Source: Dermatophagoides farinae
Taxonomy: Eukaryota > Arthropoda > Arachnida > Sarcoptiformes > Pyroglyphidae
Reading direction: 5' to 3'
DNA length: 64,000 nucleotides
Assembly (NCBI RefSeq): GCF_024713945.1
Contig: NC_134680.1
Coordinates: 439,001-503,000 of the forward strand
The translations under genes and the position numbers were made by a program. The notes beneath the pieces are model-generated. The model had not been told where the DNA came from. It searched no databases and worked only from the letters and a program-made list of their open reading frames with translations. This document shows, piece after piece, positions 1 through 64,000 of the stretch. Position 1 is the stretch's first letter; every line of letters starts with the position of its first letter.

Positions 1-3000
1 TAAAAAAGGTTTTTGTTTTTTGGCGAAAAAAATTTTTTTTTTCATCATTTTCTGCTGACTTTTTTTTCCTCTTAATGGCAGATTGTATTATTGAGAGTGG
101 ATCCGCGTTCATTGGATGTTTGATCTTCTAAATGTTTTTTCTTCTTCTTCTTCTTCTCTGGGTTTAGGTTTAGGTTTTTTTTTCATTCTTTCTTAATGAT
201 GCTAAGATAAGCAAAAAAATGATGATGGTGATGGCTATATATAGACCATGAGAGAGAGAGAGAGAGAGTGAAGCGAAATTAAATGGTTTTTTGTTGTTGT
301 TGTTGTTGGCCAGAAATCTTGTAGAATAAAATGATAAAATACAGTGGTCTGGTGTGTGTGTGTGGCCATAGATCATCATTGATTTAAATTCAATTCTCCA
401 ATGGAATCATTTTCGACCAAACCCAAAAAATTCTTGTGCTGTTTGATTTGGTCGATTTTTTTTTGTTCCATACCATTACCATTGCTTTGTTTTTGCTCGA
501 TATGTCCATTTTTTTTATTTTTTGTTCATTTCACAATCATTCGCAGTCCATTTATTTTTTTTTTTTTTTTTTTTGTTGTTGTTGTTGTTGTCTGTATTTT
601 CAGTTGTGATTTAGCAATCCAGAAAAAGAATCGATGATGATGATGATGAAACCGGGCGTTATTATTGATCAACAATCGTGCATTTTTGGTGAGAAAAAAA
701 TTGATTGATCATTATCGCCAATGAATTTTGTTTTGTATTTGCATTTTTTTCCCCAAAAAAAACAAACAAACGAAAACGAAAAACGAAAAACAAAAATCGA
801 CCAAAATCGAAAAAAAATGCTGATGATGATGATTGTTGTTGTTGTTTTCGATTGATCATCAAGAATCTAAATTTCATTTTCGTTTGTCTTTTCTTTTTTT
901 TCTCTTTCTTCAAAAGATTTATTTTTCTGTTTATTTTTCAATCATTCGATTGGAAAACCTGATGATTTGGCTGATTTGTTCGATACACGATAATGATGAT
1001 GATGATCATACTAATCGAATTCTTAAATTACAAAGAAGAAAAAATTATTCTTGAATTGAATTTTTTTTTTTTTGGACAGTATCAGCAACGACAAACAAAA
1101 TGTTGAAAAAAAATCACATTAGTATTCAAAATTCAATTCTGTGTATCGATCACAGATTCTTTGTCGTCGTTGTCGATTTTTTTTTTGTTTTCATTCATAA
1201 ATTCTGATCATGAATCATTTATTCTTGTATATTGGCAATTTCATTCAAGTCAAGTTTTTTTCTTCATTCAAATGGTCAAAAAACGTTTTTTTTTGCATAT
1301 TCTTCTGGATCCAAAATTCCAATCGTGATTATTATGATCCAAATTCTATGTATATAGAATCTCATTTCACACACACACGCATCATCAGTGTGACATTTAA
1401 TAGCAGAGAAAAAAAAGAGAAGAATTTTGTTTTTTTTTCAACTAATCAATCATTCAATTTTTGACGACAACAATGAAATTCTAAAAAATGAATTCAGAAT
1501 ATTCAGACAATGACAGAAGCGATGATGATGATGATGAAATTCTGCCGATTCGAATGGATGAACATTATGTCTCCTATGGCTGGTTGGTTGGCTGGTTGAC
1601 TTGGAGAAGAAAAAATTTTTTCAAGACAGAGACATGGGGAAAATGCAGACCGACAATTCATTATTTCGTTGGTTTCGTAGTAAGATTTTTTTTGCCCATT
1701 TTATTGTCCCAATAATAATGAAAAAATATTTTCCATGAAAAAAAAGAAAATGGCAATAATGACGACGACGACGATGACAAAAAATATTTTCATATAACAC
1801 AACGATGATGATGATGATAAGAAATGAAAATTAGACACACAGAGAGACACAAAGATAGAGGGAGAGAGCGATTTTTTTTTTATTTGACCTATTCAGTTGC
1901 AGTGTTATTTTGTTGTTGTTGTTGTTGTTGTTGTCGATGATGATGATGATGATTCATGATTTTTTTTTACGGTTTTCTTTTTCATTATTATTTTTCTTCT
2001 GTTGTCGATTGAGAATAATAAAACTTTGTCCGTGTGTGTGTGTGTGTGTGAAAAAAAATGAAGCGAAAGAAAAAAAAATTAATGACAGTGGTCATGTGTT
2101 ATTTTTTGTTTCCTGGTCGGTGTTACTGCTACTTTTTTGGATTTCAATTATTTTTTTTCTGGAAATTTAAAACCACCAAAAAAGTTATCGCCTAGTATCA
2201 AAAATGATGGCGATCATGGATATAGATTTGTTAATTTACTTTTTCCACCGATCCATCCATGAATGTTGGCTTTGGTGCATTGCATTTTCATTTTTCTTGA
2301 ATTTTCTTTTTTTTTTCACATCATTTAGCCATTGAACACAGACACAAAACTTAATGTGTGTGTGTGTGTGTGTGTGGGTATGTCTCTGGTTGTCGTGTGA
2401 TCATCATCATCATCATAATTTATCCATATGAACCAGTAAATGGAAATAGAGATAGAGAGAGAGACGGAAATAAATGGACAAATTTCTGGATCTTGAATGA
2501 ATGAACGAATGAACAACAAAAACAATGTTGTGTCGTATATGGAATATTCACATTCTTTTTTTTTCTTTGTTCGTACAGAATATTGTTCTTGTATTATCAT
2601 CGACTTTTTTTTTCGCTGGTTTTGGTGATAAATTCTGGTTTCAGTTTTTCCACTTTATTTTGTCTATAGTTAGCGTTGTTTCTCAACGATATTTATACAT
2701 AAACCAAAAATGTCTTGAACACATTTTTGTCATTGAAGAAATTTAACACTTTTGTTTGCCTTTTAAGGACATTATTATATATTATATGTGCACAAATAAA
2801 TATGGTAATCACAAAAAATTACTTTGTCCAAAACATATGCAATATAGTGTTATTCATTCACCAAATTTTTTTTTTTTACAATGGTGTATGTTTTCACTTT
2901 GAAATACGCCCAGTGGAAACAAAAAAATTTTTCCATCGATTTTTCATCAAGAGAGAGAGAAAGAGAAAAAAAAATTTTTCAACTTTTAAAATCCACAATC

Positions 3001-4920
3001 GATCTACTACCACTACTGCTACTATGATGATGACGAAAAGTTTAAAAGTAACTAAACTAGATTGAAAAAAAAAGTTTTTTTTTCTGCAGAAAAACAAACG
3101 CAAACTTTATGTGAGAAACACTGAGAAACACTGAGAACAAAAAAAAAACACTGATACATTTTGCTGTGATGGTTTCTCAAATGACAAAAAAAAATGATTT
3201 ATGTTTTTTTTTTCATTTTTATTGACCATTAAAAATATTGTAACATTGTCTGTGTGTTGGTGTGTGTGTGTGTGTGTGTGTGAGTGAGTGTCCGACATTT
3301 CATTTTTCTTCATATGCATATAATTAACGTGTTTTTTTTAATGATCATCATCATCATCATGATCACCATACACACAGGAGCTTGGCCAGAAAAAAAATGA
3401 AAATGAAAAAACATTAAAAATACAGTAATCAATTCAGAATTTATTCAGAGAATTGGGTGTGTAGTAAATTTTCAATTGTTTTTTTTTCTCGTTGCAGTTG
3501 TCATTATCATCATAGCGTCTAATTCTATATGGTTTGTTCATTTTCAATTTGACTTGAATTTTTTTTTTGTTTTGTTTTTTGATTCTATAGATGATTGCAA
3601 AGGAAACAGAGTGGAAAAACGCACACACACACATAGACACGGACAGAAGTTATTGCAAATGATTCTCTCTCTCTCGTTGTTGTTGTTGTTGTTTCTGTAC
3701 CAATTTATTATTAATGGATATATCATCATTTTCTCAAAAAAAAACCTGGCCTAACCAGAAACGAGAAAAAATTCAAAGTGAATGTTTTTTGCCCATGAAC
3801 AACAATTGCCTGATGATCTTGTCCGTGGTTGTTTTGTTTTTCTATCATCATCATCATTATCATTAACATTTAGTTGTCTGGAGAAACTTTTTCTTTATTT
3901 GTTTGGTTTGGTTTTTCCACTAATTGTTTGTTTGTTTGCCACAAAAGTAAAGTTTTACTTTTTGTTTTTTTTAGGTAAAAAATAGAGCTATTTATAGAAA
4001 TTTTTATCCAGTGTTTTTTTCAGTTCAGTTCATTGAGATTCCTTTGAATTTTGTGGGACAATTTTTTTTGTTTGTTTCATTTTATCTCACATTTGTTGAC
4101 AGCAATTGGTTAATCAAAACAACAACAACAATTTTAAGTGGATCGATTATTGTCAAATTCAATTTTTTCAAAATGTCAATTTTTATCAATTATCCACAAT
4201 ACAATTGAATTGGTTGCAGTTGAATAAATAATCGATTAGCTTTTTCTCCCTCCAAACAGAACAAAGAATTTTTTGTTTTGAAAATTGAAAAATTTTATTT
4301 TTCCAATATCCAATGGCCCGTTCATATAGCCAGTTACAATCTGTTTATCATGTAAATCATGGCTTTGTTTGTGTGTTGATTTGGTATATATATCAAATAT
4401 ATCCACTCGCAAACAATATCTCAGATTACAAGAATATAAAACATGAAAAACAAACCAGCTCAGCATATTTTTTTTTTGTTTGAAATTTTATTCAATTCTT
4501 TTTTCCGGATTTCTGCTAGATAGATGTGGTTGGATCAAGTGTGAAAACAAAAAAAAATACCATATTCTCAATTTTCATGTTTCCGGTGCCCGGGCCGTAA
4601 ATGTCGTATCCACACACAAAAACTAAATTGGATTTGAACCAAAAAAAAAAATTGATTGAAATTTCATTGTCCAGTTTTATTTTTGAAGATTTTTTTTTTT
4701 GATGACCATTTTTTCCGCTTTACTAATTCCAGAAAAAAAAAGTTTTTCATTTCAAAAAAAAATTAAGCACTTTTTCGATAATGATGATGATGATAACAAT
4801 CCAAACTTTTTTTTTTGCTTTTTTTCCCAAACACCGAAACACCGAAATTTTTTTTAATGATAATAATCTCCATTTTTGGCCGTGTGCTCGTCATTGTGAA
4901 AAAAAGGCCAATCGTACAGC
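1..4920. other. Non-coding, microsatellite-rich region
   Basis: I see no supportable exon here. The stretch consists of poly-T and poly-A runs, (GAT)n/(CAT)n, (GTT)n and (GT)n tracts. All open frames are short and low-complexity and lack convincing splice sites or domain signatures. It could be intergenic or, since the first exons of the amine GPCR at 13341 were not found downstream, part of a long 5' intron of that gene. The insertion site of the retrotransposon at 4920 marks its right edge. Confidence 0.7.
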
Positions 4921-5164
4921 TGTTGAAAAAATATCGGTCGATAGGTGGCGATAATTAACTAACAAGAAATTGAGTATTGACCGTGATGAAGATGAATAGA
5001 GTTTCTTCTTCGTCGTTTATTTTTGTGCTTTATTGATTATATTATTTTAATTCATTATGTTTATATTTTTGAAGCATAAACACGTCGTTAATAAATTATC
5101 TGAAATAAAGTTTTCATTGTTGATCAGCGATCGTTTGTTTTTCTTTTGAGCATGTTTTGCTACA
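4921..5164 (+). repeat. 5' LTR of BEL/Pao-like element
   Basis: 244-bp LTR with TG...CA ends. It contains a polyadenylation hexamer AATAAA at 5104-5109. It also holds GATAGGTGGCG at about 4940, one mismatch from the GATAGATGGC word found five times elsewhere in the window. The sequence matches the copy at 9025-9268 throughout. Confidence 0.95.
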
Positions 5165-5576
5165 TTTTCGTTATCAGCACCATATGATTGCCTCGCTAAG
5201 CAACATATTGGTTTTCGACGAACGAACGAACGACAAACGAACGAACGAACGAACGACAAACGAACGACAAACGTACGAACGAACGAACGAACGAAAGTAA
5301 CGAACGACGAGAATAACAAACGACGGTAACGACGACGATCTATGACGACGAACGATCAACGACGAATGACGGCGAACGATAACGATCAAACGAAATTAAC
5401 GATAGCGAACGAAATTAACGACGACGAACGATAACGACGACGACGAATGAACGACGACCACGACGAACGTAAACAACGACGAACGATTCAGCACGAGAAC
5501 GAATAACGATAATCAACGAGCTACGAAATTAAACGTTCGAATAATCGACAACCGCAACGACGAAACGAGAACGAAG
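5165..5576 (+). other. Retrotransposon leader with CGAA/CGAC repeats
   Basis: This untranslated leader lies between the 5' LTR and the ORF. From about 5216 to 5575 it is built almost only of A, C and G in CGAA, CGAC and ACGA units with very few T residues. That is strikingly different from the AT-rich host DNA. A primer-binding site would be expected at its left end, but no TGG-initiated tRNA complement is seen next to the LTR. The tract may act in packaging or translation, or may simply be an expanded simple repeat. Confidence 0.75.
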
Positions 5577-8500
5577 ATGGTTGTTACGAGGGCGGGTACC
5601 GAATACGGTGACGATATAAATCCGGAAATGCTGAGGAACGAAGTAAAGGATCTGGTTAAACGGATACGTATAAACAATATATCGATATTTCACCAAGGAG
5701 TAAAGGCTGCAATCAAAACGGGAAAAGTATTATACGATGAATACTACAAATATAGTAAGTTGATTATCGAGGATGGAAATTTCACATCCGAAGAAGAGAA
5801 ACCGTTTGATGAAATGAAATCGATGGTGGATTTAGCGTTTAAATACGCACAAAGGATGGATGTTATCGAACGAAATTCCGAAAGGAATGATTTAACGAAA
5901 TTTGAACGACAATTAACCGAAGATAAATGTAACGAAATCAGCCGAATCGCTGAACAATATCCATGTATCGCGGATCATGTAATCAACGTCGTCAATCGAT
6001 TCCACGAGTTGAATGTAACGAAAAATCGAACGAAAACAATCGAAACGAATCCATCACGAGAGGGCGCTACCCAAAACAATCAATCATACGATACGATCGA
6101 TGTCACGCCACCTGATGCAACACCAATATTAATGCCACAACCATCGACGTCAAGTAACGACAACAATCAACCGTTGTATACGATTTATCATCATCAAAAG
6201 CAATCGACATCGAATAGCGAAAGTGAACAACAGAAACAATCATCATCGAACGATAGTAAAAATCAACAACCACCGAATGCACCGTACGTAAATAATCCTC
6301 AACCATCGTCATCATCGTATAACAGTTATCAACATCCAAACGTTCCATATTATCATAACGATCAATATTATTATTACAACGATCAAGCTTTTTGGTGGGA
6401 TTATAATCAATATCAGACGAACTGGTCGGGCGGAGCCAAAGTGGCCGCGAAGAAGCTCGAAAAATTCAACGGTGATCCTTTAGCATATCATACTTTTCGG
6501 AAAACGATTCAACATTACGTCGTCGATAATCCACAAATCAGAGGAAATGCTAATAAAATCATGGAAATCATTGATTTGCTGCCGCACAAAGATCGCTACA
6601 TCATCGAGTGTTTTAATCCAAATACATGTACAATGGTTTCAATAATGGCTGAACTCGACGAACATTATGCCAGTCCCAATCGGATAATTCCCGCGCTAGT
6701 GGACCGACTTCGGAAGGCGCCGTTCTTATCATTGCGACCATTAGAACGAGACTGGGAGGCATTAGTGGAAATTACCATACTGATAAGAAAAACGTTATTA
6801 AGCGCAAATCTCGCTTCAGAAGAGAGATCGTTAGTGGGCGTGCTACTACAGAAAATCGATCGAGCACATTTCATGCATATCGGCGATAAACGTGCTATCA
6901 CACTGGAGCAAATCTTACAGTACTTTAAAACAGGTCTCGATCGAGAACGAACGGCTATATCGCAGATTGCCTCTAGTGATTTGAATGTACGATCGACACA
7001 ACGACCAAACACGTTTGCAAATCGAACGACGAATAATGTAATGATGACTACATCGACAAACACGTGTATGTTCGCTGACGGAAACCACAAAACGGAAGAT
7101 TGCCAATTGACGATACAAGAACGACGACAAATTGCTATCGATAAACGAATGTGTTTCAGGTGTGGTGGTTTCCGACATAACAGTAAAGATTGTGATCGAC
7201 GATTCAAATGTGACGTCTGTAACAAGAATCATATAACGTATTTGTGCAACGATTTGAAACCGAAATCATTTCCACCAACCACGACAATAAACGAAATTGA
7301 ATCAACGAATAATGCTAGTAATGATCAAACAGTACCGAAACAAATTGCTGAATCATCGACGTCAAATGTGAATCAATCATCGAAACAATCCATAACAAAC
7401 AATTTGTTGACACAAAACAGCACGAGTCTATACAAGACAACGATGGCTACGGTTAACGGACGTAACGTAAGAGTGTTGTTCGACGATGGATCTGGCTCAT
7501 CATTCATTTCACAACGATTAGCCGAATTATGGAAATTACGAACCGATGAAGTTGAACCAATTTGTATGGAAACGCTAAGTCAAGCAACGCCTACTATTAC
7601 CGGAAGTAAAGTAGTATCGTTATCGATCCCAATTTGTAATGGAACCAACGAACATTTGAAATTCCGCATCAACGATAAAATAAATACATTACGATTCGAT
7701 TGTGTAACGCATGAACAACAATTATTGATACGGCAACAGAATATTCCGTTTTATGATGAACCAAGGATGGTAGATCTTCTGATTGGTCTGGACAACATAA
7801 ATAAGATACAGCTGGAGGATGAAAAACGATTATCGAACGATCTCGTGGCCAAACGAACAACATTAGGTTGGACAGTGTTTGGATCATCAAGAAATTTGAA
7901 CGTATTATTGCCATCGTACAAGAACATCGGTAACGAAGTTGACCCAGAACACAATGTCGATAAAGAATCCAAACTGATTATGAATAAAGTTATGACAAAC
8001 TATTGTAAAACTGAAGATGTTAAATACGACGATTCGAGCAAACAATATTCAATCAAAGTACCGTTTATTATCAACGAAAAAATCGATCCAAATGTCAATG
8101 GAATTAAAGAAGTGATGAATCATATGTTGATGCAAATGAACGTTGACCGGCGAAAACAGTATCGCTCAATGATGAATGATATGGAAACAAAGGAAGTAAT
8201 CGAACCGACGAAAATAGCACCGAACATCAGCTATCGTATACCACATTTTGTGATTAGTCGAGATGATGAAAAACAACCATGGAATAAAGCGATTTTTAAA
8301 GAAATCATATTGTGGGATATCGTTCGACCATTATTGAAGTTTTGCATGAAACCAATCGGTATAATCAATGATATACAATCTGTTTTTTATAATATCGAAA
8401 TCGACAAGGAACATCGGGATTACGTACAGTTTTTGTGGTTGAATCTAGAAGACAATTCGATGTGCTATCGTTTTATCCGTCGGCCATTTAGAATATCGTC

Positions 8501-9062
8501 TAGCCCGTTTGTTACGATTGAAATTGCCGTAAACGTATCGGATGACGAAATAATATCGCTAATTTATGGAAAATCAAAATTAATCCAACGAAAAATTGTT
8601 ATTGGTGAATTAATCGCATTATCATATGGAGCTATTAGAGCCAAATCGATTGAAGGAATGATTCGACCTAAACATCTTATATTGTATTACAATGTGACGA
8701 ACAATGTAAAACGTTCTGAACGCAATATCAACCAATTTCAGTGTCCTGTGGCTGTACGTCTGTATACTATCAAATCGAAAGTAACCGATATCGACCTGGA
8801 AAGAAAATGTTATAACGAATGGCTTCAACAAATTGATGTGCCCCCAGATCCGTGGAAGCGAAGTATCAACGAGGAGATGAGCAATCGAATTCCAATGTTA
8901 ATGACAAAAATAATGTTTCGAATTAAGTCAATGAATGACAGATGTCGTCAATGGAGAACCATGCCCGTGTCCGTGAATATTGATAATTGGCTATCTTGGA
9001 AATCGCCAAAAAACGGGGGAGGAATGTTGAAAAAATATCGGTCGATAGGTGGCGATAATTAA
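5577..9062 (+). CDS. Gag-protease polyprotein with collapsed pol (BEL/Pao type)
   Basis: A single 1161-codon frame opens at ATG 5577, just after the CGA-rich leader. Residues about 290-460 resemble the BEL/Pao Gag-like domain (FNGDPLAYHTF motif). Two Cys/His knuckles lie at about 525-560 (CFRCGG and CDVCNKNH), and a retropepsin-like domain at about 620-740 carries LFDDGSGSSFIS, where the usual D-S/T-G triad reads D-D-G. Typical post-protease motifs follow: DLLIGLD, then AKRTTLGWTVFG. The RT region is shortened: PHFVISRDD and NDIQSVFYNIEID keep the first part of the palm, but there is no Y-x-DD catalytic box. A remnant of the RNase H entry (ELIALSYGA) is followed by a tail with no integrase D-D-E core. 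The last 12 codons and the stop lie inside the 3' LTR. Family BEL polyproteins are usually far longer. Confidence 0.85.
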   Translation: MVVTRAGTEYGDDINPEMLRNEVKDLVKRIRINNISIFHQGVKAAIKTGKVLYDEYYKYSKLIIEDGNFTSEEEKPFDEMKSMVDLAFKYAQRMDVIERNSERNDLTKFERQLTEDKCNEISRIAEQYPCIADHVINVVNRFHELNVTKNRTKTIETNPSREGATQNNQSYDTIDVTPPDATPILMPQPSTSSNDNNQPLYTIYHHQKQSTSNSESEQQKQSSSNDSKNQQPPNAPYVNNPQPSSSSYNSYQHPNVPYYHNDQYYYYNDQAFWWDYNQYQTNWSGGAKVAAKKLEKFNGDPLAYHTFRKTIQHYVVDNPQIRGNANKIMEIIDLLPHKDRYIIECFNPNTCTMVSIMAELDEHYASPNRIIPALVDRLRKAPFLSLRPLERDWEALVEITILIRKTLLSANLASEERSLVGVLLQKIDRAHFMHIGDKRAITLEQILQYFKTGLDRERTAISQIASSDLNVRSTQRPNTFANRTTNNVMMTTSTNTCMFADGNHKTEDCQLTIQERRQIAIDKRMCFRCGGFRHNSKDCDRRFKCDVCNKNHITYLCNDLKPKSFPPTTTINEIESTNNASNDQTVPKQIAESSTSNVNQSSKQSITNNLLTQNSTSLYKTTMATVNGRNVRVLFDDGSGSSFISQRLAELWKLRTDEVEPICMETLSQATPTITGSKVVSLSIPICNGTNEHLKFRINDKINTLRFDCVTHEQQLLIRQQNIPFYDEPRMVDLLIGLDNINKIQLEDEKRLSNDLVAKRTTLGWTVFGSSRNLNVLLPSYKNIGNEVDPEHNVDKESKLIMNKVMTNYCKTEDVKYDDSSKQYSIKVPFIINEKIDPNVNGIKEVMNHMLMQMNVDRRKQYRSMMNDMETKEVIEPTKIAPNISYRIPHFVISRDDEKQPWNKAIFKEIILWDIVRPLLKFCMKPIGIINDIQSVFYNIEIDKEHRDYVQFLWLNLEDNSMCYRFIRRPFRISSSPFVTIEIAVNVSDDEIISLIYGKSKLIQRKIVIGELIALSYGAIRAKSIEGMIRPKHLILYYNVTNNVKRSERNINQFQCPVAVRLYTIKSKVTDIDLERKCYNEWLQQIDVPPDPWKRSINEEMSNRIPMLMTKIMFRIKSMNDRCRQWRTMPVSVNIDNWLSWKSPKNGGGMLKKYRSIGGDN
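9008..9024 (+). other. Polypurine tract of LTR element
   Basis: A nearly all-purine run (A6 C G5 A GG AA) sits directly against the first base of the 3' LTR. This is the expected position for plus-strand priming in LTR retrotransposons. Confidence 0.85.
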
Positions 9063-9268
9063 CTAACAAGAAATTGAGTATTGACCGTGATGAAGATGAA
9101 TAGAGTTTCTTCTTCGTCGTTTATTTTTGTGCTTTATTGATTATATTATTTTAATTCATTATGTTTATATTTTTGAAGCATAAACACGTCGTTAATAAAT
9201 TATCTGAAATAAAGTTTTCATTGTTGATCAGCGATCGTTTGTTTTTCTTTTGAGCATGTTTTGCTACA
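9025..9268 (+). repeat. 3' LTR of BEL/Pao-like element
   Basis: Second 244-bp LTR, matching 4921-5164 throughout, with AATAAA at 9208-9213. It carries the end of the element's ORF (stop at 9060-9062). The CAGC target duplication follows immediately. Confidence 0.95.
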
Positions 9269-11034
9269 CAGCAGTTGTGTTTTGTTTGTTCTAAATTCTC
9301 CGTTTTTGTTTTGTTTTTTTTGTTTTGTTTCGAGAATCGATCCAAAGAATTACAAAACGAAATTGAAAATGGAAAGAGAACCCACCACTCTCTTCATATC
9401 CTGTATACTTTTTTTCTGGCTGTTTAGTTTCCATTTAGTCCCACTTAACACTGTTCAAGTTGTGTTTAGTTTTTTTTTTGTTTGTTTGTTTGTTTGTTGA
9501 TTCAAAAGTTTCAGTTGTAATTAATTCAAATAAACAAAACAATAGAATTAGGAGAAACAAAACAGAAAAAAATGCAGAATCTCGCACATTCTATCTCTCA
9601 CCATTATTTGAATTTAAATCAAATCCACAGTTGGATTCAAATTCATCATTTTAGAACGATTTTTTTTTTGTTCTTGGAATTTTTTTTTGGTTAATGAAAA
9701 ATTCAAATTCAAATCCCGTTTTTTTCCTTCTCTCTCTCGTTTTATTCTGATTATCATTGGAATCGGGCCCAATGTTTATTTGAGCGATGAATAATTTATT
9801 TTCAAAAAAAACTTCATTGCTCAAACTATGCCCGATGATGATGATGATGATGATGATGATTGTCATCAGATCTTTTAGATCGGTCGTTCGGTTGGTTTGG
9901 TTTGGTTTTTCTTTTTTTTTCTCAATTGGAAATAGAAAATATTTACGCTTCACTAGCTTGGCTTAATTCAAAATCGTTGCTGAGCTTGTTCTACACTGAA
10001 TGAGTGAATAGGGAAATTTTTTTTTTAAATTGAAATTCAATTTAAAAAAAAATTTCTTGAACTACCGAAAATCTTACATATCTTGTGCTCTACTACGGTA
10101 GAATTGCTTTTTTTTCATCAGAATTCAGCGTGGGTGTGAACAACGGCCATATGGTTCATCATGGTGATGATGATAAAGAATAGGATGGTTTTGATGAAAT
10201 GAGAAACATTCTTTTTTCTTCTCACAGAATACCTGAATGAGAATTTTTTCTTTTTTTTTTCTCTCATATACATCATGAATATGGAATTAACACACACACA
10301 CACACACACATACACTGTGAGAACTAGACTACTAAACTAGGCAATTTCAGGTTGACAGATCACGTTTTTTTTTCTTACTCCACTTGGTATATGTGAGTGA
10401 ATTCTTCTTGATAAAGATGGAATAATTTTTATTCATTTTTTTCACCAGAATAAAAGCGGGTGAATGGAAAAAATTTTTCTTTATTCAGATGATGAATAAG
10501 ATGTTGAGAAAAGAATTTTATTTCGTGTCTGTGTTTGTGTGTGTGTGTGTGTAGAATGAATTTGATTATCATCATCATGATGATGAGAATTGCAATTTTC
10601 TCTTCATTTCATGTTTGTTTTCTAACTAGAGTGAAACAATGTGGGAATTAATTTCATTTCAGCTGAAAAAAATTCAGATTTCCACCATCATCGTTTGGAG
10701 AAAAAAAATTCTCTAGTTGTGTAAATTTTATTCTGGCTTGCACCCACACACACACACACAAGTTGAAGTTGTCAAAAATGAAATAAATTTCTTCGTTTTG
10801 GTTAGTTTTTTTTTATTTACCAAATTTACCTGAGAATTTATGTTGGGAAAATAAATTATCATGTCGATGTTGATGATGACAGATTCATTTGTTATGTATT
10901 AATAGCTTGTTATTTTATTGTTATTGTGGCAGCAATAGTAGATGTTGTTTTTCATGAGAAATTTTTCTACATTTTTCATGCAAATTCAAGAATTTGAATG
11001 AAAAAAAAATTCTAAATGATGATGTTGTTGATGA

Positions 11035-11108
11035 TTCATTCATTCATTCATTCATTTTCATACGCCTACAGCCGGAATAATAATAAAATGAATGAATGAA
11101 TGAATGAA
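11035..11108. repeat. Hairpin from opposed ATTC/GAAT tetranucleotide repeats
   Basis: An (ATTC)n tract ending in ATTTT (11035-11058) is followed, after a 26-nt spacer, by its perfect 24-nt reverse complement (11085-11108). The spacer is of ordinary composition. Confidence 0.8.
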
Positions 11109-11346
11109 ATGAAATGAAGAAAATGAATATTTTTCTTCATCATCATCATTTTTTTTGCTTCATGAATATTATTCATTCATCATCGATATTATTCAGTGAA
11201 AAAAAAAATTGAGCGCACCCGATAACAAAAGAATCGGTTGGTTAGTTTGGTTGGTTTGCTGGTTGGTTATTATTTGATTTTCAATTTCCATATTACTCCA
11301 GAATAAAATAGTGGTGATGGTGATGGTGGTCGCTCTGTATGCGGCT

Positions 11347-11348
<2 letters not shown>

Positions 11349-11379
<31 letters not shown>
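11349..11379 (+). repeat. Poly(T) run of 31
   Basis: Uninterrupted run of 31 T residues, the longest homopolymer that I noticed in the window. Confidence 0.9.
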
Positions 11380-11380
<1 letters not shown>

Positions 11381-13340
11381 GACAAAAAGAGAATATTTTG
11401 TCACCGTATAAAGAAAGTCAAATATTTACATTGAAATTTTCGTTTTGTTGGTGTCGCAAGTATACAATGATGATGATGATGATGATGATGACATGGGAAT
11501 TACCGTTTTTTTCTCTCTCTCTTTTAAAACTCACTCTTTGTGTTTTTTTTATGTGATATTTAAAGGTGTGAAAGAATTCTTTTCTTATTTATTTCATTTT
11601 ATTTCAATTTTTTTCGGTTTACATTTCATATTATGTTTGTCATATTTGTCATCATTGTGTTTGTGACTTGCAATTTCCGTTTTGTTTTTTTTTTTCGTTT
11701 TAGTTCTGTCCGGAAACATCTAGTAGTGTGTATAGGTAATCTGCTGAATTCAATTTTGTTTTCAGTGTTTTTGTTGTTGTTGTTGTTGTTGTTTTTTGTT
11801 GTTGTTGTAAAATTTCAATTTGCTAAATGCAATTTTTTGTTTCATCTCGGCTGATGATGATGATGACAATTTCATTTGGATGATCCAAACGTCACACACA
11901 CACAGAGAGAGAAAAATAAAACAAACAAATTTGAATTTTCATGTTTTAAATGAAAAATTTGAAAAATTGTTTTCCATCTTGACACACACACATAAATGTA
12001 ACCCTTTTTTATTTGATTTGATTGAATTTGTCAAACACATTTGTTTTTGTTTTGTTTTTTTTTTGTAAAACAGCAACTTGAAATGTTATGTCATGTGTTG
12101 AAAAGTGGATGATCATCATTTGATTTATTTTGTAGAAAAAAATCCAAAACAAAAATTCTTTTTTTTGAGCATTTGTCATTGAAATAAATTAAATCAAAAT
12201 GGGCAATGAACGAAAAAAAATGCTAGATTGTCCGGGTTAACTCTTTGGGGAATATTTGTACGATTATCGTGATGATGATGGGATTTAGTTATGTTTTTTT
12301 TTCTTGGCAAGAATATTTCATCCTACAGGGAATATCATGACATGAAAAGTTGGCCGATTTGAAAAGTTTGGATTTTCCTTTTTTTTTTGAACTTTTCAGT
12401 TTTTTTTGTAACACTAAATCATTATTATCATTATGGCCATGAACCCCAGCGATATTGTTGCTGTTGTTGTTGTTGTTGTTTCTCCTCGCAGAATATTCTG
12501 TAGGTTGGTTTTTCTTTTTTTAGCCTACCTGAAATGATAAAAATTAGTAAATATTGACATTCTAAATTAGATTCCAATTATCCAGTGGAAGAGTGAAAAA
12601 CAATTCCATATTTATAATGATCAAATTGGCTGTTTGTTTGTTTGTTTGTTTGTGTTATTCAAATTGATCAATAAAAATGTTATTTTTCTTGTGTTAGCTC
12701 TAGGGCAAAAACTATTGATTATTATTTTTTTCTCTGTTTTGTTTTGTTTTTTATTCATGAATTTTGACAATTTACGTGCATACGTGGTGGTGGTTTTTTT
12801 CGCCTACAAAAAAATTATTGCCGATAATTGAATAAAATGCCGGCATTTTCAATTATTATTATGTTGTTGTTGTTGTTTGACGAAATTTCAATTCAATTTG
12901 ATTCAATAAAAAAAAAATTTCATTGGAAATTCCATCTCATTTCCGATTCTATCGATTCACAATTCTACGATCATCATCATCAACTACTTTTCTGAATTTC
13001 GTTTTTTGTTTTCATCTCATGATTATTATTATTAACAGTGATGATTAATTGTGTTTTGTTTCATTATTATTTTTTGTTTTAGTTTTGTTTTGTCTTTTTT
13101 CACCAAATTCCTAAGCTTTTGTCTTTACAATAGCATCACTAGTAGCAGCAGCAGCAATATTCTTGTTCATTCCATATTTGTTTTTGTTGTTGTTGTTATT
13201 ATAATTCATACGAAAAAAAAAATTCATTTCTTTGTTCACATTACTAATCTCACTATTTTTATTATGTTTTTTTTCTTTTCTTTATTTTTCTCGTAAAATA
13301 ATAATAACTATGATGATGATGATGATGATAATAAAAATAG

Positions 13341-16147
13341 TTTAGCCATTGCTGATATAACCGTTGCCAGTTTGGTAATGCCATTCACTGTTGTATATGA
13401 TCTATATCGTTATTGGCCTTGGGGACCGGTATTATGTCATTTTTGGATATCATGCGATGTAATGTGCTGTACGGCTAGTATATTACATTTATGTTGTGTT
13501 GCCATCGATAGGTAAGTAGTGAAAGTTTTGTTTCCATATAATAATAATAACACATACACACATAGTGCACTAGAAACTTGCCGGAAAAAAAATTTTTCCA
13601 GCAATTTTATTTATGAAAAAAACAACAACAACAAAAAAAAATTCACTAAAATCAATTTCCGTTTCCATTGATTTTTATGATTTATTCATTATGGCCATAT
13701 ATATATTAATCATAATAATAATAAAAAAATGTGTCAATGATTTATTTTTTCTCTCTCTCTCTCTCTCATCATTGGATTCTTTGCCTTACGGACAATTTTT
13801 TTCTTTTCTTATTCTATATTCTAGATTCTGGGCCATTACACGTCCATTACGTTATCGTTCATTGATTTCAAAACGTCGCCTTTTCTGTTGTATACTAATC
13901 ATATGGCTTTGTTCGGCTGCCATTTCATTTATACCGATATTCTCTGGCTGGTATCATTCACAAGGGCCAATCAATATTTTTACACTTGAATATGTCAATG
14001 AATGTGGACTGGATGTAAGTGTTTCTCTCTCTCTTTTTACCTCTGTTCAAATGAATATCAATCACAATTCCAAAAAAAAAATTCAAAACTAGATCCATTT
14101 CAAGATAATGTGTATGCAAGAATTTGAATTTCGACCATGTTCGATATTCTCGATTTACATGAATTTTCGTTTATTAATTTTTTTTTTTTTGTTAATACAA
14201 AAAAAAAGACGAAAATCCATGTTTCACGTTTGGAACACTTGACGAAAATATTTTTTTTATGTGAAGAATGTACGGAATTTACTTATTCAAAACGCGTGTG
14301 TGTGTGTGTATGTTGTTTGTACAAGAATTTTGATTTCATTTCATTTTTTTTCCAATGAATTGAATTTTCATTTCTTGTAAATTCACTGCCATAGTGTAGA
14401 CAAAGCGAGTGTGTGTGTGTGTGATTTTGAGATTGACGAAAAAACATTCCCTTTGGCCTTTTTTTCCAATGACAAACAACAACATTTTTTTTATATATAT
14501 ATTGACTTTATGAAAACAAATTCAAATTCATCATCAATTGGACAGATGATAATAATAAAATACGGCCAATTATAGTGAGTAAAAAAAAAATACAGATCTT
14601 GAAACATTGAAATTTTATTCGCCCAAAATGAAACCAAGACAACAAGAAGATCCGTTTCCAAGAAAAAAAATTTTTTTTTTCAAAAATCGTCGAAACACAC
14701 ACACACACACAATTACATTTTTGACATATGAGATACTTGACATTTTTACAATAATCATCAGCAATGAAACAAAAAAAAAAAAAGTTTTCTCAGACAACAG
14801 CGACAACGACAAGTTGAAAAACAAACGATTGAATCTCTTATTCAGTACTGTTTGTGTCTGTGTGTGTGTGTGATTAAGAATGACAAAAAAAAAAAATTGA
14901 CAGATTTGTCTCTGTGACTTTGTCTTTGGAATTTATTCATTTTTTTTCAATCTATTGTCGCTGTGTAGGTGTTGTGTCTTGTACTTGATCATAAAAACAA
15001 TGTGTAACAGTGAAATGAATTATTCATTTTGATGATCAAAAATCCATTGATGATGATGCTTTTTTCGCCAAAAAAAAAATTTATATAGCAAACATTGTGT
15101 TAATTAGAAAAATTGTCTGTGACAAAGGTGGGTACAGATAGGTACGTTAAAATAGTGCAGAACCAAAAAAAAAAAAATCGAACAAACGAGCCAGCGATAT
15201 TGATCTTTTAACATTTTTGTTATTATCGTCTGTGTAATAATGAAAAAAAAACAAAATGAAAAAGACAAAGACGACGACGACAAATCGACCTATCTGAGAC
15301 AATGTTTCATTCAACAAATCCAAAGAATAAACAGCTGGCAAACATTTGGTTTTTTTTGGGGATCCAGAATTGAATTTGTAATTTTCTTTTCGCTAATTTG
15401 TTTTTTTTCTCATCCAAACAAAAAAAATACAATAGGTAAATCGTATTTATGCCACAATATCATCATTAACGTCATTCTATCTTCCATTGCCAATTATGTT
15501 TTATGTTTATCTACGCATATTATTGGTCGCTGAAAGGCAATCACGTGAAATAAAACAATTGGAACAATCTTTGAGACAGAATGGTTTTCTATCGATGAAT
15601 TATCCACCACCAACAACAACAAAAACAACAACACAATCACAAACGCCACCACCATCATCGCCATCATTGATATTACAACGGAAATCTGATTGTCCAACAC
15701 CATTAACGCCCCAATCACAACCATCAACATTATTAGCAACAACAACAACAAACACTGCTAATTTAAAGCAATCAACAACATCGATTACATTAACACCACC
15801 ACCACCACCACCACCAGCAGCAGCAGCAGCAGCTGAAACATCAACAAAATCAAAATCAAATGGACAGAATGTTCATTTTCATTTTAGTTCATTGGTTAAT
15901 GTAAATCAAATACAATCAAATGATGACGATGGTGAAGAATCACCAAATAAATTATCACCAAAACGGTCAGCAACAACAACAATGATGATGATGAATTATT
16001 CAAATAGTATGGATTTTAATAATGATTTAAACACCACCATTGGCACTGGTACTGGAACTTGTGTTGGATCAAGATCATTATCAACAACAGCAATGACAGC
16101 TAATGCATCGGCAACAAATACAAAATATAACAATTTAATGGATCAAT

Positions 16148-16189
<42 letters not shown>

Positions 16190-17081
16190 TGGAAACATCA
16201 AAACGTCATGCTGAACGTAGTTTACGTAGACGTGCTAGACAATTAATCACCGATACAAAAGCAATTCGTACATTAGGAATTGTTATGGGTGTTTTCTGTC
16301 TTTGTTGGTTAGTTTCATCCAGAATTCCATTATTCACAAAAAAAAATATTTTTATCCCATTTTAATGAGATTTTTTTGTTTCGTTTTATCATTTTGATTT
16401 TTCTTTTTCTAGGCTACCATTTTTCATCATGTACGTTATATCGGCATATTGTGATCAATGTAATATAAGCTATGAACTTAGATCCAGTATTACATGGCTT
16501 GGCTATGTGAATAGGTAAGATTTTCTTTTGTTTTTTGTTCAATTCTTTTTTTTCTCATTTTCTTTTTCTTTTTCTTTTTTTTTCACTTCACAAATATCAT
16601 CATTATCTTTTGTTATAGTGCACTAAATCCAGCCATCTATGCTTATCTAAATAAAGAATTCAAAATGGCATTTAAACGTGTCATATTCTGTATGCCACAT
16701 TGTAGTAATGATAATTTTGATCGAGATGCAATGCTAGATGAATATTCTGGTACATCACATCGTCATGGTGCTGGTAGTAGCGTTGTTGGTGGTGGCTTAT
16801 CATCATATCAATCACAACAACATCAACAACAACAAAATCGAAAAATATCAAAAAATCATCATTTTGATTTTATGATTGACGATGAAGAACAAGGTGGTCA
16901 TCGTGGTGGTGGTAGTGGTGGTCAACATAGATTAGATATATTACCATTACCACCATCAACACCTGGTTATATTACACGTACACCAAGTAATGCTACGGAA
17001 ACACCGGATTGGATTATATTACATGCACATCATCATCATCAGCAACAAAAACAACAACAACAACTACATGGTAGTAGTTGA
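13341..17081 (+). CDS. Biogenic-amine GPCR, beta-octopamine/D1-like (5' partial)
   Basis: Five exons join in phase: 13341-13511, 13825-14014, 15436-16307, 16413-16514 and 16619-17081 (599 codons including the stop). All have GT-AG borders. They cover TM2 (SLAIAD) to the C-terminus. Hallmarks seen are the ECL1 tryptophan (WPWG), the conserved TM3 cysteine, the amine-binding Asp in CDVMCCTAS, DRF in place of the usual DRY, and serines in TM5 (SSLTSFYLP). TM6 has CWLPFF and TM7 has NPAIY. Intracellular loop 3 is very long (about 240 residues) with Ala, Gln, Ser and Thr runs, and the tail is His/Gln/Gly-rich. The FIPIFSGWY motif after TM4 favours beta-octopamine receptors, but dopamine D1-like or 5-HT receptors are not excluded. 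The N-terminus and TM1 exon are not found. Such receptors are plasma-membrane, G-protein-coupled amine sensors. Confidence 0.88.
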
Positions 17082-17182
17082 TATTTATCATCAAATCATC
17101 CGGATAAAAATAGCCATCCACCCAAAATCAAATCAACCCACCTAAAAAACACACCCACGACGTTCCATGTTCCATGCCCAAT

Positions 17183-17188
17183 AATAAA
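17183..17188 (+). terminator. Polyadenylation signal of GPCR gene
   Basis: AATAAA about 100 nt downstream of the receptor stop codon. It is a plausible 3'-end signal, although the motif is frequent in AT-rich DNA. Confidence 0.4.
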
Positions 17189-17607
17189 CAACAACAACAA
17201 ATAAATCAAAATGCAATAATAATAATCGTAAATCATTTTACGATTTTTCATTTTGTCGATTCCAAAAATTTGATTTATAATTTGAAATCGGGATCCAATT
17301 TCAGAAACAAAAATCGATCGATCGATTTTATTATCTCTCTTGTTCTGTTATTTTTTTCCCTGTGGCCATGATTTTTTTTTTGTTTCTTTTTCGTTATGTA
17401 TATATATTGTATTGTATTGTATTGTTCTGGTTGTTTTAAATTTGAATTTTTGGCGTGTGTTTACTTTTTTTGTAATAAAAAAATTTTTTTTTCTTTTGTT
17501 GACAAAAAAAACTACCACACATACAGTATATGCAAATGATTTTGATTCAAAAAAAATTTTTTATTATATATTGATTGGTACAGGTTCTGCCATCTGTTGG
17601 TTGTGAT

Positions 17608-17613
17608 TTTATT
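17608..17613 (-). terminator. Polyadenylation signal of small minus-strand gene
   Basis: TTTATT on the plus strand (AATAAA on the minus strand) lies about 40 nt after the stop of the last exon at 17654. The gene is convergent with the GPCR gene. Confidence 0.45.
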
Positions 17614-17653
17614 TTGAGATAAATTTAATTGATCATTATTTTGAGGGAATTGA

Positions 17654-18435
17654 TCAATTTGTTAAATTCAAGTTAACACAACATATTCGCCACCTTTTTT
17701 CGACGATTTTCGCCCTTGCATAATGTTCTAAATGTTGCAATGATATCGGTTGAAGGAAGTTTATTGCACATCATAAAAGTGAAACTTACCGATTAATAAA
17801 TCAACCGCATTTTTGAGATCGGTTGTAAGATTTTTGGTAGATTTATATTTCTGAAAGGTTTTTGTTAAAAGAAAAACATTATTAGTATGAATTACTGCAT
17901 TATTATTATTATTATTCAAGTTCTTTCTATTATTAATGATCACTGTATTTCTGAATAATCTCTATTTTTGTATTGAATACATATATGTTTAATAAAATAG
18001 TTCAGTCATCGTTCTTCAGAAAACCGAATCCATTAAGTTGGCAAGTTCGCTATGCTAGTATCGCTGGCTGCGATATGCAAAAATTCGCCTTTGACCAGCC
18101 ATTTATTTTTCAACAAAAAATAGCCATTTTTTTTACAGAGTTATTGATTATTATTGGATTATTGATTTTTTTTATTTCTTTTTTTTATCCATGTTTCCAA
18201 CGTATCAACTTTTTCCGTCAATTGATTTAATTTTTCTCTTAATTTGGCACAGCAAAGATTTAGGCATTGGCACTTTTCATCTGGAATATTAATTTATATA
18301 TATATATGCATGCATGCCAAACTAGCATTCGATACCTTATTTGTTGGCTGATCATCACCATCATTATCATCAACATTTCTTATTTTATATTTATAATAGA
18401 AATTCACTTACCGGATTAAAATTTTGATGATCCAT
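17654..18435 (-). CDS. Small multi-exon gene, model uncertain
   Basis: The two last exons are well supported. 17790-17850 has a good acceptor and a GTAAGT donor. 17654-17727 ends in TGA, and AATAAA follows on the minus strand at 17608-17613. Joined, they encode KYKSTKNLTTDLKNAVDLLI and then EHYARAKIVEKRW. A phase-compatible exon may precede them at 17896-17950 (Asn-rich). The likely first exon, 18412-18435 (MDHQNFNP, then GTAAGT), faces the divergent promoter. In between, about 18140-18285 encodes a Cys-rich coiled-coil-like stretch (CQCLNLCCAKLREKLNQL) that ends in a stop, so I cannot join everything into one frame. There may be alternative 3' ends. I do not recognise the family. Confidence 0.42.
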
Positions 18436-18449
18436 TGTTGATTTCACTC

Positions 18450-18800
18450 AAAACTAAACTAAACACGTGATTAAAGGAAACATAGAACTCAAATATATTG
18501 CCAATATAGTACGTATATGTAAGCTATTTATTTCATTTTGTCAATTTTGTTGCTTGACAAATGAATAAGTTGGTCAAACTATTGGTTTTTATTGAAATCA
18601 CTTTTATTACGTTGAAATCGAATGTGTGTGTGTTCACGTGTACAGTGAATTGAATTGTGTGTCGGACACGGAAATTGACGGTTGGATATAACCATGCTCG
18701 TTTTCTCGCGCCGACTTCTCGGTCGAAATAGGAAGAGGTTACAATAGGCAGGGACTATGCGCAGCCGGTTGACTGTTACAATTTAAATATTTTTTAAATT
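18450..18800. promoter_or_regulatory. Candidate divergent promoter
   Basis: This stretch lies between the putative first exon of the minus-strand gene (18435) and the start of the double-pseudokinase gene (19011). It is locally richer in G+C and poor in microsatellites, unlike most of the window. It contains two CACGTG E-boxes (18464-18469, 18635-18640) and a TGCGCA core (18758-18763) like that bound by NRF-1/Ewg factors. Assignment as a bidirectional promoter is inference from position and composition. Confidence 0.5.
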
Positions 18801-19010
18801 TTAATTTGTAAAAATCAAATGGTAGCCCCTATTACTTTGTTCTGATGTGATTAAATTAATTTCATCAACATCATTTAAAATGGAAACAAAAAACTGGGAA
18901 AAAAATTCGATATCCAGTATTTTTGGAAGCAAACAAGTTTTTTTTCTGTATTCAGTTTGGTTTGGTTCATTTGATTTTTTGAAAAAATTCATTGTAGAGA
19001 AAAAACAAAT

Positions 19011-22000
19011 ATGGGTGAAGAAATCTGTAATGAACATTCTAGACGTATTGCCGATCTAAAATTACGTGACATATTGTTTAAAGAACAACAGAAACGGCTG
19101 AAAACATTCATTACCACCACTCAATCTTTGAATTCGAATGTAGATGCTGAAATTCGTGATGAACATGAGCTGAAAAATCGTCTTTATTTTCAGATACGAT
19201 CACGAGAAGAATATACTATCATTGGTCATACGAATACGGTTTATAGCCGTTTGAATAATGCTCAACATAATCAACAATCAAAACAACAGCAACAGCAACA
19301 TCGATCAAAATCGGCGTGGATAAAAATCTATTGTCGTATTGTTTATCCCGAACGAATGTCCGAATCATTTCGACAACATTGGCTACAAGAAAGTCTGTTG
19401 ATAATGCGTTTTATTCGCCAACAACAACATGCACAAATGAATGATCAACGTTTACATCGTTTATTGAGCATTGTACACAATGTTGTTGATGATCAATATT
19501 ATTTATTTATGGAACGATTTTCATTATCCACAAGTTTAACGCATATTATCTGGAATAATAATAATATTGATGATTGTCATGAATCAACAACGATAACGAC
19601 AACAAATTCCATATCATTAACGGTTTCTGTAATCAAACAATGGTTATTACAATTATGTCAAACAATTGAATCATTAAATATATGCGGTATTGCACATCGT
19701 TTCATACGACCTGAAAACATACTTGTAAATGGTAGTGGTAATCATCAACGAATATTGGTCACTGGATTCGATATGGCTTGTTTTTTTCATTCATATGAAA
19801 CAGATCAACCGATTATGCAATCAAAACGATTATTGCCACATGATATGATTGAAGATTATTTTCTGGATCATTTACCACCAGAATGTTGGTTTGATGATTA
19901 TGACGCAAGCATGGTGGATGTATGGAGTATTGGTACAATAATCTGTTTACTTATAACACGTAATAATCCATTTAGTCCAAATTTTAATAATGATAATAGT
20001 AGTGGTGGCTATAATGATGATTATAATCATCTAAATATATGGCGTTCATCATGGGAACGTCGTACAATGTCCGAAGAATGGCGTACATTATTGGATGATA
20101 TTTTTCAACCATCCGATTATCGTATGACATTATTTGATCTTAAATCCGATATACGTCTATTACCAAATGCTGATCTGACAATGTTGAAACAAAAAAAACC
20201 ATATTATAGAATCGATTTGAAACGGGTATGTATCATCACCAACCTTTTATTATTTTTTGAAAATTAATTTTTTCTTCATCTTCACGAAAATTATGTTGAA
20301 CATCATCCTGGATGGTGGTTGAATAATAAATAAATATAGAATATGAATGTAAATGAAAATGAAATTAAAAAACCGGGTACAGTGTTGACAAAAATACAGC
20401 TTTCATATCCAGAATTTGCATCGGCTACACGATTGATATTTGCACAAAGATCACATCAACAAATTGAAAATGAACAACAATTATTTGAACAGAAACATTT
20501 TCGTATCGAACGTGATCAATCATTTAAGGATGAATATAACGCTTTATTTATCAATGATTATTATCTACAATCACGTTATCATCATGAAGATAATAATAAT
20601 AATGATGATAATGGCCACAATGATTCAGTGGATAATTTATTATTCGATACATGGAACATTGGTTTAGTGAAAATTTTACCAATGAATCATATACCGAATA
20701 GACATAAAAATATTCTACTCAATGAAAGTGGTAAAATAATGAAATATCTAAGTGAACAAATTATGAAACGACGAAAAAAATTGCAATCATCAGATAATTG
20801 CAATAATCAAACACAATCAACAGCTGAAAATGGAGAAGAAAAACAACAAGAACAATCATCATCAATATCGATCATATCGAAACATATACATCGATTAATC
20901 GAAATATTTCGTACAACAACTGATCAAACAAATTATTTATTATTATTTTATGAATCATTATCACCCACAGACGTTGGTGGTGGTGGTGGTGGTAGTCGTT
21001 CATTAGCATATATATTTTCATCCACAGACGGTGATCGATCATTATGGCCAACAATGGTGCAGATTAAACAATTATTAATACAATTATTAGAAGTTATCGA
21101 TTATCTATCACGTCATGCCATTTCACATCGTTATATTCGTCCGGAATTCATTTATGTTGATAATAGTAATCAGAATATAAAATTGGGACATTTTGAAATG
21201 TCATGTTTCATTTGGAATCCATTGGATAGACGGCCAACATTACGACATCGTGGTCTACAGGATGAACGTGAATATCTATGGAATCATTTGCCACCAGAAT
21301 GTTTTAATATAAAATATGATAGCTATATGGTGGATATTTGGAGTTTTGGCACCATTTTACTTTATTGTCTTGTACAAAAAAATCCATTCTTTGTTCCACA
21401 TAATGATCAACAGGCTGAAATAGCGTGGTCAACATTCAAACAACAACAACAACAAAACACATCAACATCAATAAATTCGGCTATTTTAACAATATTGAAT
21501 ATGATATTTCAACCAAGTGAAACACGTATAAAAATTGTTGATTTAAAACGTCGTTTTATGAATCTAATTATAACCACAGATGATGATAGAAAGAAAAAAC
21601 AATCACCATCAATAACATCATTATCGACAACACCGGTAACATCGATAAATTCGAATATTTCAAAAGTGAGTCGTATTAGTCGTTGGAAACAAAGTCATCA
21701 TCATATGATTAATGCTGCTGGTAAATCAACATCAACATCAGCAATAACATGTATAACAAGCGTAGAAGTAATGGATAGTAATGTAATTGTACCTAGTTCG
21801 AGTGTACATATACCATCATCATCGATAATATCATCGACGGCTGCTGCTGCTGCTGGAGCAGGAGGAGGAGGTGGAGGTGGTGGACAATCGAATAAATCGA
21901 AAATAATTATTGAAAAAATTATTATTCCAACACTAACTCATCATCATCAACAACAACAACAACAAACAACGGCACTGAAAAGTACGATAACTACACAAAA

Positions 22001-22124
22001 CAAACATCATCAGCAACAAAAATCGCAACAATCAAACAAGATTCAAATTTTATTAAATTCAAAAAAACAACAACGTCAACCTATTTATCGTATAAAAAAA
22101 TCGAAAGAAAAAATGAATCGATGA
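19011..22124 (+). CDS. Tandem double pseudokinase
   Basis: Two exons, 19011-20225 and 20340-22124, are separated by a 114-bp GT-AG intron (GTATGT...TATAG) whose borders keep phase 0. The product is about 999 aa. If the intron were retained, a stop at 20265-20267 would end the first half. Each half has one divergent kinase fold. Domain 1 reads HRFIRPEN at about residue 229 where HRDxKPEN is expected, and GFD (about 251) in place of DFG. Domain 2 (about 660-770) reads HRYIRPEF, and HFE in place of DFG. Both keep a VAIK-like lysine (WIKIYC, LVKILP), a PPE motif (HLPPEC) and the structural Asp in VDVWSIG/VDIWSFG. The catalytic and metal-binding Asp are lost in both, so they are predicted inactive scaffolds. 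The closing segments (FQPSDYR, FQPSETR) show that the halves are internal duplicates. The C-terminal 200 residues are Ser/Gln/Gly-rich. I cannot name a close family. Confidence 0.82.
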
Positions 22125-22139
22125 TTGCCGATTGCTGTA

Positions 22140-22149
22140 GATAGATGGC
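22140..22149 (+). promoter_or_regulatory. GATAGATGGC word, copy 1
   Basis: Exact 10-mer followed by G, 16 nt downstream of the pseudokinase stop. It is one of five exact copies in the window. It resembles the core of CTCF sites (AGATGGCG) and contains the reverse complement of the YY1/Pho core GCCAT. Function is not demonstrated. Confidence 0.35.
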
Positions 22150-22205
22150 GTGTGCGTGATCTTATTTGGATTATGATGATGATGTTTTTTTTTTTTTGGT
22201 TTGAA

Positions 22206-22211
22206 AATAAA
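22206..22211 (+). terminator. Polyadenylation signal of double pseudokinase gene
   Basis: AATAAA 82 nt after the stop codon at 22124. Confidence 0.45.
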
Positions 22212-22815
22212 CAAGAGTTATATTTGAAAGTTTTTTTTGCATTTTTTTAAAATTTTTATTTAACAAATAATCACAAATCACACACACAAACAAACAAAAA
22301 CAAACAAACAAACAAGAAACGTTTTCTTTTGTGATAAAACAAATCAAATAAAATGGTAAGAATCCTGAAAAAAACACAAAGTGATTCATAAAGATAAAGA
22401 GATAAATATGTGTGTATTTTTGATTGAAATTTGAAAATTTTCAAATTGATTTCAGTCATCAGTTCAACCAGTATAATAGTGTGTGTGTGAATGAGATTTA
22501 TAAATACAAATTTAAATTGATGAACAAAAAAATGAATCGATTGATTGATTGATTGATTGATGAATGAATGAATGAATAAGCAAATGCGTGGGTGGGGGTG
22601 TGTCCATGTGTATGCGCGGATGATGGGTGGGATAGTGAATCAAAAGAAAGACTAGAATTTAAATTTGTTGTTGATGTGGTTTGCTTTGAATTTTTTTTTT
22701 CATTTGAAGATTATATGAATGTGTGTAATATAAGATGTTTAATTTCCAATTTTCAAAATGACAAGATAATGATAATGATGATGATAAGTAGACAAGTAGT
22801 ATTATCGACCATTGA

Positions 22816-22821
22816 TTTATT
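22816..22821 (-). terminator. Polyadenylation signal of MLCK-type gene
   Basis: AATAAA on the minus strand, about 24 nt downstream of the stop at 22845. Confidence 0.45.
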
Positions 22822-22844
22822 CATTTTTTTTTTAATTGTTGATA

Positions 22845-25683
22845 TTAGCCTTTTGCTTTGCCGGTTTTTGGTGTTGATTTTTTCGGTGTAGGTATCGATG
22901 CAATTGGTAATGGTGGTAGATCGATTGTTGCACCCATTCGTCGTAATGCCAATATTGCATTGACAGCTTTCTATACAAGTGTATATGGAAGAAAAAGAAG
23001 AAAAAAGATTCATAAAAATTAGATGAAAAATGTTTCCGGTTATTTTTTTTTGTCATTTTTTTCCCATCAAGTTGACTAAATAATTAATTGATTGAGAAAA
23101 TATAAAATCCTTTCATGTCATCAATATATCAACAGATAAACTTTGAATTTTTTTTCCTTCATCATTTTTTCATTCATTTTCCTTATCAAAAAAATTTTTT
23201 TTTTTTCGTTTCAAACGGTCAATAACCTCAATAATATATCAAAAGGGTTAATAAACAAACAAAATATTCTAGTAATACATACAACATGTGATTATTGAAA
23301 AACAAATGTGAAAATGTAACAAAAATCTTTTCATTTTTTTTAAAGAAAAAATACTTGTCACAAATATTGTAAAGGTTAAAAAAAACATTTATATATTCAT
23401 CATAAATCAATAATCAATACATAATTGATTAATCGGCTATTTCGACATTTTTTCCTCTTCTTTTCCCTTTAAACACACACACAAAAACACAAACTTTTGA
23501 ACTAAAAAAAAAAATGAATATTATTAACACTGAATTATTGATTTTTTTCCCCTACACACACACACACACAACGGTCACACATTTGCAAGTCATTATCATT
23601 TTAATGCCCCCATCGATTATCGTGTGTGTTTTTTTTTTGTACTTGGATTTGGCAACAAAACAAACATATTAAAGACCTTGCAAATGATCTGATTAGATTT
23701 AATCGGATATACTAATAATGTATATAACTTGATAATCTGATACTTGAAAAAAAAATTTGTATTCTAGCCAATGACAAAAATTCAAAAGTTTTTGAATCAT
23801 TCTCTTTCGTTCACTCTTTAACAACAACAACAACAACTTACCTGCCAACGTCTTCTGATGACAAATTTTTTCAATTTTTTCTTATCCAATGATTTATCTT
23901 TTGGTTCATTTTTCAATTTTTTCGTTCGAGTCTAAAAACATTGTAGAGAAAAAAAAGGAAATCAGATCAAATCAAATCAGATTCAAATGGATCAAACATC
24001 AAAATGACTAAATGGATCATTGAAAAAGCATCACCACAATTACCTTTAGCCATGGATGTTTCAATGCTTGTGTAGCTGTCAATCGTTTCCTTTTTTTTCG
24101 AGGAAAAAAATAAAATTAAAAATTCATAAATATGAAATTCATAAACACATACGTTTTATCTTTGACCAATAATTTGGCGATAAAATCTTTAGCTCCTTTT
24201 GAGATCGGATCAAATGATTCATCATTGAAATCATAAACAGCTCTTGTTACATTGGCCATTGTTTCAAGATCGCTATCGCCCATGAATGGTGATAGACCAG
24301 ATAATCTATTGTGCGAGAAATGAAGAAAACACAATTAATGATGATGATGATTAACAAAATTTTTAATTAATAAACTTACAAAACATATGTGATGACACCT
24401 ACGGCCCACCTGGATGAATTATGAAAACAAAAATCGTGATTATACGGCCCAAAAACAATCAAATCAATAAATATAAGTCAATAACTTACAAATCGGTTAC
24501 GAAATCAACATCTTCAAAATTGATCACTTCAGGTGCGGCAAATTCCGGCGTACCAAACATAACCTGTAGACCTTTATTGAATTTACGTGCAAAACCAAAA
24601 TCAATCAATTTGATACGATTACCAGTACGTGTAACGCAAAGAACATTTTCAGGCTAAACAAATGGAAACAGACAGCAAAAAAAAATTTGTCATTAATTAA
24701 CATAAAAGAAGTTTCAGAAATTAGAATTGAAATCTCCATGAACCTGTCCATCTCAATCATTGAAATCTTTATTCATTCAGCTAGTCAGAGTTTCAAACTT
24801 AATTAAAAACAAAATGAGAAATACATACTTTCATATCAAGATGTATGATTGATTTTGAATGAATATAATCAAGACCTTCACATATTTGTCGTACAAATAT
24901 GGAACATGCTTTCTCTGTCAATACAAAATCATCATCGATGACCCTTTCGAATAGTTCGCCACCTTCAACACTTGAATTTTAGGTAGGTGGTGATGTGGTA
25001 TTAACATTCATTCAGGAAAAAAATGGGAGAGAACAAACAAAGCAGAAAAAAATTCATTAAAAGAATCACATTGAAAATGTCAATTATTGAATTGGGCGTA
25101 AAAGGGGGACAACAATAACAAATTTGCAATTCTGATTATCTGTTACAATTAAAAATCAAATGGTTAAAGTTGAAATTGTGTCATTCAATCATTCATCATC
25201 ATTGAATTTGAATGAAAAGGAAGTGTAAGTGTATAACATTCCAATTTGTTAGTGAAAATAATAATAAAAATTGATTGATTGAATGATGATTACCATTCCA
25301 TAATAAGACACATTTGATTTTTACCATCATCAAATGCATCATATAATTGTAATAATCGTGGATGTTGTAATGCACACATTATTTCCACTTCACGTTCAAC
25401 ATCTTTACGATCCTGCGTGCAGGTTGTTTGTATGAATTTTGCGGCCAATTTTTTCTTCGACTGTTTCTCATAACACAAACGTACGACACCAAATTTTCCT
25501 CTAATGAATAGAAATTATTTTTTTTTCTTTAATTATTGAAATTAATTTCAATAATTACCTTCCCAATTCTTCGCCCAATGTATATTCAACATTTGGATTG
25601 ATTTTTTTCACACAAACATTACGTGGCTGAAATGGTGGCTCTTCATTTTCATCAATAGGATCGGTTTCATCTACGTAGATCAT
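22845..25683 (-). CDS. Myosin light chain kinase-type Ca2+/calmodulin kinase
   Basis: Nine coding exons read right to left: 25559-25683, 25294-25500, 24829-24970, 24490-24653, 24380-24409, 24153-24305, 24044-24089, 23842-23931 and 22845-22970. All borders are GT-AG and all phases fit, giving 361 codons. The start at 25683 follows an acceptor at 25734, so a 5'-UTR exon lies upstream. The protein has the ATP-site lysine (AAKF, K63), HLDMKPEN (about 154-161, the MLCK-typical HLD in place of HRD), DFG (176-178), GTPEFAAPEV, and then LSGLSPFMG. The C-terminus has an autoinhibitory and calmodulin-binding helix (KKFVIRRRWQ joined to KAVNAILALRRMG), as in MLCK and titin-type kinases. It should phosphorylate myosin regulatory light chain. 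The 360-aa form lacks the Ig and FN3 repeats of stretchin/twitchin relatives. One exon is only 30 nt. Confidence 0.92.
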
Positions 25684-27141
25684 TTTTGAATGTAGTAGTT
25701 TGGTGATTTTATTAGCGACAATCAAATGAAATGCTGAAAAAAATGGACACCCATAAACATGAAAAAACAAAAGTTAAAAACGAAGGAAATAAAAATTGCC
25801 GATTATTATTGTATATCCGGTGAACAACACACCGCAAATAATCATTAATCTAATCACACAAACACGCACAATATCAGAGTTCACGAAAAAAAACACACAC
25901 ACAGAAAAGTGATAAAAATCTTTGAAAACACAAACAGGGTAGAAATATCACATGAGTGTGGAAAAAAAACACTTGGAAAAAAAATCTTAGAAACAAATCA
26001 TGATTCAGTTGATCGAGCACACATAAACAATGATGAACACAATACGACGACGACAAACATTATTCATAGAATAGACAGAGTCAACAAGTAGAATTCGAAT
26101 AAAATTACATCAAAAGGCACGAGAAATCTTAAGAAATGAATCCTTTTGTTCAACGAAACGAATAATAATACTTATAATCAACAATGATGATTAGAAACTA
26201 TTAAAGAATCATAATGCTGCTGCTACTACTACTACTACAAATAAATTATAAGAATATTCTGTGACAACCACGATGGCAATGATGATGATAACAAGGTCAA
26301 GAAATTGTTGTTGTTGTTGATGATGAAATGATGGTAATTTTGGATGATAAACAACAACAACAACAACACAAACGTCTTTGATGATGAGAAGAATCCGTCA
26401 TGTGTGCATGTGTGTGTACAATAATTTTAAATCAAGGTTTTTACCACCATCAACAACCGAATCGAAATAATAAAGAAAATTTCATTGGATTCAAGTATGA
26501 CGATGGTGGTGATGATGAAGACATTGAAAATGAATGAAAAAAAAATATCTGGTAGCTGTAATATCACCAGTGTGTATAATAATCACACCCAAAGCCAACC
26601 ACCTCCTACACACGCACATACACAAACATTTACATTTCAAAAATCGAAATATAAAATCGGATATATAGCAGCATCAACACAAACAAAAAGAAAAAAAGTT
26701 CAAGATTGTATTCGTATCATAATCTTCGTTTGTTGGTTCCGTAATTGGATTATCATCTTGTCGTAGAGGCACACATATAATGATAATAATTCGGTTATAT
26801 TCTGTAGTTTTAATGTTTGCAACTGGTGGTGGTGGTGGTGATGATGATGATGATGGTTACACATATCAGACATTGAAGAATTATTTGTGTCTGTGTGTTG
26901 TTTGGGTGATGGATAGAAATGATCGAATTATGTTGTTGCCTTGATGATTATGATGATGGTGGTATCGTATTAGCGTTGGTGGTGATGAAAATGAATGTGA
27001 AATTTTTTTTCCAAATCTTTCTTTCACTCGATGTTTAGATCTAGATTTAGATAATTAAGAATTTCATTTCATTAAAATAAAATAAAAAAAATGTCGAATT
27101 TTTCTTACTTATCTTTTCTATTTTTCTATGTGAAATAATTT

Positions 27142-27750
27142 TTATTGAAGCGATGAAAATAAATGATGATGATGATTATTATGTTGTTGTTGTTGTTGTT
27201 GTCGTCGTCGTCGTCGTGTTGAACAAGGCTTGATTCTTTTCGAGTTATCTTTGATTATTCGGTTGAAAGATTTAAATCTTGAAAATCTACAAAAGCGAAA
27301 GCGAGAAAGAAAAAAATACATGTTCATTAGTATTGATGCCAAAAAGCAAAAAAAAAATGTTGACAAAATCTAATCTCAACCAAGTGAATGGTTGTGATAT
27401 GGTTGCCATTGACAAATTTTTTTTCACCAGAAAAAAATTTCTTTCCGTCATCTCTAACAAAAATTTTTTGGCTTAAATCATCAATTATATTATATTATAA
27501 TGGAAAAATTTGTGAAAAGAATATGAATGAATAAAACCTTGAAATTCGATAAGTACAGAATACGCACACACACATACTGAAAGAGAGAATGCGAATGTAT
27601 GGAGTAGTGTGGAGAATTTGTAATTTTTACCTTGAAATGACAGAATCATTGAATAATTTTTTTTTTGTTTTTTTGAATAAATAAAAAAACATGGAATTTT
27701 TTTTCACTTACTTTTCCGGCTTTTTTTCTGGTGAAATTCCGATCTAATCA
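27142..27750 (-). CDS. Candidate pair of terminal exons, unidentified
   Basis: On the minus strand, an exon-like piece ending at a GTAAGT donor (near 27717) and one starting after a TTTTGTAG acceptor (about 27289) join in phase. They read EKKPEKFSRFKSFNRIIK and then a basic run of five Arg followed by Gln and His runs, with a stop near 27142. An AATAAA overlaps the stop. It could be the 3' end of an unknown gene or non-coding 5'-UTR exons of the MLCK gene downstream. No domain is recognised. Confidence 0.25.
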
Positions 27751-29869
27751 TCAGTTTACGATTAAAATTCTTTTCATTTTAAACAATGATCTATTTCGAT
27801 TCGATTGATTGCCAATTGATTGATGTGATTGATTGATTGACGACATCTATATATCCATTATTAGTTAGTTAGCGGGGAAACTAGGAAATTTTCATTGAAT
27901 TTACAATTGATTCATTTAATGGTTGTTGTCGTATTTTTGTTTTTTTTTCACATTTCCACATCTCATGTGTATGTTTATGTGACATTTTCAATGTCATCAT
28001 CGTTACCATCACCATCATCATCAACATCAAAGAACAAACATTGCCATGCGATAGTGTAAATAGTGTAGTTTTTTTTTCTTTCTTTCTTTCTTTCATCAAA
28101 AGTTGTTTTCTTCTTGTCTTTATTGTTGATGTTGAATAAATATTTTTTTGTTTGTTTGATTTGATTATTATTATTATTATTATTGAAATGTTTTCCCATA
28201 TTCTTTGTTATTTTTAATGATGATGATGATGATGATCGAGCAATAAAGAAGGCGCCATAACTGTAATCAAATGAGAACTGAACGGATTTGCTTCATTCAG
28301 TAATAATAAAAAAAAATTTCGTTTTTTTTTTCTTGGCGCTTAATGTTGCTGCAATTCTTGCCATTGGCAATGGCAATGATGAACAGAATTAAATTAATGC
28401 ATATGAAAAAAAAGCCTGTGAAAGATTTTTTTTTTCATATGGTGTTGGATGATGATTGTGAATTTCTTGGAACTGGAAAAATTTTTTTTTCTCGTTCTTG
28501 AAATTCTTCGATGATGAATGTCGTTTAGTTTTTTTTTTGAAAACCAATTTGTATACAGATTTATTGCATACTAACTGGCTGGCTGATTGATTGATTGATT
28601 GATTAGTGTAAATAAGAAAAATTAATAACAATTTGATGATCGATTCTTGAATCAATCAAATTGAAAATTTTTTTTCAACAATTCGAACTACTGTCGCAAG
28701 ATGGCGTCACTCATGTCATGATTTCGATTAGCTTGATGATGATGATGATTTTGAATCGATCCAAATTTTTCAATTTTGTTTTTTGTCAAACCACAAATGA
28801 GAAATTAAGGGGGCGAAATAAAAAAATCACATCAATATTTTGATGATGACAGATGTGTGTAGTGCCCACAGATACACAGTATGTGATTTGATATGCATTT
28901 ATGATTATGAATGATGATGATGAATGCATGAAAATTCATTAATTATTGACCATCTTGATGTGATTATTATTACCATTTCAATTTTACGTTCATTTCATGA
29001 AAACAGAAGATTTGTCAGTGTTGTTTGTGGCCTGACAAAAGCCAAGCTAATATCATTTATCATTCCTATTGGAAATATTGGATATATCGAATCTCTCATC
29101 GTTAGTTTTTGGCACTTTTTTTTACGGATCCAAACTAGATATAGATTTTGAAATCATCATCGTTGATCGTTGAACAGTGATGACCTAGCACATTTACACG
29201 ATAATCTTAACGATAAAAAGTGAGACAAATATAAAATGTGACAGTATTTCGTATCTTGGAGATGTCATTACATATACAGAGAGAAAAGATTTGAATGAGA
29301 GAAAAAGAAAATCATTTACAATTTAACATACATATACCGATTGACTTGGTTTAAATACCACTTGATTGCTTGATGATTATGATGATGATGATGATGATAA
29401 TGATTAGGAATTGATAAATCTAGATTTTTTTTTTTTTTTTGTTACCCCAAAAAAACGACATGATTTCGATACAATTTATGTCGATTGTCGTTGTATTGAG
29501 GCTGAAAATAGCATCATTTTTAGCGAAAGTTTTGAAAACCAAAAAAAAAAAAAACACCACAAAATTCACTTTCATTTTTTTCCAGGTAAATTTCTATTTT
29601 TGCCATTGAACCAAAAATGGTATGGATCATCTTGACATTTTTTTCTATCACAGCTGCTTGGATTTAGATTTTATCAGATTCATTTTTCATATGAATTTTA
29701 TTTATATGGAAAAAAAATTTTCAAACATGAAACACTGACCTGGTAACCATCAACAACGAATAGGATTGGAGATATACAATGTGATGATGATATACAATAT
29801 GAATACAGGTGTTTTTTTTTCGTCATCAGATTGTTATCCGATAAATTTGAGTTAATTAATTTTTTTTTT

Positions 29870-30088
29870 GTTGTTGATGTTGCAGATATTAATTTTATTG
29901 ATTATTATTGAAAATTGTGTTGGATCAAGATAAAAATTCAAACTCATCAAATTGTTTTCGAACAAATTCGTTCTTTCGCTGGTTGTCCATTCATAAACAA
30001 TGTATATAGTCATTAATGTTCGAATATTATTTCCAATCCAATCAAGATCATCATCATATGATGATGATAAAATTAATTCAACACTGCC
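29870..30088 (-). CDS. Candidate orphan exon
   Basis: A minus-strand frame has a possible acceptor (ATGGCAG) near 30088 and then reads VELILSSSYDDDLDWIGNN and EWTTSERTNLFENNLMSLNF before a stop close to an AATAAA. Its composition is more protein-like than the low-complexity frames around it. No partner exon, start codon context or family was identified, so it may be chance or a decayed gene fragment. Confidence 0.22.
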
Positions 30089-30901
30089 ATTTATTTTTAC
30101 AATATAAAAGATGAAGGAATGAATGAAAAAAAATATGAATCTTCCAATCGTGTGTGTGTTTTGTTTTGTTTCGTTTCGTTTCGGTTCGTATTTTTTGGTT
30201 TCAGGCAATCCACTTTGTAATCTTGTAATCTATCCATGTACGTATTATTGTCGATGATGATAATGTGCACATTATAATAATGGTGGTGTGTGTCGTTGTC
30301 GTTGTTGTACATAACTATCAATTGAATGATTCGATTTTATTTTTTTTTTTTTTTAGCAAACAAAATGACCGATTCGAATTTGAAATTGAATTTAAAATTC
30401 ACCAATATATGAAGATTATTATTAACATTTGATACATAAAAATGTTCAAAGATATTATCATCATCATCATCATCAATCATCATGGTATGTTTTTTTTTTG
30501 TATGTAAATTTATGTTATCTGAATGTTTATGTTTATGTGTTTTTTTTTCTTCATACAGGAAAACAAAAATGTATCTACAAACTTTGGTAGCTACTAAATG
30601 ATGATGACCAGTAGTAGTGTCAGTGGTGATGATGTGACAAAAAAAAATTGGCCATATGCAAATTTCGAAAGGAAAAGAAAGATAAAATTCTCATGATAAC
30701 AATGTCTCGATATTTACGATTCTGACTGGCTGATTTTACTTTTACTAACGAAAAATCGTGCCGATAAAAAAAATGTATTCAACTACAACATATATATAAA
30801 TATATTAAATTAACAAACAAAAGAACCTGATGAATAGGTGAATGAAAAACCTGAACTTTTACTGAAAAAATTTATGAGAAAAAAAACAAACTGTACATTC
30901 A

Positions 30902-30935
<34 letters not shown>

Positions 30936-33900
30936 ATTTATTCAATCTCCATCATCATCAAAACCATTTTCCTGTTCATCATCATCATATATTTTGTTGT
31001 TTGAAAACGAAAATGAAAAACAAAACAGCAACAACAACAACAACAACAAAAAAATGGTCAAGATAATCATATATCTGAATCATTCGGACATAAACAACGA
31101 CTACGACGATGAAAAAAAAACTAGTTGGACAACAAGCAAGAAAAAGTAAAGAGAAGAAGAAAAAAAACTTTCCATTCAGCACATACACACAGTAGATATA
31201 TACGGTTATATGGCCAAATTTTTTTTTTATTCCCCAAAAAAAAGGTTCCAGAAACATGTTCAAGACCTGGACAACAACAACAACAACAACAACAAAAAAC
31301 ACCACGCGGACAGGTATGCATCAATGAAAATGATAAAGATGATGATGGTGAGAATTTTTTTTTTTCGTTACAAACACAGGCAAAAATCGTATCGTATTAA
31401 AAAAAAGATCAACTGTTGCTGTTGCTGCTGCTGCTAAATGTTTCGTTGTTTTTGTTTCATTTTGGGAAAAAAGTGTGTATTTAATTTCCGATCTACTAAA
31501 ATGAATGAATGAATGAATAGACAACAGCAAAGAAAAAAAAATCTGCTGTTGACCATCACCGGTCAGTATTTTTGTTTTGTTTGTTCATGTCTTTTGGATT
31601 AGATAACCTGCTGCTGCTATTGCTAAATGAACATTGGTCAGTGGTGGTCATATCGTATTCATTCAGAGTCATTTTCTCTTCAATAACAACACTGATGCTT
31701 AAATCATCATCTGGAGCAACATATAGATGAAACAAGTTGTTCCATTTGGATCTTGTTTTTTTTTGTTTTCGTTGCTGATGATGATTATTGATCAATCAAT
31801 AAAGATAATGACGAAGAAGAAACAAAGAAAAAAAATTTAGCAGTAACAGGTAGTGGTAGTGGGTGTGTAAGTATTTTTTTTTATCTCTCTCTCTCTCTCT
31901 ATTTTTTTGAAATGAGAAAAAAAATCAAAAGCCTGAAATTTGATCGATTTTCATTTTCTAATGGATCGTTTTTCTCTCTTTTTTTTGTGTCTACGTTTTT
32001 GTTCTATTTGACTTTCTCTTTCAATTTTCATTTTATTGGTGATTTTTTTTTTTCGTTCAAAAAATTTTTTCTTTCATTTATTCATTCATTTTCTCTTCTT
32101 CACCAACACAACAGAGCATCAACATCATCATAAATCTCATATAATATAATCCTGTAATATAATTCAATCAATCAATCAAATTCTTTCGTCATCAATGTGT
32201 TTCTCAATTTCTTTTTTTTTTTTTTTTGTTTCATTTCAAATTCTCTGCTTACAAACAGTGATAATTGAATCATTTTTTTTTCATCGCTCCCCCTCCCCAT
32301 TTTCCACACACACACACACACACTTGACCACTTGTGAATGTAGAAGTAGCATCTTTGAAAACTAGAAATTAACAACTGACCGGTAAAGAGAATGAGGGAG
32401 TGAGAGAGAGAGTGAGAGAGCGAGGTTTTTTTGTGATAAAATTTTTCATTACAAAAAAATACAGATTTTATTCATATATACAAGGTACGTGTTTTTTTTT
32501 CTCACCTGTGTTTTATTTAATTTTTTTTTAATGAAGCAGGTAGCTGTATATTATATATATTTAGTTTATTTTTTTTTCAACAGAAATGAAGAAATGTAAC
32601 ATCAATATTCTATTTCATCATATTCAATTTTCTATTGCTACTACTTTTCAATCATCATAAAGTGCAAAATAAGTGCTTGTGTGTGTGTGTGTGTGTGTGA
32701 TATCATCTTCAATAATCTTCGATGATGATGATGTGATGCTAGCCACACACACATACAAATACAAGTGATGGCTATATCCATATATATAAATGATCCACGA
32801 TGATGATTGTCTCCATTTTATCATTCTTGTGGTATATATGTGAATAGTAATGGATAACAAACGTGGTTCAATATAAAAATTTTATTTGTAAAAAAAAATT
32901 TTCTTCATTTTACCACCATCAACAATTCTCGTCTGTTTCGTTTGTCATAAATAATTTTTTTTTATTTGAGGTATAAATATTCTGCATTCAACGATTCAAG
33001 TTTGTGTTATTTGATTTTGTTTGTTTGTTTGTTGTTTGCTGCTGTTGATCACCATCATCGAATCATTAATTGATTCATTCATTTGTTGCGTGTGTGTGTG
33101 TGCGCGTGTTGGTGTGGTAATGGTGTATAATATTTGTATATATATATATATATGGTGCATATGAAACACCGGTTGACCGGTTGTGGTTTTTTTTTCGTGT
33201 GTGTATTGAATAAATAAACAACAAAAACAACAACAACGTTTCATCGAATAACCAACCAACTATAGCAAACGAAATCTGTGAGTTATTTTGTTATTTTTTT
33301 CTTCTTTCTTGCTATTCTCCGGTTATTCATTAGTAATTTTTCCGGGATCATTTTCTTTTCTTTCTCTTGTTTGTTTGTTAGATTGAATGAATGAATGAAT
33401 AAAAAGATGTAATAGATGATGATTATGATGATAAACATCAACAGCATTATCTTCTAGTCCCATTATCATAATCATGATGTAAAAATTATCATCATTATCA
33501 TAATCTTATCATCGCAATGCGGATTGCGAAACAAAAACTAATAGTGGTGGTGATGATGTTTGTGTGTCTAATGCTCTAATGATGATGATTATGATTATGA
33601 TGGCGCTGTTTTTTTTTCATATATAAACAACAATAACAACAACAACAATTTATTGATCAAACAGGTGTTTATTTTCTTCATAATCAATCTATATATATAT
33701 TGATTTGATTGATTATTCGATATTCACCTTTTTTTCTTACCTGTTTCTTTGTTTTTCATTATTATTATTATTATTGTCGTGTGCGTGTGTGTATTAATTG
33801 TGGAGAGGGAAAAATCCATTTTTTTCCTCACCACCACCATGGTATTTAATAGATGAAAAAAATCCAGTTTTTTTCTTTTTGAATTAACTAATTCAGCCGT

Positions 33901-34123
33901 GGCTGCAATTGATAATAATTTTTTTTGTTTTTGGATTTAAGGCAAACAAAACAAAAAAAAATTTCTTTTTGATTTCTATTATCATTTGGGTGGAGTAATC
34001 ATCATCATCATCTTAATGATAATAATTAAGCCTTGATGATTTACAAGAAACAAACACACATGAACACACAAATGTTTTTTACATTTGAATGGAGTTATTA
34101 GATTGGTAAAAATCAATAGAAAA

Positions 34124-34163
34124 AAATTCTTCGATAATTGATCGATCGATTATCGAAGAATTT
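34124..34163. repeat. Perfect 15-bp inverted repeat
   Basis: Arms 34124-34138 and 34149-34163 are exact reverse complements around a 10-nt loop made of GATC/CGAT words. This is a palindrome-like element about 1.9 kb upstream of the ZP start. Confidence 0.75.
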
Positions 34164-34210
34164 CTTGTATTTACAATCCTAATTGTAATCACAATCCAAT
34201 TATGAGAAAA

Positions 34211-34250
34211 ATGTGCACGCACACGTACACGCGCGTTTATGCGTGCACAT
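34211..34250. repeat. GC-rich inverted repeat, alternating Pu/Py
   Basis: Arms ATGTGCACGCA (34211-34221) and its reverse complement (34240-34250) enclose a mainly alternating CA/CG/TA spacer. The whole stretch alternates purine and pyrimidine for most of its length, a composition prone to Z-DNA, and is unusual in this AT-rich region. Confidence 0.7.
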
Positions 34251-34767
34251 ATAAACTACCGTCAAAAAATAGTGGATGTAAACAACCATCTACATTTAGC
34301 ATTTTATATATGGACAGGAAATGAATTTTTGAATGAAAAGTCGAAATTTTAATTTTATTTTTCACGCCGGTAATCAATCTATTTGATATAGTGGATAGAT
34401 ATATATTGTTTTTATGTTTTTGATGGAAAAAGATTTAAATCAATCTGTCCCTTTATCATCATTTGCTTTATACGGATGAAAAAATATTTTTGCTAGTTTG
34501 TTTGTTTTGCGTGAGTGCTTGTGTGCTTGTGTGTGTTTGTTTATCCAAAATTTTTGTTTTTCATCATCGTTCAATTTGTTTCATATTCAAAATGGCCAAA
34601 CATTTCTGTTTTATCTGTAATTCGATATATTTGTTCGAATATATCCGGATGGTAATATACAACAACCAAGATGTAACTGATCGATCCCGGACAGCACAAC
34701 ATGAACAGTGAAATTGTTTGGATCACGATCTAAAACAAAAACTAGAAAAAAAAACTTGTGAAACAAA

Positions 34768-34770
<3 letters not shown>

Positions 34771-34804
<34 letters not shown>
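34771..34804 (+). repeat. (CA)17 microsatellite
   Basis: Perfect 34-nt CA dinucleotide tract, one of many CA/GT tracts in the window. Confidence 0.9.
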
Positions 34805-34808
<4 letters not shown>

Positions 34809-36093
34809 TATACATTGAATTGTGTAGTATATGTTTGATCGTTTGTTATTCAGACAATATTCAATACAATTGATTTTTTGTTGTTGTTGTTGTTGTTGTT
34901 TATGGCCATCCATATATTTGATTGAAGATTTGATCCGGAAAGAAATGGACATGAAAAACAATGATGATAATTATTATAATGAATAAACGAAAAAAAAAAT
35001 ATTGAAATTAAAATATTTCTTTCCGCGACATTCCTGACATCTTCATCATCATCATCAATCCACAACTTCTTTGTCGATGATGATGAAGATGATGATGTCG
35101 AATGTCAGAGACATATACAGTTCATCATCATCAACATGATGAACTAATCTAGCATCACTAATAAAAAAAAAATTGGCCTCTGTGCACAATAAACATGTCG
35201 TCGTCGTCGTTGTTGATGATGATTGAAACATTTTTTTTTTATTGTATACGAATGTTCTGCTGTAACAATCGTTATTTGATGATGTTGTTCATTTGATGAT
35301 GATGATGATTTATGATCATTGATTTCTTGTCTTTGTGGCCTTTGAACTTTTTTTGTTGTTGTTGTTGTTGTTCCGTTGATGATGATGATGATCACGAATT
35401 GTTCTTGGAACGTGAAAAATTTTTCTTTTTTTTCATCATCATTTGTTGATTAATAAATGATGAATAAAGTTTCATCATCATCATCATCGTTGAAGTTTCA
35501 TTTCTGTAAAATCAAATAAATTTTTTTTTTTTTTTGATCATAATCGAATAAATATTTTCCATTTCCATTTTCCACACCTAGGATCATCCAGTTTTTTTTT
35601 GTCGTTGCCTGATCAAATTGGCGGGAATACAAAATACAAAAGTATCTCACCCACTGCCACCACAATTGTGATATTTTTTTCCTTCTTCTTCAAAACGAAA
35701 CAAAAAAAAAATCAAGAGCTCAGAAAAAAACCCGCTGATCAATCAATCAATCAATCAACACCTACCCACGCAAGTTGTGGTCGTTTTTTTTCACCATCTT
35801 CTTCTTCTGTTTCCTCATCATCAACACTAGAAAAAAAATTCTATTCAACCTGTGTCCGTTTTTGTTTAGTTTGTTTCTGTGTATGTGTATGTGTGTGTAA
35901 TACTCAAGTGCCAAAAAAAAAAAACTTAACACCACCACAACGGAACCATTGATTGTGAAAAGATTGAAAATAAAAAAATTTAAAAAAAAAGTTTCAACCA
36001 ATACTGCCACACACACTTACATTTTTTTTACTTAACACTGCCACAAACACATCCAGTTGACCAAACAACGAAATCATCATCATCATCATCAAC

Positions 36094-39000
36094 ATGATCT
36101 TACGACTATTCATTTGTGCCATTTTGCAGGTAAGAATCGTAAATTTTTTTTGTTTTGATGATAATACTACTACCTTTGCAATGGAAATGCAATTTTCGCC
36201 ATTTTCATTCATCACAATGAATCAATTGATGAATAAATAATGGCCAAATTGATTGATTGATTGATTCGATTTGATTTGATTTGAAAAAAACAATACATTC
36301 ATTGCGGTCATCTTTCAATGAAAAAAAACAAAACAAAACAAAAAGTTTCAGTCTCTCTCTTTCTCCGTGCGTGTTTGTTTGTTTGTTGATTGTTTGGTCA
36401 AACTGTAGAGATTTTTTTTTTTTTTGTTTTTCTTGACCAACAGACCATAGTCAACATATGAGACAATTTTTTTCGTTGCCGGCAAATTTTAGACAGCTCA
36501 AAAAGGTAGCTGTTTTTCGTTGTAAAAAGAAAATCTAACTGAATGACAAATTAATTTGTTACATTGTTCATGAATGGTATATTTATATTGAATTGAATTT
36601 TCAAATTATCATCATTTCAATTTTTTTTCATTTTTTCATTTTGTACATACTTCCTGTGTGTGTGTGTGTTTTTTTTCAATGAAAACAAACAAACAAAAAT
36701 GAAAATGAAACAAAATCACCATCTTCCTATTGTCAAATTTTTTTTCATTTTGTTGAAAATTTTGTGCAAAATCAAAATGAAAAAAAATGATTTTTCAATT
36801 TTTTTTTTGGCTCCAAAATTGAATGAGATTTAAATTATTATTACGACGACGACGACTACGACGATGATGATGATGATGATGAGGTCAATCATCACCATTG
36901 CATGATCTGAACTGATTTTTTTTTGTGTGTGTGTGTTTTGTTTTCGTCATTTTTTTTCTTTATTCAATCCAAATCTCATTATCGATATGGCCGATCATCA
37001 TCATCGTCATCATATCGTTTATGTAATGACAATAATTAAATTATTTTTCTTCATTTTGAAATTTAAATTTTCAATCATTTCAATCGCCAAACACACACGT
37101 ACACATACACACACACACACACACACACAGTCCAATCCGTTTTACAATGACCTGTTGATTGAGAACAGAAAAAAAAGAGTGAGTGAGTGAGTGAGAGAGA
37201 GAAAATTGTTATCAAAATTTAATTTATTCATCATCATCATCATCATCAACATCGAGTATACTTGAAGCCATTTTGTTTGCTTTTATGTGATCAATACGGG
37301 ATTTTTTTCTATTTATTTATCGTCATCTTTTTCTTCTTTATTTTGGTTGGGTCAAAAAATATTTCTGTTGACCCAGTTTTGTTTTGTTTTTTTTTCATGT
37401 ACCTGTGTGTGTGTCTGGGTCATTGGTTGAATTCCTGTTTCGACATCAATTCTAATAGGTTTTTCGGTAAATTTCATTTTCTTGATGTTCTGGTTCGATA
37501 ACAGAATTTGATTGATTGATCAATATGACAGATTGTCTATGCGTGTTGATGATGATGATGATGATGACAATTAAATCATTGGAACGCAATAATCTCATTT
37601 GATTACCAAAAATTCATGTAGTTTTTTTTCTGTAGGCAATTTCGGTTTCCAAATGAAAAAAAAATCATCATTTTTTGAGATTTCAATTTTTTTTTCTTTC
37701 CACTCAAATACTTGATCATCATCATCATGATGATTCAGATCCAAATCTGATGATCTAATGACGAATCTTTTCTTTTTTTTCTGCAAAGAAAAAAATGAGG
37801 AAAAATAACTTCAAGATGAAAAAGTAAAAGTGAAAAGATAATTCCATCATGTTAATCTCGTTCGACTTTAAATTTTCAATTTCACTCTTTTCACCCGTTT
37901 GGATGATCAGAAATAGCTTGGTGAAATTGAAAAAAATCGGGATTTTTTTTTGCACACACACACACACACGCCGAGTCATTCATAAAATTATCGAATCCAA
38001 CCACCACAACAACAACAAGATATCCGTTTTTTGAAATAGATTAATGCCATGTACTGGAAAAGTTGAAAAATTTTCTCTGTTTCTAATAATAAATGGACTT
38101 TTTTTCATCTTCTTTTTTCCATCAATATAGTCGACCAGTTTGATGTGTGTTTTTTTTCACTTAAAATGACCAATTTTGATGATGTCGTATCGTGGTTATT
38201 TTGTGATTTACACACACCCAACACCCACATGATGGATATCCAATAATTGATTGTTGACAGTCATAGATGATGATGATTATTATGAATCAAACGAAAAAAA
38301 ATGACATCGAAAATAATCAATTCCACCTTGTGTGTGGTTTTTTGTCCATTTTTTTGATTTCTTCCTGATTTTTTTTCTTTCAATGATTTGTAAAATTGTA
38401 AAAACACACAGATGTTCTGATGATGATGATGGATTAAATTCAATTCGATTTTATTTCATTGCTTTTTTTTCCCCATTAACAAATCAAAACTCGTTGTCGA
38501 TGTGTCATTGATGTGGTTGTTGTTTTTCTTGATTTTCAGAAACAAAAAGAAAAAAATTCTTGTCATCAATCATCGTACGAATCGATCATAATTTTTTCAA
38601 ATTTTTATTTTTTATCTTGATTTTTTTTATTGTCATCATCTTGTCTTTTTGTTACCGATCAATCAATCAATCAATCATGACTGATTGAAAATTTTTTTTT
38701 CTCCTGAATTACTAAATAATAAAAAAGATGTGAAATCCACAAACAAGATAATGATGATGATTTGTAATTTTGTTTCAGGTTTTAGTAATCAAAAAAAAAA
38801 AAAAATTTTTTTTGAAAGTGAATTGTCATTGAATTTCAATGTCCACTGTCCACATTTGTTTGTTGCTGATGGCCATTTTTTTGTTTTGTTTTCATTCATC
38901 AATTGGATGTCCAAAGAATGAAATTGATTCTGTTTGTTTGTCATTGTATTTCATTGAATTTAAATTTAAATTTTTTTTCGTCAACATGATCAATCAAATT

Positions 39001-42000
39001 AATAATAATCAAATTGTCACCTTGTCATTGTTTTTGATCAAAAACGAAAATTTTTGACAAATTTCCATTATGATGATCGATTTGGTGGCTTACGTGTGTA
39101 TGTTAATAATAAACAGGACAATTATGATGATGATGATGAAATAATCGGATTGACCATCCATCCATCCATCCATTTTGTTTGTTTGTTTCAAAGCTGATTA
39201 ATTTCCTAATCAGAAATTTGAGATTGATAAATTATTTTGTTTTGTTTTTCTTTGTGGTGGTGGTGGTGGTGGTGATGAAATTTGAGAATCTGACCAAAAC
39301 ATCTTTCTTTGTTGCTGAGTTTCAAACACACAGTGATTCGTCAAAAAAATTTTTTTTTTCGTTTGAAAACAAAAATGATCGATTATATTGATGATGTGTA
39401 AAAAAAAGACACTCACAGCAGTAGTTGGGCAATGAAAAAAAATTTTTTTTTTGTTTCATTTTGTTATTGATTGATCTAGATTTTCTCATGCTTTTGTTGT
39501 ACATTTGAATATTCATCTTGTGTGTGTGTGTGTGTGTGTGTGTGCGTTTTCCTTGTTTATCGTGTGCACCAATGTTCCAGAAACAAATGTTTCAATTATA
39601 AATTCAATCAGAAAAAAAAATTTTTCCCTTTCCTTTTTAAACAAAAGAAAATTCTCAGCTGCTGTTTATTATATGTACGATTATGATATTAACACACACA
39701 CACACACGCACACGCAGACTTGAATCGTGGCCATTTTTTTTATCATTTTGAAGGTCAAAGATATCAGCATGTAGTGGGAGGAGGTGGAGAATATGTTTTT
39801 TTTATTGAATCATTAATCATTCCTTTTCCATTTTCACTGTTTTTTTTTTTTGATGAAGAAGATGGAGATGGATTTTGGATTTCTTCATTTTCCGCTTAAT
39901 TTTTGTTATTTTGAAATTTTTTTCTGATTCGTTCATGACTAGAATTTTTTTTGTTTGAAATAAATAAAAACAACAAAATTAAAGAGAAAAATTTTAATTT
40001 TTTTTTCAAAAAAATGACCTTTATTCATTGCGAATTTTATTCATAATTTGATTTTCATCTTGATGATCATGATGATGATTCAAAAATCAATTTATGATGT
40101 TATTGGTCATTATCATTGATCATTGATTGATTGATTCATCTCTGAATGATGATGATCATAATAATAAATGTCATGATCATCATCATTCAGAGATGATGAT
40201 CATGAGCAAACGGAAACAAGTTGATTCGAGTGTATTTAGGTATTTTGTGCCATGGCAACAACAAGTACTGTTGTACTGTTTCAACTGTTTTTAACAAATT
40301 AAAACGGATGCCCAAAGGGCAGTGTTTATATCAGTCTAATCGATTATGAGTAATTTAGTAGGGATAGGCTTTTTTTTGTTTGATTTCCTGTATTGATCCA
40401 GGATCTATGTATCCATACAAACAAAACAAATACTTGGCAAATACTTAGTAATGTGGTAACTAATCACTGTAAATGACTAAAGATCCATGATCATTAAAAG
40501 GTCGAAATAAATTGGTTCAAACAAACAAAATGGGCAAATTCAAAGTTTGAATTTCAAACTCACAAACAATGTATATTTTTCGAGAAAAGAAATGAAAAGA
40601 AAATTGCTTATTATTTATCATTTGTAAAAGCTAATTTTTCAACAAAAAAAAAATTTTTAAATTTCAAATTAGCAAATTAGAAAAATCGAATCAAATCAAA
40701 CTTGTTTGTCGTGTTAAAAAAAAAACTTAAGAAAAAAAATTGGGGGGAAAACCCAAGGTCTGTCTGTGTGTGTGTGTGTTATCACAATTTAGATGTCAGT
40801 CTGCATGTGTGTATGTTTTTTTTTTATTGTTTTATTGCACGTCATATATGATGATGCTCGCCATATCGTAAGTCGTCTTGTTGTTGTTGTTGTTGTTGTA
40901 TGGGCCATCGCTTGGCAACAACAACAACAACAACATGGACGCCCAATTTTCAATTCAATTTTTTTTTAATGATCTTAGAAAGAAAAAAAATCGTAATCAA
41001 TAAACACGATATGTGTGTGTTGTGTGTCTGTTTCAATTTTGTACAATGAGATTACGACGAATTTCACCTTGAAACTCATTCTCATTTCAATGGAATCTTA
41101 TTTTTCTTATCTTTTAAGAACAATCAATAGAAAAGTGAAAAGAAATTAATGATGAACATGAATAATTTTTATTTTTTTGTTCGTTTTGCTGAAGACGACC
41201 AATTTTTTTTTCTTCGTTTTTCTTTTCACTGATAATGAGGATGAGGATCATGATTATTATTCGATTGTTATCAAACGATAATATCGATAATGTTGTCCAT
41301 CACATATTACACTAAATTATGGCCGACACTTTTTTTTTTTTGATTGTAAAAAAATGGTCGGCTGGCCCTCTTATTACGAAGGTTTTCTTTCTTTTTGATG
41401 ATGATGATGATGATGATTGATGAGATCATTTTCGAGCATCTCAATCGAAATGACATGGTTTCATTTTTTGTTTTGTTTTGTTTCTTTTTATCAGAAAATC
41501 GATTTTTTTTTCATCATCTTTGTGTGTGTGACACAATCACACAAGTCAGGAAGAGGATTTCATATTTTTATAAAGTTAAATTGTATCAATTTTGATGATC
41601 AATTGGTGGCTGGTTGGTTGGTTTGTTTGTTTGATTGATTGATAATTGGACACAATTATATATATATAGTGATTAATCGATTGATCAATCGATCAATTGA
41701 CATTGGTCAATGTTATCGTGAGAGGGCAGTAGGAGGATGTGTTCCTGATTGTGTGTGAAAGTTTTTTTTTTTGCTCTATTTCGACATGGACACCGGTAAT
41801 GTTGTCGAAACAAAAAACGACGACGACGACGATAATCGATGTTTTTTTTTCACTCTTCAACGCCTCCAAGTTTTTTTTTATTTTAATTTGATCCGATTTT
41901 CAACTATTTTTTTTGTTGGTCGAAATAGCCATCAATTTTTTGTTTTTCATCAGAGTATTCAATGAGTTAATCAGATAGAAAAGAAAGAAAGAAGAAGTTT

Positions 42001-45000
42001 GTTCATTTCACAATCACCATTGATATGATCACATCACTATATAGTGAGATGATGAAAAATCTGATTTTTTTTTATTTGTTTTTTATTTATCTCATTCATC
42101 GTTGTTTTGTTGTTGTTGTTGTTGTGCAGGTCAATTTCAAATCTTGTCGTCATCGTCATCGTCATCATCATCAACGTTAATCGTCATTTCGTCTGTATGA
42201 GTGATGGTCAATGAAGAAAAAATTTTTGAATTTCAAGTGAAATCACAGTTGTCTGTGTGCATGTGTCCATGAACAAAAATGAAAGTCGACGACGACGACG
42301 ACTAGATTTGTGATTTGAAAGAGTGAATTAATTATTCGACATTTAAGATTGAAGAAAAAACGATTTTTTTTCTGATTTTGGATCATACAGAAAATCAGCA
42401 TCCATTTTGTTTTTGTTTATCTATCTGAATGTAAATGAAATTTAAATCCAGAAAAAATGGAGTGAATGAAAAGTATCCAAAAAAAAAAAAATTTGGATTA
42501 TCATCATCTGGATCATCATAATTCAAGAATCCATTCATTCATGACATGATGATGTCAAACATCATCATAAATTGTGTGTGTGTATTTGATTGATTTTAAT
42601 GAAATGGAATGGAATCATTTTTATTGCCAGAAAGGTGTAAATCAATTGATGAACCAACAATCAACAATCATCATCATCATCCATCGATGGCCATCATTCA
42701 AATGGCATGCATGAATGGATAAATGAAATTTAAATCAATCAAATGTGAAAGAGAAAGTTGAAATTTAGAAATTTAGAAAACTGGATGATTTTGAATTGGT
42801 TTTATAATGGAATGTTGTTAATCAATTAAGGTTAAATCAATATCAATCAACAGGTGCCGTTCATTTGTGTTATTTTTAGTTTATCAATTATCGTTGAATT
42901 TTGAATATGGATCAACATGAAAAAAATTAAAAAACACAGCAGGTAACAACTCAAACACGCAAGCTGTGGCAAAAAAAGCGGAGCAGAAAAAAAACCTTGA
43001 GAATTAAGAATTCATGAAAATGGAAAATGATCAAAAAGGGAAAAAAATCAAGTTTTTTTTTTGATTTTCACATGAAATTGCCTTTGGCGTTGTTGTTGTT
43101 GATGATGATGATGATGAATTTGTTGTTTTCCGTTTTGTTTTTTCATTTTGCTCTCGTTATTTTTTTTTGTTTTTTGTTTTCGTTTGTTTCGTCCACCTTG
43201 GAACCTATCGGTCAAATCTTGTTGTTGTTGTTGTTGTTGCTGTTGTCGATGGAACAATGATTGATCTGATGTGATGTGAATTTGAAAATCTGGATTTTCG
43301 GTATCAATCCAATCGAATCGATCGATTTGTTGCCTGTGCAATTTTATCTTTTATCCGTTGATTGCAAATCTAATTTATTCATTCATTCTGTTTTTGTTTT
43401 TTCGTTTGTTCCAACATTGAATTTTTTTTCCTTTTTTTGCTCTCGACATGAATCGATTGCCTTCAAGCATCTTCCGAACGAAATACGTTTTAGAGTCCAA
43501 GTCGAGGACAAATAATGTTTTTTTCTCCTTTTTCTTATATCCACATTAATCTGTCATTTTTTTTTTGTTATCTTTCATTAGTTTTGCATAATTGGCCTGA
43601 CGTTTGGTGTTGTACCACAGATTACACGTCTTAATGTACAATGTGATCGTAGCGGTATGAAAGTGATGGTCGAATTCGATAATACATTCAATGGTATCAT
43701 ATTTTCAAAAGGACATTTTAGTGATCCAAATTGCCGGTAAGTTTTTCATTCATCCATTCATTCATTTAATTACTGTGGTGTGGGTGTGTCTGGTTGTTTA
43801 TTTTGGTTTGCTTGTTGCATGCTTTTCTTTTCTATTCATTTCCTGGTGACTAAAAAAAAAAATTGCATGCACTCCCCTATTGACTGCCATCTATCGAATG
43901 TTAAACTTACTAATCATGACTAAAAAATTTTTTTTTGTTTTGTTTGTTGACTTTCACTATCCATAAACGAAAATATGAAAATTTTCCAAGAATTCTGGAA
44001 TGAAAAAAAATATATTCTGATTCTTATGTGGAATGTGTTAAAATGCAAGATTTTTTTTTTATTTCGTTTGTTTGTTCAATTACTAATATATTACAGTAAT
44101 ACAGAATGCCTAGTAACCTGAATGATGCAAAATCAAAAAAAAAACCAGGTAGGAGATTGTTGTTGTCATTGCCATTGAATGAATGTATCACATACACACA
44201 AGCACAAAAACACCGATATACATAGATTCTAAAACTAAAATTTACTAAACAAAACAAAAAAAAACCAATTCTAAATCAATCAAAAAGAAATAAATAAAAT
44301 CTAAAAATAACCTAAAACAAAAACTATTACACCAAACTAAAAAAAAAAATCTCAATCAATTGATGATGATGTTGATGTTGATTTCTATCTTTTTTCTTCT
44401 TCTTCTTCTTCTTCTCTCAAAACAAAAACGGACACGCCTCATCAATTGGAAAACGTTTTTATACTCCAAAATAAAAAAAAATCACAATGAAAAATGAAAA
44501 TTTAAATTTTAAAACTAAAAAAAAAAATGAAAAAATAAAAGTTATGTGAATGCTGCTGGTGGCCAAAATATTTATGAATTTTCCGTATCATCATCATCAT
44601 GTGGTACAATGGCAAATGAATTGATAGCGACAACAAAAGGTGGTAACGATCAAATACCACAAGGTTTTAAAAATGTTATCATCATACAGAATGATCCTGA
44701 TTATCAAGAAGTATGGGATTCAGCACGAAGATTAAGTTGTGATTGGGTTACTCGGCTAGAAAAGACTGTAACATTTGCTCCGTTTGGTGTCGATATGCTT
44801 GGTGTAAAAGAATTACGTTTCCCCGGTGATACTGTTGATTGTTGGATGGACATACAACGTGGTCATGGCCCATTTGCACCAACAATTGGTGGTGTTGTGC
44901 CGATCGGTGAAAAACTTACCGTTGTGATTTATGTACGTGATTCAGATAAATCATTCGATGTTCATGTGAAAGATTGTTATGCATATGATACACCTGATTA

Positions 45001-47346
45001 TCGTAATCCAAATGCACATGCCATCAAATTGACCGATGAAAATGGTTGTCCATTGAAAGAAAAATTGGTGCAAGGTTTTTTCCGTACACGTGATGTACGT
45101 AATTCTGGCGCTACGATCATCGCCTATGGTATTATAAATGCATTTAAATTTCCGGAAAAAATGGATGTATTCCTGGCATGTAATGTTGAAGTTTGTAAAG
45201 GTGGCTGTATGGAAAATGTTTGCCAACCAATTGTTGATGTTGCTGGTCAAGATTCCGTTGCTTCCGACGATATGGCTTCTTCTGATGATGGTGGTACCGA
45301 ACTTGCAACTGTTGATACAACTAGTACTGATGAAGCTACTACTAGTACAGAATCACCAGCTGAGGATGGTGATGATGGTGACAGTGCAACAGAAGAAGAA
45401 GAGAAAAAAGAGGAAACCCCTTCAGATGGTGGTGATGAAGAAGAAACTACTCCGGAGGATACAGACAAAGGTGGTGATGATGAGGAGGAAGAAGAAATCG
45501 GTGGTGGTGATAGTGAAAATGGAAAAGATGTTGATGAAGAAAGTAATGGTAATGATGGTGGTGGTGGTGGTGATGATGACGAAGAAAAACCCGATTCTGA
45601 ATCATCAACCGGTGATGAAGACGATGAAAAATCTGAAGATTCAGTTTCAAGTGGTGAATCAGATTCCGATACCAATGGTGGTAATGGTGGTGATGAAGAA
45701 TCAACCACTTCTGATGATAGTGAAGAGAAAAAAGAGGAAACTACTCCCGATAGTGATGAGGAAAGTACTGTTACTACTGGTGATGATGAAGATGAAGAAA
45801 AAAGCGAAGATAGTAATGGTACTGATGCTGGTGACAGTGAAGAATCTACTGGCGGTGATGGTGGTGGTGATGAAGAAGAAGAAAAAACCACTACCGATGA
45901 TGAAGAAACTAAAGCTGCTGATGATGATGCTGAAGAACAAATTGTAAGTGAAGAAAAATCTGAAGATGTAACTGGCGATGATGGAGAAGAAACCACAAAT
46001 GGTGACACTTCATTATCATCAACAGCAGTTGCCGGTAAAAAAGGACGTAATAATGAAGATGAACAAATAAAAGAAGGTGATGAAGCTGAAATCACTAATG
46101 GTGATAGTGATGACGATGAAACGGAAGAAGAAAGAAAAAAACGACGAATTTCGGCATCATTGAAATTGAAAGCTAAAAGTAAGTTTAAAATGAAATCAAG
46201 TCTTTTATGATTGAAAACTAATTTTTTTTCTTCGTTCAATTCTTAGAATCATCAAAAGTATTGAAATCAGCTAAAAAATCTGGAAAAGTCAAAAAATTAG
46301 CTAAATCAGTAGCTTCTAAACCATCTTCGACTGGTAAAAAACCAAAAGTAACAGCAACTGCTTCTACTTCATCGAAATTAGTGCGAAAACCTCAAAAATC
46401 TTTAGCCAAAAAACCATTGGCTGCATTACGAAAACAATCAACAACAACAACAGCAACGTCATCAGCGAAAAAAATTGTCAAGAAAAAATCAACAACAACC
46501 ACTACCACCACAAATGGTAAAAAGCCAACAGCAGCTAAATTGGTTAAAAAATCGGCTTCAAAATCTTCTAGATCATCTTCATCGGCTCGATTAGTACGAA
46601 AATCCAATAAAACCAAAGGTAAAGTTTCACGACCTATTGTCAATAAAAAAGCCGGTCAATTAAAAGCCCGTAAAGCATCATTGCCTGCCAATCGAACTGC
46701 TAAAATTCGTCGTCCATCGTCATCGTCATCTGCTAAATTGATTCGTCCAATGCGACAAATTAGACAAGCATCATCACCAACGGCTATTCCAATTGAATTA
46801 CGACGATTGTCGGCTACATTACAGCATCCAAATGCCGGTATCGTACAAGAAGGTCGTCATGTTCGTACACGAAGATCTGTATTGATAAATGATACGTCCA
46901 TTATGAATGCTACGTTTGCACCAATGATACATTCAATACAGATTATATCACCAATCGAAGATTTTGATGAAAAAGAATTGAATGCATGGGAAAAACTGAT
47001 GCAACTTGAAGGTAGTGTTGAAGAAGAAGTAGTCGATAATAATAATAATAATAATGATGATGATGATGAAATTCATCGTATACCATCATTCACAATTGCA
47101 ACAGCATCCATTACCGGTCAACATCGACAAACATCGTTGGCCGAATTGAATGGCCATCATTCATATTGTTTTTCACGTATACATTTGATTACAGCATCTT
47201 TGTTGCTATCATCGGTTACGGTCATATTATCAATGATTCTTTATATGATTTGTTCATATATCCATCAACGGCAACAATTGGTCAATGATAAAATTGGAAC
47301 AACAACAACAACGAAGGAAAAAATTTCCTATTTTTCATATGCCTAA
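36094..47346 (+). CDS. Zona-pellucida domain transmembrane protein, charge-block type
   Basis: Four exons join in phase: 36094-36129, 43582-43736, 44542-46178 and 46247-47346 (976 codons including the stop). Exon 1 encodes the start of a signal peptide (MILRLFICAILQ), continued by FCIIGLTFGVV. The ZP domain spans about residues 27-290: LNVQCDR and SKGHFSDPNC form the N-half, and DMLGV, VDCWMDIQRGHGP, VKDCYAYD and ENGCPL are typical of arthropod apical-matrix ZP proteins. Residues about 300-600 are almost all Asp, Glu, Gly, Ser and Thr. About 611-800 is Lys/Ser/Thr-rich. A furin-like site (RTRR, about 816-819) precedes one transmembrane helix (about 923-948) and a short tail. Such proteins are cleaved at the apical membrane and polymerise in cuticle or lumen matrix. 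The acceptor of exon 3 (AAAAG) has a weak pyrimidine tract. The next ZP module at 48342 may share exons 1-2. Confidence 0.88.
40136..40196. repeat. Perfect 24-bp hairpin with 13-nt loop
   Basis: Arms 40136-40159 and 40173-40196 are exact reverse complements built on a CTCTGAATGATGATGATCAT core. The size and loop are compatible with a precursor-type RNA hairpin, but simple-repeat expansion is an equally good explanation. It lies in the first ZP intron. Confidence 0.8.
40879..40935. repeat. Opposed (TTG)n/(CAA)n hairpin
   Basis: A (TTG)7 tract (arm 40879-40898) and a (CAA)n tract (arm 40916-40935) form a perfect 20-bp stem around a 17-nt non-repetitive loop. Confidence 0.8.
43886..43895 (-). 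promoter_or_regulatory. GATAGATGGC word, copy 2
   Basis: Exact 10-mer on the minus strand, in the second intron of the ZP gene, 150 nt after exon 2. It is one of five copies. Confidence 0.3.
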
Positions 47347-47764
47347 AAAACGGACACAAAAAATTCTTAAAAATTATCACTAAAATTTGACAAAAAAAAA
47401 ATTTTTTTTTTAACCAAATCAATATAATTCACACCTGATAGATTTTTTTAGAACACAGAAAATTTTTCATTTTTTTTTTCATCTGCAAAAAAAAATTTGC
47501 TTGTTCGCTGCGCTCGAAAAGCATTAGTCATTTTAGTTTTTTAGGTCTTTTTGTTGTTGTTGTTGATGTTGTTGCTATTTCGACAGTAGTGGCCAAAATG
47601 ATGAATTTGCGTTTAGTTTTTTTGCTTCTCTCTAAAAAAAAAAATTGGTGATGAACATGATCGATATTTACACATACAGACAGAAAAATTTTTCTATTTC
47701 TACTCACTCAGTTAATTGATGATGATGATATAATTTTTTTTTCGTAAAATTTAAAAAAAAATTG

Positions 47765-47770
47765 AATAAA
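47765..47770 (+). terminator. Possible polyadenylation signal after first ZP module
   Basis: The first AATAAA that I see after the stop at 47346 is about 420 nt downstream and before the second ZP module. It would allow the first module to end its own transcript. Confidence 0.3.
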
Positions 47771-48341
47771 ATTTTTTTACAAAAAAAAATTCAAAAATTT
47801 CTAAAATTTTTCATTTCTAAAATTCAAATTTATCATTCTCTTTCTCTCTCTCTTACTCAGAATTAAGAAAATGTCAAAGAATCTACTACTAACCCAAAAT
47901 TTTTTTTTCTCATTCTTTCCAAATCACCCAATGATAACTCATTAACCTTACCTTACCCTTATTCATACAAAATCCCAATTCTCCTTTATTGAAAATTTTC
48001 CAAACAAAACAAAACAAAAAAAAACGTAATGAAACTGGAAAAAATCCTAACTTTTTTTTCAAATGGAATCAATTTTTTTCTCTTTGTAATCTAATCCCAA
48101 ATCGGATAATGGTAACCCCTTGGCTATTGTTGTTGTTTTGTATATGTTTATGTGTTATTTGTACGACCCCCTTCATATCAAATCATCTGTTTCTTCATTT
48201 TTTTTCGCACTTAAATTCAAAAAATTGTAAAAAAACAATTCATCACCTTTGTTGTAAAACGCACAAACACGCATTTCTTTCGGTTTCTTGCACGCACATT
48301 TTTTTTCTCATCATGATGAAAAAAAAAATATATATCAATAG

Positions 48342-51222
48342 CTACATACAACCAAATACGAGTACACAATCATTGGAATTTCAAATACCAGTGGATCAAT
48401 GTGGAACGAATACATTGGATATTGAATCAGAAAATGGTGAACCAGCAAAACGTGGATTCGAAAATATTGTCGTGTTTCAAAATGATCCAATCTATCAAGA
48501 ACAATGGGATCATGCACGTATGATGGTATGCCGTTATTCGATGGATGATGATTTTGATTCAAAAGATAAACGTGTCATCTTTAAGCCGATTATTATCGAT
48601 ATGTTGGACGTTGTAAGCGTAAGTATAATTGATTGATAAGTAATATTTTTTGATTGTATCGATTGATTGATTTTGTTTTTTATTTGGAAAAATTAATATT
48701 AAACTATTCACTATTGACCGTAGATACCGATCGAAGATGAAGATGGTACACAATCACGTGTAGATTGTTGGATGGAAATATCGAAAGGACGTTTCCCACA
48801 TACAATGGATATTGAAGGTGCAGTAAAAGTTGGTTCACCATTAACATTGGCCATTTTTGTTAAAGATCCACGTAAACGTACCGATATTCGTGTTAAAGAT
48901 TGTTATGGTATGGAATTTGATTTTGTTTTAATGAATTCAACTCATTCATACACACGTTTATAGCATATGATGATCCAAAAGTTGCTGAAAGTAATGGACC
49001 AGCATTATTGCAATTGACAGATTTTGATGGCTGTCCAAATCGACCAAAATTGATTGAAGTATGGAAACGAACACTGGACACTGGTGATACGGGTGCAACG
49101 GTCATTGCATTTACAACGGTTACGGTATGTTTGGAATTTTTTTTTCATATCGGATTTTTATTATTTATTTTTGCATATCCACTAGGCATTTAAATTTCCG
49201 GATCGTCCCGATCTACAATTGACATGTAATATTGAATTATGTCGTGAAAAATGTTCATCACGTTGTTCATCGGAAATGCCTGAGCCAACAAGTGTTGGTG
49301 CATGGACTAAAACCACTGTGGACGATGGTTCCACCAATACGGCTACTACAACTGATACTAAAGATGAAAATGGCGGTACTGATGCTGGTGAAACCGATGA
49401 AGATAAAGATACTGATACTGCTACCGCAGAAGAAGGTGATGCTGAAGATGGTGAAGAAGAAAAAACAACGGATGAAAAAGAAGGTGGCGATGAAGGTGAA
49501 GAGACAACCGCTGATGAAGAAGAATCATCATCAGATAATGGTGATGAAGAATCTAAAACAGAAGATGATGGTGATGATGAAGAAAAAGAAACCACCGCAG
49601 ATGAAGGTGGTGACGATGAATCATCAAAAATGACTGCTTCAGAAGAAACACCAGCTGAAGAAGAAACATCGGAAAAAGATGGTGATGAAGAAGAAGAATC
49701 AACAGCCGAAGAAGGTGGTGAAGAAGCTGAACCGGCTGCAGAAGAAGATGAAAAAGAAGAAGCAAGTGAAGAAATGGCAGCTGATGATGAGGAAAATGAA
49801 CAAACTGGTACTGATGAAGAAACAGAAACTACGGCTGAAGATGAAACACCGGCTAAAGAAGAAACGGATAGTTCCGGTGAACCAGCATCGACGGAAGAAG
49901 AAACCACAGCCAATGATGATGAAACAGCTGATGTAGGTGAAGATGAGAATAAATCTGAACAAGAAATAGAACCAACAGGTACAGCCGGTAGTGAAGATGG
50001 TGAAGAAGAACAACAGGCTTCTGGTGAAGATGAAAGTGAAAATGAAACTACTAGTGATGATGAAGAACAAGATGAAACGGAAAATGGTACTGAAGATGAA
50101 GAAGAGGAAGATGAAAAGAAAAAAGCTCGATTACAAGCAGCACCAACAACAACAACAACAGTAGCAAGGAAAAAGATTTCCAATGTTGTAACAGCATCGA
50201 AATCAACAAATAAATCCAAATCAAAATCAAAAACCAAACCAACAACCACATCGACGACAACTACCACCACTTCAACAACAACAACAACAACAACAGCTAA
50301 ACCAATTAGTAAAATACGTAAATCATCGAAAAAACCAAAAGAAGCATCACAACGAAAATCGTCGACACAAAAATCATCAAACAATGCACAACGTCGTGCA
50401 CAAATAATGGATACATCGGAAAATTCTGTGGATGAAATACGATCATCGTCGACTAAATTACAACAACAACAACAATCACCAAAAACGGCTGCATCCGGAA
50501 ACAAAAAGATAAGTAAAGCCACAAGATTAAAGGATATACTACCATCGCAACCGCAACAACATCCACAATCAATGATGATGGCCAATCATATGTCCACAAC
50601 AACTTTAAGACCATTGAAAGAATTGGCAAATTCTAGCAACACCAGCAACCAGAACAAAAATAAATTATCGAAAATAACGGCCGCTGCAAATGCAGCCAAA
50701 AAATTGAAATCTAAACGACAAAAATCCAAAACCACTACTACTACTACTACTACGACAACCACTTCAACTACGACACTTCCGCCAAAACCAATGAAAAAAA
50801 TGTCTAAAATTAAATCATCGAATCAAAAAGCAAGTGTGGATACAAAATCCGGTAATCTTAAACGTAATACACGTCATAATTCTGCTGAACAAATTGAAAT
50901 GAATGATAATAATCAAAATCAATCATCAATGATGATGAATGGATCTCCACGGCAAACATCATCATTAATAGCAAACAGGCGACAATCACCATATTATTAT
51001 GGTATTGTTGATGATTCACCATATGAAATGGATGCATTACGGTCATTCTATGCATATTCAAATTTTCAACCACAACGTATACGAAGAACACGTCGTACAA
51101 TACGTTCAGTTGATCCAATAAAATGGTCTCATTCAAATGGTCATAATAATAATAATAATCAAAAAGGTGCCACAATATCATTGGGTGCTCGTGTCATTTC
51201 CGGTTTGGAAATAACCATGTGA
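48342..51222 (+). CDS. Second ZP-domain module lacking its own 5' exons
   Basis: Four exons join in phase: 48342-48618, 48724-48907, 48964-49124 and 49186-51222. The first starts with one base that completes a split codon, then YIQPNTS, exactly parallel in phase and position to exon 3 of the upstream gene (YVNAAGG). Shared ZP features are DQCGT, IVVFQNDPIYQ, DMLDVVS, VDCWMEIS, VKDCYAYD, FDGCPN and TGATVIAF. The module then has an acidic Glu/Asp/Ser/Thr stretch (about 260 residues) and a basic Lys/Thr/Ser stretch (about 320), with a multi-basic RIRRTRRTIRS near the end. There is no transmembrane helix before the stop. No signal peptide or first ZP exon exists in 47347-48341. Joining to exons 36094-36129 and 43582-43736 gives exactly 950 codons, so alternative splicing is likely. 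A 5'-truncated duplicate is the alternative. Confidence 0.82.
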
Positions 51223-51238
51223 TTTACATCAAAAACAA

Positions 51239-51244
51239 AATAAA
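51239..51244 (+). terminator. Polyadenylation signal of second ZP module
   Basis: AATAAA 17 nt downstream of the stop codon at 51222. Confidence 0.4.
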
Positions 51245-51981
51245 ACTTACTTTTGCCATTTCCCGAACAAAATTCAGATGATTTTATGATGACACGTACA
51301 CGCACACATACACATAGACATCTAGAAATCTAGATTTCTTTTTTGCTTAGTCTTCAAAACACAAACACTAACACGGACTTTTTTCGAGCTAAACATTCCA
51401 TTCACCAAATTTTGGAACATACACACATAGGGGCTCGAATAAAAAACCAAAACCAACATCGTTGCTTTAGTTAGTATGTAGAGAATCTCGTAAATTATTA
51501 TCGATATGATGATAGTTTTTTCAATGTTTAAATAGTTTAGATGTGTAGGACGCGTTAGAATTTTTGATTTGATCGATATTCGATAAATAGAATGATGATA
51601 GAATTTTTTTTTGTTTCTTTTCACAAAACATTTGGCGATAAACATTCGAATTGTATTTTTCTTTCGATATATCGATTGTATTGTCACATATTTTTTTTTT
51701 ATTCGACCATCATCAACAAACAAACCTGTAATAACTACCACTGTTGACACCACAGATGTAATTTTTTTTCGCTGTAATTTTTGTTTTTTTGGAATCTTTT
51801 ATTTTTGTTGATTTTTTATCAATGTTTTTGATTGTTTTTTTTTTGAATTCTTTCACATTTGGTTGGAATTTTGTTTGTTTGTTTTTTTTGTTTTTGAATT
51901 TCATTTATATTATAATGATAATAAAATAAAAACGTTATTTAAAAACGATAATCTTTTGTAAAAAAAAAATTCGATTCCATC

Positions 51982-51991
51982 GCCATCTATC
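51982..51991 (-). promoter_or_regulatory. GATAGATGGC word, copy 3
   Basis: Exact 10-mer followed by G on the minus strand. It lies between the end of the ZP locus (51222) and the start of the small membrane-protein gene (52157). Confidence 0.35.
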
Positions 51992-52156
51992 ACCTAAATG
52001 CAAAGATTTTCAACTTGTTGTTCAAGTTCAAATTGATCATTTTCAACCAGTTCTGATCTGAATCAGTTCCTTTGTTGCTCCTTGTTGCTGCTCATTTTTT
52101 TTTGTTTTTTGTGTTTGTTTTCGTCCATCAAATCGATTATTGTTGTTCTCGGAAAA

Positions 52157-52786
52157 ATGTCTTGGATCGTTCATATGGATCAATCTTATCATCATCATCA
52201 TCATCATCATTATTATCATCAAAATGGCCATCAAGATGATAATAATGGTTTATCTATTCAAACAAATAATTTTATGGATAAATGTCGTCAACGTATTTCA
52301 TCATCGACACCGAAATTATTGAATCTATCATTATTGGCTGATAAATTTGTAGATAAAATTGTTGAAAAACTTTCCATACTAGATGGTACAAAACGAAATG
52401 GAACAAAAAAGATAAACGAATCATCCAATAATGATTACGATGATTTTTGGCCATTCATCAAACACATTATATTGATTATATTGATAATTGGATTCTATTA
52501 TCTAATGTTCACCGTTGGTCATCATCGTTGGTCAACATCATCATCATCATCATCAGCTCAACAGAATGGATCAATGTTTATTGGTCCAGCATATCATACA
52601 GGAAATATTTCACATAATTATTTCTATTGGAATTATTCTGCAACAATTTCGGACAACATTTCTTCCGCATTTAATGATCATTATCGATTGAAATCGATTC
52701 GATTATCACCATTGGCTATAACGAAAATGAATGATGAACAATTTATACGATATTTATTTGATAATATTCAATTATGGATCGATTAA
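52157..52786 (+). CDS. Small single-pass membrane protein, His-rich N-terminus
   Basis: A single-exon frame of 209 aa starts at ATG 52157 (context GAAAAATGT). The N-terminus has a run of seven His followed by Tyr-Tyr-His. There is one hydrophobic helix at about residues 98-120 (HIILIILIIGFYYLMF). The part after the helix has three N-glycosylation sequons (NIS, NYS, NIS) and no cysteine-rich fold. With no signal peptide and sequons only after the helix, a type II topology (C-terminus outside) is likely. The His codons coincide with a (CAT)n tract of the kind seen throughout this genome, so the run may be a repeat expansion. I do not recognise a family. AATAAA follows at 52999-53004. Confidence 0.65.
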   Translation: MSWIVHMDQSYHHHHHHHYYHQNGHQDDNNGLSIQTNNFMDKCRQRISSSTPKLLNLSLLADKFVDKIVEKLSILDGTKRNGTKKINESSNNDYDDFWPFIKHIILIILIIGFYYLMFTVGHHRWSTSSSSSSAQQNGSMFIGPAYHTGNISHNYFYWNYSATISDNISSAFNDHYRLKSIRLSPLAITKMNDEQFIRYLFDNIQLWID

Positions 52787-52998
52787 TTATTAATTTCGGG
52801 CTTGACATTTTTGTTTTTATTAATAATTATATTAAATTAAATAATGATGATTTTTTTTTTGAAATTAATATCGTAAAATCTCAATTACAAATATCACAAA
52901 TATGTACCAATTAATAATTAATAATTATTATTACAACATGAATATAAATATTTGAAGCGACAACCATGATGATGATGTTTATATGAATGTGGCTAAAA

Positions 52999-53004
52999 AA
53001 TAAA
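52999..53004 (+). terminator. Possible polyadenylation signal of small membrane-protein gene
   Basis: AATAAA about 210 nt after the stop codon at 52786. Confidence 0.3.
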
Positions 53005-53353
53005 ATTTCTGATAAATGGATGATTGTTTGATTGATTGGATTGATTAATATATTTTTTTTACGATAATGATGGACAAAATATGATGATGATGATGATGAT
53101 AATGAAATAGATAATTTTCTTTGTCGCCCTTTTTAATTAAAGATTTGTTTTTGGTCAACGATAATAATTTATGGTTTGATTTAACTGATGGGCTATCTCG
53201 TCATTATTTGGAATCGATAAAAACATTCTGGTTTCGTCTTCTAAATTCTAATTCGTAAATGTAGTGTGTGTGTTAGAATCACTAAGAGGTAGATATTTTT
53301 TATTCTGTTTTTTTTTTTTTGTTGATGAAATAATTTCATCTGCTGTTTACTGT

Positions 53354-53359
53354 TTTATT
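53354..53359 (-). terminator. Polyadenylation signal of SLC6 gene
   Basis: AATAAA on the minus strand only a few nucleotides past the stop at 53362. A second copy lies near 53298, and either could be used. Confidence 0.35.
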
Positions 53360-53361
53360 AA

Positions 53362-56359
53362 TTAAATTCTTGGTGTTCGATTAGCCGACTCTGATTTTGA
53401 TGATTTTGTTGGTGGCTGTTGCAATTTAATTGCCGGAAATTGAACATTAAATGACGGATTATCGAATGAATTCTGTGGCTGTAAAATCGATGATGTTGAT
53501 GATGATGATGGTGGTTGATTATAATTACGTTTATTTGTCGGATCGGATACGGTTTGTTTCAATTTCAATGGACGTAATTTTTCCTGTTGTTGATCAACAA
53601 TATTTCCATTTGTTTGAATAGTAGTGGCTGTTGTTTGTTGTGGTAATGGTCCACCATTCATTGTTAATGGCATTACCGATCGGTGGCTATACGTACCATT
53701 CGTCGTTTCCGATATAGATGATGATTGTTGTTGTTGTTGTTGTTGTGATTGTGATTGTTCCGTGGCCATCATTGCTAAACGTGATGATTTACGTCTTTGT
53801 AATTTTTCAATATTTTTATGTGTTGGTCCCCAATTTTCGGATGGTTGCATTAAAGTATTGATTTTCTAAATTTTTAGAAAACAAACAAAAAAAATCAAAT
53901 TTTTTTCAAAAATCAAAAATCAAATCATCATGCTCTTATTACCTGAGCTATGGATTTATTTTTACCACCATCATATGTGAAATATGTATGCAACATTGTT
54001 GCAATGATAATAATTGTGGGAATAAATGCCAAAATCCAGCCAAAAATATTTGACCATTCTGGATAGATGTAATCACCACTTTTTGGTGGTTCATGTTTAA
54101 TCCAATTGAATATCAATAGAAACTAGATTTTTTGAGTGGAAAAAAAATTCAATTTTTTTTTTGGAGTGAATACACAAAAAAAAAACCTAATGCTCACCAT
54201 TAAAATTGATGGTGTGATATATTTCCACATAATTGACCACAATCGTTTCCAACGTTGAGATCTTTGTCCAATCATTTTTTCGATATCACGTAAAAATCTT
54301 TCCGTACCATAATACCAAGCAATCAATAAACATTCAGTGATGGCAATGATTAATACAGAAAAATTTGCTGCATAATGATCAAATAGGCCAAGCCATAATA
54401 CACCACTTTGTGTGGTGAATATAATGCCGCCAGCATAACCTAATGTTGATACCAATAAAAGAATAACCATTTTATGATCACGAAGTGCCGGAAAACGATC
54501 CAATACAGCTGTTTGTACGGTTTCGAGCAAAGCAAATTGAGAATCCAAACCCAACGTAATGAGCATAAAAAAGAATAAAAATGACCAAAATGGTGATATT
54601 GGTAGCCGGGCCACTACTTCTGGATAAACAATAAATGCTAGGCCTACGCCTTGATCAACCACCTCGTCGACGGCAACATCCATTTCGTGGGCCAAATAAC
54701 CAATAATGGAGAATACGACAAAACCACTGAAAATACTGGTGCCAGCATTGGCAAACAATACCAATATTGAATCACGATAACAATTATTGGTGAATTTATT
54801 ATATGATGCCAACGTAATGAGGCCACCCCAAGCAGGTGATAGAGCAAAAAACACTTGTACAGCAGCATCACCCCAAACATGTGCAGCGAATAAATGGCTA
54901 AAATCTGGTTTCACATAGAATGCAATACCTTGCATTGCTCCGGGTAATGTTATTCCACGTATAAATAATATCACGAGTACTAAATATGGAAACAGTGCCG
55001 TAAAATAAACGACTTTGCCCGATGATTGTACGCCTTTACTTAGACATAAGAAAACCATGATCCATGCAATCAATAATGAGATGAGCAGATGAAATTGTAT
55101 ATTGCCCGTTTCATCAATGGTTTCAATATTGCCCAATACATAATTATTGAAATATTCATCTGCTGGTGCTTTTTTCTCCAATATTGGCGATATTTGTGAT
55201 ACCACCAGATTGGTTGTTAGATTCAAACGTTGTACATCCGTATGATTGAAACAAGTACGATTGTAATAGATTGCATTTGGATCATTAGCTATACAATCAT
55301 CTTTTTCTTTATATGAATAACAAAGATCCGTACTCCATAATGGATCACAACGGGACCACGGTAATTCTGGTTTCAATGATGCATACATATAATATAATGT
55401 CCATGCTATAATCATATTATAATATAACATTACGACACCGGAAACGGCAATCATTCCATAGCCAAGACCGGCAAATAATGGTGAAAAATGTTTATAAATA
55501 ACTACTGGACTTAGACTTGCATATTGGCCAAATGCTAATTCCATAAACATTAATGGAAAACCAACCAATAACATCATAACGATGAATGGTATAAGAAATG
55601 CACCACCACCATTTGAATAAACAAGATATGGAAACCTGATTTGCAACAACAACAACAACAATGAATGATGGTTAATGATTCTAACGGAAATGATTATATA
55701 CGATACCTCCAAACATTACCAAGACCAACAGAATAACCAATTAATGAAAGAATAAAATCAAAACGACCTTGCCATGTACCACGATCCTTTAATGATGATG
55801 ATTTTTTCTTTTTTGGTACACGTTTCGCTGGTGGATATGGTGCTTGCCGATGTTTCATTGTACGTTCATCATCGTCATCTTCATCATCATCATCATCTGG
55901 ATCATCTTCTTCATCATTTTCAATTTCAAGATCATAACCAAATGAAATATCATAACCATCTTTTGGTGATAGAGGCACTTGTGAGCTTACACGTGGAAAT
56001 TCCGTACCCATCATCATCATCAATGTATTATCATTTTGTTGGACAGATTTTTGTGGATCAAACTGAAAATTGAAAGTTCAAGTGAGGAAAAAAAACAAAA
56101 ACAAAAAAACAAAAATACATACCCTCCAATCATAATATGGACGTAATTGTATTGTTTCTGCTTTTCTTTCATCGTCATCATCATCATCGTCATCATTGTC
56201 ATCAACATTATCATCTTCATCATCATCGATATCGATATGATCGATATTTAAATCGATTGTTTGATTATTATTATGGTGATGATTATCATTATCATCTCCA
56301 ATCACGTGATGACCATTATTATTATTATTATCATCAATTACAATGGTTGGATTATCCAT
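53362..56359 (-). CDS. SLC6 Na+/Cl- dependent transporter, glycine-transporter-like
   Basis: Five exons read right to left: 56123-56359, 55707-56062, 54198-55635, 53943-54122 and 53362-53865. All are GT-AG and in phase, giving 905 codons. The SLC6 fold is complete: TM1 reads [18 protein letters not shown], with Gly where monoamine carriers have Asp. Then come [10 protein letters not shown], a large second extracellular loop with N-glycosylation sites (NRT, NHT, NLT) and the Cys pair, the TM6 region ([18 protein letters not shown]), and TM8 ([12 protein letters not shown]). The tail begins [10 protein letters not shown], as in glycine carriers. It should couple Na+/Cl- to uptake of glycine or another small amino acid at the plasma membrane of neurons, glia or gut. 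The N-terminus is unusually long (about 180 residues) and carries two Asp/Glu blocks and a Lys-rich stretch before TM1. An acceptor just 5' of the start (about 56389) implies a 5'-UTR exon. GABA or proline selectivity is not excluded. Confidence 0.92.
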
Positions 56360-59300
56360 ATTGCCATTTATTGTAAGTATCTACTACTATCTACTGGTAA
56401 GAAAACAAAACAAAAAACAAATAATAATAATGATCAACAATCAATCAATTTGATTTGAATATTTTCAAATTTCTCATCAATCATCTTTTTTTTTCTCATT
56501 TCACCATAGTTTCAATCGATCACATGTATTCAAACACACACACACACACACAAAAACAAACAAAACACAATCACATGAAAAAAAAACATCCAAAGCAAAA
56601 TCATCCGAAAAAAATAATGAGATTCGTGTTTATTTACCTGTGAAATAATCTCTCTATATGTGTGTATGTATCCTATGGATATAATCCGATATTGTGTACC
56701 TAAAATGCTTGGAATAATGGACAAGAATGAGACACACACGCTGAGAGAGAGATACAGATAAACACGAAACAAATACCATGATGATCAGAATGCAAAAATC
56801 GATATGATTATTCTGAAATCGAACACTTGAATCAACACCAACAACAACGTAAACAACAACAACAACAAAAATGAAACAAAACAAAACGATCCATCATATA
56901 ATGGACACAATGACACACTTATCTATTATTGATTATTATTCATTTTTTTTTTCTCGGAAAAATGGTCTCATTCATGAATATCAAATGTCGATGAAACAAA
57001 ATTCATTTAAAAAAAAAAATTTTTTGATAAACCAATTATGAACAGGAAACTTTTTAATTGGACACATTTTTTTTTGCTCAAACTGAATGATGAATGAAAC
57101 TTACACGAAAAAATAAACTTGATACACACACAATATATATATATATGTAGATGACGATAAGTTTTTTTTTCATTTGGAAATTTTGGAAAAATTGAACAAA
57201 GAAATCAACTGGACACACACATACACATTTTTGTTTTTCTATGATGGTGACATTTAACAGTACCAGCAGCAGCAGCAGATGATGATGATAATTGTTTTGG
57301 AACAAAAACAACAACAACAATGATGATGATGAATGATGGAAATGGAATTTTTTCCAATTGCAATAATGATGATTTCTCACTCCATATATGTGTGGATCAA
57401 TATGTAGACTTGGCCAATGGTGCCCAAAACACTGAATGAATGGTGAAGAATTATTTTTTCTGGTTTTCACTTCCCAAACAAACACAGAATTTTGCTTGAT
57501 GCGCTTGATTCGCAAAAAAAAAGATTTGTTTTTGTAATTTCACATTCTAGATTCTAGATTCTACTACCTCTACATTCATCATCATCATCGATGAATGAAT
57601 GAATGAATGAATGAAAAAGCAAAATAACAACAACAAAGATGATGAATGAAACATGATGATGATGACTAGTGAAAAAAAGAATCAGAATTTAGATTGTTGA
57701 AATTCTTTTATTCTGTTAATTTTTTTTTGGCGATTCTGTGAATATATGAAGAAAACAAAACCATCTTTCTCATCATATAACCACATCATTACATCATATG
57801 TATGGTGATTATTGCCTTAATTTTTTTCGATGTTGTTCCAACCACACAGCCATACTCAAACACTTGCCCAACATCATCATCCACCCGAATCGATCATGAT
57901 GATGATGATGATGATAAATCTTTCGGTGAATGATGTACATGTACATGTGAAAGTATATAGAATGGAAAAACGACGACGAGACTAAGAAGTGAAAAAAAAA
58001 ATAAAATAAAAATAAATGCCGGGTATGGCCGCATCACATGATGTGTGTGTGTGTGTGTTGGATTATATAGAAAATATTCTATGTGAACGGAATGACAACA
58101 TTGTTCAGTCACAATACGTATACATACATCTATAGACAAACAAACAATGTCAAGGTCAATAATAATGTTTGTTAATGTGTGTGGGTGGTAGTGTTGTGGA
58201 CAGTCTATACACACTACATACATATATATCGATCACAATTGTTTGATACCCTTCGTCTATGTCTATGTGTTTGATTATGAAATTATTGTTTTTTTTTTCA
58301 CGCACATATAATACCAATTATTATATCGATCGATCCATCGACCAAACGGAATGAATTGTATTGAATTGAATTTCACATCCATAAATCCACCACCACCACC
58401 ACCACCACTCTTGTATACTCAATATTTGAGTGTATTGCACAATAACAAAAACAAAAACAAAAAATTGACCTTGACATTTTGGTAAACATTATTACACCAT
58501 CATTATCAAGGTCAATAATCATCATATTCATAGTCGATTCCTATTTTTGTTTTGCCACCGGAAAACCAGAATTTGAAATATAAAGAAAAAAAAATTTTTT
58601 TTCTCATTCATGAAAAAAAGGGAATTCTATTCGAACTAAATTAGCCAAATAATTTATAAATTGTTCGTTGTACACAGAATGTGTGATATTATGATATTAC
58701 ATAATCACAATTAACCCTAAAAAAAACTAGAATTGATCACTATTTCGACAGTAAATGGCAAAGTTTTTTTTTCTCTCTAGTATTATATCATTTTTGGATA
58801 ATTTTCAATTCTAAAGAATGAAGAAACAAAAAAAAATGAAACTATCAGAGAATCTAACTAACTAATCGATAATTGTTGTTGAAAACAGCCAACAATCACA
58901 TAACGGCCCTAGAGAGTATGACCTTGAAATTCTTTTTCTCATTGGAATAATAATTTCCAAATTTCAAGTTCAAAATTTATTTTCGTGATCAGAAGAAAAA
59001 TTCACCAGAAAAACATCATCATCATCTTCATTTTTTTTTTTTTTTTTTGATCATCAAAATGAAACGAAATGAATAAATGATCAACACTTTCAATGTCGAT
59101 TATATTATTTTTATGTGGAGAAAAAAAAAGTTCAAACAGTTTAATTATTTATATGTATATATAATAACCAATCACCAAATTGTATAAATCGATAAATTGA
59201 ATTCATCATTCATCACAATGACTACTATTATGTGTGTGTTTGTGTAATAATAATCTCAAGTGTTGAAATCACTAGACAAAATCGTATTATACACACACAC

Positions 59301-60946
59301 ACACACACACGTTGAGTGTTAATGTTCTTTATTCTTTATTCTTTGTTGTCGTTAAAAAGGGTCTTATGACGTCACATGTTTTGTGCAAACGAATGAAACA
59401 ACAACAACAACAACGTCAAAATAAAGAATTTGCTCAAGGGCCACACACATGTGTGTGTGTGTCAAATGGAATTCTATCACGTTCGTATAGAGAGACTACA
59501 ATTTTTTTTTCTACACGAAAATTTTTATTTTCCAAAAAAAAAAAAAAATTTCTGTCGACATTTTGTGATTTGTAATTGAAATTGATGGACGGCAATCAAT
59601 CGGTCGATTTTTTTTTTTTTTTTTTGTTATAATTGATAATTAGATTTGATTTCATTGTCTGGTTTTGATTTTTTGTGTAACCGGGGTTTTCGATACGAGC
59701 ATTTGTATCAGATGCGATATATCACACACACACACACACACGAAATCATTGTCAATCCATTGATCCATCGACCAATGATTTCGACAACAGAATCAAGAAT
59801 ATTGTATCAAATACTAATGATGATGATGATGATTACAACAATGGTGATGATTGATGCGCAGAATCAAATCGAAACGAATCGAATTCGAAACTACCATTTT
59901 ACAAGGCCATTTTCGATTTCTAATCGGCGCCTGATTCACATTATATATATATATAAAATTGGATCGATCCAACCGATGTCGATAAAAAGAATGTTGGCGA
60001 ATCAAATCGAATCAGACAGAAAAAGAAGACAAAAAGAGAAAAAAAAATTTGAAACATCTTTTGTGCAAACAAAAAAAAACTAAAAACGAAAAAAAACACC
60101 CACGCAAAACAAAGAATCACGAAATAGAAAAAAAAAGAATAAATAAACCGAATCGAACAAGAAAAAAAAACTTTTCAAAAATACAAAAGGTTGTCAAAAT
60201 TGAATTTGGTTCGGTTTTGGTTTTCGTTGCCATTGTCACGAAATTCGTTACAAACACACACACACACAATAACGAAAAAAAGACAATGGACAATGGAAAT
60301 GGGAAAATTTCTCTTCAAAAAAAACTTAAGATTTTCTAAACAATTTTTTACACACACACACACAGAGAGAGAGAATAAAAAAGCCACAGAATCCAATTAT
60401 CGATTCAATTGAATCAAAAATGAAATGGTTGGATCTTTCAATTTTCTCAATTCTCCATCCATCCATTCATCGATTTGAAACAGAAATTCACAAGTTACCA
60501 GTTATCAATATGTGAAATAAAAATAGAATCCAGACATCAACGACGACGACGACGAGAAAAAAAACATTCATGCATGCATGTTTGATGATGATGATGATAA
60601 TTAGGTTTTTTTTCTGGGTGTTATTTTTAGCAAAACAACATTACCGGTATATCGACAACAACAACAACAACAACAATCACCCGGTAATTTGGTTGATTGA
60701 TTTGGTTTGAATGAATACAGATGGATGATTCTGTTTGGTTGAATGAAAGAACGAAAGAATTTCAATTTTTTTTTTCTCTCCCACATATTTTTCATTAGTG
60801 CACGATATTTATGTTACTGATCGTGTGTGTGTGTGTGTGTGTGTCATTGTGGGTTTTGTTTGTTTGATGTTTTACGTTGATGAACAAAAACAAAAAACAG
60901 AAAAAAAAATGAAAATGAAAAGAAAAGAATTTTGAAAATTCGGAAT

Positions 60947-60952
60947 TTTATT
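60947..60952 (-). terminator. Possible polyadenylation signal of small secreted-protein gene
   Basis: AATAAA on the minus strand, about 220 nt downstream of the stop at 61173. Weak on its own. Confidence 0.25.
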
Positions 60953-61145
60953 TTTGTTACTAGACGAAAAAAGTTGTTCTACTGTGGGAGAAAGCGAGAG
61001 AGTGAGAATGAGAATTGTAATGTTTGACAGACAAATTCCGTGTGTGTGTGTGTGTGTCACGAGTTTTTTCTTTTTTTTTCGAATTTCATTCTTGTCATTG
61101 GGAATAAATTTTTTTTTCTTGATATTTTGAATTATCATTCAGCCT

Positions 61146-61155
61146 GCCATCTATC
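61146..61155 (-). promoter_or_regulatory. GATAGATGGC word, copy 4
   Basis: Exact 10-mer on the minus strand, 18 nt past the 3' end of the small secreted-protein ORF. Confidence 0.35.
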
Positions 61156-61172
61156 CATGGCCATGGAAAACA

Positions 61173-61544
61173 TTAATTTTGTTTCACATTGGAATGATTT
61201 TCAGGTAAATTAGTAAATTCTAGAAAACAAGGACAATTTGGATTGCCAAAATGTGTGACCATATTTGTCATCGGCATCCATAGGCAACAATTCCATGACG
61301 TAGATTTGATGGTGGAATTTTTTCTTTGCCAATCTTGAAATGATACAATAACATTTGTTCGATATGACCATTGTTGTTTTGGTACTGGTTTTCGTACTGG
61401 AACATAGTTATTATTATTATTATTATTTTTAGTGATGAAAAATTTTGGTTTCAATCGATAACTTCGTGGATGAATATTTGTAGCGGAAATCAGCATTATC
61501 ATCATCATCATCATCGATATGATGAATATTCGAATATGAAACAT
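61173..61544 (-). CDS. Possible small secreted protein
   Basis: A 123-aa frame starts with a hydrophobic, Met/Ile-rich leader (MFHIRIFIISMMMMM...) that ends near ATNI, like a signal peptide. The body is not low-complexity apart from one Asn run. It reads KPVPKQQWSYRTNVIVSFQDW, minus its last residue, then a Cys-containing end (WNCCLWMP and NPNCPCFLEF). Four Cys in two pairs suggest disulfides. Codon choice resembles the confident genes. The five Met codons coincide with a (CAT)n tract, so the leader may be fortuitous. No family is recognised, and it could be one exon of a larger gene. Copies of the GATAGATGGC word flank it on both sides. Confidence 0.45.
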   Translation of the reverse strand: MFHIRIFIISMMMMMIMLISATNIHPRSYRLKPKFFITKNNNNNNNYVPVRKPVPKQQWSYRTNVIVSFQDWQRKNSTIKSTSWNCCLWMPMTNMVTHFGNPNCPCFLEFTNLPENHSNVKQN

Positions 61545-61910
61545 GATGATTATGATGATGATGAATTTTTGTTGCTATTTTGTTTACACTAACAGCTCAA
61601 ACATTGAATGATCAATCAATTTTAAATTTTTTTTTTCTTTTCACAGATTTGAGGGAAAATTTTTCACATTTTCAATTTTAAAATGAAGTTAAATTAAAAA
61701 GTTGTGTTGTTAACGCACAAAAACAATTTTCATTAATTATTATTCTTGCGCTTTATGGATATATGGTCATCATGATAGTCGATGATTCAAGGTTTTCAAC
61801 TTTATTCATCATCGTAAATGATTCAGGTTTTTTTTTTTTCTTTCTTCAAAAAACTGACCATCATCATCATCATCATTTTCAAATTTGTATCCGAATTTAT
61901 TTCAATCGCC

Positions 61911-61920
61911 GATAGATGGC
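61911..61920 (+). promoter_or_regulatory. GATAGATGGC word, copy 5
   Basis: Exact 10-mer followed by GC (AGATGGCGC, the closest of the five to a CTCF-type core). It lies about 370 nt upstream of the small secreted-protein ORF. Confidence 0.35.
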
Positions 61921-62721
61921 GCATCTAATCACAATTTTATATATGTGAAAAAAAAATTATCAATCATCGATCGACCATTATAAATATTGAGCCACCTAAT
62001 TCTGGTGGAAAAAAAATTGCCCAAAAAGTAAACAAAGAAAAAAAAAGAACATCGATCAATTTGTTTGGTTCTGTGCATTCAAATTTGTAATCAATAAATA
62101 TATCCGGTGATCAATTTTACTATGGATAATTGGATAAAATGATAACAATCCATTTGTATCACTACCACCATCATCATCATCATCATCGGATGCAATTATA
62201 ATTTTTTTTTAACCACTAAAACACAACAACAACAAAAAACAATCATGCGACATTATGATGTGAACAAATAAACTAACAACAGCAGCAGCAGCAACAACAA
62301 CAACGAATAATAACAATGAAAACAAAAACCGGATTCACTGGTTAATAATAATGGCTACGATCCAAAAATGGCAGCAAAAAAAAAGAAAAGTAAAATTCAA
62401 ATGAAAATCCGTTCAAATAACCAAAAAAATAAAATAAAAAATTAGGAAATTTCCGTACATTTGTCTACATGTAGTTTTCAATAAAAATGATCTACAATTT
62501 CCGCTCAAAAGACACACACACACACACAGACAGACAAATTCATATATCACATCTATATATCGATATAATAAATGATCCAAAGGTAAATATATGCATGTTG
62601 GATTATTTTTCGCTGCCCAAAAAAAATATATATAGATGAACACACACACACATGGGGAAAAAAATCAATCAATTCAATTAAATAAAAAATGGATCAAATA
62701 TGGAATATTCTCTAAATATGG

Positions 62722-62725
<4 letters not shown>

Positions 62726-62779
<54 letters not shown>
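62726..62779 (+). repeat. (AG)27 microsatellite
   Basis: Perfect 54-nt AG dinucleotide tract, the longest dinucleotide repeat that I noticed in the window. Confidence 0.9.
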
Positions 62780-62782
<3 letters not shown>

Positions 62783-64000
62783 TGTGTGCGTGCTTGTTAA
62801 TGCACATGGTAAACATATATCATCATCATTGATCAGGATGATAACAAATAATGAATGGTAAATATTGAATATATATCCAAATCAATCAAAAATCATTATA
62901 TCATTCTATTCATTTTATATATCATAAAAAAAAATTGAACATGATGATGATGAGATATATGGATGTGCAATACTACCAATGATGTAATGCTGCAATGTGG
63001 TAATAATGGTTTTTGGTAGATTCTTCATTTGATTGTAGTACATTGGATGATCATTCGTATAATCCATATGTAAAATAAAATAAAAAAAATTCCCATGATG
63101 ATATTGAATATATAATCATTTCTACTGATTTCGTATCATGGAAAAATACATGGCAAACAAAACAAAAAAAAAAAAAAAAAAAACACCACATTATGGTGAC
63201 AAGGTTCATTTCTAGAAAAAGAAGAAGAAGAAGAAAAAAAAAACATTTTCTTTTCGATTACCGGTCCACACGTTGTATTGAGATCAAAGACAAATTCAAC
63301 TACACACAAAAAAAAAACAAAACGAAAACAAAATTTAAAAAACAAATCAGACACCACATGACTTGTGTGTATATATGTCTGCTGTCAAATCAAAAAACGA
63401 CAAATATATATATATCGATATTGATCGAAGAAAAAAAAAAGACTATGAAATGAAATCAATTAATGAAAATTTGAAATCAAAACACAAAACAAAAATGATG
63501 AAACGTATTTGATTCAGGCACATTTAAAGCACAAGCAAACATACACTACACTACAAGTGACAACAACGAAAAAGACTTGTTAATGTTGTGTATTAAGTGC
63601 GTATGATCTTGGATTCTGATTGATCAAAAAAAAAAATTATACAATCAATTACAACACAAAACATCTTAATCTGATTATACATTCGATTAAGATGTTATAA
63701 TTCAATATATAATGGTAATGTTTTTGTTTGTAAAATTTGTGTGTGTGTGTGTGTGTTTTTCTTTTCACATTGATAATAATGATTGTTTGTGATGGTGGTT
63801 TGCTTGCTACTGTAAATCGTTTTTTTTTTGTTAATTTCTTATCATCATTTATCATAAATCAAAATATATATAATGCAGCCACTAAATAGGAAGAAAGTGA
63901 GAAATCCACAACAACAACAACCAGATGGAAAAAAAAAACCAAAAACAAATCAAATCCCAAAAGAAGAAAAAGAAAACACCGATAACAAATACGTTTAAAT

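Follow-up and report, generated by a model that had tools for sequence, protein, structure and literature searches.

The 64-kb stretch of DNA analysed here (the window) probably holds a single ZP locus with two alternative 3′ modules, joined at a point that splits the disulfide-bonded ZP-N domain, so that one product would be membrane-anchored and the other probably secreted. The first-pass annotation had suggested such a locus, and this reading is supported as the best fit to the sequence evidence. In the model that we propose, exons 1 and 2 of one transcription unit would supply the signal peptide, followed by the first half of ZP-N and its cysteines C1 and C2. Splicing from the donor at 43736 to 44542 would yield a ZP protein of 975 aa with a membrane anchor at its C-terminus, whereas splicing from the same donor to 48342, with exons 3 and 4 of gene 1 skipped, would yield a 949-aa (or 947-aa) ZP protein without one, which may be released. 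C3 and C4 would come from whichever 3′ module is joined, and the same disulfide-bonded ZP-N fold would therefore be completed from the common half, presuming that the cysteines pair as they do in other ZP-N domains. Both splices would take place, with the choice between them regulated. The exons and candidate poly(A) signals are as follows.

36094 to 36129, plus strand: exon 1 (12 codons), carrying the start codon and the signal peptide's first half, ending in phase 0
43582 to 43736, plus strand: exon 2, remainder of the signal peptide, then the first half of ZP-N including C1 and C2
44542 to 46178, plus strand: gene 1 exon 3, remainder of the ZP domain in a single exon, then an acidic tail; open frame
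46247 to 47346, plus strand: gene 1 exon 4, with a basic tail and a furin-like site (RTRR), then a transmembrane segment at the C-terminus and the stop codon
47765 to 47770, plus strand: AATAAA, a candidate for the poly(A) signal used by the gene 1 form
48342 to 48618, plus strand: module 2 exon A, carrying C3 and C4 in the second half of ZP-N; alternative donor after 48612
48724 to 48907, plus strand: module 2 exon B, in which ZP-C starts
48964 to 49124, plus strand: module 2 exon C, ZP-C continued
49186 to 51222, plus strand: module 2 exon D, last part of ZP-C, a tail that is first acidic and then basic, an RIRR site and the stop codon
51239 to 51244, plus strand: AATAAA; four candidate poly(A) signals lie past module 2, of which this is the first

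Exon 1 translates as MILRLFICAILQ and ends at the donor CAG/GTAAGA. C1 and C2 of exon 2 are residues 33 and 63, and the donor after 43736 (CCG/GTAAGT, phase 2) would be common to both forms in the proposed model. The frame of exon 3 (44543-46210) matches PF00100 at 3e-12. The 975-aa product of gene 1 carries its membrane anchor at the C-terminus (KD 2.31 at residue 923); its ZP-C matches PF00100 above the cut-off (8.6e-13) and CUT_N also passes (31.5 bits), while ZP-N, at 23.3 bits, falls slightly below the cut-off of 24.7.

The second, diverged ZP module (48342-51222) consists of four exons, lacks a first ZP exon of its own and has three additional introns where module 1 is uninterrupted. Taken alone, its only domain above cut-off is ZP-C (PF00100, 6.4e-9), and its first exon gives a sub-threshold ZP-N match of 15.6 bits that starts at profile position 37. 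By eye, exon D contains an RTRR site besides RIRR, and further candidate poly(A) signals follow at 51438, 51920 and 51925. No C-terminal membrane anchor was found in module 2, its best hydropathy value (KD 1.56) lying inside the ZP domain, nor did inspection by eye around the end of exon D reveal a GTRAG donor that could lead to a missing anchor exon. Neither the additional introns nor the missing anchor had been mentioned in the first-pass annotation. A DNA search of the assembly returned no second copy of the module.

The lack of both a first exon and an anchor is what would be expected if module 2 were a non-functional, 5′-truncated tandem duplicate. We regard this as very unlikely, given that all four exons are open and separated by GT-AG introns despite only 40% identity to module 1 over the ZP region, that the nine cysteines correspond in order to those of gene 1 and that the PF00100 match is retained. 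The codon-position pattern of module 2 also resembles that of module 1, with lineage-specific changes of 18/82, 19/114 and 17/52 by codon position in module 2 and 18/82, 17/112 and 12/47 in module 1.

The acceptor at 48342 is in phase 2 and lies at the same ZP position as that of gene 1 exon 3, as had been claimed in the first-pass annotation, and here phase and homology boundary agree: the alignment of module 2 with other ZP proteins shows homology from the Y of YIQPNTS onward, one base past the AG. The donors of gene 1 are in phases 0, 2 and 1, and only the one at 43736 yields the frame of module 2 (1/3). Splicing into module 2 from the donor of exon 3 (46178) was rejected, as it does not give that frame. 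The further claim that exon 2 can join either acceptor in phase, with products of 975 or 949 aa, was confirmed; the 949-aa chimera of exons 1 and 2 with module 2 uses the donor at 48618, and the adjacent donor at 48612 gives 947 aa. Each product has 11 mature cysteines, which match one-to-one in the same order. The chimera matches CUT_N over its full length (41.2 bits, positions 4-103 of 103) and ZP-N over positions 1-80 of 101 (28.6 bits), both above cut-off.

What counts against these domain matches as evidence is that the first exon of any ZP gene might serve equally well to complete that of module 2. We also compared intron 2 with the interval 47347-48341 between gene 1 and module 2; a lone A-rich match of 28 nt was obtained, with 4 of 300 shuffles as good, and it was not taken as homology.

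If module 2 were instead joined to upstream exons of its own, these would have escaped recognition because they are too diverged, split or located outside the 64 kb, and the locus would comprise tandem or interleaved genes. A strongly diverged exon can indeed escape an HMM search, the acceptor at 48340 needs merely some phase-2 donor, and in another tandem ZP pair of the genome (C3:1649072 and C3:1659010) each gene has its own first exon. Even so, a profile HMM built from the first-exon segments of seven genes of the same genome identified exon 2 as the only first ZP exon in the window, on either strand, with 88.7 bits at 43582; the next match, at 11.7 bits, was a 12-residue piece on the other strand. 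When left out in turn, the seven first exons scored 25.1-80.7 bits, including 63.8 bits for one whose C2 sits on another exon. The interval 47347-48341 contains no GTRAG donor, and among the CUT_N matches listed genome-wide (at least 19, with some loci opened) we saw none that resembled an unpartnered first exon. We consider separate upstream exons to be quite unlikely. The earlier claim about this interval stood with respect to the first ZP exon, which the HMM did not find there, but its statement that no signal peptide is present was not quite right in view of the following start codon.

48109 to 48341, plus strand: in-frame ATG with a signal-like sequence, open into module 2; rejected as the module 2 start

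Directly after the ATG comes a signal-like run of strong hydrophobicity, MVTPWLLLLFCICLCVICT; the ATG belongs to a stop-free run of 134 codons (47938-48341) that reads in frame into module 2. One could therefore hypothesize that module 2 is a separate gene with an unspliced first exon leading from this ATG straight into YIQPNTS, and encoding a secreted ZP protein without the first half of ZP-N. The whole run stays open in only 7 of 5000 dinucleotide shuffles, and the part from the ATG onward in 190 of 5000. Intron 1 has 49 open ATGs, 16 of them signal-like, and none of these 16 reaches the score of 3.54 obtained for the hydrophobic run. By eye, the ATG context has A at −3 and G at +4. A low codon score would not exclude a signal exon here, since the signal exon 1 of gene 1 itself scores merely 0.001 per codon.

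The composition of the stretch nevertheless looks non-coding. Its 233 nt are free of AG, whereas none of 18,565 overlapping coding windows of equal length lacks this dinucleotide in a 21.8-kb reference made up of 14 long open stretches presumed to be coding, where the longest AG-free run is 199 nt. It contains four homopolymers of at least 7, against 15 in 21,813 coding nt, and its codon log-odds of −0.32 per codon falls within the range of the open stretches of intron 1 (−0.45 to 0.05), compared with 0.31 for module 2 exon A and 0.45 for gene 1 exon 3. A product that started here would have C3 and C4 without partners, and the reading gives no reason for an AG-free zone that ends exactly at the homology boundary. 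We rejected the unspliced start for its AG content, homopolymers and codon log-odds, and regard this explanation as unlikely. On these sequence-based controls, both the unspliced start and the pseudogene do worse than a model in which the two modules share their first exons.

What counts against the favoured model of shared first exons is that it does not account for the open run of 134 codons, whose presence by chance is improbable.

The sequences in front of the two acceptors provide additional information about how module 2 may be spliced.

47880 to 48339, plus strand: AG exclusion zone of 460 nt, ending at the module 2 acceptor AG (48340-48341)
47887 to 47893, plus strand: TACTAAC branch-point consensus, branch A at 47892, 448 nt from the AG
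44288 to 44539, plus strand: AG-free zone of 252 nt before gene 1 exon 3, with a pyrimidine tract far upstream (about 44381-44418, by eye)

Of 10,007 AG gaps examined over 328 kb of strand sequence, none is longer than the 460-nt zone, which stops exactly at the acceptor defined by homology. TACTAAC, which occurs three times on the plus strand and once on the minus strand of the window, with one of the four at this zone, is followed by a pyrimidine tract at 47900-47920 (T9CTCATTCTTTCC). Gaps that reach 252 nt number 26 of 10,007, and no YTAAY branch consensus was found in the zone before exon 3. Among 15 acceptors placed by eye, these two have the longest AG-free zones, and four of the other 13 have zones above 100 nt (113, 114, 124 and 162). 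Several observations count against this evidence: long AG-free zones occur without a known acceptor as well, such as 43053-43465 within this gene (413 nt) and one of 423 nt in L026; AG is generally depleted, with 205 observed in intron 1 against 367.5 expected, and four YTAAY motifs, the number in the module 2 zone, are present in 13.8% of 460-nt windows. The module 2 acceptor is likely to be a distant-branch-point splice site, and in our model both acceptors would be sites of this type. The possibility that an RNA loop-out brings the branch point to the AG was considered and rejected, as the fold is not unusual (z = 0.37, with 65 of 100 shuffles folding as well); the minimum-energy structure of the zone pairs the T9 tract with an A10 tract.

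Module 2 may have originated when the 3′ portion of an ancestral gene was duplicated; the pairing of the two modules in the tree is weakly supported (split 80/98, no starred branch). A broader hypothesis, which we advance tentatively and with slightly more doubt than belief, is that a distant-branch-point splicing switch joins the common ZP-N half to one of two diverged halves, thereby toggling between an anchored and a free cuticle-type protein, and that a duplicate of the 3′ half of the gene, which lacked its own promoter, start codon and signal peptide, survived because splicing could attach it to the first exons of its parent. If true, a tandem duplicate confined to the 3′ part of its gene can persist for long, since alternative splicing lends it a promoter, a signal peptide and half a domain. 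The analysis of AG-free zones, developed on human exons, may also help to detect regulated acceptors when applied to compact genomes, without recourse to RNA data.

In vertebrates, such an architecture accompanies alternative exons. As at the module 2 acceptor, the zones of the human distant-branch-point exons in PMC1431707 open with a branch consensus and a pyrimidine tract, with distances to the AG of up to 400 nt, compared with 448 nt for the branch point predicted here, and human exons with zones of at least 100 nt include 68 cassette exons among 235 where 47 are expected. The zone of gene 1 exon 3 differs from that set in having no consensus branch motif. Exons 4a and 4b of OGDH are mutually exclusive, and a long AG-free zone is tied to their alternative splicing (PMC7969005); here, unlike in the human cases, the alternative units would be whole multi-exon 3′ modules.

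The arrangement of signal peptide, ZP-N, ZP-C and conserved cysteines is that of the arthropod cuticle ZP-domain proteins, such as Drosophila Trynity and Dusky-like (CUT_N PF25057, ZP-N PF23344, Zona_pellucida PF00100), in which a furin-like RxRR site is a family feature. The C-terminal anchor is present in gene 1 and, by eye, in five paralogue tails (L020, L022, L023, L025 and L029), but not in module 2. Since ZP proteins without an anchor exist, its absence is no bar to membership in the family. What sets the locus apart is that two ZP remainders appear to use one signal peptide and half ZP-N. No intron was seen at the ZP point of the exon 2/3 junction in seven other ZP genes (A, B, C, L025, L028, L029 and C10), although gene C has introns a few residues to either side. 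A pattern scan of GTDB and IMG/VR contigs gave no relatives, solved structures gave no match up to E = 1, and no literature on ZP modules with common 5′ exons was found, as judged by titles and abstract openings.

The Drosophila genes lola and mod(mdg4) combine a common 5′ part with alternative sets of 3′ exons, much like the arrangement proposed here. In those genes the complete BTB domain is common, whereas here the junction would fall inside one disulfide-bonded domain, between the cysteine pairs of ZP-N, and the common half would therefore have to fit two partners.

The arrangement of the ZP-domain gene (gene 1) in the window (G000:C4:439001-503000) and of the diverged ZP module that follows it (module 2) suggests a single locus, in which common 5' exons serve two alternative 3' modules. 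The exons of both are as follows.

Exons of gene 1 (n = 4) and module 2
36094-36129, + strand, gene 1 exon 1
43582-43736, + strand, gene 1 exon 2
44542-46178, + strand, gene 1 exon 3 (start of module 1)
46247-47346, + strand, gene 1 exon 4
48342-48618 (or -48612), + strand, module 2 first exon
48724-48907, + strand, module 2 second exon
48964-49124, + strand, module 2 third exon
49186-51222, + strand, module 2 fourth exon

The first-pass annotation had proposed that exon 2 can join either module, giving 975 or 949 aa, and both frames were recovered (the chimera with module 2 being 947 aa long with the donor at 48612). Gene 1 encodes a signal peptide followed by the ZP domain and a tail that turns from acidic to basic; an RTRR site and, at the C-terminus, a hydrophobic anchor (KD mean of 2.31 at residue 923, 19-residue window) complete the product. 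A KD scan of module 2 found no hydrophobic segment downstream of the ZP domain, the best window (1.56, residue 142) lying within that domain. An anchor-like segment was recognized by eye at the C-terminus of the five paralogues read (L020, L022, L023, L025 and L029). Both products have 11 mature cysteines, pairable in order. The remaining part of the ZP domain is a single exon in module 1 (44542-45226) and contains three introns in module 2 (48342-49266); paralogue L025 is also intron-bearing, with its first intron at a different position, and introns were thus lost or gained after the split.

The acceptor of module 2 had been placed at the same ZP point and phase as that of gene 1 exon 3, with which the homology start and the donor phases agree. 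The exon-2 junction falls after the second base of the codon following the second ZP-N cysteine (NC|R), and in the alignment the homology of module 2 begins one base past its AG (48340-48341), at the residue next to the split codon. The donor phases of gene 1 are 0, 2 and 1, and the frame of module 2 is given by the exon-2 donor only. No intron at that point was seen in seven other ZP genes of the genome (A, B, C, L025, L028, L029 and the C10 gene), gene C having introns a few residues to either side.

That no cysteine-containing first ZP exon lies between 47347 and 48341 was borne out by an HMM built from the first-exon segments of seven genes in this 62.4 Mb genome (22 contigs) and run against all open stretches of at least 15 codons on both strands of the window. 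Exon 2 was the top match at 88.7 bits, the runner-up reaching 11.7 bits, and earlier HMM runs were consistent with exon 2 as the only first ZP exon. Left out in turn, the seven genes scored 71.0, 80.7, 62.6, 63.8, 51.6, 47.2 and 25.1 bits, so that the search should have picked up even a divergent first exon, provided that it resembled the types known from this genome. Genome-wide there were at least 19 matches to CUT_N and at least 11 to PF00100, and among those listed, part of whose loci were opened, none looked like an unpartnered first exon.

Two parts of the ZP gene L025 (G000:C3:6782001-6792000), an exon piece of 39 residues and the complete tail, recur with identical protein sequence in L026 (G000:C3:6695001-6705000) and L027 (G000:C3:6712001-6722000), on the opposite strand, 70-85 kb off and about 15 kb apart. 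This would be either a recent inverted duplication containing a long intron or an error of the assembly. CUT_N matches at G000:C8:4335880-4336146 (-) and 4327916-4328182 (+), inverted, about 8 kb apart and each in a 130-aa open frame, are possibly an inverted ZP gene pair.

Module 2 alone exceeds the cut-off for ZP-C only (6.4e-9), and the ZP-N match of its first exon stays below threshold, at 15.6 bits, and starts at profile position 37 of 101. In the chimera, both CUT_N (41.2 bits, 4-103 of 103) and ZP-N (28.6 bits, 1-80 of 101) are above cut-off; the corresponding values for gene 1 in its own form are 31.5 bits (4-68) and 23.3 bits (1-60), the latter slightly below cut-off. A comparable score might be reached with any first exon of a ZP gene, so that domain completion speaks for need and compatibility, not for the identity of the partner.

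Contrary to the first-pass annotation, the interval 47347-48341 does contain a signal-like ATG, at 48109, in frame with module 2; if coding, the unspliced stretch would give module 2 its own start. The frame ahead of module 2 (47938-48341, +) is open for 134 codons, as were only 7 of 5,000 dinucleotide-keeping shuffles, which preserve the absence of AG as well. However, the stretch looks non-coding: in a set of 14 long open stretches presumed to be coding, to which gene 1 and module 2 belong, none of the 18,565 overlapping 233-nt windows lacked AG, and homopolymers of at least 7 are about 25 times denser from the ATG on than in that set (4 in 233 nt versus 15 in 21,813 nt). The codon log-odds is -0.32 per codon, yet gene 1 exon 1 also scores only 0.001. 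Also against the rival, 16 of the 49 open ATGs in intron 1 are likewise signal-like. We therefore rejected the unspliced start on AG content, homopolymers and codon log-odds and consider it improbable, although this leaves the open frame without an explanation.

Nor do we favor the reading that module 2 is a decayed copy, because it is open over four exons despite 40% identity to module 1 in the aligned ZP region, and because lineage-specific changes at codon positions 1, 2 and 3 are similar in module 2 (18/82, 19/114, 17/52) and module 1 (18/82, 17/112, 12/47). A longer loop after KDCYAYD is common to both modules, and of the genomic matches to module 2 outside itself that cover most of the query, module 1 ranks first (42% versus 36, 35 and 35%). 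The pairing is weakly supported, and not contradicted, by the tree (split 80/98).

Under the favored model of alternative 3' modules, exon 2 has two acceptors, and both follow long AG-free zones. Upstream of module 2, 460 nt lack AG (47880-48339), the longest such run among 1,984 gaps on the plus strand of the window and also among the 10,007 gaps counted when ten additional 10-kb stretches are included (328 kb of strand sequence altogether). Composition alone predicts 12.6 AGs there, or about 7 once the shortage of AG in intron 1 is taken into account; none is observed, and there are 9 GAs. The zone starts with CTACTACTAACCC, then T9CTCATTCTTTCC; in the whole window TACTAAC has four copies, three of them on the plus strand and one on the minus. 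Three CTAAY and four YTAAY motifs lie in the zone, numbers reached by 2.5% and 13.8% of 460-nt windows, respectively. The zone of gene 1 exon 3 spans 252 nt, a length reached by 26 of the 10,007 gaps. Fifteen acceptors could be placed by eye, with open frames and homology as guides; their zones measure 43, 44, 63, 63, 64, 71, 73, 81, 97, 113, 114, 124, 162, 252 and 460 nt, and the two available to the exon-2 donor have the two longest, a ranking with a chance of 1 in 105. Three points count against reading the zones as marks of distant branch points: AG is depleted in introns generally (205 observed versus 367.5 expected in intron 1), the zone of gene 1 exon 3 contains no YTAAY, and a 413-nt AG-free run (43053-43465, +) ends where no acceptor is known, at AG 43466, 116 nt upstream of exon 2. 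Next to that run lies a short homopolymer-poor stretch containing ATG 43448 (MNRLPSSIFRTKYVLESKSR..., as read by eye). Either a further acceptor or a small exon ahead of exon 2 possibly lies in the region 43053-43515 (+).

We propose that transcription would start upstream of 36094, and that exon 2 would have two alternative partners. When it is joined to 44542, the transcript would probably be polyadenylated after AATAAA 47765; when it is joined to 48342, polyadenylation would follow module 2, where the candidate signals are as follows.

Candidate AATAAA signals after module 2
51239, + strand
51438, + strand
51920, + strand
51925, + strand

Both acceptors would then be used and the choice between them regulated, and the anchor-less product of module 2 may be released. 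Membership in the ZP family points to a putative role in the cuticle; one account describes fly ZP proteins as shaping the apical matrix (PMC6303098). Alternative 3' ends, ZP proteins and distant branch points are each familiar from earlier work. The combination of these elements with a cut inside one ZP-N domain was not found in the open-access literature searched, a body outside which most subscription journals lie. Long AG-free zones in human exons are reported to mark distant branch points and to be associated with alternative splicing (PMC1431707), and for OGDH a mutually exclusive choice is described as enforced by distant branch points (PMC7969005).
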